Below are positions 1 to 64,000 of a DNA stretch of 64,000 bases, in pieces (position 1 is the first letter of the stretch; each line of letters starts with the position of its first letter). Source of the DNA: Flagellimonas hadalis (lineage in GTDB: Bacteria; Bacteroidota; Bacteroidia; Flavobacteriales; Flavobacteriaceae). The notes beneath the pieces are model-generated. The model searched no databases. It was not told the DNA's origin and saw only the letters and a list, made by a program, of their open reading frames with translations. The translations under genes were made by a program, and so were the position numbers. The DNA lies in assembly GCF_007785775.2 (NCBI RefSeq), contig NZ_VNIK02000001.1:794678-858677 (forward strand). Direction: 5' to 3'.

Positions 1-992
1 TTCTGGACAACATTAGAAAGTCCAAGGAAGTGTTCAAAAACAGTGGGGTGGTGATAGAAGATTTGGGCGATGGCATCCTAAATTGTGAATTCCAGTCCAA
101 AATGAACACCATCGGCGGCGATGTGCTCGCCGGTCTGAACAAGGCCATAGACCTGGCCGAAAAAGACTTCCAAGGACTCGTCGTCGGCAACCAAGCAGCG
201 AACTTCTCTGTTGGGGCCAATATCGGGATGATATTCATGATGGCCGTGGAGCAAGAGTATGATGAGCTGAACATGGCCATCAAAATGTTCCAGGACACCA
301 TGATGCGGATGCGCTACTCCTCCATCCCCACCATTTCTGCCCCACACGGCATGTGCTTGGGAGGTGGATGCGAACTTTCGCTCCATGCGGACAAAATTGT
401 GGCCGCTGCCGAGACCTATATCGGCTTGGTGGAATTTGGTGTCGGTGTGATTCCTGGCGGGGGTGGTTCCAAGGAAATGGCCCTTCGGGCATCCGATACT
501 TTTAGAAAAAATGATGTGGAACTGAACGTGCTCCAAGAATATTTCCTCACCATCGGAATGGCCAAGGTATCCACATCGGCATACGAAGCCTATGATTTGG
601 GCATCCTTCAAAAAGGAAAGGACATTGTGGTGGTAAACAAGGACCGTCAAATCGCAACGGCCAAGGCCCATGCCAAGCTCATGGCCGAAGCAGGATACAC
701 CAAACCCGTAAAACGCAAGGATGTAAAAGTACTTGGAAAACAAGCTTTGGGCATGTTCTTGGTGGGAACGGACTCCATGGAGGCCGGTCACTATATCTCC
801 GAACATGACAAGAAGATTGCCAACAAGTTGGCCTACGTGATGGCCGGAGGAGACCTATCGGAAGCTACTTTGGTCACCGAGCAATATCTTTTGGACCTTG
901 AGCGTGAAGCTTTCCTCTCCCTGTGTACCGAAAGGAAAACTTTGGAGCGTATCCAACATATGTTGAAAACGGGGAAACCACTGAGAAATTAG
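1..992 (+). CDS. 3-hydroxyacyl-CoA dehydrogenase / enoyl-CoA hydratase, C-terminal part (5' end outside window)
   Basis: This is the C-terminal part of a fatty-acid beta-oxidation multifunctional enzyme that hydrates enoyl-CoA and oxidises 3-hydroxyacyl-CoA in the cytoplasm. The frame is open to the first base of the window (codons before the GTG at 30 read LDNIRKSKE), so the gene begins upstream and the GTG is not its start. What is visible is a crotonase fold: an oxyanion-type segment around SVGANIGM, then HGMCLGGGCELSLHAD and the GVIPGGGGSKE turn. In Bacteroidota enzymes of this kind the dehydrogenase half lies N-terminal to the hydratase half, which fits what is missing here. A thiolase and an acyl-CoA dehydrogenase follow on the same strand, completing a beta-oxidation operon. 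Its stop codon (990-992) is itself the first bases of a heptamer repeat that leads into the next small gene. Confidence 0.9.
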   Translation, partial: LDNIRKSKEVFKNSGVVIEDLGDGILNCEFQSKMNTIGGDVLAGLNKAIDLAEKDFQGLVVGNQAANFSVGANIGMIFMMAVEQEYDELNMAIKMFQDTMMRMRYSSIPTISAPHGMCLGGGCELSLHADKIVAAAETYIGLVEFGVGVIPGGGGSKEMALRASDTFRKNDVELNVLQEYFLTIGMAKVSTSAYEAYDLGILQKGKDIVVVNKDRQIATAKAHAKLMAEAGYTKPVKRKDVKVLGKQALGMFLVGTDSMEAGHYISEHDKKIANKLAYVMAGGDLSEATLVTEQYLLDLEREAFLSLCTERKTLERIQHMLKTGKPLRN

Positions 993-1023
993 ACATAAGA
1001 CTTTTTGACGTAAGACATAAGAA
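990..1023. repeat. Degenerate heptamer array, left flank of first four-helix-bundle gene
   Basis: Between the upstream stop and the ATG at 1024 the bases read as AGACATA, AGACTTT, a single T, TGACGTA, AGACATA, AGAA. The reverse complement (TATGTCT, TACGTCA and so on) closely matches the array just after the small gene, making an inverted pair. Confidence 0.7.
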
Positions 1024-1389
1024 ATGGCGGCAAAACATAATTTTAGAAAGTTAACCATTTGGAAGGAAGGCATTGAATTGGTCAAAGAAACCTATAAGAG
1101 CACCAAAATTTTTCCCAAATCAGAGATCTATGGGCTATCCAATCAAATGCAGCGATGCTCCATATCAGTTCCTTCAAATATTGCAGAGGGAACCAGTAAA
1201 GGTTCAACAAAGCATTTTTTACAGTATTTGGAAAATGCTCTTGGTTCTGCATTTGAATGGGAGACACATCTCATTATTGCATTCGAAATTGGGTATGTTT
1301 CAGAAAGCACTTTCAATCATTTGGAAAATAAAATTCAATCAATACAAAAGATGATAACCCGGTTCATGGAAAATATTGTAAACCATTAG
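1024..1389 (+). CDS. Four-helix-bundle protein (bIVP / 23S rRNA intervening-sequence family)
   Basis: A 121-residue protein of the bIVP/S23-like four-helix-bundle family. It has the usual family landmarks: an N-terminal LTIWKEGIELVKETY helix, the central CSISVPSNIAEGTSKGS loop, and the FEWETHL helix. Family members occur inside 23S rRNA intervening sequences of some bacteria, as Avd proteins of diversity-generating retroelements, and very often as stand-alone genes of unknown function; nothing here indicates rRNA or a retroelement. It sits between two beta-oxidation genes, is visibly more AT-rich than both, and is bounded by inverted heptamer arrays at 990-1023 and 1390-1410. A clear paralogue lies at 2663-3019. 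I infer that it is an acquired cassette with no role in fatty-acid oxidation. Identification of the family is firm; function is unknown. Confidence 0.9.
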   Translation: MAAKHNFRKLTIWKEGIELVKETYKSTKIFPKSEIYGLSNQMQRCSISVPSNIAEGTSKGSTKHFLQYLENALGSAFEWETHLIIAFEIGYVSESTFNHLENKIQSIQKMITRFMENIVNH

Positions 1390-1410
1390 TCCTATGTCCT
1401 ACGTCTTATC
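1390..1410. repeat. Degenerate heptamer array, right flank of first four-helix-bundle gene
   Basis: Immediately after the stop codon come TCCTATG, TCCTACG and TCTTATC with exact 7-base spacing. TATGTCCTACGTC here matches TATGTCTTACGTC in the reverse complement of the left flank at 12 of 13 bases. Confidence 0.7.
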
Positions 1411-1433
1411 GTCATAAATCAATTAAAAGCAAG

Positions 1434-2624
1434 ATGAAAACAGCATATATCGTAAAAGCATACAGAACAGCAGTGGGCAAGGCCCCAAAGGGACTGTTCA
1501 GGTTCAAGAGACCGGACGAACTTGCGGCCGAGACCATTGAACACATGATGAAAGAACTTCCGCAGCTCGACAAAAAACGCATTGACGATGTCATTGTGGG
1601 CAACGCCATGCCCGAAGCCGAACAAGGACTCAACATGGCCAGACTCATCTCCTTGATGGGCTTGGACATCGATGACGTACCTGGAGTGACCGTCAACCGT
1701 TACTGTGCATCGGGATTGGAAACGATTGGGATCGCCACGGCCAAGATCCAATCCGGAATGGCCGATTGCATCATTGCCGGAGGAGCAGAGAGTATGAGCT
1801 ACATCCCCATGGGCGGTTACAAGCCCACCCCCGACTATGCCACGGCCAAAGAAGGGCACGAGGATTATTATTGGGGCATGGGGCTCACCGCAGAAGCAGT
1901 GGCCAAACAGTTCAAGGTGTCCAGGGAAGACCAAGATGTTTTCGCCTACAATTCCCATATGAAAGCCTTGAAGGCCCAAGAAGAAAACAGGTTCCAGGAA
2001 CAGATCGTTCCCATAGAAGTGGAGCACACATTCGTGAACGAGGCGGGCAAAAAAGAGACCAAGACCTACACCGTGAACAAGGATGAAGGGCCACGCAAGG
2101 ACACCAACATCCCTACATTGAACAAGTTAAGACCTGTTTTTGCTGCTGATGGAAGTGTCACTGCCGGGAATTCCTCCCAAATGAGCGATGGAGCGGCTTT
2201 CGTCATGGTCATGAGTGAAGACATGGTCAAGGAACTGAATTTGGAACCCATTGCCCGATTGGTCAACTATGCTGCAGCAGGTGTGGAACCGAGGATTATG
2301 GGAATTGGCCCCGTGAAAGCCATTCCAAAAGCATTGAAACAGGCAGGGTTGAAACAAAGTGACATTGATCTAATAGAGCTGAACGAAGCCTTTGCATCAC
2401 AATCCTTGGCCGTGATCCGCGAACTGGACCTCAATCCGGAAATTGTGAACGTGAACGGAGGCGCCATTGCCTTGGGCCACCCCCTCGGATGTACTGGGGC
2501 CAAGCTTTCCGTCCAGCTTTTTGATGAAATGCGCAAGCGCAACATGAAAGGCCAGTACGGCATGGTGACCATGTGTGTGGGCACAGGTCAGGGAGCTGCG
2601 GGGATATTTGAGTTTTTGAACTAA
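1434..2624 (+). CDS. fadA: Acetyl-CoA C-acyltransferase (thiolase)
   Basis: A 396-residue thiolase, the usual family length, that cleaves 3-ketoacyl-CoA with CoA to give acetyl-CoA and a shortened acyl-CoA. The nucleophilic Cys91 lies in [10 protein letters not shown], the catalytic His349 in [12 protein letters not shown], and the second Cys381 in [11 protein letters not shown]; the LNEAFASQS motif is also present, so all catalytic elements are intact. It lies 44 bases after the first four-helix-bundle gene and is followed by the second, then by the acyl-CoA dehydrogenase, so the three enzymes would form an ordinary beta-oxidation operon without the two inserts. The start [15 protein letters not shown] is the normal thiolase N-terminus. 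Confidence 0.95.
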
Positions 2625-2628
2625 TCAC

Positions 2629-2662
2629 AAGAACCGGGAGCCAAGAAACAAGAACCAAGACG
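2629..2662. repeat. Heptamer array, left flank of second four-helix-bundle gene
   Basis: Bases before the ATG at 2663 divide exactly into AAGAACC, GGGAGCC, AAGAAAC, AAGAACC, AAGACG. The reverse complement reads TCTTGGT, TCTTGTT, TCTTGGC, TCCCGGT: the same heptamer type as the right flank, in inverted orientation. Confidence 0.75.
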
Positions 2663-3019
2663 ATGGGAAGACATAATTTCAAAAAACTCAAAATCTGGCA
2701 AGAAGCAATGGACCTGGTGAAGGAAACGTATAAAATAATTGGTGGATTTCCCGATGTAGAAAGATTCAACCTTTCTTCCCAATTAATTCGTTGCGCTGTT
2801 TCAATTCCTTCAAATATAGCGGAGGGAACCAGCAAATCAACAAACAAGCATTTCAATAAATATATTGAGAATAGCCTTGGTTCTAGTTTTGAGTGGGAAA
2901 CGCAATTAATTGTTGCATCGGATCAGAATTATATTTCCAAAGAAAAATTTGAACTTTTAGAGTCTAAAATCCAACAACTACAAAAAATGATCTCAAGGTT
3001 TCAAGATGGTTTAAAGTAA
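2663..3019 (+). CDS. Four-helix-bundle protein (bIVP family), second copy
   Basis: A 118-residue paralogue of the product of 1024-1389, sharing the same landmarks: LKIWQEAMDLVKETYK, CAVSIPSNIAEGTSK, SSFEWETQLIVAS and a C-terminal KIQQLQKMISRF helix. About half of the residues are identical on visual alignment, so the two copies are not a recent tandem duplication and were probably acquired separately or have diverged for some time. It separates the thiolase from the acyl-CoA dehydrogenase and is AT-rich relative to both. Exact 7-base-period arrays lie on both sides (2629-2662 and 3021-3055). Function is unknown. Confidence 0.9.
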   Translation: MGRHNFKKLKIWQEAMDLVKETYKIIGGFPDVERFNLSSQLIRCAVSIPSNIAEGTSKSTNKHFNKYIENSLGSSFEWETQLIVASDQNYISKEKFELLESKIQQLQKMISRFQDGLK

Positions 3020-3020
3020 G

Positions 3021-3055
3021 TCCTGATTCTTGTCTCCTGAATCTTAAATCTTATA
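3021..3055. repeat. Heptamer array, right flank of second four-helix-bundle gene
   Basis: Five successive heptamers follow the stop codon: TCCTGAT, TCTTGTC, TCCTGAA, TCTTAAA, TCTTATA. All begin TC(C/T)T, with no break in the 7-base register. The next gene starts 4 bases later, at 3060. Confidence 0.75.
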
Positions 3056-3059
3056 AAGT

Positions 3060-4871
3060 ATGAGCACAGAAACAACAAACAAAGACATCCTCAGAGGTGG
3101 TCAATTTTTGGTCAAGGAGACCAAGTGCGAGGATATTTTCACCCTCGAAGACCTCAACGAAGAACAAAAAATGATGCGCGAAAGCACCAAGGAATTTGTG
3201 GACCGCGAACTTTGGGCACATTGGGAACGCTTTGAGAAAAAAGACTATGCCTACACCGAGGAATGCATGCGAAAAGCCGGGGAGCTTGGGCTGCTCAGTG
3301 TTGCCGTTCCCGAATCCTACGGCGGCATGGGCATGGGATTTGTTTCCACCATGCTGGTCTGTGATTACATTTCGGGGGCCACTGGTTCTTTCAGTACCGC
3401 ATTTGGGGCCCACACGGGAATAGGCACCATGCCCATCACCTTGTACGGGACCGAGGAGCAGAAACAAAAATACGTACCCAGATTGGCCTCTGGGGAATGG
3501 TTCGGCGCCTACTGTTTGACCGAGCCAGGGGCAGGTTCCGATGCCAATTCGGGCAAGACCAAGGCCGTGCTTTCGGAAGATGGGAAATATTATAGCATCA
3601 CCGGACAAAAAATGTGGATCTCCAATGCAGGGTTCTGCAATATGTTCATCGTCTTTGCCCGAATCGAGGACGACAAATACATTACAGGTTTTATTGTGGA
3701 AAATGACCCGGAAAATGGCATCACCTTAGGTGATGAAGAGAAAAAACTGGGCATCCACTCCTCCTCTACCCGCCAAGTGTTCTTCAATGAGACCAAAGTG
3801 CCGGTAGAAAATATGTTGTCCGAAAGGGGAAATGGTTTCAAAATAGCCATGAATGCTTTGAACATTGGACGGATCAAATTGGCGGCGGCCTGTTTGGAAG
3901 CACAACGTCGTGTGCTCAATGAGGCGACAAAATATGCCAATGAGCGTATCCAATTCAAGACCCCCATCATGAATTTTGGTGCCATAAAGGCCAAAATTGC
4001 CGATATGGCCACCAATGCCTATGTGGATGAAGCTGCTTGCTATCGAGCCGCCAAGAACATTGAGGACAGGATTGCCATTCGAGAGTCAGAAGGCAACTCG
4101 CACCAAGAAGCGGAACTCAAGGGTGTCGAAGAATACGCCATAGAATGCTCCATTTTGAAGGTGGCCGTTTCCGAACACGTGCAACACACCACCGATGAAG
4201 GTATCCAGATTTTTGGCGGAATGGGCTTCAGTGCCGATACTCCCATGGAATCCGCTTGGAGGGATGCACGAATCTCCAGAATTTACGAGGGAACGAACGA
4301 AATCAACAGAATGCTGGCAGTGGGCATGCTCATCAAGAAAGCAATGAAGGGCCATGTGGACCTCTTGGGGCCAGCTACAGCCGTTGGTGAGGAATTGATG
4401 GGCATTCCTTCTTTCGACACGCCCGATTTCTCCGAACTGTTCGCAGAGGAAAAGGACATGGTGGCCCGCTTGAAAAAAGTATTCTTGATGGTTGCGGGGA
4501 GCGCCGTACAAAAATTTGGGCCCGATCTGGACGAACACCAAATGTTGTTGATGTCAGCCGCTGACATCCTCATTCAAGTCTATTTGGCCGAATCGGCCAT
4601 CCTTCGCACCGAGAAAAACGCCAAACGTTTTGGCGAAGAGGCACAAGTTGCACAGATAGCCATGTCCAAACTGTATCTGTATCGAGCCGTGGACATCATC
4701 AGCCAAAAAGGAAAAGAAGCCATCGTTTCATTTGCCGAAGGGGATGAACAACGGATGATGCTGATGGGACTGAAACGCTTTACCAAATATACAAACCAAC
4801 CCAATGTGGTGGCACTGCGCACACAAATTGCCGACAAAGTAGCCGCTGACAATGGGTATACCTTTGACTAA
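3060..4871 (+). CDS. Acyl-CoA dehydrogenase
   Basis: A 603-residue FAD-dependent acyl-CoA dehydrogenase catalysing the first step of beta-oxidation. It shows the N-terminal helical domain, the flavin-binding ACD signatures (CLTEPGAGSDANS, KMWISNAGFCNMF), GIHSSSTRQVFF, and the catalytic-base region RISRIYEGTNEINRML with the Glu of YEGT. The C-terminal extension of roughly 180 residues beyond the core is typical of the longer Bacteroidota and very-long-chain-type enzymes. It is the last gene of the beta-oxidation operon and is followed by a strong intrinsic terminator at 4905-4930. Substrate chain length cannot be read from sequence. Confidence 0.95.
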   Translation: MSTETTNKDILRGGQFLVKETKCEDIFTLEDLNEEQKMMRESTKEFVDRELWAHWERFEKKDYAYTEECMRKAGELGLLSVAVPESYGGMGMGFVSTMLVCDYISGATGSFSTAFGAHTGIGTMPITLYGTEEQKQKYVPRLASGEWFGAYCLTEPGAGSDANSGKTKAVLSEDGKYYSITGQKMWISNAGFCNMFIVFARIEDDKYITGFIVENDPENGITLGDEEKKLGIHSSSTRQVFFNETKVPVENMLSERGNGFKIAMNALNIGRIKLAAACLEAQRRVLNEATKYANERIQFKTPIMNFGAIKAKIADMATNAYVDEAACYRAAKNIEDRIAIRESEGNSHQEAELKGVEEYAIECSILKVAVSEHVQHTTDEGIQIFGGMGFSADTPMESAWRDARISRIYEGTNEINRMLAVGMLIKKAMKGHVDLLGPATAVGEELMGIPSFDTPDFSELFAEEKDMVARLKKVFLMVAGSAVQKFGPDLDEHQMLLMSAADILIQVYLAESAILRTEKNAKRFGEEAQVAQIAMSKLYLYRAVDIISQKGKEAIVSFAEGDEQRMMLMGLKRFTKYTNQPNVVALRTQIADKVAADNGYTFD

Positions 4872-4904
4872 TTGAAGATTGCCGAAACAAAGCAAATTTC
4901 GATG

Positions 4905-4930
4905 AACGCCCCTTTTAGGGGCGTTTTTTT
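4905..4930 (+). terminator. Intrinsic terminator after the beta-oxidation operon
   Basis: A perfect 8-bp stem (AACGCCCC / GGGGCGTT) with loop TTTTA is followed by a run of T. The T tract lies on the + side, so it mainly ends the operon arriving from the left; the convergent gene's stop lies within it. Confidence 0.9.
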
Positions 4931-6728
4931 ATCCCAATGATTCCAAGATTCGTTCCTCGCTCTCTTTCTTTGAAAAGTTGATGGCGCACTCTATCAATGC
5001 CAAATGGGAATAGGCCTGCGGGAAGTTGCCCAACAACCGTTTGGATTTGAAATCGATGTCCTCACTGAACAGCCCCAAATGGTTGCTGTAGCTGAGCAAA
5101 CGTTCAAAATGTTCCAATGCCTTTTCCTCCTCCCCAATTTTGAACAGACTGTTGATGAACCAAAACGTACAAATGGTAAAAGATGATGAAGGGAGTCCAA
5201 AATCATCCTCATTCTTGTACCGATATAACAGACCATCGTTGCTTAGACCTTCCTCAATGGCCTTTACGGTGCTCACAAACTTGGGGTCACGGGCGTGGAT
5301 GAAACCATAGGATTCCATCAACAGCACCGATGCGTCCAAATGCCTCGACCCATACGATTGTACAAAAGCATTGATGTCACTGTTCCATGCATTTTTATGG
5401 ATGTCTTCCTTGATTTCCTGTTCCAAGGCCGTCCACTTTTCAATTTTCCGGGTCTTGCCGAACATTTTGGCCACCTTTATGGCCCTGTCCAATGCCACCC
5501 AGCATAGCACTTTGGAAAAAGTGAAGTGTTTGTCCTCACCACGGAACTCCCAAATACCCTTGTCCGGCTCCTTCCAGTGCATCCCCACGATCCAGACGAT
5601 GCCTTTGGTAATGCTCCAAAGTTCCTCCCCATTTTCGATATCGTTGCTGAATTTCACCAATTGCTCGTAGATCACGTCCATCAGAATACCGTAGATGTCG
5701 TTCTGTTTCTGCTTGTAGGCCGCATTGCCCACACGAACGGGCTTGGAGCCTTTGTAACCTGCCAAATGGTCCAGAGATTTCTCTGTCAGTTTCTTTTCCT
5801 TGTTGATACCGTACATGATCTGGAGCTTTTCATCCTTGTCCGGCATAAGGTCGATGATAAACTGCAGATACCTTCGGGCCGAGTTCATGTGTCCCAGTTC
5901 GGAGACCACTTTGATCACCATGGAGGCATCCCTTATCCAGCAAAAACGATAGTCCCAGTTTCTCACCTCACCAATGGTCTCTGGCAACGAGGTCGTGGCA
6001 GCGGCAAGTACCGCCCCTGTCTTGTCATAAGTGAGCAATTTCAGGGTGATGGCGCTCCTAGTGATCTCATTGTTGAATTTTTTATAGGTTGGGGCCTTGT
6101 GCACCCAATCCAGCCAATACACCTTGGTTCTTTCAAGCTCCAGGCCCATTTTTATGGTAGTGGGCTTCAGTATCTTTTCATTGTAACAGATCAGAAAATA
6201 ACCATCTTCTTCCAAAATCAGTTCCTTGGAACCTATCACCCCTTCCTTATCAAAGGAAGTATAGAGGAAAAGGGTGTCATACTTTTCCTGATGGGTAAGG
6301 CTGGCCACAAAATCCTCCTTGATATAGGTCAAGGTCTCCCCCATGGCATATTCCAGTTTGGGGTCGTACGTGATGCGCAGTTTGGGCCTTCCGGAAATAT
6401 ATTTGACATATCGCACGATTTCAGGGGGGGCATGGTATTTTCCATTTCTCTTCAAATATCTGGGCATAAAGTCCATCACTTCAAAAACATTGTCCCCATC
6501 GGCATAATGGGTTGTCAATATGGCAGTGTCCCTATAATATTTTTGGTCTATCTGATAATTGCCCACGGCCTCAATCCCAAAGCTCCCTCCTTTTTTCTCA
6601 TCCAATAGTTTGGCAAAAACCGAGGTGGAATCGAATTCGGGCAAACAGCACCAATCCAAGGAACCTGTCTTGGAGATCAAAGCCGCACTTCTGCAATTGC
6701 CAATAATTCCATAATTTAAGTTATCCAT
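4929..6728 (-). CDS. Glycoside hydrolase family 15 protein (trehalase / glucoamylase-like)
   Basis: A 599-residue GH15-family (alpha/alpha)6-barrel enzyme. It shows the family start (NYGIIGNCRSAALISKTGSLDW), the central NWDYRFCWIRDASM motif, the GIWEFRG segment carrying the putative general acid, and the C-terminal SSSFTICTFWFINSL region. Bacterial proteins of this subgroup include trehalases as well as glucoamylase-like enzymes. It is transcribed away from the fused trehalose-phosphate synthase/phosphatase gene with about 100 bases between the two starts, which makes trehalose or a related glucoside the most likely substrate; that assignment is inference. No signal peptide is visible, so it should act in the cytoplasm. 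Confidence 0.9.
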   Translation of the reverse strand: MDNLNYGIIGNCRSAALISKTGSLDWCCLPEFDSTSVFAKLLDEKKGGSFGIEAVGNYQIDQKYYRDTAILTTHYADGDNVFEVMDFMPRYLKRNGKYHAPPEIVRYVKYISGRPKLRITYDPKLEYAMGETLTYIKEDFVASLTHQEKYDTLFLYTSFDKEGVIGSKELILEEDGYFLICYNEKILKPTTIKMGLELERTKVYWLDWVHKAPTYKKFNNEITRSAITLKLLTYDKTGAVLAAATTSLPETIGEVRNWDYRFCWIRDASMVIKVVSELGHMNSARRYLQFIIDLMPDKDEKLQIMYGINKEKKLTEKSLDHLAGYKGSKPVRVGNAAYKQKQNDIYGILMDVIYEQLVKFSNDIENGEELWSITKGIVWIVGMHWKEPDKGIWEFRGEDKHFTFSKVLCWVALDRAIKVAKMFGKTRKIEKWTALEQEIKEDIHKNAWNSDINAFVQSYGSRHLDASVLLMESYGFIHARDPKFVSTVKAIEEGLSNDGLLYRYKNEDDFGLPSSSFTICTFWFINSLFKIGEEEKALEHFERLLSYSNHLGLFSEDIDFKSKRLLGNFPQAYSHLALIECAINFSKKESEERILESLG

Positions 6729-6831
6729 ACATCAATTATTCTGAAAAGGTTTCGTGTGAATTGTTTTTGCGGTCGAATTTCCCGAAATTTAAAGAAACTT
6801 AATTTTAAAACCTTTCAAAAACCTTCCTTTT

Positions 6832-9042
6832 ATGGGCAAAACTATCATAATCTCAAATCGGCTACCTGTTCAATTGCAAATCAGCAATGGCTCCATCAAT
6901 GCCATTCCAAGCGTTGGGGGGCTTGCCACAGGGATGAAATCCGTGCACAGTGGAGGTGAAAGCCTATGGATAGGTTGGTCTGGGCTAACGGACGAGGAAA
7001 CGCCGCCCGAACTGGAAGGAAAAATTGACCAGGCCCTCAAGGAAAATGGTTGTGCCAAGGTCAAATTAAATGCAAACGACATTGATGGTTTTTATTATGG
7101 TTTCAGCAACCGTACCGTCTGGCCATTGTTCCATTATTTCTTGGAGTATTCCGAGTTTGAACTCGATTTTTGGGAAACCTACCGATCCGTCAACCAAAAG
7201 TTTGCCGATGCCATCATCGAAAAATCGGAAGAGGGCGACACGATTTGGGTACACGACTACCAACTGATGCTGGTTCCCCAAATGGTGCGGGAAAAACGAC
7301 CGGATACTTCCATTGGTTTCTTTTTGCACATTCCCTTCCCTTCCTATGAGATCTTTAGGACCCTGCCCTGGAGGGAAGAAATTTTGGAAGGATTGTTGGG
7401 CTCGGACCTTATCGGGTTCCATACCTATGACTACGAAAGGCATTTTTTAAGTTCCGTGAGAAGGTTGTTGGGACTGGAAGTGAGCTTCAATGAGATCTAT
7501 ATGGACAACCGGGCCATCAAAGTGGATTCTTTCCCTATGGGAATCGATTATAAGAAATTCCATGATGCGGCCCTTGCACACGAACAGAACTACAATGAGG
7601 AGAGAAGTGATTTCCAACTTCGGTTGGACCATCATAAGGCCTCGGCCCCGGACACCAAATTGATCCTTTCCATAGACCGATTGGATTACAGCAAGGGAAT
7701 CGCCAAGCGACTCAATGCCTTCGAATATTTTTTGAAGAAATATCCCCAATACCAAGAAAAGGTCCGCTTGATCATCCTTGCCGTTCCCTCAAGGTCCAAT
7801 GTGCCCCAATACCAATTGCTCAAAAAGGAAATCGATGAATTGGTAGGTAGGATCAACGGGGAGCTTTCCACCGTCAATTGGACACCGATATGGTATTTTT
7901 ACCGCTCTTTGCCCTTCGAGAACCTGATCGACCTCTATACCTCTAGCGATATTGCCTGGCTTACGCCCCTTCGGGACGGAATGAACCTGGTGGCGAAGGA
8001 ATACATAGCCACGCGAACAGACAAGACCGGAGTGTTGATCTTGAGTGAAATGGCCGGGTCTGCCTATGAAATGAACGAGGCTCTCCTCATCAACCCCAAT
8101 AATTTTGAGGAGCAGGCAAATACCCTGCAACAGGCCATTAACATGCCCAAGGAGGAGCAGATCAATCGCAATACCTTTCTCCAAAACCGTTTGGAACGTT
8201 ACAATGTAGAGGTGTGGGCCAATGAATTTATGAACGCCCTGAACGAAAAAAGGGATTTGGGACGGGCCTTTGTCTCCGAAAGAATGTCCAAGGAAATCTT
8301 GGCCCGAATTGCGGACCGATATTCCAAGGCCAAAAAACGGCTCTTGTTCCTGGATTATGACGGCACCCTGGCCGGTTTCCACAAAGATCCCCAAAAGGCT
8401 TCCCCAGACGAAGAGCTCTATGAACTGCTGGACCAATTGCACGAACAGGACAATACTACCTTGTTTTTGATCAGTGGTAGGGACAAACAGACCTTTGGCA
8501 AATGGTTCCTTCCCAAAAAATACAACATGATCGTGGAACATGGGGTCTGGATATCCAAGGATGGCGAAGATTTTAGAATGTTGGAACAAGTGAAGGGCGA
8601 CTGGATGGGAAAAATACGTCCCGTCCTGGAATCCTTTGTGGACAGAACCCCCGGCTCCTTTATCGAAGAAAAGAATTATTCCTTGGCCTGGCATTATAGG
8701 AACACGGACCCTGATTTTGGTGAAAAAAGGGCCACAGAATTGAACACGGTGCTCAGAAGTCTCATCGGTAATGACGATATTAGCGTGCTCAATGGCAACA
8801 AGGTCATGGAAGTGAAGAGCAGCAATGTGAACAAAGGAAGGGCGGCCGTTCGGATGATGGGTGAGGACAATTACGATTTTGTCTTTGCCATCGGGGATGA
8901 CTGGACGGACGAATTCATGTTCCAAGAGCTACCTGATTCGGCCATTACGGTGAAAGTGGGACTGAAAAAGACCCAGGCCAAGTACCATGTGGAGAGTACC
9001 AAAAAAGTAAGGGAACTTTTAAAACGGTTTGTGGAACCATGA
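6832..9042 (+). CDS. otsAB: Bifunctional trehalose-6-phosphate synthase / trehalose-6-phosphate phosphatase
   Basis: A 736-residue cytoplasmic fusion that makes trehalose from UDP-glucose and glucose-6-phosphate. Residues ~1-470 are a GT20 synthase: GGLATGMKS near the N-terminus, VHDYQLMLVPQMVR, FFLHIPFPSYEIFR, SIDRLDYSKGI and the nucleotide-binding LRDGMNLVAKEYIA. Residues ~495-736 are an OtsB HAD phosphatase: the nucleophile motif LFLDYDGTLAGF and the C-terminal AIGDDWTDEFMF. Both active sites look intact. The gene faces away from a GH15 glycosidase that may degrade the product, and its stop overlaps the next start by ATGA, so the following secreted protein is probably translationally coupled. 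Trehalose commonly serves as an osmolyte or stress protectant. Confidence 0.95.
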   Translation: MGKTIIISNRLPVQLQISNGSINAIPSVGGLATGMKSVHSGGESLWIGWSGLTDEETPPELEGKIDQALKENGCAKVKLNANDIDGFYYGFSNRTVWPLFHYFLEYSEFELDFWETYRSVNQKFADAIIEKSEEGDTIWVHDYQLMLVPQMVREKRPDTSIGFFLHIPFPSYEIFRTLPWREEILEGLLGSDLIGFHTYDYERHFLSSVRRLLGLEVSFNEIYMDNRAIKVDSFPMGIDYKKFHDAALAHEQNYNEERSDFQLRLDHHKASAPDTKLILSIDRLDYSKGIAKRLNAFEYFLKKYPQYQEKVRLIILAVPSRSNVPQYQLLKKEIDELVGRINGELSTVNWTPIWYFYRSLPFENLIDLYTSSDIAWLTPLRDGMNLVAKEYIATRTDKTGVLILSEMAGSAYEMNEALLINPNNFEEQANTLQQAINMPKEEQINRNTFLQNRLERYNVEVWANEFMNALNEKRDLGRAFVSERMSKEILARIADRYSKAKKRLLFLDYDGTLAGFHKDPQKASPDEELYELLDQLHEQDNTTLFLISGRDKQTFGKWFLPKKYNMIVEHGVWISKDGEDFRMLEQVKGDWMGKIRPVLESFVDRTPGSFIEEKNYSLAWHYRNTDPDFGEKRATELNTVLRSLIGNDDISVLNGNKVMEVKSSNVNKGRAAVRMMGEDNYDFVFAIGDDWTDEFMFQELPDSAITVKVGLKKTQAKYHVESTKKVRELLKRFVEP

Positions 9043-10562
9043 TCCAAAGACTTTTAATCACAGTCTTCATTTTGACATATGCCTTGGCAAATGCCCAGGC
9101 CAACACGGAAGTTTATCTTTTTGACCTCACCCTGAAAAATGGGACCTTGGTATTGTCCAATCCAAAGAACATTTCCAACAATGAAGGCTATGACAACCAA
9201 CCTTCCTTTTGGGACGATGATACCGTTATCTTCTCATCCACAAGGGAAAACCAGACCGATGTGCTGAAGTTCAACATTACACAAGGCAGCACCACATCTT
9301 GGCTGACCAATACCCCGGCCGGAAGCGAATACTCCCCTTTGAGGGTTCCTGGCAAAAATGCCATCTCTGCCATTCGTTTGGATTTGGACGGACTTCAGCG
9401 TTTGTATGAATATGACCTAAAAACTGGAGACTCAACCCCAATCACCAATCTAAAGATTGGGTACCATGTTTGGGTCAACGACCATATCCTTGTGGCAACC
9501 GTATTGGTAGAAAATCGTATGGATCTTGTGGTGATTGACCTAGATAGAAATTCCACCACCACCGTGCACAAAAATGTGGGCAGGTCGCTCCATAAAATTC
9601 CGGATACCGACCTTGTGGGTTTTATAAGCAAGGGAAGTAAAAATTGGGCCATAAAATCCCTTGACCCAACAACGGGTATGACCACAAAAATCACGGACAC
9701 CTATCAAAATGAGGAAGATATTTGTTGGGTCGCTGAAAATACCCTCATCACGGGAGCGGGAAAAACATTGCTGACGCTGGACATTACATCTAGTACGGAT
9801 TGGGAACCTATTATGACCTTCCCACAAGAGGAGATCAACAACATCAGTCGTATTGCCGTAAACCAAGGCAGAACCCGTTTGACCTTTGTGGCGGACGAAT
9901 CCCCTGCCAAAATCGTCCAAAAACAAGTGGAAACGTTCAATAAACGAGATTTGGAAGGTTTCGTTTCCTGTTATTCCGACAATGTCTTAGTGCAGCGGTT
10001 TCCCAAAGAGACCATGTATATTGGAAAAACCAAAATGACGGAAAGTTATGAACGGTTCTTTGCCAACACTGTCAAATCCAATGTGGAAGTGGTCAGGCGT
10101 ATCGTCATCGGCAATAAGGTGATCGACGAGGAAACCACCATGGTGGATGGCAGACAAGGACATCAAGCGGCACTTTACGAAGTTAAAAATGGCCTCATCA
10201 CCTCCATGACCTTTATATTTCCGGACCAGCCTACTGCCGATGCGGAGACCATTGTCCAGGAGCAATTGGATGCCTATAACGCCAGGGATATCGATGCATT
10301 CATGGACACCTATTCGGACAATATCAAATTATATGTGTATCCGGACAAGTTGCTCTCGGAAGGCAAGAAAGCAATGAAGGCACAGTACCATGGATTTTTT
10401 GAAAACACACCCGACCTGAACTGTACCATCAAAAACCGAATCGTGATCGGCAACAAGGTGATAGACGAAGAGTCCGTGACCGCCAATGGAACCACGGAAT
10501 CTGCCGTGGCCATCTACGAAGTGGAAAATGGCAAAATCTCAAAAGTAACTTTCATTCAATGA
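9039..10562 (+). CDS. Secreted TolB-like propeller protein with two C-terminal NTF2/SnoaL-like domains
   Basis: A 507-residue exported protein (signal peptide ending ALANAQA). Residues ~25-290 look like a TolB/PD40-type beta-propeller: repeated segments such as GYDNQPSFWDDDTVIFSSTREN and SEYSPLRVPGKNAISAIRLD. Residues ~295-395 and ~400-507 are two copies of an NTF2/SnoaL-like fold, each starting with a helix (IVQKQVETFNKRDLEGF, IVQEQLDAYNARDIDAF) and each containing RIVIGNKVIDEE. The two copies are similar enough to be an internal duplication. The start overlaps the trehalose enzyme stop (ATGA), and the M28 peptidase follows directly. SnoaL-like pockets can bind or isomerise small molecules, but no catalytic residue can be assigned; the function is unknown. 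Confidence 0.75.
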   Translation: MIQRLLITVFILTYALANAQANTEVYLFDLTLKNGTLVLSNPKNISNNEGYDNQPSFWDDDTVIFSSTRENQTDVLKFNITQGSTTSWLTNTPAGSEYSPLRVPGKNAISAIRLDLDGLQRLYEYDLKTGDSTPITNLKIGYHVWVNDHILVATVLVENRMDLVVIDLDRNSTTTVHKNVGRSLHKIPDTDLVGFISKGSKNWAIKSLDPTTGMTTKITDTYQNEEDICWVAENTLITGAGKTLLTLDITSSTDWEPIMTFPQEEINNISRIAVNQGRTRLTFVADESPAKIVQKQVETFNKRDLEGFVSCYSDNVLVQRFPKETMYIGKTKMTESYERFFANTVKSNVEVVRRIVIGNKVIDEETTMVDGRQGHQAALYEVKNGLITSMTFIFPDQPTADAETIVQEQLDAYNARDIDAFMDTYSDNIKLYVYPDKLLSEGKKAMKAQYHGFFENTPDLNCTIKNRIVIGNKVIDEESVTANGTTESAVAIYEVENGKISKVTFIQ

Positions 10563-10603
10563 TTTTTTATAGATTCTCACCTCAAAAACCAACCCCAACT
10601 ATC

Positions 10604-11935
10604 ATGAAATATTTTTTTACAATTCTTTTCGCAATATTTTCTTCCTTAGGTTTTGCACAGACCGACTTGCGTGTTTACGACATCATCAATTCGGTATCCG
10701 CAGATCGTATTGGCAAAGATGTGGAAACCCTTGCCAATTTTGGCACAAGGCACACCCTGAGCGACACCGTTTCCCAGACCCGTGGCATTGGGGCCGCCAG
10801 ACGATGGATAAAATCGGAATTTGATAAAATTTCCTCCAATTGCAACGATTGTTTGGAGGTCTTCTATCAAAAAGATCTCGTGAAAAAGGGAGACAATGCC
10901 CGAATCGTTCACGATGTTTGGGTGGTGAACGTAGTAGCCATCCAAAGAGGTACAAAATATCCGAACCGTTTCATCATCATGAGTGGTGACATCGATTCCC
11001 GGGTGAGTGATCCTGCCGATTTCACTTCGGATTCGCCAGGGGCCAACGACAATGCCAGTGGAATGGCGGGCACTATTGAAGCGGCCCGTGTACTTTCCAA
11101 ATACCAATTTGAAAGCAGCATCATTTATGTTGGGCTATCGGGTGAAGAGCAAGGTCTTTACGGCGGAAAAGGATTGGCGGCCCATGCCAAGGAAAAGGGA
11201 TGGGACATTGTGGGCATCCTGAACAATGACATGATCGGCAACATCACTGGAGTGGATGGCGTGGTCAGCAACCGGGATTTCAGGATTTTCTCCGAACCCG
11301 TACCGCCTACGGAGACCGAACAGCAAAGAAATGCCAGGCGGTTCTATGGTGGCGAAGTGGATGGTATTTCCCGCCAACTGGCGCGTTATGTGTACCAGAC
11401 CACAAAGACCTATATGCCCGAAATGAACCCCATGATGATCTATCGATTGGACAGATTCGGGCGGGGCGGACACCACAGGCCCTTCAACGATGCTGGATTT
11501 GCGGGCATCCGAATCATGGAAGCCCATGAAAACTATACGCAACAACATCAGGATATCCGCGTCGAAGATGGCATTGCCTATGGCGATGTGTTGGAGCATG
11601 TCAATTTTGACTATGCCAAAAAACTAACGGCCGTCAATGCCATCAACCTGGCGTCCATCGCTTGGGCCCCTCCAGCGCCGGAAACCGTAGAAATTGGTGG
11701 AATTGTGGAGCCCAGTGCCAAATTGAGATGGAGCAAGGTGGACGGTGCCGTAGGATATAAAATTTATTGGAGGGACACCACCTCCCCTACTTGGGACCAT
11801 TACAGGTATGTGGGAAATGTGACCGAGCATACGCTGGAAGGTATTGTCATCGACAATTACTTCTTTGGAGTAGCGGCTGTTGGGAAGGATGGGCATGAAA
11901 GCCCTGTGGTTTTCCCCAACAAAGTGTTCAGATAG
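10604..11935 (+). CDS. Secreted M28-family metallopeptidase with C-terminal Fn3-like domain
   Basis: A zinc aminopeptidase-type exoprotein of about 443 residues. The start was chosen at 10604 because the signal peptide MKYFFTILFAIFSSLGFAQ begins there; an upstream in-frame ATG at 10559 would place 15 polar residues before it. M28 metal-site elements are visible: GANDNASGMAG, LSGEEQGLYGG, LNNDMIGN and GGHHRPFNDAG. The segment that normally reads HYDS is GDIDSR, so the first metal-ligand His appears replaced by Asp. The last ~90 residues (from ETVEIGG) resemble an Fn3-type beta-sandwich. It is followed by an M1 peptidase, suggesting peptide scavenging in the periplasm or outside the cell. Family assignment is good; activity with the altered ligand is uncertain. 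Confidence 0.88.
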   Translation: MKYFFTILFAIFSSLGFAQTDLRVYDIINSVSADRIGKDVETLANFGTRHTLSDTVSQTRGIGAARRWIKSEFDKISSNCNDCLEVFYQKDLVKKGDNARIVHDVWVVNVVAIQRGTKYPNRFIIMSGDIDSRVSDPADFTSDSPGANDNASGMAGTIEAARVLSKYQFESSIIYVGLSGEEQGLYGGKGLAAHAKEKGWDIVGILNNDMIGNITGVDGVVSNRDFRIFSEPVPPTETEQQRNARRFYGGEVDGISRQLARYVYQTTKTYMPEMNPMMIYRLDRFGRGGHHRPFNDAGFAGIRIMEAHENYTQQHQDIRVEDGIAYGDVLEHVNFDYAKKLTAVNAINLASIAWAPPAPETVEIGGIVEPSAKLRWSKVDGAVGYKIYWRDTTSPTWDHYRYVGNVTEHTLEGIVIDNYFFGVAAVGKDGHESPVVFPNKVFR

Positions 11936-11960
11936 CATACATAATACATTGATACTACAT

Positions 11961-13574
11961 ATGAAGCATTTTTATTTCGCATCCCTCCTCCTATTAGGAT
12001 TGAGTATGGCATCTGCCCAAAATTTTACGAGACAGGATACCCTTAGGGGCAGTATAACCCCCGAACGCGAATGGTGGGACCTCAACCATTATGACCTGAA
12101 TGTTAAGGTAGAGCCTTCCAAAAAATTCATTTCGGGCCACAATGTGGTCAGATATAAGGTATTGAAGGAGGCCGAAGTGCTTCAGATCGATCTTCAAAAG
12201 CCCATGCAGATCACCTCCATCACCCAAGATGGGAAAAAACTGAAATTTACTTCGGAAGGCAATGCACACTTCATTCAATTGAAGAAAAAGCAGGTCCCCG
12301 GTGAATTCAACGAGCTCAAAATCGAATATTCGGGACATCCAAGGGAAGCAGTACGTGCCCCTTGGGATGGTGGTTTTTCGTGGAAACAGGATGAGAACGG
12401 CAATCCCTTTGTGGCCACATCGTGCCAAGGATTGGGAGCCAGTGTCTGGTGGCCCAACAAAGACCACATGTACGACGAAGTGGACAGCATGCGCATCAGC
12501 GTGACCGTTCCCAAAGATCTGATGGACATTTCCAACGGGCAATTGGAGAGTGTTGAGGAAAAAGGTGATTTCACCACCTACAATTGGGTAGTAAAAAATC
12601 CCATCAACAACTACGGTGTAAATGTAAATATTGGCAACTATGTACATTTTGACGAAGCATACGAAGGTGAGAATGGCCCTTTGAAACTGGATTATTATGT
12701 ATTGCCCGAAAATCTGGAGAAAGCCAAAAAGCAGTTTGTCCAGACCCCGATGATGCTGCAGGCTTTTGAGCATTGGTTTGGCCCCTATCCTTTTTATGAA
12801 GATGGGTTCAAACTGGTGGAAGTTCCCTATTTGGGGATGGAGCACCAAAGTTCCGTTACCTATGGAAACCGATACGAGAATGGTTATCTGGGCAGGGATC
12901 TTTCAGGTACGGGCTGGGGGCTTCAATTCGATTTCATCATCATCCACGAAGCAGGCCATGAATGGTTTGCCAACAACATTACCTACAAAGACATTGCGGA
13001 CATGTGGGTGCACGAAGGATTTACCGCCTACTCCGAAAACCTTTACCTTGACTATCATTTTGGCAAAAAGGCATCCGCTGAATACGTCATTGGTACACGT
13101 GCCAATATACAGAACGACCGACCGATCATAGGGCCTTATGGGGTCAATCAAGGAGGGTCGGGAGATATGTACTACAAAGGGGCCAATATCCTGCATACCT
13201 TGCGCCAATTGGTGGAGGATGATGAGCAATGGCGGCAGATACTACGAGGGCTGAACAAGGATTTTTACCATCAAACGGTGACCAGCCAACAGATTGAGGA
13301 CTACTTGAGCAAAAAAACAGGCAAGGACCTCTCGGCATTTTTCAACCAATACCTGCGCACCACCATGATACCCACATTGGAATATCAGTTGGAAAATGGT
13401 TCCATCAAGTATCGGTATGTGGATGTGGTGGAAGATTTTGACATGCCCGTCCGTGTTTTTGTCGATGGAAAGGAAAAATGGTTGTTCCCGAGTGCGGAAT
13501 GGAAAACGGAATCCATGGACAGTACAGAACTAAAGTTTGATGTCAATTTTTACATAGAGACCCAAAAAGTCTGA
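11961..13574 (+). CDS. Secreted M1-family metallopeptidase
   Basis: A 537-residue gluzincin aminopeptidase-like protein. The start at 11961 is set by the signal peptide MKHFYFASLLLLGLSMASAQ; the open frame extends upstream over the previous gene's end but without coding character. The zinc site is intact: HEAGHEW (HExxH) followed by the distal Glu in MWVHEGFTAYSE. The exopeptidase loop normally GxMEN reads GMEHQSSV, with His in place of the usual Asn. It is shorter than full M1 enzymes and lacks their ERAP-type C-terminal helical domain. The order M28-M1 on one strand with a 25-base gap suggests co-expression for extracellular peptide degradation. Confidence 0.92.
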   Translation: MKHFYFASLLLLGLSMASAQNFTRQDTLRGSITPEREWWDLNHYDLNVKVEPSKKFISGHNVVRYKVLKEAEVLQIDLQKPMQITSITQDGKKLKFTSEGNAHFIQLKKKQVPGEFNELKIEYSGHPREAVRAPWDGGFSWKQDENGNPFVATSCQGLGASVWWPNKDHMYDEVDSMRISVTVPKDLMDISNGQLESVEEKGDFTTYNWVVKNPINNYGVNVNIGNYVHFDEAYEGENGPLKLDYYVLPENLEKAKKQFVQTPMMLQAFEHWFGPYPFYEDGFKLVEVPYLGMEHQSSVTYGNRYENGYLGRDLSGTGWGLQFDFIIIHEAGHEWFANNITYKDIADMWVHEGFTAYSENLYLDYHFGKKASAEYVIGTRANIQNDRPIIGPYGVNQGGSGDMYYKGANILHTLRQLVEDDEQWRQILRGLNKDFYHQTVTSQQIEDYLSKKTGKDLSAFFNQYLRTTMIPTLEYQLENGSIKYRYVDVVEDFDMPVRVFVDGKEKWLFPSAEWKTESMDSTELKFDVNFYIETQKV

Positions 13575-13575
13575 T

Positions 13576-14148
13576 TTGGAAAAACACCCCGAACATTACT
13601 TTAAAAACGATGCCGAGTGGCGCGAATGGCTGCATGAGAACCATTCCACCTATACCGGGATCCATCTTATCTTCTATAAAGTGGACCACCATAAGGAAAG
13701 TATGCGCTGGGAAGAAGCCGTGAGGGTGGCACTTTGCTATGGGTGGATCGACAGCACGGTGAAAAGCCTTGGGGATGGGAGACGGAGACAGTATTTCTGC
13801 CCCAGAAAACCCAAGAGTACGTGGAGCAAAGTGAACAAAGACCACATCAAGGAATTGGAAGCCGATGGGTTGCTGCACAGGAGTGGTCTGGAAGCCATAG
13901 CACTGGCCAAAGCGAACGGCTCTTGGACAGAACTGGATGATGTGGAGAACGGCGTGGTCCCGCAAGATCTTCAAAAAGCATTCAGCAAAAACAAAAGGGC
14001 TTTCACCAACTTCCAAAGTTTTACCCCTGGCCAACAAAAAAGCTACCTCTATTGGCTGAACCAGGCCAAGCGGGAAGAAACACGGGAAAAACGAATCCAA
14101 GAAATCGTGGAACTCTCCGCAAAGAACATCAAGTACAGAAACCAATGA
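13576..14148 (+). CDS. YdeI/OmpD-associated (OmdA) family protein
   Basis: A 190-residue cytoplasmic protein with the pattern of the YdeI/OmdA family: HLIFYKVDHHKESMRWEEAVRVALCYGWIDS near the N-terminus, the RRRQYFCPRKPKSTWSKVNK region, and a C-terminal QKSYLYWLNQAKREETREKRI helix. The start is a TTG one base after the M1 peptidase stop; no ATG or GTG occurs in frame between the preceding in-frame stop (13555) and it, and the next ATG would remove a conserved part. Its own stop overlaps the next start (ATGA at 14145). Proteins of this family have been linked to envelope stress and antimicrobial-peptide tolerance, but the biochemical function is not established. Confidence 0.88.
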   Translation: MEKHPEHYFKNDAEWREWLHENHSTYTGIHLIFYKVDHHKESMRWEEAVRVALCYGWIDSTVKSLGDGRRRQYFCPRKPKSTWSKVNKDHIKELEADGLLHRSGLEAIALAKANGSWTELDDVENGVVPQDLQKAFSKNKRAFTNFQSFTPGQQKSYLYWLNQAKREETREKRIQEIVELSAKNIKYRNQ

Positions 14149-15575
14149 AACCCATGAAAACCAAACTCACAACCTATTGTTTTGCACTTTTGACCCTATT
14201 GTTGACCGCCTGCCAGACCGAGACCAAGGAAAAAGTGGACCTAGCCATCACCAATGCCTATGTCATCCATTTGGAAACAGGGAAAGTAGAGCTGCAGGAC
14301 ATTTACATTTTGGACGGCAAGATCAAGGCCATCAAAACGGCACAAAGTGAGCAAACGTTTGAAGCGGATTCCACCATCGATGCCACAGGAAAATACGTAT
14401 TGCCCGGTTTTTGGGACAACCACATCCATTTGAGGGGCGGCGATTCGCTCATAGCCAACAACAAGAACTTTTTAAAGCTCTTCATTGCGAACGGCGTCAC
14501 CACAGTGCGTGATGCCGGGGGCGACCTTACCCCTTCCGTTATGGATTGGAAATCGCAGATTGCCAAAGAAAAACTCATAGGCCCCACCATTTTCACCGCC
14601 GGGCCCAAAATTGACGGTCCCAATTCCACTTGGGCAGGTTCGTTGGAGGTCCAATCTGATGAAGATGTTGAAAATGCCTTGGACTCCTTGGAAAAATTAC
14701 AGGTGGATTTTGTAAAGCTCTACGACAGCAGGATTTCTGCGGAAAACTACCTCAAATCCATAGCACGGGCCGAAGAAAGAGGTCTGGTCGTATCGGGACA
14801 CATGCCCTTTACCGTAACCTTGGACGAGACCATCGAAGCTGGGATGGACGGCATCGAGCACCTGTACTACATCATGAAGGGCTGTGCCAACAACGAAGTG
14901 GAGGTCACTGAAAAATTGAAGAACGGGGAAATGGGCTTTTGGGGCGCCATGCCCGCCCTTATGGACGCCTATGCGGACAGCACTGCCCAAAAGACATTCA
15001 CCCAGTTGAAAGAGAACGACGTTTTTGTGGTGCCCACCCTCCACATTGGAAAAACCCTAAGTTATTTGGATGAAGTGGACCATTCCAACGATCCTTACTT
15101 GAAATACATGGGCAAAGGTATCATCAAAACCTATGAAGGAAGGATCAAAGGTGCCCTGAATGCCTCCGAGGAAGCACGGGAAAACCGGAAACAACTGGAT
15201 GCTTTTTTCGGGGAATTGGCCAAATCCCTCAATACCGCCGGTGTGTCCATGTTGGCAGGCTCCGATTGTGGCGCCTTCAACTCCTATGTCTATCCTGGAA
15301 TTTCACTGCATAAGGAACTGGAAGCCATGGTGGCCAACGGTATTTCCCCATTGGACGCTTTGCGCACATCCGCCCATCATGGAGCCCAATTTTTGAAACA
15401 GACTGAAGATTATGGCGGCATCTCCGAAGGAAAAGTCTCGGACCTGGTCATTTTGGAGGGGAATCCGTTGGAAGACATCACCCATACCCAAAAAATGTAT
15501 TCGGTGGTCAAGGGGACCCAAGTATTTTCCAAACAACAACTTCAGGAGTTTCTCAACAATGCCGTCATGGACTGA
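14145..15575 (+). CDS. Amidohydrolase-family lipoprotein
   Basis: A metal-dependent hydrolase of about 476 residues with a lipoprotein signal (LLTLLLTACQ). The start is placed at 14145, where ATGA overlaps the preceding stop; a second in-frame ATG lies 9 bases later. Amidohydrolase metal ligands are visible in order: HIHLRGG after the beta-strand VLPGFWDN, the Lys of VDFVKLYDS, the His of VSGHMPF, the His of GIEHLYYIM, and the Asp of LAGSDCGAFNS. The C-terminal EGKVSDLVILEGNPLEDI strand is typical of the family's composite sandwich domain. The substrate cannot be told; imidazolonepropionase- or prolidase-like relatives act on small amides. It belongs to the same run of exported hydrolases. 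Confidence 0.9.
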   Translation: MKPMKTKLTTYCFALLTLLLTACQTETKEKVDLAITNAYVIHLETGKVELQDIYILDGKIKAIKTAQSEQTFEADSTIDATGKYVLPGFWDNHIHLRGGDSLIANNKNFLKLFIANGVTTVRDAGGDLTPSVMDWKSQIAKEKLIGPTIFTAGPKIDGPNSTWAGSLEVQSDEDVENALDSLEKLQVDFVKLYDSRISAENYLKSIARAEERGLVVSGHMPFTVTLDETIEAGMDGIEHLYYIMKGCANNEVEVTEKLKNGEMGFWGAMPALMDAYADSTAQKTFTQLKENDVFVVPTLHIGKTLSYLDEVDHSNDPYLKYMGKGIIKTYEGRIKGALNASEEARENRKQLDAFFGELAKSLNTAGVSMLAGSDCGAFNSYVYPGISLHKELEAMVANGISPLDALRTSAHHGAQFLKQTEDYGGISEGKVSDLVILEGNPLEDITHTQKMYSVVKGTQVFSKQQLQEFLNNAVMD

Positions 15576-15633
15576 CCTCCTTACACCTTTACTCCGTTAA
15601 CATGTTTTTAAGAAATACGGTCAGTGTTTTTGG

Positions 15634-15641
15634 TATCTTTA
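15634..15641 (+). promoter_or_regulatory. Possible -7 box upstream of S9 peptidase
   Basis: TATCTTTA followed by GA resembles the Bacteroidota -7 consensus TAnnTTTG and the TAnnTTTAG variants seen elsewhere in this window. It lies about 96 bases before the ATG; no clear TTG is seen at the expected -33 distance. Confidence 0.3.
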
Positions 15642-15736
15642 GACGAAGAAACAACCTTAAGAATGCGAACCACGCCCCGCTGTACTGATATTTTCAGGTC
15701 AATTTTCCTTTTTCCAACAAAATCAACTGAAGCAAA

Positions 15737-17659
15737 ATGAAAAAAATCATGATGATTGCCCTTGTGTCCCTGGTCTGGGCCTGCAAGGAAGAAAAGAAAG
15801 AACCGTCCATAGCGGAAACCATGCAGACCTACACCATTGCCCAGATGATGGACAATGAGGCTATCGGCGGAGGAAGTTTCTCCCCTGACAACAGTAAATT
15901 GCTGATCTCCAGCAACCGTTCCGGCATCTACAACATGTACACCATCCCAACTTCGGGTGGCGATATGCTGCCCGTGACCCAATCCGACAGTTCGTCCGTG
16001 TTCTCCATTTCCTATTTTCCAAAAGATGAGCGCATGCTGTTCCGAATGGACAACAATGGGGATGAAATCTACCACATCTATATGCGGGAGACGGATGGTA
16101 ACCACAAAGACCTGACCCCTGACGAAGGCGCACGATCATTGTTCTACGATTGGGCAACCGACGATACTTCCTTTTTCTATGCTTCCAACAAAAGGGACAA
16201 TCGGTTCATAGACCTCTATGAAATGGATTTGGAGACCATGACCCCTACCCTGATCTATCAAAACGACGATGGGTATGACATCAATGTCATTTCACCGGAC
16301 GAAAAATATGTGGCACTCAGCAAATCCATCAATACCAATGACAGTGACCTGTTCCTGTACAACCTGGAAACCAAGGAACTTGTCAAGATAAACAAAAACC
16401 AAAGTGGCAACAGTGGACAGGATTTCTCGCCCGATGGCAGTGCGTTCTACTACACCACCGATGATGGCAGTGAATTTTCCTATTTGATGAAGTACAAATT
16501 GGACGATGGTTCCTATGAAAAGGCCATGGCACGGGATTGGGACATTGTCGGAATGGGCTTTACCGATAACGGGACCTACCAAGTCACCTATATCAACGAG
16601 GACGCCAAGAACACCATCGAGGTGATGGAAGTGGCCACGGGAAAAAACATAGAACTTCCCAAGATTGAGAACATGGAGGTCACCAGTGTGGCCTTTTCCG
16701 ATGATGAAAAACTGATGCGCTTCTACGCAGGGGGCTCGCACACCCCTTCCAACCTCTATGTGTACAACTTGGAGACCAAGGAACAGAAACAGCTTACGAA
16801 TGTCCTCAATCCTGAAATTCAGGGGCAGGACCTCGTCAAAGCAGAGGTGATCCGTTACAAATCCTTTGATGGGGTGGAAATTCCGGCCATCTATTACAAG
16901 CCCCATCAAGCCTCCGAAGAAAATCCGGCACCTGCCTTGGTGTGGGTACACGGTGGTCCGGGCGGGCAATCGCGCCAAAACTTCAGTGCCTTCATCCAAT
17001 ATCTCGTCAACCACGGCTATGCCGTATTGGCGGTGAACAACCGCGGAAGTAGCGGATACGGAAAAACGTTCTACCAAATGGACGACCTCAACCATGGCGA
17101 CAAAGACCTCAAGGATTGTGTGGAGGGCAAAAATTGGTTGGCCCAACAACCAGGCATCGATGGCGAAAAAATCGGTATCATCGGAGGATCTTATGGCGGT
17201 TACATGACCATGGCCGCCCTCACCTATGCCCCGGAAGAGTTTGATGTCGGCGTGAATCTCTTCGGGGTGACCAACTGGATGAGGACCCTGAAAAGCATTC
17301 CACCATGGTGGGAATCCTTCAAAGATGCCCTCTACAAGGAATTGGGAGACCCCTACAGTGCGGACTCCGTTCGGTTGAAGCAGATTTCCCCACTTTTCCA
17401 TACGGACAAGGTGACCAAACCGCTCATCGTGCTCCAAGGTTCCCAAGACCCTAGGGTTCTCCAGGTCGAATCGGACGAGATAGTGGCCGGGGTCCGTAAA
17501 AATGGTGTGCCCGTGGAGTACGTGCTCTTTGAGGACGAAGGGCATGGATTCGTGAAAAAAGAGAACCAAATAGAAGCGTATAGCAAAATATTGGAATTTT
17601 TGGATGTGTACCTGAAAAAAGAAGAACAAGGTGCAGCTATTAAAGATGGAAGTTTATGA
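15737..17659 (+). CDS. S9-family (prolyl oligopeptidase-type) peptidase, lipoprotein
   Basis: A 640-residue serine peptidase with a lipoprotein signal (LVSLVWACKEE). Residues ~35-370 form a TolB/PD40-type beta-propeller (GGGSFSPDNSKLLISSNRSG, DGYDINVISPDEKYVALSKS). Residues ~380-630 are an alpha/beta hydrolase: the oxyanion region WVHGGPGGQ, the nucleophile Ser in GGSYGGYM, the Asp in SQDPRV and the His in DEGHGF, so the triad is complete. It resembles acyl-aminoacyl peptidase and DPP-type enzymes that cut short peptides. It starts 161 bases after the amidohydrolase, so it may have its own promoter, and its stop overlaps the next start (ATGA). Confidence 0.93.
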   Translation: MKKIMMIALVSLVWACKEEKKEPSIAETMQTYTIAQMMDNEAIGGGSFSPDNSKLLISSNRSGIYNMYTIPTSGGDMLPVTQSDSSSVFSISYFPKDERMLFRMDNNGDEIYHIYMRETDGNHKDLTPDEGARSLFYDWATDDTSFFYASNKRDNRFIDLYEMDLETMTPTLIYQNDDGYDINVISPDEKYVALSKSINTNDSDLFLYNLETKELVKINKNQSGNSGQDFSPDGSAFYYTTDDGSEFSYLMKYKLDDGSYEKAMARDWDIVGMGFTDNGTYQVTYINEDAKNTIEVMEVATGKNIELPKIENMEVTSVAFSDDEKLMRFYAGGSHTPSNLYVYNLETKEQKQLTNVLNPEIQGQDLVKAEVIRYKSFDGVEIPAIYYKPHQASEENPAPALVWVHGGPGGQSRQNFSAFIQYLVNHGYAVLAVNNRGSSGYGKTFYQMDDLNHGDKDLKDCVEGKNWLAQQPGIDGEKIGIIGGSYGGYMTMAALTYAPEEFDVGVNLFGVTNWMRTLKSIPPWWESFKDALYKELGDPYSADSVRLKQISPLFHTDKVTKPLIVLQGSQDPRVLQVESDEIVAGVRKNGVPVEYVLFEDEGHGFVKKENQIEAYSKILEFLDVYLKKEEQGAAIKDGSL

Positions 17660-18348
17660 TCAAAAAAGTATTGCCCCTATTCTTATTGTTTATATCGATG
17701 GTTTCAAACGCCCAACAACCTGGAGAGGATGAGTGGGGAGCTTGGTACATGTACTTTGGCACCAACAAGGTTTCGGAAAAGTTCAGCATTCATACGGAGG
17801 CGCAGGCCCGGTATTATGAGACCACCAGCAATTTCAACCAATTGTTATTGCGGACAGGGCTAAATTACCATATCGACCCCAATGCCATTGCCACGTTTGG
17901 TTATGGCTACATCGATACGGACAATTCCTTTGGGGAAATACCCGGTGAGGTCAATAGCATAGAACACCGGATTTTTGAACAGTTTATTCTAAAGAATAAG
18001 GTCTGGGAATTTCTTTTTGAGCACCGCTACCGCTTGGAGCAACGCTTTTTGGATTTTGGCGATGCCACGGACACACAGCATAGGGCCCGTTATCGCTTAC
18101 AGATGACCTTGCCCCTTACCAATACCTTCTACCTGAACTTTTACGATGAATTGTTCATCAACCTTCAGGACGATCTCTTCGGTCAAAATCGACTTTATGC
18201 AGCCGTAGGTGTGAATGTTACGGAGAACAGCAGTGTGCAGTTGGGATACCTTCGCAACCAGTTTTCCAATGCGGTGTATGACCGCTTGCAGGTCGCCGTT
18301 TTCTACAACCCAGACCTAAGAGGACTGTTCGCTAAAAAGAAGCCTTGA
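17656..18348 (+). CDS. DUF2490-type outer-membrane protein
   Basis: A 230-residue exported protein (signal peptide MIKKVLPLFLLFISMVSNAQ). The mature part alternates hydrophobic and polar residues and is rich in aromatic beta-strand segments (WGAWYMYFGTNKVSEKFSIHTEAQARYYET, EFLFEHRYRLEQRF, TFYLNFYDELFINLQ), the pattern of DUF2490 porin-like beta-barrels common in Bacteroidota. The start overlaps the S9 peptidase stop by ATGA, suggesting coupled expression. No ligand or transport function can be inferred. Confidence 0.8.
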   Translation: MIKKVLPLFLLFISMVSNAQQPGEDEWGAWYMYFGTNKVSEKFSIHTEAQARYYETTSNFNQLLLRTGLNYHIDPNAIATFGYGYIDTDNSFGEIPGEVNSIEHRIFEQFILKNKVWEFLFEHRYRLEQRFLDFGDATDTQHRARYRLQMTLPLTNTFYLNFYDELFINLQDDLFGQNRLYAAVGVNVTENSSVQLGYLRNQFSNAVYDRLQVAVFYNPDLRGLFAKKKP

Positions 18349-18369
18349 GAAATACAATGGCCAAAAGGG

Positions 18370-18400
18370 TTGACACCTCCCTAAATAATGAGTAACTTAG
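18370..18400 (+). promoter_or_regulatory. Promoter of the Cu/Zn superoxide dismutase gene
   Basis: TTGAC at 18370 and TAACTTAG at 18393-18400 are separated by about 20 bases, matching the Bacteroidota -33/-7 layout. The predicted transcript would begin near 18407, which rules out the upstream in-frame ATG at 18388 and supports the start at 18424. Confidence 0.5.
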
Positions 18401-18423
18401 TCATGAACCTAAAAATTCTTACA

Positions 18424-19008
18424 ATGAAAAAATTACAAGCAATAGCATTTGGACTTATATTGACCATGTCCTTTAGCTGTAAGCAAGCCAAAAAAGAGGC
18501 AGAAGAAACCACTTCGGAAGTCGAGGAAACGGTGGAAGAGGTAGTTAAGGAAGAGCCCAAGAGCATAAGTTTTGAAATGGAGCCGAAAAGCGAGAGCAAC
18601 GTGACGGGCGAAGCCACCTTTACAGAAGAAAACGGAAAAGTGGTCATGAAGGCAACGTTCAGCGGTCTTTCGGAAGGCGAGCATGCCATACACCTCCACG
18701 AAAAGGCCGATTGCTCCTCAGCGGACGGAACATCAACCGGCGGTCACTGGAACCCGACTTTCCAGCCCCATGGCAAGTGGGGAGCCGAGGATGGCTACCA
18801 CAAGGGTGATATCTGTAACTTTGTAGCTGATGCAGAGGGCAACGCCACCGTGGATTTTGCTACCGATGAATGGTGCATTGGCTGTGATGATGAAACCAAG
18901 AACATTTTGGGCAAGGCGGTGATCGTGCACCAAGGAGTGGATGATTACACCTCACAACCCAGTGGGGATGCCGGTGCCAGGATTTCCTGTGCGGGCATTA
19001 TCCAATAG
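18424..19008 (+). CDS. sodC: Cu/Zn superoxide dismutase family lipoprotein
   Basis: A protein of about 194 residues converting superoxide to oxygen and peroxide, anchored as a lipoprotein (signal MKKLQAIAFGLILTMSFSCKQ). A Glu/Lys-rich linker of about 35 residues follows the lipid-modified Cys. The catalytic domain shows copper and zinc ligand segments HAIHLHEKADCSS, GGHWNP, HGKWG, a DICNF strand and AVIVHQGVDDY, with the closing GDAGARISCAG carrying the second disulfide Cys and the active-site Arg. An insertion with an extra CIGC pair (DEWCIGCDDE) is unusual for the family and could bind metal or form a disulfide. The start is supported by the promoter at 18370-18400; an intrinsic terminator follows. 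Confidence 0.93.
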   Translation: MKKLQAIAFGLILTMSFSCKQAKKEAEETTSEVEETVEEVVKEEPKSISFEMEPKSESNVTGEATFTEENGKVVMKATFSGLSEGEHAIHLHEKADCSSADGTSTGGHWNPTFQPHGKWGAEDGYHKGDICNFVADAEGNATVDFATDEWCIGCDDETKNILGKAVIVHQGVDDYTSQPSGDAGARISCAGIIQ

Positions 19009-19025
19009 ACAATATAGAACAACAA

Positions 19026-19052
19026 GGGCTGCCCGAGGGCAGCTCTTTTTTT
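19026..19052 (+). terminator. Intrinsic terminator after sodC
   Basis: The 8-bp stem GGGCTGCC / GGCAGCTC (one G-T pair, loop CGAG) is followed by eight T with one C-free run. Confidence 0.85.
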
Positions 19053-19069
19053 AGGCTTTCATACAAAAC

Positions 19070-19276
19070 ATGGAAATCATGAAAGAATATACAAACGGGG
19101 AAATTTCCGTGATATGGAAACCCGAGCTCTGCCAACATGCGGGGATATGCGTAAAAATGTTGCCCAAGGTCTACAATCCCAAAGAGAAACCTTGGATAAA
19201 AGTTGAAAACGCCACTTCCGACGAGCTGAAGCACCAAATCTCAAAATGCCCATCGGGAGCACTGAGCTATCATTAA
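19070..19276 (+). CDS. yjdI: (4Fe-4S) mono-cluster protein, YjdI family
   Basis: A 68-residue small iron-sulfur protein. It has a CxxxxxC arrangement at CQHAGICVKMLPKVYNP and a closing KCPSGALSY, the pattern of the divergent one-cluster ferredoxins of the YjdI/Fer4_19 family. The second ATG at 19079 is an alternative start, giving MKEYTNGEISV. The next gene, 19 bases downstream, is a short YjdJ-like acetyltransferase; the same two genes are neighbours in Escherichia coli (yjdI-yjdJ), so this is a conserved pair. The partner and function are unknown. Confidence 0.88.
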   Translation: MEIMKEYTNGEISVIWKPELCQHAGICVKMLPKVYNPKEKPWIKVENATSDELKHQISKCPSGALSYH

Positions 19277-19295
19277 CGACCCACCCAAAAGCGCC

Positions 19296-19598
19296 ATGGA
19301 AAAGAAACACCAACTTGTGGACAACGAGGCCGCCAAACGGTTCCAGTTTGAACTGGACAATGGCGACATTGCAAAAATCGAATACATCAAGGCACAGGAA
19401 AAGATATACCTTACCCATACCGAAGTCCCCATAGGTTATGAAGGGCAAGGCATTGGGTCGGAACTCATCAAACAGACCTTGGAACATATCAAGGAACAGG
19501 ATTGGACCCTGATTCCCCTATGCCCCTTTGTGGCCAAGTACCTCCAAAGGCACCCCGAATGGAAAGTATTGGTGATGAAAGGAATCAACATCGGATAA
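19296..19598 (+). CDS. GNAT-like N-acetyltransferase, YjdJ-type short family
   Basis: A 100-residue protein of the short Gly_acetyltransf-like GNAT group. It contains the acetyl-CoA binding loop YEGQGIGSELIKQTLEHIKEQ followed by LIPLCPFVAKYLQRHPEW, the standard signature of the YjdJ group. Length is normal for this family, which keeps only the core of the GNAT fold. It directly follows the YjdI-like iron-sulfur protein. The acetyl acceptor is not known. Confidence 0.88.
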   Translation: MEKKHQLVDNEAAKRFQFELDNGDIAKIEYIKAQEKIYLTHTEVPIGYEGQGIGSELIKQTLEHIKEQDWTLIPLCPFVAKYLQRHPEWKVLVMKGINIG

Positions 19599-19599
19599 C

Positions 19600-19628
19600 T
19601 TGGACATCACTTACTTTTCATATCTTTA
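19600..19628 (+). promoter_or_regulatory. Promoter of the ECF sigma factor operon
   Basis: TTG at 19600-19602 and TATCTTTA at 19621-19628 are spaced by 18 bases and sit 11 bases before the ATG, matching the Bacteroidota housekeeping promoter layout with a very short leader. Confidence 0.5.
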
Positions 19629-19638
19629 GCCATAGGCT

Positions 19639-20166
19639 ATGCAATTGGACAACCTCATAGAACGATTTCAAAAAAAGGATAGAGCTGCTTTTGAAGCACT
19701 GTACAATATGTACGCAGAAAATCTATGTGGGGCCATCAATGTCATCCTCAAAGATCCTGAACGCTCACAGGAACTTTGTCAGGATGTATTTGTTAAAATC
19801 TGGACCAAATCCGACCAATACGACACCTCCAAAGGCCGCTTTTTTACCTGGATATTGAACATCGCCAGAAATGCCGCGATCGATGAACTGCGCTCAAAAA
19901 GCCATAAAAACCAAAAGAAAAACCTCTCTGTGGAATCTCTCGTAGGTATCTATGAAAACAGTGAGGATCTGAACGATAAAGTAGATACTATTGGCCTGAT
20001 GTCCCTATTGAAAGGGCTCAAGGATAAATGTATCCTGTTGATAGACTTGCTTTATTTCAAAGGGTACACACAAAAGGAAGCCGCGGAGGAGCTCAAAGCA
20101 CCAGTTGGCACCATAAAAACTCGTATTAGAAGCTGTCTTTCCGAGATCCGGAAGAATATGGCGTAA
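19639..20166 (+). CDS. ECF-type RNA polymerase sigma factor
   Basis: A 175-residue sigma-70-family protein with region 2 (AFEALYNMYAENLCGAI ... SQELCQDVFVKIWTK ... FFTWILNIARNAAIDELRSK) and region 4 (LIDLLYFKGYTQKEAAEELKAPVGTIKTRIRSCLSEIRK). Its length and the adjacent RskA-like gene place it with SigK-type ECF factors. The partner anti-sigma gene begins 3 bases after its stop. The promoter in front resembles the housekeeping type, so autoregulation through a special promoter is not evident. The regulon is unknown; the neighbouring sodC suggests but does not prove a stress role. Confidence 0.93.
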   Translation: MQLDNLIERFQKKDRAAFEALYNMYAENLCGAINVILKDPERSQELCQDVFVKIWTKSDQYDTSKGRFFTWILNIARNAAIDELRSKSHKNQKKNLSVESLVGIYENSEDLNDKVDTIGLMSLLKGLKDKCILLIDLLYFKGYTQKEAAEELKAPVGTIKTRIRSCLSEIRKNMA

Positions 20167-20169
20167 GTT

Positions 20170-20964
20170 ATGGAAGTTGAAAAATACATAGCATCAGGTA
20201 TTTTGGAACTCTATGTCGCAGGGGCACTTACCCCTGAAGAAAACGTAGAGGTACATCGGTATGCGGAACAATATCCAGAAATAAAAATGGAAATTGAGGC
20301 CATTGAGGCCACCATTATGAAACTCTCCCGTACCGCTTCTCCTGAGTTGCCCAAGGATGGTTTCAAGAAAATCGAGGCCGAACTGGACGATGTGATCACA
20401 TTTGTTCCGCCCACATCCAAGAAGAAGGCCCCTTGGGGCAGCTATTTGGGCTGGGCCGCTTCTTTGTTGCTTGCCGCTGGCCTATTGTGGGTCTATACCG
20501 AAAACAACAACCTCAAGTCAGAAATAGAGGTGTCGACCCAAGAAAAGCTGGACCTGGAAGAGACATTGTCCAACATCAAGAAGGAGGCCGCCCGACAAGA
20601 GACGTTTTTGGACATGTTGAGAGATCAGAATGTCACCGTGATCGCCCTAGGTGGACAGGCCGTCTCCCCGGAATCCTATGCCAAGGCCTATTGGGACAAG
20701 GCAGAAAACAAGGTGGTCATCGACGCAAAGGGATTGCCCGAACCCCCAACAGGATTCACCTATCAGGTCTGGTCCTTGAAACTGGATCCGCTCACTCCTA
20801 CCAGCATTGGTCTTTTGGATGATTTTGTCTCAACCGAGGATAAACTTTTCACGCTCGATAACGCCAACGAATCCGAGGCATTCGGAATCACATTGGAACC
20901 TGAGGGCGGAAGCGAATCCCCCACGTTGGAGCAGTTGTATACCTTGGGAGCTGTGGGCAGGTAA
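20170..20964 (+). CDS. Membrane anti-sigma factor (RskA-like)
   Basis: A 264-residue single-pass membrane protein. The N-terminal ~90 residues form a zinc-less anti-sigma helical domain (SGILELYVAGALTPEENVEVHRYAEQYPEI). One transmembrane helix follows (GSYLGWAASLLLAAGLLWVY), then a coiled-coil stalk (NNNLKSEIEVSTQEKLDLEETLSNIKKEAARQE) and a periplasmic RskA-type domain (TVIALGGQA ... AYWDKAENKVVIDAKGLP ... TYQVWSLKLDP). It is translated right after the sigma factor and should hold it at the membrane until a signal triggers release or proteolysis. The signal is unknown. Confidence 0.92.
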   Translation: MEVEKYIASGILELYVAGALTPEENVEVHRYAEQYPEIKMEIEAIEATIMKLSRTASPELPKDGFKKIEAELDDVITFVPPTSKKKAPWGSYLGWAASLLLAAGLLWVYTENNNLKSEIEVSTQEKLDLEETLSNIKKEAARQETFLDMLRDQNVTVIALGGQAVSPESYAKAYWDKAENKVVIDAKGLPEPPTGFTYQVWSLKLDPLTPTSIGLLDDFVSTEDKLFTLDNANESEAFGITLEPEGGSESPTLEQLYTLGAVGR

Positions 20965-20970
20965 CGAATC

Positions 20971-21007
20971 TAAAAAAAGAAAGCAGCCCAAAAAAATTTG
21001 GACTGCT
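20971..21007 (-). terminator. Intrinsic terminator of the OmpW-family gene
   Basis: On the minus strand the near-perfect stem AGCAGTCCAAA / TTTGGGCTGCT with a T-rich loop is followed by TTTCTTTTTTT. Confidence 0.7.
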
Positions 21008-21039
21008 CCCCAACCTAAAAAAAAAGCGTGATACTCCAA

Positions 21040-21687
21040 CTATAGTTTAAGGCCCACTCCAAATCCAAAGATCCATGGGTCAATATCCACATCTGCTTCT
21101 ACGGTAGCACCCAAAGCTGTGGTGGCATCAACTGTGGCCGTGGTATTCAAAAAGAGTTTTTTGATGTCCAGGTTCAAGAACCACTTGTCGTTCAACATAA
21201 AATCGAAGCCGCCTTGCAGGGCAAATCCCACTGCCGTATCATATTCCACATCATTGGCCACAGGTCCTTCGTCCACACCATAAAAAAGAGTAAGGTTGAC
21301 CCCGGCACCCAAATAAGGGACAAAGTTACTGCCCGTAAAATGATACTGTCCTGTCAACGTTGGGGGCAATAGCCAAACGCTTCCCAAATCGATATCCCCT
21401 GCAGCAGTGCCGATGGCCTCCACATCGTGTTTCGTGGTTCCCAAAATGAGTTCCGCCGACCAGTTTTCCGTAAAAAAGTAGGTAATATCAAATTCGGGGA
21501 CAACAGCAGTGGAAATGGAAACGTCCCCGCCTATGGCCTCAATTTCCGCACCTTCGTCCGGAGCCACCACAATGCCCCTCAATCGAAACTGCCATTTTCC
21601 AAAATCACTGGTGGGTGAATCCTGGGACATTACGAAGTTTGAAAATCCCATGAATACCGCTACTGCAAAAAGTATTGTCTTTCTCAT
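21040..21687 (-). CDS. OmpW-family outer-membrane beta-barrel protein
   Basis: A 215-residue exported protein (signal peptide MRKTILFAVAVFMGFSNFVMSQ) with the OmpW pattern: WQFRLRGIVVAPDEGAEIEAIGG near the mature N-terminus, then VPEFDITYFFTENWSAELILGTTKHDVEA, LLPPTLTGQYHFTGSNFVPYLGAGVNLTLFY, and the terminal DIDPWIFGFGVGLKL strand. OmpW proteins form 8-stranded barrels that let small hydrophobic compounds cross the outer membrane. It converges on the sigma/anti-sigma operon and is separated from it by a terminator. Confidence 0.9.
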   Translation of the reverse strand: MRKTILFAVAVFMGFSNFVMSQDSPTSDFGKWQFRLRGIVVAPDEGAEIEAIGGDVSISTAVVPEFDITYFFTENWSAELILGTTKHDVEAIGTAAGDIDLGSVWLLPPTLTGQYHFTGSNFVPYLGAGVNLTLFYGVDEGPVANDVEYDTAVGFALQGGFDFMLNDKWFLNLDIKKLFLNTTATVDATTALGATVEADVDIDPWIFGFGVGLKL

Positions 21688-21824
21688 TTTACTGTTGTTT
21701 AAAGATGGGACAAAACTAGCCTTAGAGGTTTTCCGGATATATGATGTTTGTCATTGGATAAAAAACAGAAAGCGTGTATCCCAAGGGAAACACGCCATAA
21801 AAAAGACTTTCACAGCCTATGGTT

Positions 21825-22805
21825 TTAGAACCACTTTTTCCGCTTGAAAATGATGATGGAAACAATGGTGACAACCAGCATCAACCCCAAAAGAACGAAG
21901 TAGCCGTTGGGCCATCGAAGTTCTGGAATGTTTTCGAAGTTCATCCCATAGATCCCGGCCAAAAAGGTAAGGGGTATGAAAATGACCGAAAAAATGGTCA
22001 GGGTCTTCATCACCTCGTTCAACCGGTGTCCCTGGATACTGAAAAACAGGTTGATCTGGCTTTCCAACTCGTGGATATCCGAATCGATATCGTTGGTCAG
22101 ACCATTGATCTGCTCCCTGAGCTCGCTGAAATACTTGTTGTGGAAACCCTTCATTTCCGCTCTTTCCAGTTTGATGATGATGTCCCGAAGTCCAAGGGAT
22201 GCCTTTTTGAACTCGTTGATCATGGATTTCTTCTGCTCCACCTCGAACATGAATTGAGGGGTCGGTTCTTGGTTTAGGATGGCATCCAGGGTATTTTCCA
22301 TCAAAACAATTTCCTCGTATTTGTCCTTGTAATTGGTGATCAAAGTTTCCAAAATAAAGAACAACAAGTAGTCCGCTCGCTTTTTTCGGATGATGCCCTT
22401 GTTCTCAAAGATCCGTTGACGGATCCAATCAAAATGGTCGCCCCTTTTTTCCTGGATGCACCAAATGAAATCCTTGGCCACCACAAAGAACATCTGCTCC
22501 GATTCCAAACTCTCATGTTCCGTCTTCACGATCCTAGCGGCCACAAAGAGTTGTTCCTCGAGTTCGATCACCTTGTTGCCCATTTTTTGGTTCAAGAGGA
22601 GCCTGAGCAAAAAGTCGTCCAGATTGTTTTCCAGCACCATCTGCCTGAACTCATCCATGTATTCAAGGCCATAGGTATTGACCCATGTGATGGATTTGTC
22701 CCCTTTGGAGAGGATGATGTCATCCTGCAAGGAGAATTGATGGCTATTATAGTTCTCCGGGGAGTAATTGATCACCCATGTATTTTTTTCAAATTCTGTC
22801 TCCAT
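21825..22805 (-). CDS. corA: CorA-type Mg2+/Co2+ transporter
   Basis: A 326-residue inner-membrane divalent-cation channel. The start is placed at 22805 (METEFEKNTWVINYS); the open frame extends 72 codons further but with no coding character and past the next gene's start. The cytoplasmic domain is rich in long helices (ISTFLxx-type coiled regions such as ELREQINGLTNDIDSDIHELESQINLFF, given here in part), ending in the first transmembrane helix, the signature YGMN loop (AGIYGMNFENIPEL) and the second transmembrane helix with a basic tail (IIIFKRKKWF). The mscS-like gene starts divergently 70 bases away; shared regulation between ion and osmotic functions is possible. Confidence 0.93.
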   Translation of the reverse strand: METEFEKNTWVINYSPENYNSHQFSLQDDIILSKGDKSITWVNTYGLEYMDEFRQMVLENNLDDFLLRLLLNQKMGNKVIELEEQLFVAARIVKTEHESLESEQMFFVVAKDFIWCIQEKRGDHFDWIRQRIFENKGIIRKKRADYLLFFILETLITNYKDKYEEIVLMENTLDAILNQEPTPQFMFEVEQKKSMINEFKKASLGLRDIIIKLERAEMKGFHNKYFSELREQINGLTNDIDSDIHELESQINLFFSIQGHRLNEVMKTLTIFSVIFIPLTFLAGIYGMNFENIPELRWPNGYFVLLGLMLVVTIVSIIIFKRKKWF

Positions 22806-22875
22806 TGTTATACAAGTGAAATGGGTTATTTGTAGTTTAGAGCATAAGTTAATCCAAAAATAGCAAGAACACCCC

Positions 22876-23418
22876 ATGATAGACCCTATGTCTTTTAAAA
22901 CCGAGATTCTGTTCACGGTTATCCTACTGGCCTTCATACTTTTACTGAACACGTTAACCAAAAGGGGCATTAGAAGATTCGGCAAGAGCAGTTCCATCGA
23001 CATGAACAGCCGGAAAATCATTTTCTACCTCAGCAATTTGATTTTTTACCTATTGGCCTTTGTCGGGATTTCGTTGATCTGGGGCGTCAAGTTGGAGGAT
23101 TTTTCCCTTTTCCTGTCCTCGGTGCTCGCCATTTTGGGCGTTGGCTTTGTGGCCCAGTGGTCCATACTGTCCAATTTGACCGCCAGTGTGATCTTGTTCT
23201 TTAGCCATCCTTTGCGATTGGGCGACCGGATAAGGGTCATGGACAAGGATTTTGACTGGACCGGACGAGTGGAGGACATCAGTGGTTTTTATCTGTTCAT
23301 GCGCACGGATGATGGGAGAAGGATAACCATACCCACCAACCTTGTCATCCAAAAAGGGATAGAAATTTTGAAGGATATCGAGGAAACTTCCGATGAGGAG
23401 GAGATTATCGAAAATTGA
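22876..23418 (+). CDS. Small MscS-family mechanosensitive channel-like protein
   Basis: A 180-residue inner-membrane protein with three hydrophobic segments at about 8-26, 47-70 and 76-112, then the conserved MscS-type pore-to-beta junction FVAQWSILSNLTASVILFFSHPLRLGDRIRV and a short beta domain (GRVEDISGFYLFMRTDDGRRITIPTNLVIQKGI). It stops soon after the beta domain with an acidic tail and lacks the large C-terminal alpha/beta cage of E. coli MscS, so it belongs to a minimal subgroup. It is divergent from corA. A role in releasing solutes on hypo-osmotic shock is likely from the family. Confidence 0.88.
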   Translation: MIDPMSFKTEILFTVILLAFILLLNTLTKRGIRRFGKSSSIDMNSRKIIFYLSNLIFYLLAFVGISLIWGVKLEDFSLFLSSVLAILGVGFVAQWSILSNLTASVILFFSHPLRLGDRIRVMDKDFDWTGRVEDISGFYLFMRTDDGRRITIPTNLVIQKGIEILKDIEETSDEEEIIEN

Positions 23419-23505
23419 TCAAGGGCGCCCAGCTACGCCGAACACCCTTGAAAACAACAACCAAGTCCAAACTTGGAAACCACTCGTTGCAAAATTTAAA
23501 ATGCC

Positions 23506-24789
23506 TCATAGGCTCACTATCCCTGATTCTTTCAGTGGACCCAATTCATAGACGGCGCCCAAGAGTTCTTTTTTGATTTCCTTGACTTTCTTTTTGTGTC
23601 CGTTTGCCTTGTATATTTCAGCGACGCAGAACAGAATTTCAGGTTCAAAGGTTTGTCCATCGACATGGTTTTCCACCAATTCCAACGCCTGTTCCTTTTC
23701 GCCCCTCTTCAGCAGACTATAGGCCAGCCAACCATAGGTTTCTGGGGTGGGTCTGTTCCTCACTTCCTGTTTGGCCAACTGCAGCGCCCTGTCCATGACA
23801 TCCATATCCAGATAAAAACCCACGTTATAGGCGTTGTACATCTGCCCATAGTCTTCCTGCACCACTCCTTTGTAATAGTTGTCCAAAGACTGTATACGAA
23901 GTGTCTCATCGCCCGTGTATGAAGCTATTTCGGCTTTCAGCAGATGGTATTCGGGCGATTTGTTTCCCTTGATGATGGAGTCCAATATCCGAAGGGCCTC
24001 TTCGCCATTTCGTTCGTGGGAATATACGATCCATGCTATTCCTCTTTTTGCATCGGCATTTTTGGGGTCTATTTGCAACGCTTTCAAATAGAATTGATAA
24101 GATTCCTCAATGCGCCCCGCATGTCCGTACAGATTGGCCAAGTTGGTATAGGACAAGAGCAACTGATTGCTGTCCTTGGAGGATTCCGCCTTCTCACTTG
24201 CCATTTCCATACAACGGATCGCCGCTTGCATATCTCCTTCGTGATCGTTCCATTTTGCCACACGGACCAGATATCCAAAATCGTACTGGTTCCGAATGCT
24301 GTCCAAGTACATTTGCGCCTGCCCATAATTGCCCAGTTCCATATGGATATCGAACAAAAGGTTCTGGGTGGCATTGACACCACCTTTTATTTTAACGGCC
24401 TGGCTGGCCAACTCCAATGCTTCTTTGAAGCGGTGCTGGGAAATATAGTTTCTCGCCAGAGCCCTTAGGTACTCCACTTTTTCAACATTTGCCATCTTCA
24501 CTGCTTTTTTCAAGGATTGTTCCGCTCTCTTCAAATGCTTGATGTCCCCTGTTTCCTGAAAAAAACGGGTATATTCATCGGCCACATACCCCAAGCTCAC
24601 CAATTGTGTGCTGTCCTGCATGATTTGGTGGTCCCAGACCTGAAAATCTTTGGAGGTGGTCTTGACCGGTTCTGTTTTCAAAAATGGGTCATAGTCCTGC
24701 CTGTTCGTTTTGAACCCTTCCTCCTGGATACAGGAAAAAAAGATCAGACCCATGAAAAGCAGACAGAGGTACTTTTTTGTTGTTTCCAT
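23506..24789 (-). CDS. TPR-repeat lipoprotein
   Basis: A protein of about 427 residues with a lipoprotein signal (METTKKYLCLLFMGLIFFSC). The start at 24789 is set by that signal; the frame runs open further upstream without coding character. The mature part is a series of tetratricopeptide-like helical pairs: HLKRAEQSLKKAVKMANVEKVEYLRALARNY (partial quotation of two helices), RFKEALELASQAVKI, NYGQAQMYLDSIRNQY, RIEESYQFYLKALQIDPKNADAKRGI and GEKEQALELVENHVDG. It probably acts as a protein-protein scaffold in the periplasm or at the outer membrane. It converges on the mscS-like gene. A short imperfect hairpin lies in its leader at about 24812-24833. Confidence 0.85.
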   Translation of the reverse strand: METTKKYLCLLFMGLIFFSCIQEEGFKTNRQDYDPFLKTEPVKTTSKDFQVWDHQIMQDSTQLVSLGYVADEYTRFFQETGDIKHLKRAEQSLKKAVKMANVEKVEYLRALARNYISQHRFKEALELASQAVKIKGGVNATQNLLFDIHMELGNYGQAQMYLDSIRNQYDFGYLVRVAKWNDHEGDMQAAIRCMEMASEKAESSKDSNQLLLSYTNLANLYGHAGRIEESYQFYLKALQIDPKNADAKRGIAWIVYSHERNGEEALRILDSIIKGNKSPEYHLLKAEIASYTGDETLRIQSLDNYYKGVVQEDYGQMYNAYNVGFYLDMDVMDRALQLAKQEVRNRPTPETYGWLAYSLLKRGEKEQALELVENHVDGQTFEPEILFCVAEIYKANGHKKKVKEIKKELLGAVYELGPLKESGIVSL

Positions 24790-25130
24790 ATAGTGTTGTT
24801 GTTTTATAAAAGGGAAGGGATTTCTCCCCTCCCTCTCCTTTTCATAGCAATTACTCAGGATTTCCCAACCAAGGGAAAGTTGTAAATAGTGATTCCAACT
24901 GTTGATGGAGCGTCGATATAGTATGCAGCCACCAGTCACAATGGACAGCACTTTTATGCATTTTAATGTTTTTCATTTCTGTTCCTACGCTTATACCTAC
25001 GGAACCCTTTTGGGTTGGGTTTGGAATTGAAGTGTTAAAAAAAACTTAATGAAATTTTAATGCACCGATTCTTCATACTTTCCGATAATTCCCATATTTT
25101 GTTTTACTTTGGAGCTCAAACCATGCATGA
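24790..25130. other. Intergenic region between divergent TPR lipoprotein and LETM1-related genes
   Basis: There are 341 bases with no credible gene. They contain a 9-bp one-mismatch hairpin at 24812-24833 in the leader of the TPR lipoprotein, an AT-rich stretch at about 25030-25065, and a TACTTTGG box at 25105-25112 that could be the -7 element of the gene starting at 25131. Nothing else stands out. Confidence 0.5.
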
Positions 25131-26321
25131 ATGAACCCTTCTGCCTCTGGATGGATCAACAAATTTGGTCATCTTGCCAACAAAGAGAACGCAGGTTTTT
25201 CCGATTTCGAAAGCCTGTACCTGGAGCTCAAGAAGAATGGGTTCGTATATGGGGTACACTTGGACATTGCCCCGTTCATTGAAGTGGAACATACACTGAG
25301 CGAAGACGAGATTGCCAAGATCAACCTGCTCACTGCGCTCTACTATACCTATACTTTTGAAAAGGGGAAAACGGACTTTACCGATTTTGTCAACACGGTT
25401 TTCGAGTATTACAAATCCCTGGACGTGGGGCGGATATCGTTCCTCAACAAAATACTCAGCGGTTCCAAAACCGAGTCGCAGCTCGAAAAACTCATCGACT
25501 CCCGAATATATTTGGGGGGCAACGCCTTCAACCGTGCCTTTGGAAACAGCCTCACCAACTCCTTGCTCTATGTGGATGTGCTCATTTTTATGGTATATCT
25601 GAACGGAAAAGCCGACGTAAAAGGACATGCCCAACTGCTCGAATATGTGACCATCAACATTGCCTACCATGCCCTCAATTCCAAAGAGACCGACGGGAAC
25701 GATGCCAAGCTCATCCAACTTTTGGCCTCATCCCTTACCTATGTCAACCTCGGTGAAACGAAATTCGATGGCTCCTATCTTGATCTTTTGGACAACAAAT
25801 TCACCCGGTTCGAGAAGGACTATTTTTTGGATATGGCCTGCTTGACGATCTGGGAAGACAAGTCACTTGACTACACAGAATCCGATTACATTTTTGGTCT
25901 TGGAAAGGACTTGGGCAAGTCGGAAGAAGAGGTAAAATTGGAGCTGGAATTTGTCAAACATTTCTTTGATGGAAACAAGGAAAAGGTACCTTACCTGAAC
26001 GACAAAAATTTGGCCGTACAGTTCTATGAAGGCATGTCAAAAAATGTGAGCAAACTCATTTTGAGGAACAGCAAAAGACTCAAAAAAGAGTTGACCCAAA
26101 GTCGGGAACTGGTATCACTTTTGTCCAAATCCACCGTCAAAGATCTAAGTGAGGAAGAAAAGAAAAAAGTACAGGAACAATTGGTGGACATTTTTAAAAG
26201 TATTCCGTCATTGGCCATTTTTATGCTGCCCGGCGGAGCCGTTCTTTTGCCTATTTTCATCAAGCTTATCCCCAAGTTGCTCCCCTCTGCTTTTGACGAC
26301 AACAGGGTGGAGGAAGATTGA
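25131..26321 (+). CDS. LETM1-related (biofilm-associated type) protein
   Basis: A 396-residue protein matching the Bacteroidota family named LETM1-related biofilm-associated protein. The N-terminal ~300 residues are alpha-helical with no signal peptide (SGWINKFGHLANKENAGFSDFESLYLELKKNG in the first helices). The C-terminal ~90 residues carry the LETM1-like piece: SKNVSKLILRNSKRLKKELTQSRELVSLL, a VQEQLVDIFKSIPSLAIFMLPGGAVLLPIFIKLIPKLLPSAF hydrophobic helix (quoted over several segments) and an acidic end. In LETM1 the proline-rich helix is the membrane-anchoring part, so this protein is probably attached to the inner membrane by its C-terminus. An earlier ATG at 25123 hits a stop at once, so 25131 is the first usable start in this frame. 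Confidence 0.85.
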   Translation: MNPSASGWINKFGHLANKENAGFSDFESLYLELKKNGFVYGVHLDIAPFIEVEHTLSEDEIAKINLLTALYYTYTFEKGKTDFTDFVNTVFEYYKSLDVGRISFLNKILSGSKTESQLEKLIDSRIYLGGNAFNRAFGNSLTNSLLYVDVLIFMVYLNGKADVKGHAQLLEYVTINIAYHALNSKETDGNDAKLIQLLASSLTYVNLGETKFDGSYLDLLDNKFTRFEKDYFLDMACLTIWEDKSLDYTESDYIFGLGKDLGKSEEEVKLELEFVKHFFDGNKEKVPYLNDKNLAVQFYEGMSKNVSKLILRNSKRLKKELTQSRELVSLLSKSTVKDLSEEEKKKVQEQLVDIFKSIPSLAIFMLPGGAVLLPIFIKLIPKLLPSAFDDNRVEED

Positions 26322-26334
26322 CTCTTTTTCAGCA

Positions 26335-26372
26335 AAAAAGCCACTATAAGAAAAATTTATAGTAGCTTTTAA
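26335..26372. terminator. Bidirectional terminator between LETM1-related and LytTR genes
   Basis: An A-rich/T-rich inverted repeat (AAAAAGC-ACTATA / TATAGT-GCTTTT with one mismatch) lies between convergent genes. The minus-strand side has the better T tract (TTTTTTG), so it mainly ends the LytTR regulator transcript. Confidence 0.7.
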
Positions 26373-26412
26373 ATTATATTTAACATTTTGGTAATCAATT
26401 TTTTGAATTAAT

Positions 26413-27168
26413 CTACTCCAACCATAACTTAAAGTCCTTTACCCGCTCCCTGCTCACGATGATTTCTTGCTCATTGAAGCGTTTCAACTTGATCTGGAGC
26501 CTTGAATTTGTATAGGAAATGATGTCCCCGATGTGGTTGATGTTCACATAAAACTTGCGGCTTATCCGGAAAAAAACTTTGGGTGAGAGCTCCTCTTCCA
26601 ACTGTTCCAAAGTGGTGTCCAAAAGGTAATTCCTGCCGTCCGAAGTGGCCGCATAGGTACCCTTGTTCTCACTGTAAAAACATTCCACCTCATCGGCATT
26701 GATGATCTTGAGGTGCTGCCCCACTTTTACGGTAAAGCGTTTTTTGTATTCCCGTTCCAGGGGGTTCACCAATAGGTTTTTGATGTCGTTGAAATCGACC
26801 GAAATTTTCCTGCTCTCCGGCTTGAAGTTCCTGTACTTTTTCACGGCACTTTCCAACTCTTCATCATCTATGGGTTTCAACAAATAATCGATGCTGTTCA
26901 ACTTGAATGCCTGGAGCGCATATTCATCATAGGCGGTGGTGAAAATGATGGCACTCTTCACATCGACCACATCAAAAATCTCGAAGGAAAGACCATCGGA
27001 CAATTGGATGTCCAAAAAGATAAGATCGGGGTGGGGGTTGTTCTGGAACCACTCGATGGATTCGTCCACCGAATGGAGCATGGTGGAAACTTCCAGGTCC
27101 AAGTCTGCCAATAATCTGGCCAACCTTCTTGCGGCCGGTTTTTCATCCTCAATGATGATCACGTTCAT
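26413..27168 (-). CDS. LytTR-family response regulator
   Basis: A 251-residue response regulator. Residues 1-~120 are a receiver domain with acidic pocket IIIEDE, phospho-acceptor Asp53 in LIFLDIQLSD, Thr in IIFTTAYDEYA and Lys in YLLKPIDD. Residues ~145-251 are a LytTR DNA-binding domain (FTVKVGQHLKIINADEVECFYSE, then FFRISRKFYVNINHIGDIISY). It is the last gene of the minus-strand locus that starts with a TPR-like protein and a LytS-type kinase with its own 2TM domain, and contains four 2TM proteins between kinase and regulator. It is the obvious partner of that kinase. Confidence 0.95.
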   Translation of the reverse strand: MNVIIIEDEKPAARRLARLLADLDLEVSTMLHSVDESIEWFQNNPHPDLIFLDIQLSDGLSFEIFDVVDVKSAIIFTTAYDEYALQAFKLNSIDYLLKPIDDEELESAVKKYRNFKPESRKISVDFNDIKNLLVNPLEREYKKRFTVKVGQHLKIINADEVECFYSENKGTYAATSDGRNYLLDTTLEQLEEELSPKVFFRISRKFYVNINHIGDIISYTNSRLQIKLKRFNEQEIIVSRERVKDFKLWLE

Positions 27169-27234
27169 GGTAGTTCGGTTTTGGTTGTATGGTTTTTGAT
27201 ATCGTTCTGTTTATGCATTTTGAACAATGCCCGT

Positions 27235-27573
27235 TCATTTGTATCTGTCCATTTCATTCCTGTCCTCGTCCATATATTTTTGGATCTGGCGTTCCTCCCA
27301 TTTTTTGAAGAACGGGAATTTCCCTCGATAAACAATTATCGCATGCACAAGCAATATAATTCCCCATATGGCAATATTGGCATTGACCCAGTCAAAATAA
27401 TAGGTCTCCGTTGGGAAACCTTCCGGCATGAAGGGGTGCAATACCCCACTTTGGAGCAGGAACAGAAATCCATTCACAGCGATAAAGATCAGTATGTGCC
27501 TGTAAAAACCCTTCAGCTCCTTGATCCGCTTGTTGGCTCTTTCCAGGCTTGTTCCACTTTGGTCCATGGTCAT
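27235..27573 (-). CDS. 2TM domain-containing protein (fourth in array)
   Basis: A 112-residue membrane protein of the 2TM family: an N-terminal charged helix (ERANKRIKELKGFYRH), two transmembrane helices (ILIFIAVNGFLFLL; NANIAIWGIILLVHAIIVY) and a C-terminal amphipathic tail (FFKKWEERQIQKYMDED). The ATG at 27573 overlaps the preceding stop (ATGA); an ATG two codons on would start MDQSGTS. It is the most divergent of the four copies, with a longer inter-helix loop (HPFMPEGFPTETYYFD). The 2TM domain is repeatedly found with LytTR systems and is also fused to the kinase here, so a sensing or kinase-modulating role is likely but unproven. Confidence 0.88.
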   Translation of the reverse strand: MTMDQSGTSLERANKRIKELKGFYRHILIFIAVNGFLFLLQSGVLHPFMPEGFPTETYYFDWVNANIAIWGIILLVHAIIVYRGKFPFFKKWEERQIQKYMDEDRNEMDRYK

Positions 27574-27881
27574 TTGTATTTGTCCATTTCCTTTTTATCC
27601 TCGTCCATGTACTTCTGGATCATGCGTTGTTCCCAATTCTTCCCCAACATCGGGTTGAACCCGAACACATACACGGCATGGAACGCCATACCCAATCCCC
27701 ATGAGAACAGGGTGACAAAATGGGGCCATTGCCAAAAATTGTCCGTTCTAAGATACACATTCACCAAAATAAATGCATTGACCACAATATAGATCGCCAA
27801 GTGAATGTAGAACCCCTTAAGTTCCTCTACCCGCTTCTTGGCCCGTTTGTACTTGTCTGTCTTGATGTCTTCCATGATCAT
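27570..27881 (-). CDS. 2TM domain-containing protein (third in array)
   Basis: A protein of about 103 residues with the 2TM architecture: KYKRAKKRVEELKGFYIHL, two transmembrane helices (AIYIVVNAFILVNVYL; FVTLFSWGLGMAFHAVYVF), the FNPMLGKNWEQRMIQKYMDED tail. Three in-frame ATGs occur within 15 bases (27887, 27881, 27875); 27881 is chosen because it makes an ATGA overlap with the previous stop, although 27875 gives an N-terminus (MEDIK) more like the sister proteins. Overlaps on both sides indicate strict co-translation of the array. Confidence 0.88.
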   Translation of the reverse strand: MIMEDIKTDKYKRAKKRVEELKGFYIHLAIYIVVNAFILVNVYLRTDNFWQWPHFVTLFSWGLGMAFHAVYVFGFNPMLGKNWEQRMIQKYMDEDKKEMDKYK

Positions 27882-28180
27882 TTCCATTTTTGGGTTTTGT
27901 CGTCCTCGTTCATAAACTCCTCAATCTTACGCTGCTCCCATTGTTTTCCAAAAAATGGGTTAAGGTCGAAGGTCTTCAGGGCGTGAAAAATGATTCCGAT
28001 GCCCCAGCCAAATGCGGCCCAAAGGAACCACATGTATCCAAATCCTGTAGTGAAGTAGTTGACCAGTGCCAGACCGGATATGACCACGATGTAGGAGAAA
28101 AGGTTGCCGTAGAACTTTTTAAGTTCCTCCACCCTTTCCTTGGCCCTGATGTACTTGCTCTGTTTGTCAAAATTTTCCAT
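27878..28180 (-). CDS. 2TM domain-containing protein (second in array)
   Basis: A 100-residue membrane protein with the family pattern: YIRAKERVEELKKFYGNLF, transmembrane helices SYIVVISGLALVNYF and WFLWAAFGWGIGIIFHAL, and the tail LNPFFGKQWEQRKIEEFMNEDD. The start at 28180 (MENFDKQSKY) agrees with the N-termini of its sisters; the open frame extends 14 codons upstream without family similarity. A gap of 44 bases separates it from the first array member, while its end overlaps the third. Confidence 0.9.
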   Translation of the reverse strand: MENFDKQSKYIRAKERVEELKKFYGNLFSYIVVISGLALVNYFTTGFGYMWFLWAAFGWGIGIIFHALKTFDLNPFFGKQWEQRKIEEFMNEDDKTQKWK

Positions 28181-28224
28181 AGTGTTGTTTTTTAACGGAA
28201 TGTGACAGTTAAATATACTCATTG

Positions 28225-28503
28225 TTAAAATTCTTTGTTGTCCATTAACTCCCTGATCTTACGCTCTTCCCATTCTTTTCCAAAAATGGGGTTGTAGCCA
28301 TGGGAGGTCATCCAGAGGCTCACAAGTCCTATTCCCCATCCCACGGTCGGGAAAATGGCCCAAAGGAAATCCGTTGTCCTAGAGTTGAGCCACCACAGAA
28401 ATGGGATAACGAGACAGTAGGACACCAGGCTATAGTAAAAAGATTTCAGGTCCTCCACTCGCCTCTTGGCCCTGTCATAACTGTATTGTCTTGAATCTTC
28501 CAT
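28225..28503 (-). CDS. 2TM domain-containing protein (first in array)
   Basis: A 92-residue membrane protein nearly superposable on the C-terminal domain of the adjacent histidine kinase. It shares SYCLVIPFLWWLNSRTTDFLW with the kinase's AYCIVIPFLWWLNSRTTDFLW (19-21 residue segments), and both continue AIFPT(V/L)GWG and end with WEERKIRELM. This points to a recent duplication or gene conversion between a domain of the kinase and this stand-alone gene. Its leader, about 100 bases downstream of the 14-copy heptamer array, contains AATCAAAAAAC before the ATG. Confidence 0.9.
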   Translation of the reverse strand: MEDSRQYSYDRAKRRVEDLKSFYYSLVSYCLVIPFLWWLNSRTTDFLWAIFPTVGWGIGLVSLWMTSHGYNPIFGKEWEERKIRELMDNKEF

Positions 28504-28601
28504 TGTTCGATTGTTTTTTGATTACACTGTAAAATTCGCAATACGCCTCGAGGAGTGAAAAAGTAGTTTCCTGGACTGTTGTTTTTGGGGGATGAACTGT
28601 G

Positions 28602-28702
28602 GGGTCTAGGGTCTAGGGTCTAGGGTCTAGGGTCTAGGGTCTAGGGTCTAGGGTCTAGGGTCTAGGGTCTAGGGTCTAGGGTCTAGGGTCTAGGGTCTAG
28701 GG
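28602..28702. repeat. Perfect (GGGTCTA)14 tandem array, telomere-like
   Basis: Fourteen perfect copies of GGGTCTA span 28602-28699, followed by GGG to 28702. It lies between the kinase gene (stop at 28789) and the first 2TM gene (start 28503), both on the minus strand. The + strand has 15 GGG tracts with 4-base TCTA loops, an ideal G-quadruplex pattern. Such an array contains 14 CTAG tetramers, which are rare in most bacterial DNA. Copy number could vary by slippage. The unit read as TCTAGGG resembles the TCTTGNN heptamers flanking the bIVP genes. Confidence 0.95.
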
Positions 28703-28788
28703 AAAATACAAAATTGGAAGAAACGAACTTGTTCTTGACATTTTAGTTGAACTTGAGCTTGAAATTGGACCTCCCCTTTAATCCTTCC

Positions 28789-30117
28789 TCAAAAATCGTC
28801 CTTTTCCATGAGTTCCCGAATCTTTCGTTCCTCCCACCGCTTGCCCCAAAGTGGATTGTAGCCAAAGGCTTCCATGCCGTGCATCAACACGCCAAAGCCC
28901 CACCCCAAGGTCGGGAAGATGGCCCAGAGGAAATCCGTCGTCCTGGAGTTGAGCCACCACAGAAAGGGGATGACGATACAGTATGCGGTCAGGTTGCCAT
29001 AAAAGTCCTTAATGGCCTTTACCCGCTCCTTGGCCTTGATGTAGCGTTTTTCCTCAATATAGCTTTGCTGGGTCTCCACCACGGAGAACTCTTGGGTGAG
29101 CATGGGCAATTCCACACTGAAGTCCGAAACCGTTTTGTTGATGACCACCCCACGGTCGGTCAGGATATTGTAGCGCTGCTTGATGTTCTGCAATCCCACC
29201 CCACTGCTTTTGTTCACCACTTGTTTTTCTTGGAGATTGTTGCTCACCACCAGCATGGATCCTTTTTCGAACACCTTGATGTGCAACGGTCTGGATGCCT
29301 TGACCACATTGTGCTTCACCGCATTTTCCAACAGGAGTTGCAATGACAAAGGGACAATTTTTGCATCGGGCACAGAGCACTTTTCAGGAATATCAAAGAC
29401 AATACTGTCTTCAAAACGCATCTTCAACAGCCCCACATAGGTCTTGGCAAAATTGAGCTCCTCGTCCACCGTCACCAAATCCTTGTTCTTCTGCTCCAAG
29501 ACATATCGGTACACTTTGGACAGCGAGGTGGTGAATTTCTGGGCCTGCTTTGGATCTTCCTCTATCAGGCTTGTGAGCACATTCAGGCTATTGAACAAGA
29601 AATGGGGGTCCAATTGGTTCTTAAGCGCATCGAAACGCGCCGAGGCCGTACCCGCTATGATTTTCTGCTCCTTTACCTGTTTCTCTTTGTAATATTTGTA
29701 GTAGTAGGCGGCATAGAACAAAATGGCCACGACCATGGAAATCAAAAAAGAGGTCAAATAATATTGTGGGCGTTCCCCAAAAAGAAATTGGTCCAACGGC
29801 ACTTTATGGACCAACACCCGAACCACCAACCGGGAAAGAAAAATACCCAAAATGGAGGCGGTTATGTTTCCAGCCAAGCCATAGGCAATGTACTTTCGGG
29901 TGAACAGTTCCTTGCCGTATTTCCGCATCAACAGGATGAAAGAACATGCATTGCACAGGTAAATGATGATGGAAAAGAGCATGGTCTCCAAAAAATCGTC
30001 CCAAAGTTCTCCTGCACTAAAATCCCAGCCATTCACAAAATAGATAATGAGGAAGACCACATAAATGGCCATCCCCACTAAAATGGATTTGAAAAGTTCC
30101 TTGAAAAAGAGTTTCAT
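28789..30117 (-). CDS. LytS-type sensor histidine kinase with C-terminal 2TM domain
   Basis: A 442-residue membrane kinase. About four transmembrane segments lie in residues 1-145 (SILVGMAIYVVFLIIYF, TMLFSIIIYLCNACSFILL, YIAYGLAGNITASILGIFL, FLISMVVAILFYAAYY). The His_kinase dimerisation motif ALKNQLDPHFLFNSLNVLTSL carries phospho-acceptor His172. An HATPase-like part follows (LLLENAVKHNV, GVGLQNIKQRY). Residues ~350-442 are a complete 2TM domain (EEKRYIKAKERVKAIKDFYGN ... WEERKIRELMEKDDF) that closely matches the first stand-alone 2TM protein downstream. The kinase therefore carries its own copy of the same domain. The upstream TPR-like gene ends 6 bases before its start. The partner is the LytTR regulator at 26413. 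Confidence 0.93.
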   Translation of the reverse strand: MKLFFKELFKSILVGMAIYVVFLIIYFVNGWDFSAGELWDDFLETMLFSIIIYLCNACSFILLMRKYGKELFTRKYIAYGLAGNITASILGIFLSRLVVRVLVHKVPLDQFLFGERPQYYLTSFLISMVVAILFYAAYYYKYYKEKQVKEQKIIAGTASARFDALKNQLDPHFLFNSLNVLTSLIEEDPKQAQKFTTSLSKVYRYVLEQKNKDLVTVDEELNFAKTYVGLLKMRFEDSIVFDIPEKCSVPDAKIVPLSLQLLLENAVKHNVVKASRPLHIKVFEKGSMLVVSNNLQEKQVVNKSSGVGLQNIKQRYNILTDRGVVINKTVSDFSVELPMLTQEFSVVETQQSYIEEKRYIKAKERVKAIKDFYGNLTAYCIVIPFLWWLNSRTTDFLWAIFPTLGWGFGVLMHGMEAFGYNPLWGKRWEERKIRELMEKDDF

Positions 30118-30123
30118 CCGATC

Positions 30124-30744
30124 TTATTTACAACTTGCCAAAACCTCCTCTGCCCTTTCCTTGCCCCAAGAAGGGTAAAACGGGGTTTCGGATTTAAAGG
30201 TAGCAAAAAGTTCCAACGCCTTTTCCACATCCTTGCAATACGGGGCCGTATCCTTTCCAAAATACCGGGCCGCACCCATGTCCCATTCCGCCTTTGATAG
30301 TACGACCCTAGGGTTGTCCGGGGCCAGTTCCATTGCCGTTTGGTAGAGTTGGACGTTCTTTTGGGACATCGTCATGCCGTAGGTGGCACCATCAAAAGCG
30401 ATCCAAGCCGTATTGATGAGCGCTTCCTGGATCAAAATCTCCGGATTGTCCGGCGAAATGGCCTTTGCCACGTCCAAGAATTCCTTGGCCTTTTCCAACT
30501 GCACAGTCAACTTTTTCTCATCCTTTTCGCCAAAAGAGATGACCGTGTTGACCTGCGAAGCATAGTAATAGGGCAACCAATTGTCGGGTTCTGCCGTGGC
30601 TATCCGCTCAAAGAGATTGGAGGCCTCCCCCGTTTGTCCGCTCTCCCACAATTGGAAAGCCTTTTCCATTCCTTTGGTGTAACGGTCCTGTGCGCTGGCC
30701 GTAAAAATTACAAGAAGTACAAATAAAGAAGTTAGTTTTCTCAT
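30124..30744 (-). CDS. Exported TPR-like protein, first gene of the 2TM locus
   Basis: A protein of about 206 residues with signal peptide MRKLTSLFVLLVIFTASAQ; the start at 30744 is set by it. The mature protein is helical with TPR-like units (YTKGMEKAFQLWESGQTGEASNLFERIATAEPDNWLPYYYASQVNTV over two units, LEKAKEFLDVAKAISPDNPEI, AMELAPDNPRVVLSKAEWDMGA). It ends 6 bases before the kinase start, so the two are co-transcribed; it may be a periplasmic accessory to sensing. Its leader has AATCAAAAAACG before the ATG. Confidence 0.85.
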   Translation of the reverse strand: MRKLTSLFVLLVIFTASAQDRYTKGMEKAFQLWESGQTGEASNLFERIATAEPDNWLPYYYASQVNTVISFGEKDEKKLTVQLEKAKEFLDVAKAISPDNPEILIQEALINTAWIAFDGATYGMTMSQKNVQLYQTAMELAPDNPRVVLSKAEWDMGAARYFGKDTAPYCKDVEKALELFATFKSETPFYPSWGKERAEEVLASCK

Positions 30745-30941
30745 GACTGTCGTTTTTTGATTCCCGTATTGGGCATCCATTATTGATTGTTTGTGATTAT
30801 CGTGCCACAAAAGTGCACCAACGGAGCCGGCAAGGAAAAGAAGGTTTACCGAACTGTGGTTTTTAAGGGATGAATTGAAAAACCAAACCACATGGGCAGT
30901 ATTTCATACTTTAGCAGAAAGAAGAACAATCCCTAAAATAT

Positions 30942-31550
30942 ATGTACACCCCGCCTCACTATCAAAACAACGACATTGCAGAGATCAAGGATTTCTTGGT
31001 CCAAAACAGTTTTGGCATTCTCATCAATATCATCGACAACAAACCTTGGGGCACCCACATCCCTTTGGAACTGGAAACGGATGGAAATGGGCATGATGTC
31101 TTGGTTGGGCATATCGCAAAGGCCAATCCGCAATGGAAGGGTTTTGATGAAGAAGCGGAAGTGCTTTGCATCTTCAACGGGCCGCATGCCTATGTTTCCT
31201 CTTCATGGTACAAGGAAGAGGAAGTCCCCACCTGGAACTACATCGCCGTGCACGTCTATGGCAAATTGAAGGTCTTGAGTGAAGCGGAGACTATGCAATC
31301 CATGCACCGATTGGTGGAAAAATACGAGCATGACTCCAAGGACCCCATATCGCTGAAAAATATGTCGGTAAAAACCCTTCGACAGGTAAAAGGAGTGGTC
31401 GGCTTCCAAATCCAGATTACGGACATCCAAGCGACTTACAAGCTTTCCCAGACTCGTGTGGAAGACCACCCCAAAATCATTTCCGAACTTGGCGAAAGGG
31501 ATGCCGGGAGCAAGGCCATTGCCCAAAAAATGGACGCTAAAAACTCTTAG
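30942..31550 (+). CDS. PaiB-like FMN-binding negative transcriptional regulator
   Basis: A 202-residue cytoplasmic protein with the PaiB signature: MYTPPHYQNNDIAEIKDFL at the start, SFGILINI, WGTHIPLEL, GHIAKANPQWK, FNGPHAYVSSSWY and the C-terminal RVEDHPKIISEL. The family has a flavin-reductase-like split-barrel fold and is named after Bacillus subtilis PaiB, which represses sporulation and protease genes; the role in Bacteroidota is unclear. It starts divergently from the TPR/kinase locus and converges on the PorP/SprF-like gene with only 3 bases between stops. Confidence 0.92.
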   Translation: MYTPPHYQNNDIAEIKDFLVQNSFGILINIIDNKPWGTHIPLELETDGNGHDVLVGHIAKANPQWKGFDEEAEVLCIFNGPHAYVSSSWYKEEEVPTWNYIAVHVYGKLKVLSEAETMQSMHRLVEKYEHDSKDPISLKNMSVKTLRQVKGVVGFQIQITDIQATYKLSQTRVEDHPKIISELGERDAGSKAIAQKMDAKNS

Positions 31551-31553
31551 GGT

Positions 31554-33353
31554 CTACTCAACATCTTGAAAAATGGCATCTGCCCAATTGGAGTATCTAG
31601 GGTTTTCCACGTGCATGATCCAAAGCTCATCAGTATATTTTCCTTTCATTTTGGATCTATAGGCTGCATAGGCATCTTCATTTTCCTGATATTTGGCCAA
31701 GTACACATAATTGAGACCGTTGTCCGGATTCTTGAAATATTGTGCCTCCAAGCCTTGCTTCTTCAGTTTTCCCATGAACTCCCTTAGGTAATTCTCATTT
31801 TTGAAAACATTGGCCACAATGTAGTGTCCTTGCCCCACTCCGTCCAGATTGATGAATTTCTCGATGGGTTTGAAGGCACCTCCATGGAAGGTTCCCTCCT
31901 TCTCCTTTTCCACTTCTTTTGGAGTGTTCTTGGTCTTGGCATTTTGTACCAACGCAGTACTTTCCATAGAACCGTAAATGGAATCCAGGTCATCGCTGTC
32001 GGCCAAATAGAGTTTTTGTGCCTTTGCTTCTATTTCGGGTGTTTTGTCGCCTGTATGCCGTTTCACGATGCGCATCACCATTTCAAAACGCTTTTCCATA
32101 TCACGTTCCCTGTTCCTCTCCAAGGAGTCCATACGATAGACCAGTTCGTTGATCACCGCATAATTATCCTCCTGCTGCTCCCTTAACTGGGCAATCTGCT
32201 CCTCCCAGAACGCCAAGTCTTCCTTGTTGGTGGGACGCAATGTGGTCTGGGCATCCAGCTTGCCCCTTGACCCGTCCTTTTCCTTGTTGTCCTTCTTATC
32301 GGCAGCTGCCACAAAGGTTCCTTCTATCGGTTTTTTGGTCTCCCCATCCGGATTTTCCTCATTGGAAACGAAGGTGTTTTTGGAAAGTGTGGGAACAAAG
32401 GAGTAGGCAATGGAGATTTCGTGCGTTACCCCAAGATTGGCAATACTGTTGCTGATGTTCTTTTCAAAATTATAGCCAAAGGAAAGTCTTCTGTTCAGAT
32501 TGAAGCCGGTTCCGGCCGAAGCACCGTACAATTGATCGTACCCGCCTTGAATCCAACCCAACTTGGGAAGGTCCAGAATGATCCCTCCGCCAAAAATGGG
32601 GTCTTCCACTCCATCAAAACGTGCCCTTGCCAAAGGCAACAGCCTGCCATCCTCAAAGATTCCCGCACCGTTTGCGAACTCATGGGTGAATTGGATGTGG
32701 CCCGAAAAAGTCTTTTGGCCCAACTCGGTCAAAGATTTGCCCGAGTTGATGTTGTAGTCCACCAAATTTTGGGCAAACACTCCAAAATCAAACTTGCCCA
32801 AGGACAGGTTGATGCCGGGCTGGAAAGAAAGGATGGAGTTCTGGGAAGCATCCCTCAACAAGGGATCGTCTTCCAGGGCCACCGCGCGACTGGGATCATA
32901 ACTGCTTACGTAATAAGGGATGTTTACCCCAAAGGTGAGGCTGCTCTCTTTTCCCAATTTGATGCCATGCGAATAATTGGCCATCACCCCCAAGTTGGAG
33001 ATCACCCCTTCTTGTTGGTTGTAAAGGCTAAAGCCCAGACCGATCATGTCGTTGATCCTTCCGCTATAGCTGAGAAAATAGTTCTGCCTATTGTTATCAA
33101 AATCAGCACTTTGACTTCTGTGAAATAGGTTGATATACGATTTATCCTCCCTCACTGCCGAAAAGGTGGGATTGATCAAGAACCTGTTGAATTTCAATAA
33201 GTTCTGAAATGGAACATCGTAGCTCACGTAGGGGTTGCTCTCTTGGGCAACAGTTGTCTGGCCCATCATCAAGCTGACTGCCAGAACATAAAAGACCCGC
33301 TTACATTTAGGTAGGGGAAATTTTTGGGGGAATAAAAGTAGTTTTACATCCAT
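31554..33353 (-). CDS. PorP/SprF-family outer-membrane protein with C-terminal SPOR-like domain
   Basis: A 599-residue exported protein. After a signal peptide (VFYVLAVSLMMGQTTVAQ) residues ~40-320 form a PorP/SprF barrel (VPFQNLLKFNRFLINPTFSAVREDKSYINLFHR, spread over the first strands; NYNSG-like loops; GYNFEKNISNSIANLGVTHEISIAY at the end). A charged linker of about 150 residues follows, with a heptad-rich stretch (FWEEQIAQLREQQEDNYAVINELVYRMDSL, quoted in part). The last ~100 residues (GHYIVANVFKNENYLREFMGKLKKQGLEAQ) resemble a SPOR peptidoglycan-binding domain. PorP/SprF proteins serve type IX secretion and gliding; the fusion would link the barrel to the cell wall. No other T9SS component is in the window. 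Confidence 0.9.
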   Translation of the reverse strand: MDVKLLLFPQKFPLPKCKRVFYVLAVSLMMGQTTVAQESNPYVSYDVPFQNLLKFNRFLINPTFSAVREDKSYINLFHRSQSADFDNNRQNYFLSYSGRINDMIGLGFSLYNQQEGVISNLGVMANYSHGIKLGKESSLTFGVNIPYYVSSYDPSRAVALEDDPLLRDASQNSILSFQPGINLSLGKFDFGVFAQNLVDYNINSGKSLTELGQKTFSGHIQFTHEFANGAGIFEDGRLLPLARARFDGVEDPIFGGGIILDLPKLGWIQGGYDQLYGASAGTGFNLNRRLSFGYNFEKNISNSIANLGVTHEISIAYSFVPTLSKNTFVSNEENPDGETKKPIEGTFVAAADKKDNKEKDGSRGKLDAQTTLRPTNKEDLAFWEEQIAQLREQQEDNYAVINELVYRMDSLERNRERDMEKRFEMVMRIVKRHTGDKTPEIEAKAQKLYLADSDDLDSIYGSMESTALVQNAKTKNTPKEVEKEKEGTFHGGAFKPIEKFINLDGVGQGHYIVANVFKNENYLREFMGKLKKQGLEAQYFKNPDNGLNYVYLAKYQENEDAYAAYRSKMKGKYTDELWIMHVENPRYSNWADAIFQDVE

Positions 33354-33457
33354 AGCCGATTGGATTTTGTAGGTTAAGTTTCCTGTTTGGGACAGGGTTG
33401 TTTTTTTGATTCGGTCTCATTAGCAAGATTTGGGAACTTGTAAGAGTTTTATTACTA

Positions 33458-33470
33458 ATTACAATGTAAT
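33458..33470. promoter_or_regulatory. Perfect 13-base palindrome between divergent porP-like and GNAT genes
   Basis: ATTACA-A-TGTAAT is a perfect inverted repeat in the 267-base divergent intergenic region (33354-33620). It could be a regulator binding site; no regulator is adjacent. The rest of the region is AT-rich with no gene. Confidence 0.3.
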
Positions 33471-33591
33471 ATTACGCAAAATATCGGCTAAGCGCCAATT
33501 TTTTCGTTGAACGGTGAGGTGAATTGAATATTTAACGTATTAGTCCTCAAAATATTGGGTGAAATACCCAAAAAAAGCTAAAAAATCCTCT

Positions 33592-33599
33592 TAATTTTG
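33592..33599 (+). promoter_or_regulatory. -7 box of the GNAT gene at 33621
   Basis: TAATTTTG matches TAnnTTTG exactly and lies 21 bases before the ATG. No TTG is seen at the expected -33 distance. Confidence 0.35.
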
Positions 33600-33620
33600 A
33601 GTAAGACATATACATCCTAA

Positions 33621-34124
33621 ATGACAGAGCCAAACACCTTATCCATTGTCCCCTATTCCGACATTCACAAGGATGCCTTTAAGGCGCTTAACGAGGCCTG
33701 GATCACCAAGTATTTCAAGATGGAAAAGATGGATTATGCCTCACTCGACCATCCCAAGGAATACATTTTGGACAAGGGCGGCTATATTGCGGTGGCGGTT
33801 TTGGACAGCCAAGCTGTTGGGGTGTGCGCACTGATTCCCAGCCAAAAGGAAGGATATGATTTTGAACTGGCCAAAATGGGTGTGTCCGAGCATGTACAGG
33901 GCATGGGAATAGGCAAATTGCTGGGACAGCACATCATTGAAAAAGCAACGGAAATGGGTGCCAAAAAACTCTATTTGGAGAGCAATCGTGTCCTCGGGCC
34001 CGCCCTTTCCCTCTATCAAAAGTTGGGTTTCAAGGAAATGGTCGGGGCCACTTCCCCTTATGAGCGTAGCGACATCCAGATGGAACTGGACCTTCGTTCT
34101 TCGGATGAATCATCCCTATCATGA
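33621..34124 (+). CDS. GNAT-family N-acetyltransferase
   Basis: A 167-residue acetyltransferase. The acetyl-CoA pyrophosphate-binding motif A is clear (LAKMGVSEHVQGMGIGKLLGQHIIEKA), preceded by the beta-strand segment KGGYIAVAVLDSQAVGVCALI and followed by motif B (LGPALSLYQKLGFKEM). Length is normal for single-domain GNAT proteins. The acceptor substrate cannot be deduced. It begins divergently from the PorP/SprF-like gene. Confidence 0.9.
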   Translation: MTEPNTLSIVPYSDIHKDAFKALNEAWITKYFKMEKMDYASLDHPKEYILDKGGYIAVAVLDSQAVGVCALIPSQKEGYDFELAKMGVSEHVQGMGIGKLLGQHIIEKATEMGAKKLYLESNRVLGPALSLYQKLGFKEMVGATSPYERSDIQMELDLRSSDESSLS

Positions 34125-34224
34125 TTTCCCCTTTCCGCCATAAATTTGCCATCGTCACACTTCTTGTTTCATATCTCATTAAAAATGAGTACCTTAATAC
34201 TGTTCAACCTAAAACCTTTCAGCC

Positions 34225-34647
34225 ATGGGAACAGTAAAGAAATTGAACAAATGGGCCAATGCCCACACCTATTATCCGTTGGATTTTTTGCGGGTGGCCC
34301 TTGGAATATTCCTTTTCATCAAAGGAGTGGAATTTATGGCCAATCATGCGGAAATGGCAGAAATGGCCAAGCCCTTTGAAGGTATACCAGGTGGCATGAT
34401 CATTCTCCATTACATTGCCCCAGCACATTTTGTGGGCGGGATATTGATCGTTGTGGGACTGTTGACGCGCTGGGCGGCCATTGCACAGCTACCCATTCTG
34501 TTCGGGGCCATCCTTACCAATTTCCTGGGCACCATGGATGTGGGAAATCTATCCATGGCGATGCTTGTCCTGCTTACCTGTCTCTTCTTCATTGTCTATG
34601 GGTCAGGGAAACATTCGGTGGACTATTATCTCAAAATGGAGAAATAA
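34225..34647 (+). CDS. DoxX-family membrane protein
   Basis: A 140-residue protein with four predicted transmembrane helices (LDFLRVALGIFLFIKGVEFM, MIILHYIAPAHFVGGILIVVGLL, AAIAQLPILFGAILTNFLG, LSMAMLVLLTCLFFIVYG), the DoxX pattern. DoxX proteins are small quinol- or redox-linked membrane proteins; here no partner is adjacent. It ends 1 base before the stop of the convergent TonB-dependent receptor. Confidence 0.88.
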   Translation: MGTVKKLNKWANAHTYYPLDFLRVALGIFLFIKGVEFMANHAEMAEMAKPFEGIPGGMIILHYIAPAHFVGGILIVVGLLTRWAAIAQLPILFGAILTNFLGTMDVGNLSMAMLVLLTCLFFIVYGSGKHSVDYYLKMEK

Positions 34648-34648
34648 C

Positions 34649-36811
34649 CTAAAGGTTATCCAACTGGTTGCTCTTTCCGTCTGAACTGATGGTCCAAAAG
34701 AAGCCCACGAAGAAAAAACTGTCCGCCGCAGGGGTAATGGCATGTCTATCAAAGGTCCCATTCATGTTGGGAGTGTCCGCATATTGGTAATTGCTGATAT
34801 TGTTGAATCCCAACATATTGTTCACCGAAAAGTAGAGGATTTTCTGTTGGTCAATCAAATACGCCCAATTGAAGCTCAGGTTATTGAAGGACCTGGTCTT
34901 TTCCGCCATAAATTCCGGGGTGTTGGGATTGTGATAAGGCCTTCCCGAACCGTAGGAATACGTAAACCCGACCTGTGAACGAAGCTTGTCCACCCAATAT
35001 TTGGTCACCACGGACAGGTTGTGCTTTGGGGCGAAATTCGGCGTGGCCCTTTCGCTAAAATTTTGATAATCCCTTTCCGTATCCAAATACGAATAGGAAA
35101 CCCAATAATCCAGATATTCAATGCTTTTGTTATCCCGCCAGAACAGGTCCAGGCCACTGGCATATCCGGAACCGGAGTTGGCATAAACGGAGCCAAATTC
35201 GGGCATTTCGGTGTCGTATTTGATCAAATTGTCATAATCCTTATAATAGGCCTCAGCCCTAAAAGTCTTGCCATTGCCTATATATTGATAGTTCAAGATA
35301 TAGTGGGATGCCTTTTCAAAATGTACGCTCCCATCAAACTTGACCACATCTGAAACTGGTCTTTGGTAAAAATCGCCATAGGCCAAGGAGAACTGTCCAT
35401 TTTCACCTGGCTTGTAGGCCAACGATACCCGCGGTGAAACGTTGAAATCATCCAACAGGGTGCTGTGCTCTCCCCTGACCCCAAGTTTCATGGCGAACCT
35501 ATTGCTCAAAAAGATGTCGGATTCCGCAAAGGTGGCCCAAAGTTGCCCATCATAGCCAGTTCCAAAAACAGTATTTTCCGTATCGGTATAGGTTTCTTCA
35601 AAATCCGAAATGAAAACCTCCGCCCCGACACTCAGACCAAATCGACTGTTGAAGTTTTTCCCGGCCTTCACCTTGATATGGGATGCCGTTTCCTTAGTGT
35701 CGATTTGGTTCTCTTCAACCCCTATGTCATTGGTATCCCAAGAGATGGAAGCCCCGGAGACAAGGCTCCAGTTATTTTCAAAAAAATACTTGTACGAAGA
35801 GTTAAAGTAAAGGTTGTTGTTGGTCATCTGAAAGCGTACAAAATCAGTATAATTGATATCTTCCTGTTCTATATCCAAATTGGCGTGGTTGAAGCCCGTG
35901 TAGAGCTTGAACATACTTCTTTCCCCCTTGCTCCTAAATACCGCTTCCCCGGAAATGGATTCGTAAGGTCTATTCCAACGAGTCCCATTTTTGGAAGGGA
36001 TCAAGGCTTCATAAGGCGCCAAGTTGATGTAGGATGTGTTCAGGCTCAGGGATTGATCACCCCAGATCTTTGTATGGCCCACCCCGCCCCCTACGGACAT
36101 GATGGAAATATCCGTTTTCTCCTGTTCGGGCACATCGGTGGTGTTCAGCAAAAGTACACTGGACAACGCCTGTCCGTATTCAGCGGAATACCCTCCCGTA
36201 CTGAAGGTGATCCCCTTAAAAAGAAAAGGGGAAAACCGGCCCCGGGTGGGAATGTTGTTGGCCGTGGCACTGAAAGGCTGAAAAACCCTGAGCCCGTCTA
36301 TGAACACCTGGGTCTCCCCTGCTGTTCCACCACGAACGAACAAGCGCCCATCTTCATTGATGGTGGTCGTTCCCGGCAATGTCTGGAGTGCAGCCACAAA
36401 GTCACCTGCAGCCCCGGCCGTGGTCACAATGTCCAACGGTTTCAGCACCGACACTTTGGAATTATCGCCCGCTTCAAAGGTTCCCGCGGTCAAGGTGACC
36501 CCCGACAATGAATTGATGGCCTCCACCAACTGGATCTTTAAATCCTTGAAGTAAGCAATGTCACCGATCTCGTAATGAGATTCGTAGGACAACATGGAAA
36601 CCACCAAGGTCTGGGTTCCCGTCTCCGGGGTTTCAAAGCTAAAGTGACCGTTCTTGTCGGTGGATGCACCATCATAAGTGCCCTCCACATATACATTGGC
36701 CCCCTCGATGGGATTCTTCTTGGCATCGGTCACCGTACCCGATACCGTTGTCTGGGCCATCATAAAACCGAAGTTGAAAAATAGAGTGAATACAATAAGA
36801 ATGTTTTTCAT
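34649..36811 (-). CDS. TonB-dependent receptor with carboxypeptidase-regulatory-like N-terminal domain
   Basis: A protein of about 720 residues. A signal peptide (MKNILIVFTLFFNFGFMMAQ) is followed by a CarboxypepD_reg-like beta-sandwich (TTVSGTVTDAKKNPIEGANVYVEGTY, over two strands), the plug domain (AALQTLPGTTTINEDGRLFVRGG, TQVFIDGLRVFQP, STGGYSAEYGQALSSVLLL) and a beta-barrel to the C-terminus. The start at 36811 was chosen for the signal peptide. It lacks the SusC-type TonB box and has no SusD partner, so it is an ordinary siderophore- or cofactor-type receptor; its substrate is unknown. The DUF2141 gene is divergent from it. Confidence 0.92.
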   Translation of the reverse strand: MKNILIVFTLFFNFGFMMAQTTVSGTVTDAKKNPIEGANVYVEGTYDGASTDKNGHFSFETPETGTQTLVVSMLSYESHYEIGDIAYFKDLKIQLVEAINSLSGVTLTAGTFEAGDNSKVSVLKPLDIVTTAGAAGDFVAALQTLPGTTTINEDGRLFVRGGTAGETQVFIDGLRVFQPFSATANNIPTRGRFSPFLFKGITFSTGGYSAEYGQALSSVLLLNTTDVPEQEKTDISIMSVGGGVGHTKIWGDQSLSLNTSYINLAPYEALIPSKNGTRWNRPYESISGEAVFRSKGERSMFKLYTGFNHANLDIEQEDINYTDFVRFQMTNNNLYFNSSYKYFFENNWSLVSGASISWDTNDIGVEENQIDTKETASHIKVKAGKNFNSRFGLSVGAEVFISDFEETYTDTENTVFGTGYDGQLWATFAESDIFLSNRFAMKLGVRGEHSTLLDDFNVSPRVSLAYKPGENGQFSLAYGDFYQRPVSDVVKFDGSVHFEKASHYILNYQYIGNGKTFRAEAYYKDYDNLIKYDTEMPEFGSVYANSGSGYASGLDLFWRDNKSIEYLDYWVSYSYLDTERDYQNFSERATPNFAPKHNLSVVTKYWVDKLRSQVGFTYSYGSGRPYHNPNTPEFMAEKTRSFNNLSFNWAYLIDQQKILYFSVNNMLGFNNISNYQYADTPNMNGTFDRHAITPAADSFFFVGFFWTISSDGKSNQLDNL

Positions 36812-37023
36812 GACTGTTCGTTTGATTGATGCCACAAAATTGTCCCTTAACCATCAGCCTTGCCAAAAGGAAATACCCAACTGTGGATTTTTCACGATGG
36901 ATCGGGATTCCGTTTTGCCCATTACAGTTCAGCCCAAAAAACCGACAGTTCAGTACTTCCCAATTTTTGAAAAGGGAATTGCGACCGAGATTTGTGGGAA
37001 CATTAACTTCAAAAACAATCCTT

Positions 37024-37443
37024 ATGAAAACTGTTACCCTAGCATTGAGCTTTTTTTTGGTGGGCCTGATATCCAAAGCGCAAGAAAAAACAGGTATAAA
37101 CATTACCGTTACCATTGACAATGTGACCAGCAATGAAGGAAAGGTCATGGCCGGGCTTCATACCGCAGAGACCTTTATGAAAGGACCAGGCGTCCAAAAC
37201 CTTGAGAGCACCATCGAAAATGGAAAGGTGGTACTGACCTTTACGGATGTTGCTCCGGGCTCCTATGCCATCATGGCGATGCACGACGCCAACGGAAACA
37301 ACCGAATGGACTACGAGTCCAACGGGATGCCCAAGGAGAGTTACGGCTCCTCCGGAAATGATATGTCGTTTGGACCGCCCAATTTTTCCACTTCCAAGTT
37401 TGAGGTCGGGGAAGAGGACCTGGAGCTGACCATACGATTTTAG
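37024..37443 (+). CDS. DUF2141 domain-containing exported protein
   Basis: A 139-residue exported protein (signal peptide MKTVTLALSFFLVGLISKAQ, which sets the start at 37024). The mature part is a single DUF2141 domain: INITVTIDNVTSNEGKVMAGLH, VLTFTDVAPGSYAIMAMHDANGN, RMDYESNGMPKESYG. The DANGNNRMD segment looks like a metal-binding loop. Such proteins are small transthyretin-like periplasmic sandwiches of unknown function. A strong terminator follows. Confidence 0.88.
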   Translation: MKTVTLALSFFLVGLISKAQEKTGINITVTIDNVTSNEGKVMAGLHTAETFMKGPGVQNLESTIENGKVVLTFTDVAPGSYAIMAMHDANGNNRMDYESNGMPKESYGSSGNDMSFGPPNFSTSKFEVGEEDLELTIRF

Positions 37444-37458
37444 CATCTCTTTCAACCT

Positions 37459-37493
37459 AAAAAAGCCTGCTTCGAGCGGGCTTTTTGCTTTTT
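37459..37493 (+). terminator. Intrinsic terminator after DUF2141 gene
   Basis: The stem AAAAAGCCTGCT / AGCGGGCTTTTT (one G-T pair, loop TCG) is followed by GCTTTTT. Confidence 0.85.
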
Positions 37494-37565
37494 CCCAATC
37501 CAAGGACTTTCGTATAGATTATCCTGATGGTTTTTCATACTTTTATATTTCAAATTTATTGTTAG

Positions 37566-38507
37566 ATGACCATCACCCAGCTTCAATATGTACTAGCGGT
37601 TGCCGAGCATAAAAATTTCACCTTGGCCGCCGAGAAGAGTTTTGTTACCCAACCCACCTTGAGCATGCAGGTGCAAAAATTGGAAGATGAACTCGGGGTA
37701 CTCATTTTCGATCGTAGCAAAAAACCCATTTCCATCACCGAGGTGGGCAAGAAAATTGTGGCCCAAGCCAAAAATATTGTAGCGGAAGCAGAACGCATCA
37801 AGGATATTGTGGACCAGGACAAGGGGTTCATCGGCGGGGACTATACTTTGGGCATCATCCCAACGGTAATGCCCACCTTGCTGCCCATGTTCCTGAACAC
37901 CTTCATCAAAAAATATCCAAAGGTGAACCTCATCATCAAGGAGCAGTCCACAGATAACCTGATCAAGAACATCATGGACGGCCACTTGGATGCCGGAATT
38001 GCTGCCACTCCTCTGGAAATAGAGTTCATCAAAGAAAGGCCGCTCTATTATGAGCCATTTGTAGGGTATGTGCCCAAAAGCCACCGATTATCCCAAGAAA
38101 CGGAATTGACCACCGACCATTTGGATGTGAACGATGTGCTTTTGCTACAGGACGGACACTGCTTCAGGGACGGGGTCATCAATTTGTGCAAAGCGTCCAA
38201 AAACATGAACGGGGAACATTTCAAAATAGAAAGTGGCAGTTTTGAGACCCTGATCGGTCTGGCCGATGAGGGTATGGGCATGACCTTGTTGCCCTACTTG
38301 AACACCCTTCAATTGGGGCAGCAAAAAAGGGAAAGCCTGAAACCGTTCAAAAACCCTTCCCCTGCACGGGAAATAAGTCTGATCTACCATAAGAGTGAAC
38401 TGAAAATCCAGATCACGGAGGCCCTGAGGGACGTGATTTCCAGCATTGTTAGGGGTGCCATCACCTTTCAGGACGTGAAGATCATCAGCCCGTTGGCCAA
38501 AAATTAA
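37566..38507 (+). CDS. oxyR: OxyR-type LysR-family peroxide sensor
   Basis: A 313-residue LysR-type regulator. The N-terminal winged helix-turn-helix is clear (MTITQLQYVLAVAEHKNFTLAAEKSFVTQPTLS, quoted by segments). In the sensor domain the peroxide-reactive motif DGHCFRDGVINLC carries Cys199 and Cys208 at the same numbering and spacing as E. coli OxyR, with the conserved His198 and Arg201, so thiol-based peroxide sensing should work. The effector-domain GMGMTLLPYLNTLQ motif is also present. No catalase or alkyl hydroperoxide reductase lies next to it; its targets must be elsewhere. Confidence 0.95.
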   Translation: MTITQLQYVLAVAEHKNFTLAAEKSFVTQPTLSMQVQKLEDELGVLIFDRSKKPISITEVGKKIVAQAKNIVAEAERIKDIVDQDKGFIGGDYTLGIIPTVMPTLLPMFLNTFIKKYPKVNLIIKEQSTDNLIKNIMDGHLDAGIAATPLEIEFIKERPLYYEPFVGYVPKSHRLSQETELTTDHLDVNDVLLLQDGHCFRDGVINLCKASKNMNGEHFKIESGSFETLIGLADEGMGMTLLPYLNTLQLGQQKRESLKPFKNPSPAREISLIYHKSELKIQITEALRDVISSIVRGAITFQDVKIISPLAKN

Positions 38508-38509
38508 AA

Positions 38510-38536
38510 GGGCCGCATTTCTGCGGCCCCAGTTTT
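38510..38536. terminator. Bidirectional terminator after oxyR
   Basis: The perfect 8-bp stem GGGCCGCA / TGCGGCCC with loop TTTC lies between oxyR and a convergent small gene. T-rich tails lie on both sides. Confidence 0.85.
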
Positions 38537-38756
38537 AAGCTTTTAACAATAGTAATGTGGGTTGCAACTCTGGTTTGTCCACAATATAAAATTGCAACCA
38601 GATTTTAAGTTCCTCAATTTCACTGGGCAATAGCCTTGAAATAGCTTTCTTCAATTCCTTGGTGAAGAGTTTTGCATCAAAACTTACCTTTTGAAGGATG
38701 GTTTTGGTGTAATCCAACATAGCTCTTGGCATAGAAATTTTATTAAATTGGGTCAT
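38535..38756 (-). CDS. Small conserved hypothetical protein
   Basis: A 73-residue protein without signal peptide or membrane segment. The sequence from MPRAMLDYTKTILQKVSFD through KELKKAISRLLPSEIEELKIWL is mostly amphipathic helix and resembles a short hypothetical protein I associate with Flavobacteriaceae; no function is known. The real start may be Met9 or Met13. It converges on oxyR and shares its terminator. It is separated from dacB by 96 bases. Confidence 0.65.
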   Translation of the reverse strand: MTQFNKISMPRAMLDYTKTILQKVSFDAKLFTKELKKAISRLLPSEIEELKIWLQFYIVDKPELQPTLLLLKA

Positions 38757-38852
38757 TGGTTGTGCTCTAAATTAGCGAAAAAACCTTTTTGAAAAACCAA
38801 AAATCCAGTTAAAAAATAAATAACTTCGTGTTAACCACAACGTACAAAGTGC

Positions 38853-40136
38853 ATGGATATTTCACCTGACAACCACCTCCAAAAAACGATTTGTCTCCTT
38901 CCCTTTCTATTTGCCCTCCTCGCCAGCTGCTCCCCTACACGTAAGTTTGTGAACAGCGAATTGGAGAAGGAGAGTCTCACCAATTCCTTCCATGGCTTGG
39001 TCGTTGTAGATGCAAAATCGCAAAAAACCATTTATGACAACCATGGGGACAATTACTTCACCCCGGCCAGCAATACCAAGATCGTTACCTTCTACACAGG
39101 CGTGAAACTGTTGCCCAAAAATATCCCCACCTTAAAATACGCTGTTGCCAATGACACCTTGTTCATTGAAGGGACTGGCGACCCGTCGTGGCTGCAACCC
39201 CATCTGAAGGACAGTACGGCCGTCCACTGGCTGAAAAACCAAGGGGCCATTGCCCTCTATACCAAAAATTCGGAGGAGCTCCGCTTTGGACCAGGTTGGG
39301 CATGGGAAGATTATGACACTTATTTTTCCCCCGAAAAGACCACTATTCCCTTATATGGTAATGTCGCTACCATTTCCAATGCCGGAAAACTGGAAGTGGC
39401 CCCTTCCTTTTTCCTTGATTCCACGGAAGTCAGGGAAAATCCGTTTAGAAGGGACGAGCTTACCAACCATTTTTACATTGCCCCCACAGAACAGGACACC
39501 CTGGAAGTACCCTTCATCACCAGTGACAGCCTCACCAAACAACTTCTGGAAAGAGTGCTCCAAAAAAAGATTGCATTGGTGGACCATTTTCCCAATACGC
39601 CCAAAGAGACCTTATATGGTATGGAAACGGATTCCATCTTTAAGCAGATGCTGTTCAAAAGTGATAATTTTTTGGCCGAACAGTTATTGATGGCTTCCTC
39701 TTCCATGCTGTCCGACACTCTGGGGACCCAAAGGGCCATCACCTATATGTTGGAGCATGATCTGGCCGATCTGGAACAACAGCCCCGATGGGTGGACGGT
39801 TCCGGGCTTTCGCGCTACAACCTGTTCACTCCACGTTCTTTTGTGCAAATTCTCCAAAAACTTTATGCAGAAGTGCCCGAGGAACGCCTCTTTGGCATAT
39901 TCCCGATGTGGGGGCCAACAGGTACTGTGGAAAAATGGGAAGACCCCAGTACGGAGCCCTTCCTGTTCGCCAAATCCGGGTCGTTTGGCAACAATTACAA
40001 CCTGAGTGGTTATATCAAGACCAAGAAAGGTAAATTGCTCATATTCAGCTTCATGAACAATCACTTCAAGGTGCCTTCCTCCGAGATACGGAAAACCATG
40101 TACTCTGTGCTCAAGGAACTCCACCTCAACTATTGA
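38853..40136 (+). CDS. dacB: D-alanyl-D-alanine carboxypeptidase / endopeptidase (PBP4, S13 family), lipoprotein
   Basis: A 427-residue penicillin-binding protein that trims or cleaves peptidoglycan cross-links in the periplasm. A lipoprotein signal is seen ([16 protein letters not shown]). The three active-site motifs are in order: SxxK as [12 protein letters not shown], SxN-type as SGLSRYN, and KTG-type as [11 protein letters not shown]. The characteristic insertion between the first two motifs is present but shorter than in E. coli PBP4. Its last 7 bases overlap the end of the convergent NUDIX gene. Confidence 0.93.
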
Positions 40137-40717
40137 CCAAAAACAGCATTGATCTGTGCATATTGGAGCAGCATGATGGTCTTGGCATCCTTGATCTCGC
40201 CTGTTTTCACCATTTCGAATGCTTCATCAAATCGGATTTCCAGCACTTCAATGTTTTCGGTCTCATCTTCCGCCCCACCTCCTTCACTGACCTTCATGGA
40301 GGCTTCGTATTCACCAATAAAGAAATAGAGGATCTCGGTGACGGATCCAGGGGACATGTAGGCCTCGAACACCTTTTTCACCTTGTCTATCTTATAGCCT
40401 GTCTCCTCCTCTACTTCCATTTTTATGGTCTGCTCGGCATTTCCTTTTTCCAAGAGCCCCGCACAAGCCTCGACCATCATGCCATCCGCGTTTCCGTTCA
40501 AATAGGTGGGCATCCGAAATTGACGGGTGAGCACCACGGTGCCCTTTTTCGTATTGTACAACAAAATAGCAGCCCCATTACCGCGGTCGTAGGCTTCCCT
40601 GGTCTGGGTTTCCCAAGTCCCGTCTTCCCGTTGGTACTCAAAAGTGACTTTGTTGAGGGTGTACCAATTGTCGGACAGCAACTCTTTTTTGATATTCCTA
40701 ATGTTTCCGTATTTCAT
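40130..40717 (-). CDS. nudK: NUDIX hydrolase, GDP-mannose pyrophosphatase-like
   Basis: A 195-residue NUDIX protein of the NudK/ADP-sugar pyrophosphatase type, dimeric in the family. The N-terminal domain ([39 protein letters not shown], several strands) and the Nudix box (GLLEKGN ... EVEEETGY) are visible. In the box the residue normally Arg or Lys before EUxEE is Met ([10 protein letters not shown]), while the metal-binding Glu residues are kept, so activity is likely preserved. It lies 8 bases downstream of the DUF2461 gene on the minus strand. Confidence 0.88.
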
Positions 40718-40725
40718 AGGTGGGT

Positions 40726-41394
40726 CTAAACGGTTACAGTTTTGTTCAAATATCGGCGGAATGGAAGCATTTCTTTATAAACCTCCACTATTTTTTCCTT
40801 GAAATCGGGTCGGAACACTTCTTCCCGTGAAAATTCATGTGCCACGGCAAAAGTCTTGTTCTTCAGCAAATCGATATGCGGATGGTCGTTGGAAAACCCT
40901 TTGGGGACGTTGGTCAGTTTTTCATCTTCATACAAACTGCCAAACGTCTTTTTGAACGAAGGTTTGTCCAATATTTCCTGCAACACCTCCCCATCATAAT
41001 CGATACCTTCCCGAATGCTTCGCAGCGTGTTCGGATCGGGCCGCCAAAAACCACCGGCCAACAGACACTGTTTCAATCCAATCTCGATGTAGAAATCGGC
41101 CGAATGGGGCGCTTTGTCCAACCCTGCACCAAAATGATCTTTGTACACCGGTTTATTGGGGTGGAACATCAAATTGTTGTTGATACGGTTGATTCCTTTC
41201 TTGCCCGGGGTCGGATAGTAATCGTCATGCAATTGTGCCATAGTGAGATCAAGGTCGTCCAACCACGATACAAAATCGTTCCGAAGGGTGCGGTACCATT
41301 TGCGGTTCGCATCCATCCATTCCTTATTGTTGTTTTGTTGCAGTTCTTCCAAAAATTGGAACAGGTCTTTGAAATTCATGGGCTTGATGGTCAA
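40726..41394 (-). CDS. DUF2461 domain-containing protein
   Basis: A 222-residue cytoplasmic protein with the DUF2461 pattern: [22 protein letters not shown] at the start, the [21 protein letters not shown] segment, [26 protein letters not shown], and [19 protein letters not shown] near the C-terminus. Met6 ([10 protein letters not shown]) is an alternative start. It precedes the nudK-like gene with an 8-base gap. Function is unknown. Confidence 0.9.
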
Positions 41395-41425
41395 TGTTTG
41401 ATACGACCTTATGTACGGTATGATT

Positions 41426-42934
41426 TTAGTTGGTTCCCTTTATGATACTTTTCAATTTTTCCAGTTGCGTGTCGGATTTCCAAAGAATCTGATCCATGTC
41501 CCTTTCAATTTTGATGTCGGGCGCTGTACCAAAACCGTCAAGGATTTTTCCGTCTTTTTGAAAGGAGACCATTGTACTGATCTTTCCAAACAATTTGGAA
41601 TTGGGCAAATCGAACCAATCACTATTCCCACTGGAGCCATCAGTTGTTGTGCCCACAATGGTGATGTTGGGAAGGCCTTTGAATACAGAGACGAAAATGG
41701 ATGCCGCACTGAAAGTCTTTTCATTGGCTAGGATATAGACAGGCTTGTCATAATAAAAGGATTGCCCGGTCAATTTTTTCCCGTTCAACAGGCCAAAATA
41801 ATATTCGCTGTACTTGGTGTCATCCATTTCATATATCGGTTTGAAGGTGTTCAAAAACGTATTTACAGTTGTCCGCTCCCGTCCCGTCAATTCCGACATT
41901 GGATACAAAAATCGATTGTTCAAACTCTGCTTGTAGTCTTCTGGTAATGGAATTGGTCCTCTCTGTCTGGTAACGTTCACCACATGGATGGAATCGGGGT
42001 GTATCACATATTTTGCAAATTCATAAAGCAAGTCACGGGTCCCACCACCATTGCTCCTCACATCGATGATCAATGCTTCGCTATCGTCCTTAATGGATTT
42101 CATAAATGAATTGAACCGCTCAAAAAGAAGGGGCGCCTCTTCTTTGCTCGCCATTTCAGGGAGCTTGATATACGCAATGCCGTCTTCTATATCGAATAAC
42201 TTTTCAATGACTTCGGGCTTGTTGTAATCTTCATCTTTTACAAAAAGATATTCCACTCCAAACTTCTCGTCCCACGGCCGTAATCGTTCCGACCTGTCAA
42301 CTACAGGTACCATCACGACAGTATCCTTTTGCCAATTGCCATCGGAAAGTGTCAACTTGATCTCTTTGGGCAAGGGTTTGTTGAGCAGCCTGTAATTTTT
42401 TTCAATGTCCCGAATATCCCTCACGGCCAAAGTGAAATAGGTTTGCTTCGGGGCAGTTATATCTTCGGGGCGCGTCTTTTGCAGAAAATCCTGGATATCG
42501 GTTCCATCGACTTTTTTGAGAAAAGGGAATCGGGGGTAGCGTATTCCCAATTCGTTGTCCTTGCCCATATTCAAAACAACGACCTTATCATGGAGCGGCG
42601 CATAGATGAATGGCAAAAAGAGGGATTCATTCAGATCATAACCTCTTATCGTAGCCATAGAGGAATGTCTGTCCCCAATTTTCCCCAGCGTTTGGCTCAG
42701 AAAAAGGCCAAAATCTTCAAGTTGGGTGGAATCCCCTATTTTCTTCAGATAGCCGTCAAAATCACTGTTGAAATCATAGCCATTCAGATACACATAGGAA
42801 GACTTGTCGTCAAGCGTCTTTCGTAAAAATTCAATATCACCTTGTATCTGTTCCTTGGTCAACACATCATCCTGAGCAAGGGAAATGAAGACATTCAAAC
42901 AGCAAAAGATGGTAATCAGGGTTTTCAATTTCAT
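41426..42934 (-). CDS. S41-family (C-terminal-processing-like) peptidase
   Basis: A 502-residue exported protease (signal peptide MKLKTLITIFCCLNVFISLAQ). The C-terminal S41 catalytic domain is visible from ALIIDVRSNGGGTRDLL, and the candidate nucleophile Ser lies in YILANEKTFSAASIFVSVFKG. The N-terminal half is a family-specific helical and PDZ-like part (PEDITAPKQTYFTL and so on). It stands alone on the minus strand; the preceding gene, DUF2461, begins 31 bases after its stop. The substrate is unknown. Confidence 0.88.
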   Translation of the reverse strand: MKLKTLITIFCCLNVFISLAQDDVLTKEQIQGDIEFLRKTLDDKSSYVYLNGYDFNSDFDGYLKKIGDSTQLEDFGLFLSQTLGKIGDRHSSMATIRGYDLNESLFLPFIYAPLHDKVVVLNMGKDNELGIRYPRFPFLKKVDGTDIQDFLQKTRPEDITAPKQTYFTLAVRDIRDIEKNYRLLNKPLPKEIKLTLSDGNWQKDTVVMVPVVDRSERLRPWDEKFGVEYLFVKDEDYNKPEVIEKLFDIEDGIAYIKLPEMASKEEAPLLFERFNSFMKSIKDDSEALIIDVRSNGGGTRDLLYEFAKYVIHPDSIHVVNVTRQRGPIPLPEDYKQSLNNRFLYPMSELTGRERTTVNTFLNTFKPIYEMDDTKYSEYYFGLLNGKKLTGQSFYYDKPVYILANEKTFSAASIFVSVFKGLPNITIVGTTTDGSSGNSDWFDLPNSKLFGKISTMVSFQKDGKILDGFGTAPDIKIERDMDQILWKSDTQLEKLKSIIKGTN

Positions 42935-43042
42935 CAGGAAGTTTCTTTTTTAGAATTATTGGTAATTGGTTTCCAGAGGGTTTAAATGAAAAATTGGATG
43001 TCAAGTTTTGAAACCTAACATCCAACTTCTTTTGATCTAGTT

Positions 43043-43843
43043 CTAAAATCGGTTGTCCCCGTCCAGCAAATTGCCCAATCCGCCCAAGATACTACCCTCG
43101 CCCTTGTCCTTTCCGCCCCCTTTTGGAGCGGCGGCCCATACGCGGCCGGCCAATCGGCTGAATGGCAAGGATTGGACATAAACGGTTCCTGGTCCACGAA
43201 GTGTGGCAAAGAAGAGGCCTTCCCCGCCGAACACGGTATTTTTGATGCCACCCACAAATTCGATGTCGTAGTCCACGGTCTGGGAAAAGCCCACGATACA
43301 GCCCGTGTCCACTTTGAGCACCTCACCTGGGGCCAATGTTTTTTTCGCCATGGTCCCGCCTGCGTGCACAAAGGCCATACCATCGCCTTCCAGTTTTTGC
43401 ATGATGAAACCTTCACCGCCAAAGAAACCCCGGCCCAAGCGTCTGGAGAACTCAATCCCTACGGAAACACCCTTGGCCGCGCAAAGGAAGGCATCTTTTT
43501 GGCAGATGAACTTCCCTCCTTTTTCCGAAAGGTCTATGGGTATGATCTTGCCCGGATAGGGTGAAGCAAAGCTTACGTTCTTTTTGCCGTGGCCAATATT
43601 GAGGAAAGCGGTCATGAACAAGCTTTCACCCGTGAGCAAGCGCTTGCCCGCGGAGAACAGTTTGCCCAAAACCCCAGTGTCCTGATTGGAACCGTCCCCG
43701 AAGATGGTATCCATTTTGATATCGGAATCCATCATCATAAAACTGCCCGCTTCCGCTATGACAGCTTCTTGGGGATCCAGCTCGATCTCCACATATTGCA
43801 TTTCCTCCCCGTAAATGTGATAGTCGATTTCGTGTGCGTTCAT
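43043..43843 (-). CDS. TIGR00266 / AIM24-family protein
   Basis: A 266-residue cytoplasmic protein with a double-psi-like beta structure: [34 protein letters not shown] (first strands), [71 protein letters not shown], and the typical [25 protein letters not shown] end. AIM24 relatives occur from bacteria to mitochondria; the function is not known. The ATG is preceded by two ATCAAAAAA stretches. A 99-base gap separates it from the S41 gene. Confidence 0.9.
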
Positions 43844-43958
43844 TTTTTGATCGTTTTTTGATTATTGTTTATATGTTGGTCGGTTAGGCGTTTTGTTACA
43901 ACCATCTGTATAGAAAGGTGCATCATCTTTTCCTAATTACCATCACCTTTTACCATAT

Positions 43959-44414
43959 CTACCCCTTCACCTTCACCGTCCACTCAAAATGAAAGGTGGA
44001 GACCTCCACCCCATCTGCATTTACCCCTACGGATTTCATCCAGCAGGTTTGTCCTTCCCCGGTTTCCACTGTTCTGCGGATGGCATCGGCAATCAATGGG
44101 CCATCTTCACAGGTAAATGAAATGCGTCCCGTGGCCTTTTTGGTGAACGTGGCCTTGTTGTTGGCCACAAGCATGGACACTTTTTTGCCGCTTTTTTGGA
44201 TCTCGTTCATCACCAAAGCACCCGTGCTGAGTTCGGCAGCCATGCCCTGCACGGCCCAAAACATGGATTTGAACGGATTTTGATTGATCCATCTGTGCTT
44301 TACCGTGGTGATGGCCTTTTGCCCATCGATGTATTTGAGACGAACCCCGCACCACCAGGCCGAGGGGAGTTTCAGAAATGTAAAGGTGTTGATTTTACTG
44401 GGTGTCAGTGCCAT
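43959..44414 (-). CDS. DUF4442 (hotdog-fold) protein
   Basis: A 151-residue protein with a single hotdog-like domain of the DUF4442 type (SAWWCGVRLKYIDGQKAITTVKHRWINQNPFKSMFWAVQGMAAELSTG over the main helix and flanking strands; DGVEVSTFHFEWTVKVKG at the end). Hotdog proteins of this kind are related to thioesterases, but no catalytic residue can be named. It is transcribed away from the DUF4870 gene at 44582. Confidence 0.88.
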   Translation of the reverse strand: MALTPSKINTFTFLKLPSAWWCGVRLKYIDGQKAITTVKHRWINQNPFKSMFWAVQGMAAELSTGALVMNEIQKSGKKVSMLVANNKATFTKKATGRISFTCEDGPLIADAIRRTVETGEGQTCWMKSVGVNADGVEVSTFHFEWTVKVKG

Positions 44415-44497
44415 AAACTAAGATTTAGATGCCTAAAAATAGGTAAAAACCTGCTATTTTAAATTGTTAAAAAAAAGTTAATTATTAGTACTTTGTT

Positions 44498-44529
44498 TTG
44501 CATAGTACTGTCTTTTGGATATATATTTG
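44498..44529 (+). promoter_or_regulatory. Promoter of the DUF4870-NTF2 operon
   Basis: TTG at 44498-44500 and an exact TATATTTG at 44522-44529 are spaced by 21 bases. Transcription should start near 44536, leaving a leader of about 45 bases before the ATG at 44582. Confidence 0.55.
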
Positions 44530-44581
44530 CATCGTAAGCTAATAGGTTAACCCTTTTATACATCAAAATCATCAATCAAAA

Positions 44582-45064
44582 ATGGCAGCAACATTGACCA
44601 AACACGAACGAAACTTATCCGCGATCATCCATGCGTCCACGTTCTCGAAGTATTTCATTCCCTTTGGGAACTTCATCGTCCCCTTGATCTTGTGGATGTC
44701 CAACAAAAAGCAGTACGACTTTGTGGACTATAACGGGAAGCAGGCCCTCAACTTTCAGATCAGTATGTTACTATACTCCATAGTGGCGGGCTTGATCACC
44801 ATTCCCTTTTTCATTGGGTCCATGCCCGGTCTGTTTGATTGGGATGTGTTCGGGTTTCACCGCTTGAGCGATCTCAACAATCTGAACATCCATATCGACA
44901 GTGACGATTTTCGATTTGGACGTTTGTTCTGGCCCGTCGGAATAGCCGGGGCCATACAGGTGGGGTTGGCCATAGCTAACATTGTGTACAGCATATTGGC
45001 CACCATCCGAACCAACGAAGGGCAATATTTCAAATATCCGTTCACCATTAAATTCATCAAGTAA
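44582..45064 (+). CDS. DUF4870 domain-containing membrane protein
   Basis: A 160-residue membrane protein of the DUF4870 family: LSAIIHASTFSKYFIPFGNFIVPLILWM, DYNGKQALNFQISMLLYSIVAGLITIPFFIG (in part) and a terminal helix IQVGLAIANIVYSILATIRTNEGQYFKYP. Three transmembrane helices are expected. It has a good promoter upstream and its stop overlaps the following start (TAATG), so the two form an operon. Function is unknown. Confidence 0.9.
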   Translation: MAATLTKHERNLSAIIHASTFSKYFIPFGNFIVPLILWMSNKKQYDFVDYNGKQALNFQISMLLYSIVAGLITIPFFIGSMPGLFDWDVFGFHRLSDLNNLNIHIDSDDFRFGRLFWPVGIAGAIQVGLAIANIVYSILATIRTNEGQYFKYPFTIKFIK

Positions 45065-45516
45065 TGCGTTGGACAACATCAATATCGATCATGGCTTTCA
45101 TTGGCGTTTCAACTTTGGTGAACGCACAGGTTGAGGAAAACTCCGAACTATACCGGGCCATTGTACGCATGGATAGCATTTATTTCAATGCCTACAATAC
45201 CTGTGACATGGAAAAACAGGCTGAAATCTATGATGCGGATTTGGAGTTTTATCATGACATGGGTGGTCTATCCAAGGACAAGCAAGGTATTTTGGAAAGC
45301 ATCGAAAAGAATATTTGTGGAAAAGTGACCCGGGAATTGGTTCCTGGCAGCATAGAAGTGTACCCAATCAATGGTTTTGGAGCCGTTGAAATGGCACTGC
45401 ACAAGTTCCATAACAAGGAAGAACCAAATGCACCATCCCATCCAAGTAAGTTCATCGTTATTTGGAAGCAAACTGGGGACGATTGGAAAATAAGTAGAGT
45501 TGTGAGCCTACATTAA
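45064..45516 (+). CDS. Exported NTF2-like (DUF4440-type) protein
   Basis: A 150-residue exported protein (signal peptide MRWTTSISIMAFIGVSTLVNAQ) consisting of one NTF2/DUF4440 domain: IVRMDSIYFNAYNTCDMEKQAEIYDADLEFYHDMGG, then WKQTGDDWKISRVVSLH. Such domains bind small ligands or act as enzyme-like pockets; nothing specific can be assigned. The start overlaps the DUF4870 stop (TAATG). Confidence 0.85.
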   Translation: MRWTTSISIMAFIGVSTLVNAQVEENSELYRAIVRMDSIYFNAYNTCDMEKQAEIYDADLEFYHDMGGLSKDKQGILESIEKNICGKVTRELVPGSIEVYPINGFGAVEMALHKFHNKEEPNAPSHPSKFIVIWKQTGDDWKISRVVSLH

Positions 45517-45531
45517 ATCAGACCGTATAAG

Positions 45532-45622
45532 AGTTTATCATCAATCAAAGAATAGGAGTTTAATCATCGATCAAAAAACGAAAAGTTCATCAATCAATCA
45601 ATCAATCATCAATCAAAAAACG
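45532..45622. repeat. Imperfect direct repeats with ATCAATCAAAAAACG motif in the PadR leader
   Basis: Three imperfect units start AGTT(T/C)A at 45532, 45557 and 45584 and carry ATC(A/G)ATCAAA(AAACG). A fourth GATCAAAAACG lies at 45683. The third unit has an internal ATCA tetranucleotide run. Confidence 0.6.
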
Positions 45623-45662
45623 TTTCCACTCCCCTGCTCATCACAGGGGACGGAGTGGGAAC
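45622..45662. promoter_or_regulatory. Strong hairpin in the leader of the PadR gene
   Basis: An outer 9-bp stem (45622-45630 with 45654-45662, one G-T pair) and an inner perfect 6-bp stem CCCCTG/CAGGGG with a 7-base loop are separated by a 4-base bulge. There is no T tract, so it is not an intrinsic terminator. It sits about 60 bases before the ATG at 45724. Confidence 0.6.
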
Positions 45663-45723
45663 AAGGCCAGACCCGTTTTGGCAGATCAAAAACGAACAGT
45701 TAATTTAATAGACCCATGAAGTT

Positions 45724-46053
45724 ATGAACATAGAAAACACAAAAGCACAGATGCGCAAAGGGGTCCTGGAATACTGCATCCTGTCCATCCTAAAGGATGA
45801 CGACAAGTATGCCTCGGAGATTCTGGATGCCCTGAAGGACGCAAAGATGCTGGTGGTGGAAGGTACCATATACCCTTTGCTCACAAGGCTGAAAAATGCC
45901 GGATTGCTCAACTACCGTTGGGAAGAATCCACATCGGGGCCTCCCCGCAAATATTACGCGCTGACAGAAACAGGGCAACTGTTCCTCAAGGAACTCAACG
46001 GCACCTGGGATGAACTAAGAAATGCAGTCAATCTGGTAACCAACACAAAATAA
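45724..46053 (+). CDS. PadR-family transcriptional regulator
   Basis: A 109-residue winged-helix regulator: RKGVLEYCILSILKDDDKYASEILDALKDAKMLVVEGTIYPLLTRLKNAGLLNYRWEES contains the PadR winged helix (quoted by segments: KYASEILDAL, GTIYPLLTRL, GLLNYRW), followed by a short C-terminal helix. It begins 9 bases before the PspC gene and is probably co-transcribed and autoregulated with it. The leader is unusual (direct repeats and a strong hairpin). Confidence 0.93.
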   Translation: MNIENTKAQMRKGVLEYCILSILKDDDKYASEILDALKDAKMLVVEGTIYPLLTRLKNAGLLNYRWEESTSGPPRKYYALTETGQLFLKELNGTWDELRNAVNLVTNTK

Positions 46054-46062
46054 GTATCAAAA

Positions 46063-47787
46063 ATGAACAAGACAGTTAATATAAATTTGGCAAATACGCT
46101 CTTCCACATAGACGATGATGCGTACAACAAGCTGAGACGCTACCTGGAGTCCATCAAACGATCGTTTGCGGGCACCAAGGGAAGCGATGAGATCATAGCC
46201 GACATCGAGGCAAGGATCGCCGAGCTCTTTTTGGAAAAAATGGAAAACGAGCGACAGGTGATCACCCACAAGGAAGTGGACCAGGTCATCGATGTGATGG
46301 GACAGCCCGAAGATTATATGGTGGACGAGGACATTTTTGAGGACGACCCCAAAAGGACCCATGCCGAACCCAGTCCGAAGGCCAAAAAACTGTACCGCGA
46401 CATCGATCATAAGTATATTGGTGGGGTGTGTGCCGGTCTGGAGCACTACTTGGGGCTGGATGCACTATGGATCCGGATCATTTTCCTCCTTTTGGCCGTT
46501 TTCACCTCCGGCTTTGGGCTGATTGCCTATATCCTACTGTGGATCTTGGTCCCGGAAGCGGCCACTACCTCCCAAAAATTGGATATGCGGGGGGAGCCCG
46601 TCAACATCAGCAATATAGAACGCAAAGTTAAAGAGGGGTTTGATGATGTTGCCGACAAGGTAAAAAATGTTGACTACGAAAAAGTGGGCAACAAGGTCAA
46701 AAGCAGCTCCAAGACCTTTTTTGATACCATCGGGGACATTATCCTGTTCCTGTTCAAGGTATTCGGCAAGTTCATAGGCATATTGCTCATCATCATCGGG
46801 GCATCCACACTCATCGGTCTGTTCTTCGGACTGTTCACTGTGGGCATGTTCGATGCGGTTCATTTCCCAGGAGTGGATTTCTACGAGATCGTGAACACCA
46901 CGGGAGCGCCTGTTTGGGTGGTTTCCATACTGCTTTTCTTTGCGGTCGGCATTCCTTTCTTCTTTGTCCTTTATTTAGGATTGAAGATTTTGGTGAACAA
47001 CCTGAAATCCATCGGGAACATTGCCAAATTCTCCCTTTTGGGGCTTTGGTTGATCTCCGTTGGGGCCTTGATCGCCCTTGGCATCCGTCAGGCTGCGGAA
47101 TTTTCGAACACGGGAAGCGTGCACGAACAAGACCAATTGGTCCTGGAAAACGTGACCGATACGCTTGTCATCCGAATGAAGAACCCCGGCTACGAATACA
47201 CTAGGGATGATATCCATTTTGGACGTATGTCCTTTGCCTATGACAAAGATGACAATAGGGTACTCATTTCCGATGAGGTGCACATCAACGTGAAAAAAGC
47301 GGAGGATTCTGTTGTTTCCCTGTCCATACGAAAGGATTCCAACGGCAGTTCCTCACGGACCGCCCGGGACAGGGCCAAAAACATTACGTATGGCTACGAA
47401 CTTTTGGGCAATGAGATCATTTTGGACGAATACCTTATCACCGATATTTCCAATAAGGCCAGAAACCAAGAAGTGACCACCACCATCCATATCCCCGAGG
47501 GCAGTATGGTACGGTTCGAGGAATCCACAAGGTACCATATAGGCAGGGGTATTGCCAATGATAAGGATTATTACAGAAGTAGTATTGTTGGCCACATTTG
47601 GCTCATGGGCAAAGATGGAGAGCTAAAGTGCCAGGACTGCCTTGATGAAGATAATGACGAAGAAAGGAATGGGAATGGCAAGATCATCATCAATGAAGAC
47701 GGAATAGACATCGATATCAAGGATGCCCAAGATTCCTTTGAAATGAAGATCAATGAGGATGGCATCAAGGTAAAGGCCGGGAACTAA
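46063..47787 (+). CDS. PspC domain-containing membrane protein
   Basis: A 574-residue membrane protein. An N-terminal cytoplasmic helical region (INLANTLFHIDDDAYNKLRRYLESIK) is followed by the PspC domain at ~105-165 (KLYRDIDHKYIGGVCAGLEHYLGLDALW, then LIAYILLWILVPEA). Further transmembrane helices lie around residues 225-345, and a long C-terminal part rich in beta-strand and acidic residues extends outside. PspC proteins sense envelope stress in the phage-shock system. It follows PadR and precedes the head-GIN lipoprotein, a recurrent Bacteroidota trio. The sequence ends with an acidic, Ile-rich repeat-like tail (IIINEDGIDIDIKDAQDSFEMKINEDGIKVKAGN, in part). Confidence 0.92.
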   Translation: MNKTVNINLANTLFHIDDDAYNKLRRYLESIKRSFAGTKGSDEIIADIEARIAELFLEKMENERQVITHKEVDQVIDVMGQPEDYMVDEDIFEDDPKRTHAEPSPKAKKLYRDIDHKYIGGVCAGLEHYLGLDALWIRIIFLLLAVFTSGFGLIAYILLWILVPEAATTSQKLDMRGEPVNISNIERKVKEGFDDVADKVKNVDYEKVGNKVKSSSKTFFDTIGDIILFLFKVFGKFIGILLIIIGASTLIGLFFGLFTVGMFDAVHFPGVDFYEIVNTTGAPVWVVSILLFFAVGIPFFFVLYLGLKILVNNLKSIGNIAKFSLLGLWLISVGALIALGIRQAAEFSNTGSVHEQDQLVLENVTDTLVIRMKNPGYEYTRDDIHFGRMSFAYDKDDNRVLISDEVHINVKKAEDSVVSLSIRKDSNGSSSRTARDRAKNITYGYELLGNEIILDEYLITDISNKARNQEVTTTIHIPEGSMVRFEESTRYHIGRGIANDKDYYRSSIVGHIWLMGKDGELKCQDCLDEDNDEERNGNGKIIINEDGIDIDIKDAQDSFEMKINEDGIKVKAGN

Positions 47788-47911
47788 AAACTACAATTGG
47801 GAGCTCAAATTCCACAATTGGGTAGTATAAAATTCAAACAATACGCTTAAAATAAGACATTTACACTGTTGAATTTCAGTGCAGATCACAACTAAATCAA
47901 TCAATAACAGC

Positions 47912-47930
47912 TGTCCGGTACAACTGGACA
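47912..47930. promoter_or_regulatory. Inverted repeat in head-GIN leader
   Basis: TGTCCGGT-ACA-ACTGGACA is an 8-bp inverted repeat (one G-T pair) with a 3-base centre, 16 bases before the ATG at 47946. It could be an operator or an RNA hairpin near the start codon. Confidence 0.35.
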
Positions 47931-47945
47931 CAAAAAACAACAATC

Positions 47946-48668
47946 ATGACAACACTAGCAAGATTAGCAATCGCAGTACTATTATCCCTGTTCGCGTCCT
48001 CCTGTATGATGGACATGAACTTTGGGAGCGGCAAGACCGGTAACGGCGAAGTCGTAGAGGAAAACCGCAACGTGGATGAAGATTTCACAGTGGTATCCGC
48101 TTCGGAAGGAATAGACGTATTCGTGACACAGGGCGCGGAGTACAAGATCACTGTTGAGGCCGATGAGAACATCATTGACCTGATCGGAACTGATGTCAAG
48201 GATGGAAAATTGAAAATCCATGCCATTGAGAACATCGGAAGGGCCACCAAGAATGTGTACGTGACCCTTCGCAACGTGGATGCATTGGAAAGCTCCAGTG
48301 GGGCCGACCTTATCGTCCAGAACATCATCGAGACCGGGAAGATAGACCTTGATGCCAGCAGCGGGTCCGACCTTCAGGTAGAAGTGGTGGCCGATGAAAT
48401 CTCTGCCAATGCCAGTAGTGGTGCGGATATCCGAATAGCAGGAAAGGCCGATATGCTCTATGCCGATGCCAGTAGCGGTTCCGACATCAAAGCCAGGGAC
48501 CTTACCGTGAAGACCTGCCACGCCGATGCCAGTAGTGGGGCCGACATTTCCGTGAACGTATCCGAGTCCTTGGTGGCCGATGCCAGCAGCGGTGCGGACA
48601 TCTCCTACACAGGGGATGCCAGTGTGGAGACCAAAAAATCGGTTTCGGGAAGCGTGCGTAAATATTGA
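47946..48668 (+). CDS. Head-GIN (DUF2807) lipoprotein
   Basis: A 240-residue lipoprotein (signal ALLLSLFASSC-type, lipobox ASSCMM) with a right-handed beta-helix-like DUF2807 domain. The core starts VVSASEGIDVFVTQGAEYKITVEADENI and continues through at least six near-identical coils built on (D/N)ASSG(S/A)D, at 18-20 residue spacing. The DNA of these coils is also repeated: GATGCCAG(T/C)AG begins at 48351, 48408, 48465, 48525 and 48579. It is the third gene of the PadR-PspC-head-GIN set. A terminator follows. Function is unknown; such proteins are often envelope-stress associated. Confidence 0.9.
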   Translation: MTTLARLAIAVLLSLFASSCMMDMNFGSGKTGNGEVVEENRNVDEDFTVVSASEGIDVFVTQGAEYKITVEADENIIDLIGTDVKDGKLKIHAIENIGRATKNVYVTLRNVDALESSSGADLIVQNIIETGKIDLDASSGSDLQVEVVADEISANASSGADIRIAGKADMLYADASSGSDIKARDLTVKTCHADASSGADISVNVSESLVADASSGADISYTGDASVETKKSVSGSVRKY

Positions 48669-48693
48669 TCCAATTCTCTTTAAATATGCAAAG

Positions 48694-48727
48694 GCCCGCC
48701 GAGTTTTTCGGTGGGCTTTTGTCTTTA
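48694..48727 (+). terminator. Intrinsic terminator after head-GIN gene
   Basis: The 9-bp stem GCCCGCCGA / TCGGTGGGC (one G-T pair), loop GTTTT, is followed by TTTTGTCTTT. Confidence 0.85.
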
Positions 48728-48746
48728 ATAAGTATAGGCGAAACCC

Positions 48747-48754
48747 TATCTTAG
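48747..48754 (+). promoter_or_regulatory. Possible -7 box of the epimerase operon
   Basis: TATCTTAG, similar to boxes before sodC (TAACTTAG) and the sigma factor (TATCTTTA), lies 5 bases before the in-frame ATG at 48759. Transcription would start at about 48761, so translation from the ATG at 48780 is preferred. Confidence 0.35.
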
Positions 48755-48779
48755 CAGGATGATAAAAAAAGAAAGATCC

Positions 48780-49790
48780 ATGCAGATAGCAATCAAAAAA
48801 TACACCTTACAACTTGCCCATACCTTTACCATTTCCAGGGAATCGCACGACACTCAGGATACTATGATCGTGGCCCTTTCCCATAAGGGAAAGACCGGAT
48901 ATGGCGAAGCCACCTCCAATCCCTATTACAAAATCACCGTCGAGAGCATGACTGCCGAGATTGAAGCGGTCAGAGAGGCTATAGAAGAATATGATTTTGA
49001 TAATCCGGAAAATTTCTACCGGCATTTGGAATCCTTAAACCTTGAAAAGTTCACGTTATGTGCGTTGGATCTTGCTGCCAATGACCTATACGGAAAGTTA
49101 CTGGGCAAACCTCTTTATGAAATCTGGGGCACTGACAACAGCCACTACCCGATCACCAATTATACCATCGGCATAGACACCGTTGAAAAAATGGTGGAAA
49201 AGCTTCAAGAAATGCCATGGCCCGTTTATAAGATCAAACTGGGTACCCAAGACGATGTGGCCATAGTTCGGGAGCTCCGTAAACATACTAAAAGCATTTT
49301 CCGCATAGATGCCAATTGCGCATGGACTGCCGAGGAGACCATCCAAAATGCACCACTGCTGAAGGACCTCGGGGTCGAATTTTTGGAACAGCCCCTGAAG
49401 GCCGATGACTGGGAGGGCATGGCAAAAGTAAAAGCACATTCCGCACTGCCCGTGATCGCCGACGAAAGCTGCATTGTGGAAAGCGATGTGGAAAAATGTG
49501 GCCCTTATTTCCACGGCATCAATATCAAACTGACCAAATGTGGCGGTCTTACCCCTGCTAGACGGATGATAAAAAAAGGGAAGGAACTGGGACTAAAGAT
49601 CATGGTGGGCTGCATGACGGAATCCTCCGTCGGAATTTCCGCCATTGCACAATTGACCCCCCAATTGGACTACGTGGACATGGACGGTTCGCTACTGCTC
49701 AAACATGACATTGCCCGCGGTGTCCAAATTTTGGATGATGGAAAGGTCATTTTTCCCAAACTTCCCGGAAGTGGGATAGAACTGTTGTAA
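48780..49790 (+). CDS. L-Ala-D/L-Glu (dipeptide) epimerase
   Basis: A 336-residue enolase-superfamily enzyme. The start at 48780 (MQIAIKKYTLQLAHTF) is favoured over the in-frame ATG at 48759 by the promoter box. Catalytic elements of dipeptide epimerases are all visible: the KxK base VYKIKLGTQDD, metal ligands in RIDANCAW, FLEQPLK and VIADESC, the second base in INIKLTKCGG, and the specificity segment VGCMTESSVG, ending DYVDMDGS. It converts L-Ala-D-Glu released from murein into L-Ala-L-Glu, which peptidases can then use. It is translationally coupled to the PLP enzyme downstream (TAATG) and near an NlpC/P60 peptidase, as in the Bacillus ykf murein-peptide cluster. Confidence 0.93.
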   Translation: MQIAIKKYTLQLAHTFTISRESHDTQDTMIVALSHKGKTGYGEATSNPYYKITVESMTAEIEAVREAIEEYDFDNPENFYRHLESLNLEKFTLCALDLAANDLYGKLLGKPLYEIWGTDNSHYPITNYTIGIDTVEKMVEKLQEMPWPVYKIKLGTQDDVAIVRELRKHTKSIFRIDANCAWTAEETIQNAPLLKDLGVEFLEQPLKADDWEGMAKVKAHSALPVIADESCIVESDVEKCGPYFHGINIKLTKCGGLTPARRMIKKGKELGLKIMVGCMTESSVGISAIAQLTPQLDYVDMDGSLLLKHDIARGVQILDDGKVIFPKLPGSGIELL

Positions 49791-50836
49791 TGTCGCATTC
49801 CATCGCCCGCATACCCGACCGATTGGTCCAAGTGGAAGGCAAGACGTACTTCTATTTTGGGGGCACCGCCTACCTTGGGCTTCAATCCTATCCTCCCTTT
49901 TTGGAGATTTTCAGCAAAAATGTAGAGAAATGTGGCATGCACTACGGGGCATCGAGAAAATCCAATGTCTCTTTGGACATCTATGGAATTGCGGAGGACT
50001 ATTTGGCAAAATGGGTCGGGGCGGAAAGCTGCCTTACCCTGTCCTCGGGATATTTGGCCGCCCAATTGGTCATCCAGACCTTATTGCAGCAAGGACACTC
50101 CTTGTTTGCCGCTCCCAATGCCCACACTGCGCTCCATTTAGTCGGAGTGAACAAAACGGAGAGCTTTGAAGATCTTAGTGATCGCCTCCAGAAAGAAATC
50201 AATCGAGGTGGCCCAATGCCAGTGCTGCTTTTTGATACCATTGACTTTTCAGGGAAGCAGTTCCCGCATTTTCATGCCCTGAAAAAGCTTCCTTTGGAAA
50301 AGATCATGCTCGTAGGTGATGATTCCCACGGCATCGGTGTTGTCGGAAAAAATGGGGTTGGTTGTTACGACCTGCTCAAAACGTTGAACCCAGCCAAGTT
50401 GATGGTCTGTTGTTCCTTGGGCAAAGGTCTGGGCATTCAGGCCGGAGCCATATTGGGAAACGCAGCGGATATGGAACTGCTACGCAATACTTCCTTTTTT
50501 GGAGGGGCGAGCCCTGCCCTACCCGCTTTCATGGGTACACTGCTGGATGCCACCGACATCTATGCCGAAAGGAGGTCCAAACTCATGGAAAATGATGCGT
50601 TTTTTAGAAATGTATTGCATCATCCTTCCCTTTTCAAACACATGGAAGGGCATCCTACGTATGAGTTTGAAGATGCCGATTTGGCAAGGACCTTGGAAAA
50701 AAATGGTTTCATCACCACCTATTTCAATTATCCGGATGCGTACGGGCCCATAGTAGGACGTATTGTTTTGAGCGCCTATCATGACAAAGAGGATATCCAA
50801 CAATTGGCCAACTGTTTGAACGCACTTCAAGACTAG
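49790..50836 (+). CDS. PLP-dependent aminotransferase-class I/II (KBL/AONS-like) protein
   Basis: A 348-residue fold-type I PLP enzyme resembling alpha-oxoamine synthases. The PLP Lys is Lys212 in CCSLGKGLGIQAGAILG, and the Asp-His pair of the pyridine site is DDSHGIGVVG (Asp178, His180), as in KBL/8-amino-7-oxononanoate synthase (DDAHGTGV). The N-terminus (RLVQVEGKTYFYFGGTAYLGLQS) and GASRKSNVSLDIYG segments fit too. It is shorter than typical AONS proteins and has no biotin genes around. It lies inside a murein-peptide operon, so a role in amino-acid or peptide processing is plausible; the reaction is unknown. Confidence 0.85.
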   Translation: MSHSIARIPDRLVQVEGKTYFYFGGTAYLGLQSYPPFLEIFSKNVEKCGMHYGASRKSNVSLDIYGIAEDYLAKWVGAESCLTLSSGYLAAQLVIQTLLQQGHSLFAAPNAHTALHLVGVNKTESFEDLSDRLQKEINRGGPMPVLLFDTIDFSGKQFPHFHALKKLPLEKIMLVGDDSHGIGVVGKNGVGCYDLLKTLNPAKLMVCCSLGKGLGIQAGAILGNAADMELLRNTSFFGGASPALPAFMGTLLDATDIYAERRSKLMENDAFFRNVLHHPSLFKHMEGHPTYEFEDADLARTLEKNGFITTYFNYPDAYGPIVGRIVLSAYHDKEDIQQLANCLNALQD

Positions 50837-50876
50837 TTGATGAGTGCATTTATAAATAATTAAACCGAGTTCTACA

Positions 50877-52079
50877 ATGAAAATTCTATTCTCCCTTCAA
50901 AAAAGATGCTGTTTTTATGCTTTGCTGACCCTTGTTTTCATGGCATGTGAAACAAAGACCGATACGGGGCCCAATAAAGTTGAAGAAGCCATTTCTTCCA
51001 TTAAAAGCACCTACGCTCCCGATACGCGGGTGGTCCTTTTCGATATCGAAGCGATACAAAGCCCTGAAGGATATACACTAAAAGGGGGCACAAGCCTTCC
51101 AGAAGCTTTGGATGCTTTACGGAAACAGCTGGAACAGGAACAAATTACGTTTCGGGACAGTGTTGAGGTACTTCCTTCGGCAAGTCTGGAGGGAAACATA
51201 TATGGTGCCATAGCACTTTCAGTGGCGAATTTAAGGTCCCGTCCCGCCCATTCCGCAGAAATGGTAACCCAAGGAACTTTGGGAATGCCCGTAAAAGTGT
51301 ACCAAATGCATGGTAGCTGGTACCGCATCCAGACCCCGGACCACTATTTGGGGTGGGTGGACAGCAGAGGAATTGAGTTGATGGACAAGACCCGTTTCCA
51401 AGATTGGCAAGATTCGGAAAAATTGATCTATACCCAAACCTATGGACATGCTTTTGCCGAAGCAAACTCAGCTGCACAAGTGGTATCCGACCTTGTTGCA
51501 GGCAATATCCTAAAGTTGATTGCAGAAGATGGAACTTTTTATCAGGTGAAATACCCTGATGGAAAAAATGGTTTTGTTCCCAAATCCGAAGCATCTCCAT
51601 ATCTGGATTGGAAATCAAACCTGTCCTTTAGCAAAGAAGCCTTGGTGGAAACCTCCAAAACGATGCTGGGTGTACCCTATCTGTGGGGAGGCACCTCCAC
51701 AAAAGGTGTGGATTGCAGTGGTTTTACCAAGACCGTGTATTTTATGAACGGCATGATCATTCCGCGTGATGCCTCGCAGCAGATACATGAAGGGAGTTTG
51801 ATAGATGATTCAAGGGAGTTCGACAAGCTCATTCCCGGAGATCTGCTCTTTTTTGGAAGAAAAGCCACTGATTCTACTTCGGAAAGGGTGGTCCATGTAG
51901 GGATGTGGATCGGGAACAATGAATTTATCCATTCCGCCGGGAATGTGCACATCAGCAGTATGGACAAAAATGCAGACAATTTTGACGAGTACAATTATGA
52001 CCGCTATTTGAGAAGCAAACGTATTCTGAACCAAAAGGATGAAGGTCTCCTGTACTTGACGGAGCAAGATGTTTTCTAA
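50877..52079 (+). CDS. NlpC/P60 (C40) peptidase lipoprotein with tandem SH3 domains
   Basis: A 400-residue lipoprotein (signal TLVFMACETK). Two bacterial SH3 domains (about residues 112-170 and 185-245) precede an NlpC/P60 domain with catalytic Cys280 in GVDCSGFTK, His340 in VVHVGMWIGN and His352 in FIHSAGNVHIS. The architecture and length match YkfC-type gamma-D-glutamyl-L-diamino-acid endopeptidases, which cut murein peptides. The epimerase and PLP enzyme lie just upstream; released L-Ala-D-Glu would be the epimerase's substrate. A bidirectional terminator follows. Confidence 0.92.
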   Translation: MKILFSLQKRCCFYALLTLVFMACETKTDTGPNKVEEAISSIKSTYAPDTRVVLFDIEAIQSPEGYTLKGGTSLPEALDALRKQLEQEQITFRDSVEVLPSASLEGNIYGAIALSVANLRSRPAHSAEMVTQGTLGMPVKVYQMHGSWYRIQTPDHYLGWVDSRGIELMDKTRFQDWQDSEKLIYTQTYGHAFAEANSAAQVVSDLVAGNILKLIAEDGTFYQVKYPDGKNGFVPKSEASPYLDWKSNLSFSKEALVETSKTMLGVPYLWGGTSTKGVDCSGFTKTVYFMNGMIIPRDASQQIHEGSLIDDSREFDKLIPGDLLFFGRKATDSTSERVVHVGMWIGNNEFIHSAGNVHISSMDKNADNFDEYNYDRYLRSKRILNQKDEGLLYLTEQDVF

Positions 52080-52098
52080 AATCCAGTGAACAACCATA

Positions 52099-52128
52099 AA
52101 AAAGGCCATCCGATGGGATGGCCTTTTT
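52099..52128. terminator. Bidirectional terminator between NlpC/P60 and SusD genes
   Basis: The perfect stem GGCCATCC / GGATGGCC (loop GATG) is flanked by A and T runs on both sides, between convergent genes. Confidence 0.9.
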
Positions 52129-52153
52129 GCATTTATGACTAACTCGTCGGATC

Positions 52154-53635
52154 CTATTCATCCCACCAAACGGGAACCACGGGATCCTGCTGGTTGGCCA
52201 ATACATTAGCCTCATTCCTAGTTAGCTCGGTAGAAGGATAATTGGCCCTTCGGAACCATTGTCCTGGGAACTCGGTGTCGGCACTTTCTTCTTCACTCCT
52301 AATCTGCAATCCAGTGAAAACCTCATCGGAGAAATCATATCTCCTGTAATCCACAAAAGTCTCTGGGTTTAGGAAGTTATGGATGTATTTTTCCTTCATG
52401 ATGTGGTGTAGCATAAGTGCTCCTTCTCCCACATCGATGGCGGCGTCGGCCATATAGTCCGCACCATCCACATCATACATTTCCATACTGGCAGCTATAC
52501 CGTCCATGTAAGCGGCATAAGCAGTGGCGTTGGAACCTACACTGGTCGTTGTGCCCCCATTGGCCAAAAATGCAGCTTCAGCTTTTATAAAAAGTACTTC
52601 AGCATAGCTGATGAGGATGAGTGGGGAGTCCACACTGGTATAAAAACCATCTTCCCTAAATCTTGCATTGGCATCAGTGCCATCGGGAGCTATACCTCCA
52701 CCACCACTGACGAATCCTTTGTACTCGGCCTCATCTCCATTTTCAGCAAACAAGGGCAGTCGTGGGTCGATTTCCACAACACCACCCAAAAAAGGATAGT
52801 AATCACCGTTCATTGAACTCACCAATTGGCTGGCTATGTCCTTGCTCAGGTTACCTGTTTCCCTGGCCAGTATCTCTTCGGAATACCATGGGTTGATGTT
52901 CTTCTCATTGTAGTACATGGCGAAGTTGTCGTCATTGGACGTAAAGCCATTTTCAACTGTTGAAAGTACTTCTGCTGCGGTAACCACTCCTTTGTTCACC
53001 AAATGGAGCTGATAACGGGCTTTTAGGGAATAGGCCGCTCTCAGCCATTTTTCCACATCGCCATCATAGATCAAATCCGATGCACCCAGCCCAAAACCAG
53101 AGGTATCGGGTGCGCTCAATTTTGCTATGGCACCATCCAATAGGGTGAACACCTCGTCGTAAATTTGCTCTTGCGTATCAAAACTCGCAAAGTTATTATC
53201 AGGGCCTTGCGTAGCATCGGAATAAGGAATATTGTCCCATGTATCCGTGGCCATACCAATATTGGCTGCAATAAGGATATCTGCTATGGCCTCAATGTGC
53301 GTGGCTCCATTCTCTATCGCCTTTTGCTTGGCAGCTTCAAGATTGGGCAACACATAGAGATAGACCTGACTCCATAATCCATCGGCAGAGGTCTGTCCTG
53401 CCGCGCCACCACCCGTGGTCACAAAGTTCTGCACGTAATTGCCAAAAGCAAGCTCTGCAGATCGTTGTCCCTCCAATGTACTGTGAATGGCCGGGGCCAT
53501 GAGGTCCTGCATGCGCAAATCTTCCAATGGTGCTGTATTGGAAGGCGTGTTCACATCAAAATAATCTTCGCTACACCCCACATAGGCCACTGTGGAGAAT
53601 AGTAGAAATGCCTTTATTATTTGTATTTTTTTCAT
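52154..53635 (-). CDS. SusD/RagB-family nutrient-binding outer-membrane lipoprotein
   Basis: A protein of about 493 residues. A lipoprotein signal (FLLFSTVAYVGCSEDYFDVN) is followed by an all-helical SusD-like fold: DLMAPAIHSTLEGQRSAELAFGNYVQ, TDTWDNIPYSDA, KWLRAAYSLKARYQLHLVNKG, ISYAEVLFIKAEAAF and a C-terminal YRRYDFSDE region. The start at 53635 is given by the signal peptide. It lies 10 bases after the SusC gene and forms with it a nutrient uptake complex, SusD being the lid on the SusC barrel. It is of the SusD/RagB type often called SusD-like 2. No polysaccharide-degrading enzyme is adjacent, so the ligand could be peptide or another nutrient. Confidence 0.93.
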   Translation of the reverse strand: MKKIQIIKAFLLFSTVAYVGCSEDYFDVNTPSNTAPLEDLRMQDLMAPAIHSTLEGQRSAELAFGNYVQNFVTTGGGAAGQTSADGLWSQVYLYVLPNLEAAKQKAIENGATHIEAIADILIAANIGMATDTWDNIPYSDATQGPDNNFASFDTQEQIYDEVFTLLDGAIAKLSAPDTSGFGLGASDLIYDGDVEKWLRAAYSLKARYQLHLVNKGVVTAAEVLSTVENGFTSNDDNFAMYYNEKNINPWYSEEILARETGNLSKDIASQLVSSMNGDYYPFLGGVVEIDPRLPLFAENGDEAEYKGFVSGGGGIAPDGTDANARFREDGFYTSVDSPLILISYAEVLFIKAEAAFLANGGTTTSVGSNATAYAAYMDGIAASMEMYDVDGADYMADAAIDVGEGALMLHHIMKEKYIHNFLNPETFVDYRRYDFSDEVFTGLQIRSEEESADTEFPGQWFRRANYPSTELTRNEANVLANQQDPVVPVWWDE

Positions 53636-53645
53636 AGTTCTTTTT

Positions 53646-56600
53646 TTAAAATGCAATGTTCAATCCAAAAGAATAGCTTTCGGCCAAGGGTATGTTCAAT
53701 CCAGTGAACCCATATACGTTACTGCCCGCACTGTATTGGTTGCCCTCTGGGTCATATCCATCGAAAGGTGTCCAAAGAAGGATGTTGTTGGCACTGGCAG
53801 ATATGCTTACCTTATCCAGATTCAGGTCTTTAATGAACCTACTCTGAAAATCATAGGACAAAGAAATGTTCCTGAGTTTTACCCAAGAGGCATCCTGTAC
53901 CAAAATTTCAGAAGCGCGGTTATACACATTGGAATCCCTATAGTAGTTCTCGTCTATCAGGGCTTCGGTGGTATTGGGCACAAAACCACCGCTTCCGTCA
54001 TCCATCACACCGTCCAAGACTACATTGACATATCGCTGTATGGTACTTGAAGGGGTACCGTTCCGGATGGCATTTCGAATACCTGCATCATACAAATCTC
54101 CTCCTTTTTTCCATTCCAATAGGAAGTTCAAACCAATTCCCTTGTATTTGAAATTGCTCCCCAAAGAGGAAATGAAATCCGGGAAAGCGTTTCCGACCAC
54201 TACCCTTTCGTCTATGTTGATGACAGGGTAACCGTTGGCCCCGATGTATCGCTCCCCATTTTCATATCGCCATTTGTAGCCGTACAGGTTGCCCATTTTG
54301 TCCCCGGCCCTTACTTCAGAGGTTATACCAGTAAATCCAGAATCGGCAAAGACCACGGATTCAATGTCCTCGGGAATTTCCAGTACTTTTCCTTCACTGG
54401 TGGACCAGTTGAGGATCACTTCCCATCTTAGGTCTTGGTTTCGGATGATGTCCGCGCTCAACAGGAACTCGTGTCCGAAGATTTCGTAATCCCCAGCATT
54501 TCTGGTGATTCCCGAAAGTCCTGAAGAATAGGCAGTCCCCACCGTAAATATCTGGTCTTTGACCCGTGTGTTATAGTAGGCATAATCCAATCGGATCCTA
54601 TCGTTCAAGAACCTGAGGTCTGCTCCAAATTCGGTAGATTGGTTTCTTTCTGGCACGATGTCCAAATCTCCCAACAGGGTGCTTCTTCGGTAACCTCCGA
54701 CACCTCCGAACGGAAAGTCGCTATCTACGACAAAATACTGTCCAATATCCCCAAATCCAGGTCCTTTACCGACCTCGGCCCATGAGGCCCTAAGTTTTCC
54801 AAAAGTGAAGATGTCGTTTTCCCCAAAGAGGCCAGAAACATCATAAGCCAAGCTCACCGAGGGATAAAAGAACGATCTGTTCTCTTTTGGCAAGGTGGAA
54901 ACCCAGTCATTCCTGCCGGTCAGTGAAAGGAACAGTTTATCCTTGTACCCAAACTTGAGTTCGCCAAACACCCCAACATTTCTGAGCTGGACTATTTCCT
55001 TGTTAATGAAAAAGTTTGTGGTATTCCCAATTTCGTTTACCCCAGGTACGTTCAGGCCTTCTCCCCTTGCTTCCAAATAAGATCTTTTGGAATCGGACAA
55101 TTGGTGCCCCAAGGTAAGGTCTGTGGTGAAATCATCGGACCAAGCTTTGTTCATGGCCACCAAGAAATTGGATTCCAGACCTGTGAAATTTACATTTTGT
55201 TCCAAAATGAAACCGCCTACTTGTGAACCTCCGTCCAAATCAGGTCCCACATATCGGTTCCTTGCATCGGAATAGTTGTCTATCTGTGCCGCGTAGGTGA
55301 TGGTTACCCAATCCTTGGGAGACCATGTAAGGGTCGTGTTTCCTATCCAACGGTTCACATCGTCCTCCAAGGTACTGGTTTCCAACAAGTACCTTGGGTT
55401 ATCAATGATTCCAAAGGAATAATCCCTTTCACTGCCATCGGCATTCTGATAATCGTTTATGGGGAATGTCCCTGCAAAATAATACAGGGCACTCATCACG
55501 GATTTATCACCTCCATTGGCCCGCTTCCCCCCAGAATTGGTAAAGGAGATGGAACCGTCTATGTTGAAGTTGTCCGTGACTTTATATCCGGCCTTCAACC
55601 TGAAATTGGTCTTTTTGTAATCCGTGTTGGGCAATACCCCTTGCTCGCTATTGTTGCCCATGGAGAAATAATAGTTCAATCGCTCGCCCGCCCCACTCAG
55701 GTTCATGTTGAGTTGGGAATTAAACCCTGTCCTGAAGATATCGTATGGACTATAGAACCTATCATCGGAAAGATCAACAATGTTTCCTTCGCCCAGATCA
55801 TAAGAATCCAAAGCATATTCCGGGCCCCATGAATAGAAAGACGTGGAGTTCTGGACCCTGTTGAACCCTGTTTCGGAGGTAGGGTCATAAAGTGTCCTTG
55901 GCGCACCACCAAATCCTTCCCTATACTTAGTTTGGAGCGATGGCGTTGTTTTTACATTCCGGAAAGTTGTTGAGGCCGAGATATTGATCTTTGCCTTTCC
56001 TTGCTTCCCTTTTTTTGTGGTAATGATAATGGCACCATTGGCAGCCCTTACCCCATAAAGTGCAGTGGCGGCAGCCCCTTTAAGTACGTTGAAGCTCTCT
56101 ATATCCTCAGGGTTCAAATCACCGGCCCTATTTGAAAAGGCGAACTGTTCCGAACTGTTAGGTGAATTAGAACCTGCACTGGGCCTAACTTCCCCGGAAA
56201 AGGTGTCATTGTCCAGAGCGAGACCATCAACAATGATCAACGGTTGGTTGCTCCTGTTGGGGTTCACGGAAGTCACACCCCTGATCAGAATGTCAACACC
56301 ACCTCCCGAAGTACCGGAAGACCTGTTTATCTGTACCCCGGCAACTCGACCTTGAAGGCTTTCAATCGGGTTGGACTGGCCAGCCAGATTAAGATCCTCG
56401 GTGTTTACCTTCGTAACAGAATATCCCAAGGATTTCTGCTTTTGCTCCACACCAAATGCGGTAACCACCACCTCATCGAGCTGTGTGGAGTCTTCTTCCA
56501 ACACCACATCGAGCGTGGTTGACGAGCCAACCGTTACATCTTTGGTGATCATTCCCAAATAGGAAAATCTAAGTACCTGCCCGCTAGAGGCATTGATGGA

Positions 56601-56768
56601 ATATTTTCCATCAAAATCAGTAGTTGTCCCGTTGTTCGAGCCACTTACCACAATGGTAACCCCAGGCAACGGTGTGCCCGAAGTATCGGATACCGTACCT
56701 GTGATGGTCTGTCCAAAAGCGGCAATGCAAGAAAACACTGCAACAAATGTTAAATAAATGCTTTTCAT
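53646..56768 (-). CDS. SusC/RagA-family TonB-linked outer-membrane protein
   Basis: A 1040-residue TonB-dependent transporter. A signal peptide (MKSIYLTFVAVFSCIAAFGQ) is followed by a carboxypeptidase-regulatory-like domain (TITGTVSDTSGTPLPGVTIV), a TonB box (LDEVVVTAFGVEQK), the plug (VAGVQINRSSGTSGGGVDILIRGV, FNVLKGAAATALYGVRAANGAIIITTKKG, quoted in parts) and a long beta-barrel ending GLNIAF. It is a normal full-length SusC, the first gene of a SusC-SusD pair, with an AT-rich 294-base region upstream (56769-57062) in which I find no gene. Confidence 0.95.
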   Translation of the reverse strand: MKSIYLTFVAVFSCIAAFGQTITGTVSDTSGTPLPGVTIVVSGSNNGTTTDFDGKYSINASSGQVLRFSYLGMITKDVTVGSSTTLDVVLEEDSTQLDEVVVTAFGVEQKQKSLGYSVTKVNTEDLNLAGQSNPIESLQGRVAGVQINRSSGTSGGGVDILIRGVTSVNPNRSNQPLIIVDGLALDNDTFSGEVRPSAGSNSPNSSEQFAFSNRAGDLNPEDIESFNVLKGAAATALYGVRAANGAIIITTKKGKQGKAKINISASTTFRNVKTTPSLQTKYREGFGGAPRTLYDPTSETGFNRVQNSTSFYSWGPEYALDSYDLGEGNIVDLSDDRFYSPYDIFRTGFNSQLNMNLSGAGERLNYYFSMGNNSEQGVLPNTDYKKTNFRLKAGYKVTDNFNIDGSISFTNSGGKRANGGDKSVMSALYYFAGTFPINDYQNADGSERDYSFGIIDNPRYLLETSTLEDDVNRWIGNTTLTWSPKDWVTITYAAQIDNYSDARNRYVGPDLDGGSQVGGFILEQNVNFTGLESNFLVAMNKAWSDDFTTDLTLGHQLSDSKRSYLEARGEGLNVPGVNEIGNTTNFFINKEIVQLRNVGVFGELKFGYKDKLFLSLTGRNDWVSTLPKENRSFFYPSVSLAYDVSGLFGENDIFTFGKLRASWAEVGKGPGFGDIGQYFVVDSDFPFGGVGGYRRSTLLGDLDIVPERNQSTEFGADLRFLNDRIRLDYAYYNTRVKDQIFTVGTAYSSGLSGITRNAGDYEIFGHEFLLSADIIRNQDLRWEVILNWSTSEGKVLEIPEDIESVVFADSGFTGITSEVRAGDKMGNLYGYKWRYENGERYIGANGYPVINIDERVVVGNAFPDFISSLGSNFKYKGIGLNFLLEWKKGGDLYDAGIRNAIRNGTPSSTIQRYVNVVLDGVMDDGSGGFVPNTTEALIDENYYRDSNVYNRASEILVQDASWVKLRNISLSYDFQSRFIKDLNLDKVSISASANNILLWTPFDGYDPEGNQYSAGSNVYGFTGLNIPLAESYSFGLNIAF

Positions 56769-57062
56769 TTCTTTAGTTTGTGTTAATACTTCTGAAAATT
56801 GCCCAAAAAATTTTACAAATCAAACATTTAAGTAAAAAAATGTTTATCACTTAAAAATAATGCTGTTTTATGCAATTATTATTAAATCATCCGCAAATCT
56901 TTTGAAAAAGACATTTTGCCCTAATCTTTATAAGACTTTATATCTCATTCTATCTGAAAATACAATTAAACATATGTTAAAATTTTAAGTCTTAAACTTA
57001 GATTTTGACAATAATTATCACTACCTTATAGATATTCTTTAACCTCCTTAACGTCAATCTCT

Positions 57063-57506
57063 ATGAAAAAATCAGTTTTTATCATTGCATGCTTTGTCGT
57101 TTTCTTAATGGCCGGGAGCTTTAAGGGAATGGAACAAAATCGTCCCTCCATCGAGGGTACGTGGGAATTACAGAGTTTTTATAGTTATGACGGTGAGAAC
57201 ATCACGGATACTATTGAAAAATCTGATGGATATCGACAGGTCAAAATGTACTCCAAGGAAAAGATCATGTGGACCAGATATGTGCCCGATGACCCCAATG
57301 GCAGATTTGGCTATGGCTCGTATAGGACAACGGATTCTTCCCTGATAGAAGTAATTGAATATGGGGACGATGAAATGATGAAGGCCCTGGACACCATGCG
57401 CAACTTCACTTTTGAACTGGTGCTCACAGCAGATTCTTTTAGCCAGATTACCGTGGACAATGATGGCAACAGGACCTTTTCTGAAAACTACAAAAGAATC
57501 GACTGA
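57063..57506 (+). CDS. Exported lipocalin-like protein of unknown function
   Basis: A 147-residue exported protein (signal peptide MKKSVFIIACFVVFLMAGSF). The mature part has the lipocalin-like pattern of GTWELQSFYSYDGENI at the start, VKMYSKEKIMWTRYVPDD, GYGSYRTTDSSLIEVIEYG and SFSQITVDNDGNRTFSENYKRID, similar to the small DUF4488-like Bacteroidota proteins. No function can be given. It is transcribed away from the SusC gene and converges on trxB with a terminator between. Confidence 0.65.
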   Translation: MKKSVFIIACFVVFLMAGSFKGMEQNRPSIEGTWELQSFYSYDGENITDTIEKSDGYRQVKMYSKEKIMWTRYVPDDPNGRFGYGSYRTTDSSLIEVIEYGDDEMMKALDTMRNFTFELVLTADSFSQITVDNDGNRTFSENYKRID

Positions 57507-57523
57507 AAAAATATCCAAAAAAG

Positions 57524-57552
57524 AAAAAGGCGCTTTTGACAGCGCCTTTTTT
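57524..57552. terminator. Bidirectional terminator between lipocalin-like gene and trxB
   Basis: The stem AAAAAGGCGCT / AGCGCCTTTTT with loop TTTGAC is symmetric, with A and T runs on both sides, between convergent genes. Confidence 0.9.
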
Positions 57553-57575
57553 ATAATGGGTATTGTATTCTCTGC

Positions 57576-58547
57576 CTAAGAAGAGGCCAGTATTTCCTTG
57601 CTCTCCACAGCGGCCAAATACCGTTCGGCATCCAAGGCGGCCATACAGCCCGTTCCCGCAGCGGTAACTGCCTGTCTGTATATTTTGTCCTGGGCATCTC
57701 CACTGGCAAATACACCAGGTTTATTGGTCTTGGTGGACTTGGCTTGGGTGATGATATACCCTGTTTCGTCCATATCCAACTGTCCCTTGAAAATATCCGT
57801 ATTGGGTTTGTGCCCAATGGCAATGAACAATCCGGTCACGGCAATATCCTCTTTTTCACCGGTCTCGTTATTCACCATTCGGATACCTTCCACCACTTGG
57901 TCCCCAAGCACTTCATCCACTTCGGTATTGTATCGGATCTCGATGTTGTCTATGCTGTTGACCCTATGCTGCATGGCCTTGGAGGCCCGCATGTGGTCCT
58001 TGCGTACCAGCATAGTCACCTTTTTACAGATATTGGCCAAATAGGAAGCCTCTTCGGCAGCGGTATCCCCTGCCCCTACTATGGCCACTTCCTGGCCTTT
58101 GTAGAAAAATCCGTCACAAACGGCGCAGGCCGAAACTCCACCTCCCCTTAATCGTTGTTCACTGGGAATGTTCAGGTATTTGGCCGAAGCCCCTGTTGAT
58201 ATGATCACGGTCTCCGCCTCTATCACCTTGGATTCGTCCACGGTCACCTTATGGATGCCCCCAATCTCATCACTGAAATCCACAGCCGTCACCATACCTA
58301 TCCTAACTTCCGTACCGAACCGTTCGGCTTGCTGTTGTAGCTGCATCATCATGGTTGGTCCGTCTATCCCTTCGGGGTATCCAGGGAAATTGTCCACTTC
58401 GGTAGTGGTGGTCAACTGCCCGCCTGGTTCCATACCTGTGTACATAACAGGTTTCAAATCTGCCCTAGCGGCATAAATAGCAGCCGTGTACCCGGCCGGT
58501 CCCGAGCCAATGATCAATGTTTTTATTCTTTCCATCTGTTCTGACAT
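57576..58547 (-). CDS. trxB: Thioredoxin-disulfide reductase
   Basis: A 323-residue flavoprotein reducing thioredoxin with NADPH. The FAD-binding GSGPAGYTAAIYAARA, redox-active CAVC (Cys141-Cys144 in SACAVCDGFF), NADP-binding GAGDTAAEEASYLANI and the C-terminal FASGDAQDKIYRQAVTAAGTGCMAA (in part) are all present. The start at 58547 (MSEQMERIKT) fits the family; the longer frame adds nine residues. The dinucleotide between the cysteines is AV rather than the more usual AT. An exact -7 box lies at 58578-58585. Confidence 0.95.
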   Translation of the reverse strand: MSEQMERIKTLIIGSGPAGYTAAIYAARADLKPVMYTGMEPGGQLTTTTEVDNFPGYPEGIDGPTMMMQLQQQAERFGTEVRIGMVTAVDFSDEIGGIHKVTVDESKVIEAETVIISTGASAKYLNIPSEQRLRGGGVSACAVCDGFFYKGQEVAIVGAGDTAAEEASYLANICKKVTMLVRKDHMRASKAMQHRVNSIDNIEIRYNTEVDEVLGDQVVEGIRMVNNETGEKEDIAVTGLFIAIGHKPNTDIFKGQLDMDETGYIITQAKSTKTNKPGVFASGDAQDKIYRQAVTAAGTGCMAALDAERYLAAVESKEILASS

Positions 58548-58577
58548 ATCAAAAATCTTCCTCTGTTGGTTCACTTA

Positions 58578-58585
58578 CAAAAGTA
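58578..58585 (-). promoter_or_regulatory. -7 box of trxB
   Basis: On the minus strand TACTTTTG matches TAnnTTTG exactly, about 30 bases before the ATG. No TTG is seen at the expected -33 distance. Confidence 0.4.
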
Positions 58586-58659
58586 GGTTTTTTGCATAAA
58601 AACTTACACTGTGGGATTTCCATGTTTTCTTAAAAGATGTGAACAATTGGAGTTGACCA

Positions 58660-58691
58660 AAAGAAAAAGGAGCCATTTTCATGGCTCCTTT
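58660..58691 (-). terminator. Minus-strand intrinsic terminator of unknown transcript
   Basis: The 11-bp stem AAAGGAGCCAT / ATGGCTCCTTT (loop TTTC) is followed on the minus strand by TTCTTTT. Confidence 0.75.
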
Positions 58692-58970
58692 CCAAATAAA
58701 AGTAGGTCAAATTTACGGGAACATATATTTTGACTTTGAAACCGTTACGGCCGAGGGGGCTCAACCTCAAAAACCCCCTGGCGCAACGTAAACCTCCTTT
58801 TGATAAGATATTGGGGGAAAGAACACTAGAGTACCCTACTATCACCCCATCCTATTAGGTGGCTTTCTTTTGATTTCGTGACAAACATACTACTGGATTT
58901 TATTATTTATGGGCACCAATTAACGGATGGGGCTTTTGGCTTAACGGATGGCCGTTTTCAATTCATATTC

Positions 58971-59003
58971 AAAAAAAAATCCGTACTCGTAAGAAAGTAC
59001 GGA
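58971..59003 (-). terminator. Intrinsic terminator of the RimB/RimK operon
   Basis: The perfect 8-bp stem TCCGTACT / AGTACGGA with an 8-base loop is followed by nine T on the minus strand, about 50 bases after the operon's last stop. Confidence 0.85.
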
Positions 59004-59054
59004 CTAAATATACAACTGTTTGATAATAAACAGGTTACTTTAAAATCGATGAAA

Positions 59055-60425
59055 TCAGGAATTGTATTTGAGTTTCCGCTCAATGGTCTCGATCATCACA
59101 TTGGCGATGTCCATTCCCGTAGTATTCTCGATTCCTTCCAATCCGGGCGAAGAATTTACTTCCAAAAGCAAAGGCCCTCTATTGGAACGGATGATATCCA
59201 CCCCTGCCACGTCAAGATTTAGCACTTTTGCCGATTTGATGGCGAGTTTTCGTTCTTCTGATGTGATTTTGATCAAGGATGCAGCCCCACCTTGGTGGAT
59301 GTTGGCCCTGAATTCCCCTTTTTGGGCCTGACGCTGCATGGAGGCCACTACCTTGCCATTCACGACAAAGCAGCGGATATCCTGTCCGTTGGCTTCTTTG
59401 ATAAACTCCTGCACCAATATGTTCGTCTGCACGCTCTTAAAGGCATTGATGACACTCTCGGCGGCCTTGTTCGTCTCGGCCAACACCACACCCTTGCCCT
59501 GCGTACTTTCCAATAGTTTGATGATCAAAGGTGCCCCGTTCACCATTCGGATCAGGTCCTTGGTGTCCATCGGGGATTTGGCAAATCCCGTTATGGGGAT
59601 ATGGATATCATTCTTGGAGAAAAGTTGTGAGGCGAACAGTTTGTCCCTGGATTTGCTGATGGCATCGGCCGTGTTCAGGCAATACACCCCTAGGGTATCG
59701 AACTGTCTCAACAGGGCGCAACCATAGAAAGTGACCGATGGCTTGATCCTTGGGATCACCGCATCGAACTTATCCAAAATATTCCCTCCCCTATACCTGA
59801 TCTCTGGTGAACCGGCGTCCAGTTTCATGTAAACGTTCTCCACATTCAAAAAGACCACTTTATGCCCTCTCATCTCCCCGGCCTCAATGATTCGTTTGTT
59901 GCTGTACAGTTCAGGGTTACTGGCCAAAAGGCCCAAGGTCAATCCAGACTTGTCCGATTTATAGGGACGGTACTTGATGGCCATTTCTTCCGGGGAGATA
60001 TTGCCCATGCTAAAACTTTTGGAGGGGTCCACCAAATACCTCTCGTTGATGGCCTCCCGCCCCAACAGCATACGATATTCCATGGTGTCCCTATTGGCCA
60101 AGGTAAGTTCAATATCGAAGATCTTTCCCCCAAGGTTCACGGGCGTCTTTATCACAGGCCGTTCCTCGGATATGCCCTGCGAACTTTTCACACTACGCAT
60201 ATCCACCAACTTGGACTGGCACAATATGGAAATGCTCCTGTTGTCCTGCAATGGGTTTACCTCAAACCTCACCCAATCTTCCAGCCCTTTGGTAAAGATT
60301 TTGATCTTGCTGGCTTGGATCGATGATGTCTTTGCGCCGGAATCCACCCTGGCCTTGATGGCAGGTATCCCAAGTTCCTCAAAACGGCACCATTCCTCGC
60401 TGCCCAATATGTCCAAATTGTCCAA
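59055..60425 (-). CDS. RimB-like protease fused to RimK-family glutamate ligase
   Basis: A 456-residue fusion. Residues ~1-140 are a RimB/ATP-dependent-zinc-protease-type retropepsin-like domain with [12 protein letters not shown] (Asp28) and RMLLGREAI. Residues ~160-456 are a RimK-type ATP-grasp ligase ([25 protein letters not shown] start, [74 protein letters not shown]; several segments). RimK adds glutamate residues to the C-terminus of ribosomal protein S6, and RimB-type proteases have been linked to removing them, so writer and putative eraser sit in one chain. It is the last gene of a NUDIX-VOC-RMD1-RimB/K operon. Confidence 0.9.
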
Positions 60426-60437
60426 AATAAAATGCTT

Positions 60438-61223
60438 TTAATTGATTATACGCATGATGAAAAGGTCCAACACTTCGACCAAAATCAGCAAAATAATGAT
60501 CCATTCCAGCCTACTGCTCTCCCTGTGGTCCATGATGTCCTTGAAAAGGCTTAGGTTCTCTTTGATGATGTATCCCTGTTCCTTGATGGTCCTATAGCGT
60601 TCCTTCAGATCAAAGATCTGTTTCAAATTCCTGTCCAACCGATCGAGGGCCTCATCTTCCCACACCACTTCCGGGGAATCAAAAATATAGAGGTTTTCAG
60701 AAATCTGGTTGTTGATGTTCAGGACCCTGGCAATGTATCTTTTGAGTTTTTTGCCCCCTAGGTCCAACCGACCGTGGTGTTCCAAATAATTGGTGTGCTC
60801 CCGGGTCTCTTTCATGATTTGGTCCGAAAGTCCGGCAAAGTGATCCAATGCCACGGACTGTGATAGGTGCAGCAGGGCCAATCGCATTCCTTCCACATTG
60901 GATTTTTGCAGTTCTATCTTGTTATTGGTCACTTTGGATGGCTCTTCATCGGAAACAAGTTCTATCTCCATTTCATCCGTAAGCTCAGATCGGTTCCAAC
61001 CTTCACAAAAAGGTTTCAGGGCTTCCAAAACTTCATTCATCAAGTTTTCGTCAAAACCATAAAAGGAGACAATCCCGTACCTGAAAACATACAGATATTG
61101 TGGACCATCGGCATAGAAAAGTTCGTCCCTGTCGCCAAAGATGAGTTTTCTTCCAATGGCCTGTCTGTAGGCAGAAATGTCTATGTTCCCTGCAAGGTGC
61201 AGGGCTATGGCTTTTGAATCCAT
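60438..61223 (-). CDS. RMD1/YagE (DUF155) family protein
   Basis: A 261-residue protein with a cytoplasmic N-terminal DUF155 region (FRYGIVSFYGFDENLMNEVLEAL), a central helical part (LLHLSQSVALDHFAGLSDQIM, VLNINNQISENLYIFDSPEVVWEDEALDRLDRNL in part) and one C-terminal transmembrane helix (WIIILLILVEVLDLFIMRI). Relatives include yeast Rmd1 and mitochondrial RMND1, implicated in mitochondrial translation; the bacterial role is unknown. Co-occurrence here with a ribosomal modification enzyme fits a link to translation, which is inference. It ends 12 bases before the RimB/K start. Confidence 0.9.
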   Translation of the reverse strand: MDSKAIALHLAGNIDISAYRQAIGRKLIFGDRDELFYADGPQYLYVFRYGIVSFYGFDENLMNEVLEALKPFCEGWNRSELTDEMEIELVSDEEPSKVTNNKIELQKSNVEGMRLALLHLSQSVALDHFAGLSDQIMKETREHTNYLEHHGRLDLGGKKLKRYIARVLNINNQISENLYIFDSPEVVWEDEALDRLDRNLKQIFDLKERYRTIKEQGYIIKENLSLFKDIMDHRESSRLEWIIILLILVEVLDLFIMRIIN

Positions 61224-61231
61224 GGTATCTA

Positions 61232-61645
61232 TCAGGTTGCGAAAATCTCCTCTGGGTCCCTAAAGCTCTTGAACTCCACCATGTAGCCGTTGGGATCTTG
61301 TATGAAAAAGGACAGGTGCTCACCGACCTTGTCCTGCATGAACGTGGCCTCGGTGGTCACCTCGAGGTCCAACTGGAACAGCCTTGAATACAACTCTCCC
61401 CAGACATCTACGGGAACGATCACCCCAAAATGGAACGAGGGCAGGATATAATCCTCCAAGCGGTAATTCTTGAAATCAAAGTTGAAGTTTCCCGATTGGG
61501 TAAAGGTGAGCTGGTTGCCAAAGAGGTCAACATCCAGCCATTTTTCAGTATGTCTGCCCAAATTGGCCTTGATTACATCTTGATAAAAGACACGGGTCTC
61601 TTCAATATCCTTACATGGCAAGGCGAGGTGGAACTTTGTATCCAT
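61232..61645 (-). CDS. VOC-superfamily protein
   Basis: A 137-residue vicinal-oxygen-chelate protein: FHLALPCKDIEETRVFYQDVIKANLGR at the start, then SFHFGVIVPVDVWGELYSRL, and a C-terminal GEHLSFFIQDPNGYMVEFKSF with the metal-ligand-like Glu. It could be a glyoxalase- or dioxygenase-type enzyme. Its start lies 35 bases inside the end of the NUDIX gene in another frame, an unusually long overlap; both reading frames look conserved to their ends. Confidence 0.9.
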   Translation of the reverse strand: MDTKFHLALPCKDIEETRVFYQDVIKANLGRHTEKWLDVDLFGNQLTFTQSGNFNFDFKNYRLEDYILPSFHFGVIVPVDVWGELYSRLFQLDLEVTTEATFMQDKVGEHLSFFIQDPNGYMVEFKSFRDPEEIFAT

Positions 61646-62057
61646 TTTCTTTGTTTGTTTTTCTTCCTAAACTTTTAAAATAGGACCGAACGGCCATCCG
61701 GTCCATTTTGTCCATAAAGGGCAAGGCTTCTTTCCATTCCAACCAAAGGGCTTCTTCAAACTTGTATTTTTCCTTTACTTTTATGGCCCTTGGTTTCATT
61801 TGGACCAAAAAATAATTTTTCACCATGTTCCCCATCTTCCATTTTTTCGTGTGGGAAAGATAAAAACTCAACTGTGCTTCGGACAGTTTCAACTTTATTT
61901 CCTCACCCACTTCGCGAACCAGCGTTTCACTTTCCGTCTCCTTCTTTTTCTTCACACCACCGGGCAAAGTGTACCTTAATGGACCGCCCACTTTTCTTAG
62001 CACGAGAACCTTGTCCTTGTGTATGGCAATCAATCGGGATTTGACTGTTTTTTTCAT
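61611..62057 (-). CDS. NUDIX hydrolase
   Basis: A 148-residue NUDIX protein, first gene of the four-gene operon. The Nudix box is degenerate: GGVKKKKETESETLVREVGEEIKLKL retains G...E...REVGEE with spacing close to GX5EX7REUXEEXGU, but the last part is EEIKLKL instead of EExGU. The N-terminus is SRLIAIHKDKVLVLRKVGGPLRYTLP. The 35-base overlap with the VOC gene is noted above. A -33/-7 pair at 62088-62117 precedes it. Confidence 0.85.
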   Translation of the reverse strand: MKKTVKSRLIAIHKDKVLVLRKVGGPLRYTLPGGVKKKKETESETLVREVGEEIKLKLSEAQLSFYLSHTKKWKMGNMVKNYFLVQMKPRAIKVKEKYKFEEALWLEWKEALPFMDKMDRMAVRSYFKSLGRKTNKENGYKVPPRLAM

Positions 62058-62087
62058 AAGGCTCCTCTTTACTTAAGGAATGTAGAT

Positions 62088-62117
62088 GGAAATTACGCAT
62101 ATATAGTCTGGTTTCAA
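62088..62117 (-). promoter_or_regulatory. Promoter of the NUDIX-VOC-RMD1-RimB/K operon
   Basis: On the minus strand TTG is followed after 19 bases by TAATTTCC (6 of 8 to TAnnTTTG), 30 bases before the NUDIX ATG. Confidence 0.4.
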
Positions 62118-62172
62118 TGCATCCAACCTATATTTTTTCCTCCATATGTTGTACAGTCTTTAAAGGATGGGG

Positions 62173-62493
62173 CTACTCATCCTCCTCGTCACCCTCCAGA
62201 CCTTCAGTGTCCAAGGAGCTTTCCTCTTCTGAATCGGAATCGGTGTCGACGTCCTCATGGACTTCCATGGCCATCACCAAACGTTTGCTCACTTTCACGA
62301 GATATGCGGTGTCCTCTGTACGTACTTCGATGCATTCCACCACTTCGTTGCTGGCATTCCGGTAGGTGACAATATCATCGTCATCATACCCATCCGGAAA
62401 TTTCTCCACGAGTAGGTTCAATATATGGTTATCGAGTTTTTTATAGTCCACGATAACACGCTTCAACGTCATTGGTTGTCTGTTCTTCATCAT
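62173..62493 (-). CDS. Small hypothetical protein with acidic C-terminus
   Basis: A 106-residue protein without recognised domain. The first ~70 residues (MTLKRVIVDYKKLDNHILNLLVEKFPDGYDDDDIVTYRN, in parts; VVECIEVRTEDTAYLVKVSKRLVMAMEVHED) look like a compact alpha/beta domain, and the last ~25 are almost all Asp, Glu and Ser. The ATG at 62493 overlaps the deoxyhypusine-synthase-like stop (TAATG); Met2 and Met8 are alternatives. Tight coupling to that enzyme suggests a shared role. Confidence 0.75.
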   Translation of the reverse strand: MMKNRQPMTLKRVIVDYKKLDNHILNLLVEKFPDGYDDDDIVTYRNASNEVVECIEVRTEDTAYLVKVSKRLVMAMEVHEDVDTDSDSEEESSLDTEGLEGDEEDE

Positions 62494-63467
62494 TACATGT
62501 CTAGGAGGTAGGCAAAAATTAGGGGCGCCACAATGGTCGCATCCGATTCCACAATGAACTTGGGGGTGTCTATATCCAATTTCCCCCATGTGATCTTTTC
62601 ATTGGGCACGGCACCGGAGTAGGACCCGTAACTTGTGGTGGAATCACTGATCTGACAGAAATAGCTCCAGAATGGGGTATCTGTCTGCTCCAAATCCTGA
62701 TAGAGCATGGGCACCACACAAATGGGGAAGTCCCCCGCAATGCCCCCCCCTATTTGGAAGAAACCGATACCTTTTTCAGAGTTTTTCTGGTACCAATCGG
62801 CCAAAAAGGTCATGTACTCGATTCCTGATTTCATGGTGCTCGCCTTCAGCTCGCCCTTGATCACATAACTGGCAAAGATGTTCCCCATGGTGCTGTCCTC
62901 CCAACCTGGGACCACTATGGGCAGGTTTTTCTCTGCAGCGGCATACATCCAGGAATCCTTGATGTCTATCTCATAATATTGCTCCAAAACGCCCGAAAGC
63001 AGGAGCTTGTACATAAATTCATGGGGGAAATAGCGCTCGCCTTTGTCATCGGCATCTTTCCATATCTTGTAAATGTGCTGTTGCAAACGCCTAAAAGCTT
63101 CCTCTTCGGGGATGCAGGTATCGGTAACACGGTTCAGTCCCTTTTCCAACAGTTCCCATTCTTGCTCTGGGGTGAGGTCTCTATAATTGGGCACCCTTCG
63201 GTAATGGGAATGGGCCACAAGGTTCATGAGGTCCTCTTCCAAGTTGGCACCTGTGCACGAGACGATGTGCACTTTATCGGTGCGTATGATCTCGGCAAAG
63301 ATCTTGCCCAGTTCCGCCGTGCTCATGGCCCCGGCAAGGGACACCAACATTTTGGAACCCTGCTCCAACTGGGCCTCATAGCCCTTGGCGGCATCCACCA
63401 ATGCGGCAGAGTTGAAGTGCAAAAAATATTTTTGAATGAATTGTGATATTTCTCCTTTATTGTTCAT
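62493..63467 (-). CDS. Deoxyhypusine synthase-family protein (bacterial polyamine-type)
   Basis: A 324-residue enzyme of the deoxyhypusine-synthase superfamily. The NAD-binding region (VSLAGAMSTAELGKIF, HIVSCTGANLEEDL), FFQIGGGIAGDFPICVVP and the ITWGKLDIDTPKFIVESDATIVAPL end are clear. The Lys of WGK (about Lys296) aligns with the catalytic Lys329 of human deoxyhypusine synthase. Bacteria lack the eIF5A substrate, and bacterial homologues make homospermidine or related polyamines. It overlaps the agmatinase gene end by 11 bases, so a polyamine role is well supported by context. Confidence 0.9.
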   Translation of the reverse strand: MNNKGEISQFIQKYFLHFNSAALVDAAKGYEAQLEQGSKMLVSLAGAMSTAELGKIFAEIIRTDKVHIVSCTGANLEEDLMNLVAHSHYRRVPNYRDLTPEQEWELLEKGLNRVTDTCIPEEEAFRRLQQHIYKIWKDADDKGERYFPHEFMYKLLLSGVLEQYYEIDIKDSWMYAAAEKNLPIVVPGWEDSTMGNIFASYVIKGELKASTMKSGIEYMTFLADWYQKNSEKGIGFFQIGGGIAGDFPICVVPMLYQDLEQTDTPFWSYFCQISDSTTSYGSYSGAVPNEKITWGKLDIDTPKFIVESDATIVAPLIFAYLLDM

Positions 63468-64000
63468 CGTAATCGTCAATTGGGTTTACGGATTTCTTAA
63501 AGTTATCATTGTTTTCCTCAAATCCGTCCTCTAAGTAATCATTCTTTTTTAAAAATTTATAGCTCAACATTTTGTAGTACAGCTTTGCGGCCAAAAAATC
63601 GGAAGACCTTTCCTGTGTGTTGGGGCACAGTTCCACAATATCAAAGCCCACTACGTTTTTCTCCTCAAAGACCCTTTTCAGGAAATCCAAGGTCTCGTAC
63701 CAGAAAAGCCCTCCTGGTTCCGGTGTCCCGGTAGCTGGCAATATGGAGGGGTCAAAAGCGTCCAGGTCAAAACTGATGTAAACGTTATCTGTCATCAGAT
63801 CTAGAGCGGTGTCCGTCCAAAAATCATCGGTGACCATTTCATGTGCAAAGAACACCTTGTCCCGGTCCATGACCAAAGTTTCCGAATGGTCCATACTTCG
63901 GATGCCCACCTGCACCAAATTGGTGATTTCGTTGGCTTCTCGCATGGCACAGGCATGGTTGTATGGGGAACCGTTGTATTCCTTTCTCAGGTCGGCATGG
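63457..64000 (-). CDS. speB: Agmatinase/arginase-family ureohydrolase (start outside window)
   Basis: This is the C-terminal part of a manganese-dependent ureohydrolase. The frame stays open to the right edge; upstream of the first Met the residues read HADLRKEYNGSPYNHACAMRE, a hallmark of agmatinases, so the Met at 63945 is not the start. Metal-site segment SFDLDAFDPSILPATGTPEPGG (in part), with Asp-x-Asp, is present. A variable acidic tail of about 45 residues (DYLEDGFEENNDNFKKSVNPIDDYDEQ, in part) ends the protein. Agmatinase makes putrescine from agmatine; the overlapping deoxyhypusine-synthase-like gene would use polyamines, so a biosynthetic operon is likely. Confidence 0.92.
   Translation of the reverse strand, partial: HADLRKEYNGSPYNHACAMREANEITNLVQVGIRSMDHSETLVMDRDKVFFAHEMVTDDFWTDTALDLMTDNVYISFDLDAFDPSILPATGTPEPGGLFWYETLDFLKRVFEEKNVVGFDIVELCPNTQERSSDFLAAKLYYKMLSYKFLKKNDYLEDGFEENNDNFKKSVNPIDDYDEQ

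Follow-up and report, generated by a model that had tools for sequence, protein, structure and literature searches.

The 64,000-nucleotide stretch of Flagellimonas hadalis DNA analysed here (the window) carries, near its start, two short genes for bIVP proteins lodged between genes of a fad operon, which raises the question of whether each gene, together with the repeats that border it, forms a mobile unit and, if so, of what kind.

Architecture of the two window cassettes

All genes of the locus lie on the forward strand. Gene 1 (positions 1024–1389; 121 amino acids, pI 8.7) is located in gap 1, between the 3′ part of a FadB-like gene (30–992, from Pfam ECH_1 and the ORF list) and a FadA-like thiolase gene (1434–2624, Pfam Thiolase_N and Thiolase_C) that separates the two cassettes. 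Gene 2 (2663–3019; 118 amino acids, pI 9.0) occupies gap 2, between the thiolase gene and an acyl-CoA dehydrogenase gene (3060–4871, by Pfam). Both encode four-helix bundle (bIVP) proteins of PF05635/TIGR02436. Genes 1 and 2 matched PF05635 with E values of 2.1e-37 and 1.8e-36 (128 and 125 bits; cut-off 33.8) and TIGR02436 with 117.6 and 112.1 bits (cut-off 24), and PF05635 was the only domain found by Pfam in either protein. Gene 1 also matched PDB entry 2gsc (E = 3.5e-19), a match that shows no more than the presence of the protein in X. campestris, and gave no match among phage records. Gene 2 alone gave a hit to the NCBIfam model DivGenRetAVD (E = 2.8e-6), and PF05635 is described in the text of PMC10053308 as resembling Avd. 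Assignment as the accessory protein of a diversity-generating retroelement was rejected: the score of 27.6 bits is below the cut-off of 80, the three scanned neighbours are fad genes with no retroelement reverse transcriptase among them, and the arms, unlike the repeats of such elements, are not template or variable repeats.

A sequence-only reading of this DNA had described both genes as flanked by arrays of period 7, the left being the inverse complement of the right. Every heptamer that it quoted is present in the window, and the description withstood both shuffling and random placement. The left arm of cassette 1 (991–1023) reads AGACATA AGACTTT T TGACGTA AGACATA AGAA, with one 8-nt step among the 7-nt steps, and its right arm (1390–1425) includes TCCTATG TCCTACG TCTTATC. 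For cassette 2, the left arm (2627–2662) contains AAGAACC GGGAGCC AAGAAAC AAGAACC AAGACG and the right arm (3020–3056) contains TCCTGAT TCTTGTC TCCTGAA TCTTAAA TCTTATA. Lag-7 matches in the arms of cassette 1 were 14/26 (left) and 14/29 (right), values reached by 7 and 26 of 2000 dinucleotide shuffles, respectively; those of cassette 2 were 18/29 and 19/30, reached by 2 and 1 of 2000. The inverted match between the two arms of cassette 1 (27 nt) was reached in 6 of 2000 shuffles and at none of 2000 random places of equal spacing, and that of cassette 2 (25 nt) in 1 of 2000 in each test. When inverted flanks were scored for 620 start/stop combinations of the window, the two bIVP genes ranked first and second; for an ORF at 43015–43383, whose inverted flanks are weak, Pfam gave no hit, and the likeness of its flanks is probably fortuitous.

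The arms are degenerate, and a stricter scan of the window (lag-7 match of 0.73 over 26 nt) missed them, picking only a gene-less (GGGTCTA)n tract at 28591–28719. A single fixed pattern taken from cassette 2 was weak by itself (one match; 16 of 100 shuffles also have one), and the arms were not among the repeats found by a repeat search of the window.

Heptamer arms around other bIVP genes

The same reading had anticipated that period 7 would be over-represented in the flanks of other bIVP genes, and this was borne out in many phyla among the best 80 of at least 573 relatives, ranked by likeness to gene 1, 23 of which are fad-site loci. In the 79 loci usable for periodicity, flanks peaked at lags 7, 14 and 21; the lag-7 match was 0.404 on the left and 0.409 on the right, most other lags gave about 0.28–0.30, and a small peak of 0.32 was seen at lag 8. 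Control flanks, which were drawn from the same loci and may contain other arrays, gave 0.311 and 0.319 at lag 7 (83 and 69 flanks). The left-flank statistics are weakened by errors in some start codons, which were assigned by a fixed rule. For the 77 loci usable for inverted symmetry, a gene's own left and right flanks scored 15.9 as against 9.0 for mispaired flanks (permutation z of 25). The inverted z exceeded 3 at 52 loci and was 3 or less at 25, including 15 at 2 or less, and there was some direct similarity between left and right flanks as well (permutation z of 10).

The arrays lie near the start and stop codons of the genes, and their sequence varies from one bIVP family to another; on a Nostoc plasmid, for example, a bIVP gene is bracketed by GGGAGTA/GGGGAGT arrays. 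At 48 of 65 named and plasmid loci off the fad operon both neighbours run along the sense of the gene, and at 3 both run against it. The proteins are under purifying selection (median dN/dS of 0.05–0.13 in seven groups, from pairs with dS of 0.05–1.5).

Pairing of the arms in RNA was also considered. Minimum-energy folds pair the arms in both window cassettes, with unremarkable whole-element fold energies (z of −1.4 and −1.6). Mismatches between arms in the sense RNA were A.C rather than G.U in 55 versus 37 cases at 50 named or plasmid loci and in 71 versus 29 at 53 loci of the genus, an excess that is the opposite of what selection for sense-RNA pairing would leave. Of nine family/site groups examined for cross-arm covariation, four gave a consensus devoid of cross-arm pairs, and the values of the others were reached by 25, 27, 80, 300 and 9 of 300 permutations. 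Arm pairing as a selected feature is thus unsupported by covariation and wobble counts, and it is kept below by analogy. An Rfam scan of 35 loci (20 named, 15 own or plasmid) returned no match, rRNA included.

Occupancy of the fad gaps and exchange between species

Both gaps were compared in 70 genomes of the genus. Gap 1 measured 1 nt in 11 genomes, 40–86 nt in 32 and 423–446 nt with a bIVP gene in 24; two genomes (L055 and L072) carried other inserts, and one was not determinable. Gap 2 measured 14–25 nt in 27 genomes, 79–146 nt in 7 and 412–450 nt with a gene in 34 (counting the broken gene of L053); one (L090) was counted as other, although it opens with what resembles bIVP coding sequence, and one was not determinable. 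Empty sites in relatives, as the earlier reading had expected, are therefore present at both gaps (11/70 and 27/70). Apart from five exceptions over both gaps, every gap is either empty, a short stretch with no gene, or filled by a cassette of near-constant size (412–450 nt), the cassettes belonging to different bIVP families. The intermediate, array state is defined by gap length alone (40–146 nt in the genus, 36–199 nt in other genera). At least 22 changes of state were counted at gap 1 and at least 32 at gap 2, on a rapidly searched tree in which many forks stayed open. The same two gaps are reoccupied throughout the family; among the 89 genomes of other genera tabulated (of 148 with a thiolase match, from 159 searched), gap 1 was empty in 37 and gap 2 in 35.

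By eye, no target-site duplication was evident between empty and occupied gaps, the states being taken from diverged genomes. The fadB end at gap 1 reads TTAAGAAA(C/T)TA in 11/11 empty gaps of the genus and carries a CGN arginine codon in 17/17 gaps holding family B; this difference may reflect either co-transfer or what fadA requires for ribosome binding, and was not used as evidence.

Comparison of cassettes with their flanks indicates that cassettes are exchanged between species at fixed gaps. For nine gap-1 pairs from nine genomes, selected for an element identity at least 0.07 above that of the distal flanks, elements were 91–97% identical (0.93) with distal flanks at 0.83 and fad genes 81–85% identical. 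Near flanks of these pairs (15–75 nt to the left, 36–96 nt to the right) differed by +0.040 and −0.023, hardly above the control expectation of +0.026 and −0.027. At fourfold sites the pair L077/L051 gave 22/29 versus 59/163 in fadA, and protein distances within gap-1 family B do not track fadA (Mantel 0.02, reached by 378 of 999 permutations). The window genome and its near relative G007, whose fad genes are mostly 92–100% identical per 60 nt (range 0.85–1.00), share cassette 1 and hold different cassette families in gap 2. Exchange is not the rule for every pair, since elements were more alike than their distal flanks in 54/99 gap-1 and 80/190 gap-2 pairs with an element identity of at least 0.72, a comparison in which the distal window is out of register for some gap-2 pairs with L053.

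This pattern could also arise if old intergenic bIVP loci were carried along passively between species whenever the conserved fad genes underwent ordinary homologous recombination, with no mobility residing in the cassette itself. We give this explanation a smaller but appreciable chance of being correct. It fits the identical sites across genus and family, and part of the pattern is vertical, because gap-2 family C tracks fadA (Mantel 0.72) and family A does so weakly (0.32). Ordinary recombination also takes part, as the right flank too is raised in three selected gap-2 pairs. Between the window genome and G007, the exchange of the gap-2 cassette is accompanied by a handful of differences in the coding sequence on either side. 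Against it, the near flanks of the nine gap-1 pairs would require both crossovers to have fallen near the borders in 81–85%-identical DNA, and the heptamer arms and inverted symmetry in other phyla would be left unexplained.

Nature of the cassette

A second possibility is that bIVP is a resident regulator which recognises the arrays, on DNA or on mRNA, to adjust the operon or the level of bIVP itself, the gene being retained because it benefits the host. Purifying selection, sense orientation within operons, the proximity of the arrays to the start and stop codons and the repeated occupation of the fad gaps would all suit such a role. We nevertheless consider it unlikely, given how often the gaps are empty within the genus and in other genera, and given that neighbours vary widely elsewhere (plasmid loci and 17 sites in the genus).

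Spread in the manner of RAYT genes and REP palindromes, as the sequence-only reading had proposed, was supported in one part and not in the other. Gene plus ends do behave as a unit that is present or absent whole and is exchanged between species; dispersal was not supported. Among 154 loci of the genus, which come from score-ordered lists, are a subset of genome copies and were joined into sites by neighbour likeness, all 599 element pairs at least 70% identical share their site and none lies at different sites. RAYT/REP systems are defined by a Y1 (HUH) transposase together with REP palindromes. With PF05635 alone in both proteins and no such transposase, membership was rejected; a MITE or IS element was likewise rejected, dispersed near-identical copies being absent among these loci. 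A transposon-like element of either kind, its arms being terminal inverted repeats cut in trans and its gene-less arrays non-autonomous copies, would account for the inverted ends, the basic proteins and the gene-less palindromic AAGA-type arrays, of which 18 of 71 genomes have a total of 22, with 8 located at fad gap 1 and 14 elsewhere. It is nonetheless improbable: elements at least 70% identical stay at their sites, end sequences differ between families, and two gene-less stretches at gap 2 contain what, by eye, resembles a decayed 3′ gene end, so loss in place occurs. No nuclease or recombinase for the cassette was found. Chance, with slippage creating tandem heptamers in intergenic DNA, can be set aside as very nearly negligible: gene-less tracts such as (GGGTCTA)n do exist, but period 7 and its multiples exceed the control flanks, in which equal periodicity was looked for and not found, and each side matches the inverse of the other.

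The 23S rRNA intervening sequence (IVS) with its S23p gene is a closer parallel than RAYT/REP. In the text of PMC4990558, the Coxiella burnetii IVS is 428/444 nt long with a 28-bp terminal stem cut by RNase III, and its S23p gene is preceded by tandem GACAGAT heptamers whose number varies by strain; it thus resembles the cassettes in size, inverted termini, tandem heptamers and an S23p/PF05635-type protein. As in an IVS, inserts of 412–450 nt hold a PF05635 gene and have complementary termini, the inverted arms being paired in minimum-energy folds. Unlike an IVS, they are inserted in the intercistronic gaps of protein operons, here the fad operon and not 23S rRNA, are exchanged at fixed gaps and carry a gene under purifying selection, and their RNase III release is argued by analogy.

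Intergenic heptameric repeats have been described before. PMC4692102 reports GGGAATC in Xanthomonas, of which two genomes hold 70 and 75 inverted pairs, respectively, and GGGGA(C/T)T in Nostoc, with few inverted pairs in the latter. These share the 7-nt intergenic unit, and the Nostoc plasmid arrays seen here are similar to them without being identical; the word GGGGAGT, like the terms "four helix", "S23" and "intervening", is absent from the main text of that paper. TAACTGA repeats of Beggiatoaceae, Cyanobacteria and Bacteroidetes, as presented in the main text of PMC4679880 (in which "S23" and "four helix" are absent), often lie directly upstream of start codons, are patchy by strain and are interpreted as sites to which a translational regulator may bind; they share the tandem 7-nt units and the patchiness, but are mostly direct repeats, not inverted arms. 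Judged by title and abstract, none of the open-licence PMC papers found by literature search links heptameric arrays with bIVP genes that stand alone.

At the level of sequence, the anatomy of the unit, its wide occurrence, the purifying selection acting on its protein, its presence or absence as a whole, its sense orientation, its exchange among species at fixed gaps and its gene-less palindromic forms are established. On balance we favour a bIVP gene with inverted arms as an IVS-class cassette of about 430 nt in an intercistronic gap. Such a cassette would be part of the host operon's transcript, in which its arms could pair. RNase III could then excise the cassette RNA while the messages on either side stay functional, as published for rRNA IVSs, and this would account for cassettes lying in gaps that tolerate a cut. 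The bIVP oligomer, basic in most cases, would bind the heptamer arms of its own cassette, and the association of heptamer and protein family would follow from this. Spread would be homing-like: a cassette would enter the corresponding gap in a cell where that gap is either free of a cassette or filled by a different one, and host recombination within the short stretches of coding sequence that border the gap may complete the process. Gene loss would leave a short palindromic heptamer array.

More tentatively, the cassettes may represent a widespread and hitherto unrecognised mobile class in bacteria, and perhaps archaea, with family-specific 7-base arms and homing-like sense insertion at fixed intercistronic gaps, of which the 23S IVS would be the ribosomal branch and orphan heptameric repeats the gene-less remains. 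Gene-less remains are seen at the fad gaps; the Nostoc, Xanthomonas and Beggiatoa repeats are perhaps of the same kind. If true, this would unite subjects commonly treated as separate: stand-alone four-helix bundle genes of no known function, rRNA IVSs and, by conjecture, heptameric intergenic repeats. It would also give the bIVP family a candidate ligand in its own heptamer arms, and define a small cassette for which transfers from one species to another can be dated by comparison with the adjacent genes.

The window cassettes and the generality of their arms

The window starts within a beta-oxidation operon, in which bIVP gene 1 (1024–1389) lies between a FadB-like gene (30–992) and a thiolase gene (1434–2624), here termed gap 1, and bIVP gene 2 (2663–3019) lies between the thiolase gene and an acyl-CoA dehydrogenase gene (acd, 3060–4871), termed gap 2. 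Both small proteins exceeded the PF05635 cut-off by a wide margin in profile score, and their relatives of solved structure are 2gsc and 2rld, with five chains each; passages of PMC4990558 and PMC10053308 identify 2gsc as XCC0516 of X. campestris. The sequence-only reading had proposed that each gene is bounded by 7-base-period arrays inverted relative to one another. All heptamers that it quoted were present in the window sequence, and both properties were borne out: lag-7 matches of the four arms were equalled by 7, 26, 2 and 1 of 2000 shuffles, and the inverted left/right match scores of the two genes were reached by 6 and 1 of 2000. Among 620 start/stop combinations in the window, the two bIVP genes ranked first and second for inverted flanks. 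The arms are degenerate and were not called by a stricter tract scan. With its threshold, that scan picked out just one period-7 tract in the window, at 28591–28719: a tandem (GGGTCTA)n of ∼15 units that has no bIVP gene and runs into looser units of the CTTGAA type.

The same genome holds seven PF05635 genes. One locus, L006 (contig C54, ∼1480–1833), is a decaying cassette, with one in-frame TGA in a PF05635 gene preceded by about four AAATCCA heptamers; another, L007, shows by eye CTTGAA-like hexamers on its right flank, the unit length not always being 7. Of 71 genomes from the genus, 69 carry PF05635 genes, with 1 to 15 per genome. Scanning of 84,980 species genomes with the motif S[IVM][PA][SA]NIAEG gave at least 573 relatives. 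The best 80, which were retained, came mostly from Bacteroidota, but by record title also included Elusimicrobia, Planctomycetota, Clostridia, Anaerolineae and Fibrobacteres, as well as several candidate phyla and two archaea of the Methanophagales.

Periodicity was measured in the 70-nt flanks of these best 80 of at least 573 relatives. The lag-7 match was 0.404 on the left and 0.409 on the right (n = 79 each), versus 0.311 and 0.319 in control flanks (n = 83 and 69), with 0.367 and 0.359 at lag 14 and 0.345 and 0.328 at lag 21; lag 8 gave a small extra peak (0.317 and 0.312), and most other lags lay between 0.27 and 0.30. Lag 7 was the top of lags 4–12 in 45.0/79 left and 52.4/79 right flanks (ties shared), compared with 16.0/83 and 11.5/69 controls. 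Left flanks matched their own inverted right flanks with a score of 15.9 (mispaired, 9.0; permutation z 25), whereas direct orientation gave a permutation z of 10. Against shuffles, the median inverted z was 4.6, with values above 3 in 52 of 77 of these loci. High values outside Bacteroidota came from single loci of Sedimentisphaerales (L174, 15.8), Clostridia (L151, 14.7), Methanophagales (L166, 9.5) and Planctomycetota (L138, 8.0); the Elusimicrobia locus L122 had no matching inverted arms (z −0.3). The L122 match (1501–1839) is a bIVP domain within an open frame of 437 aa, far longer than the domain itself. For plasmid loci (seven cyanobacterial and one Riemerella), z exceeded 3 in 5/8, including a Nostoc edaphicum plasmid gene flanked by GGGAGTA/GGGGAGT arrays (z 13.1). 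On a Pseudanabaena plasmid (L190, 1495–1854), the bIVP gene is flanked by long AGCTAAA/AGCCAAA arrays and is located between cas6 and cas4 genes, the arrays appearing mostly in the same orientation on both sides.

Arrays were compared between 138 non-redundant loci from 183 usable. Their likeness, as an excess score, was 8 to 15 between elements with more than 60% protein identity, dropped to 1.6 and 2.2 at 50–60% and was close to background under 50%. The two arms of one element nevertheless remained matched, with an excess of 4.69 inverted and 1.21 direct. The seven-base word thus differs between families, and the arms of one element stay alike.

Occupancy of the fad gaps

All but one of the 71 genus genomes yielded a thiolase, and all 70 loci were read. 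Gap 1 held a bIVP gene in 24 (family A in 7, B in 17; 423–446 nt), a gene-less stretch of 40–86 nt in 32 and nothing in 11 (1 nt); two had other inserts and one was not determinable. Gap 2 held a gene in 34 (A 17, C 14, D 3; 412–450 nt), a gene-less stretch of 79–146 nt in 7 and nothing in 27 (14–25 nt), with one other and one not determinable. On the thiolase tree this required at least 22 state changes at gap 1 (67 rows) and at least 32 at gap 2 (68 rows). Across 89 other genera of the family, gap 1 was occupied by a gene in 18, gene-less (36–199 nt) in 34 and empty in 37; gap 2 was so in 16, 34 and 35, respectively, with four other inserts. All 34 of these bIVP genes share the operon sense. 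Inserts of 601 and 545 nt at gap 1 of loci L055 and L072 have no bIVP match, and fad gap 1 therefore takes other DNA too.

Gene-less gaps of 40–150 nt also showed the period (lag 7, 0.443 and lag 8, 0.396 in 39 genus gaps; lag 7, 0.400 in 66 gaps of other genera) and folded as hairpins, with z < −2 in 33/39 and 39/66. Palindromic AAGA-type arrays without a gene occurred at 22 places in 18/71 genomes; we count 8 of these places at fad gap 1 and 14 at other positions. None of the 71 genomes contained the reversed pattern that served as control. By eye, the gap-2 stretches of loci L071 and L104 contain an apparent decayed gene end.

Exchange between species at fixed sites

The 154 genus loci comprise 14 protein families and occupy 17 sites. 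The site was common to both members in every one of the 599 pairs at ≥70% identity and differed in 43 of 353 pairs at 60–70%. Family B at gap 1 showed no correlation with thiolase distances (Mantel 0.02, reached by 378/999 permutations); at gap 2, family A followed thiolase weakly (0.32, 7/999) and family C clearly (0.72, 0/999). At element identity ≥0.72, the element was more alike than its distal flanks in 54/99 pairs at gap 1 and 80/190 at gap 2. Fourfold-site agreement in bIVP and thiolase, respectively, was 22/29 and 59/163 for loci L077/L051, 22/28 and 67/166 for L075/L051, and 27/30 and 72/167 for L077/L075; a pair with another genus, L051/L351, was less clear (9/24 and 47/146). The elements cross species although they are site-bound.

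In nine gap-1 pairs picked for high element identity, the element was at 0.93 and the distal flanks at 0.83. The left flank (15–75 nt) was at 0.870 versus 0.830 distally (control, 0.822 and 0.796); for the right flank (36–96 nt), the values were 0.811 versus 0.834 (control, 0.766 and 0.793). In three gap-2 pairs the right flank was raised (0.889 and 0.939 versus 0.844). Between the window genome and G007, a near relative, identity per 60 nt in the three fad genes is mostly 92–100%, with single stretches down to 0.85. The two share cassette 1 but differ in the family of the gap-2 cassette, where the last thiolase codons and the acd start change together with the cassette. In another near relative, G085, gap 1 contains an unrelated array without a gene. 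Exchange may be homing-like or may proceed by recombination at short coding ends.

Likely mode of action and relation to known elements

Across seven family/site groups, median dN/dS ranged from 0.05 to 0.13. Both neighbors lay in the sense of the bIVP gene in 69 of 88 named and plasmid loci, and both were opposed in 3; without the 23 fad loci, the counts were 48/65 and 3/65. This strong bias suggests that the cassette depends on host transcription.

As described in passages of PMC4990558, the Coxiella 23S rRNA intervening sequence (IVS) is 428–444 nt long and contains an S23p gene preceded by tandem heptamers of strain-dependent number, and its terminal repeats form a 28-bp stem cut by RNase III. 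The fad-gap cassettes match this account in size, termini, heptamers and protein, and we therefore read them as being of the IVS class; they sit between cistrons, where a cut transcript would be harmless. Both window cassettes have their arms paired in the predicted minimum-energy fold (predicted duplexes, −20.6 and −22.6 kcal/mol), and the median own-arm duplex in 86 named and plasmid loci was −28.9 versus −17.7 mispaired. Selection on sense-RNA pairing was unsupported, A·C mismatches between arms being commoner than G·U, and covariation tests of the arms gave no clear signal for such pairing. Since these tests gave no support, it is by analogy that we infer that RNase III would release the cassette from the transcript. 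It is equally plausible that the arms work at the DNA level, as putative binding sites of the bIVP oligomer; bIVP pI was >8 in 100/183 and <6 in 10/183.

Heptameric repeats have been published from Xanthomonas and Nostoc (PMC4692102) and from Beggiatoaceae (PMC4679880), and the Nostoc word found here resembles, but is not identical to, that in the portion of PMC4692102 covered. No link of such repeats to bIVP was found in the portions of these two papers covered, nor any tie of heptameric arrays to bIVP genes in the literature searched. The bIVP protein family and the rRNA element are already known; within that literature, both the operon cassette whose arms are family-specific and the exchange of that cassette appear to be new.
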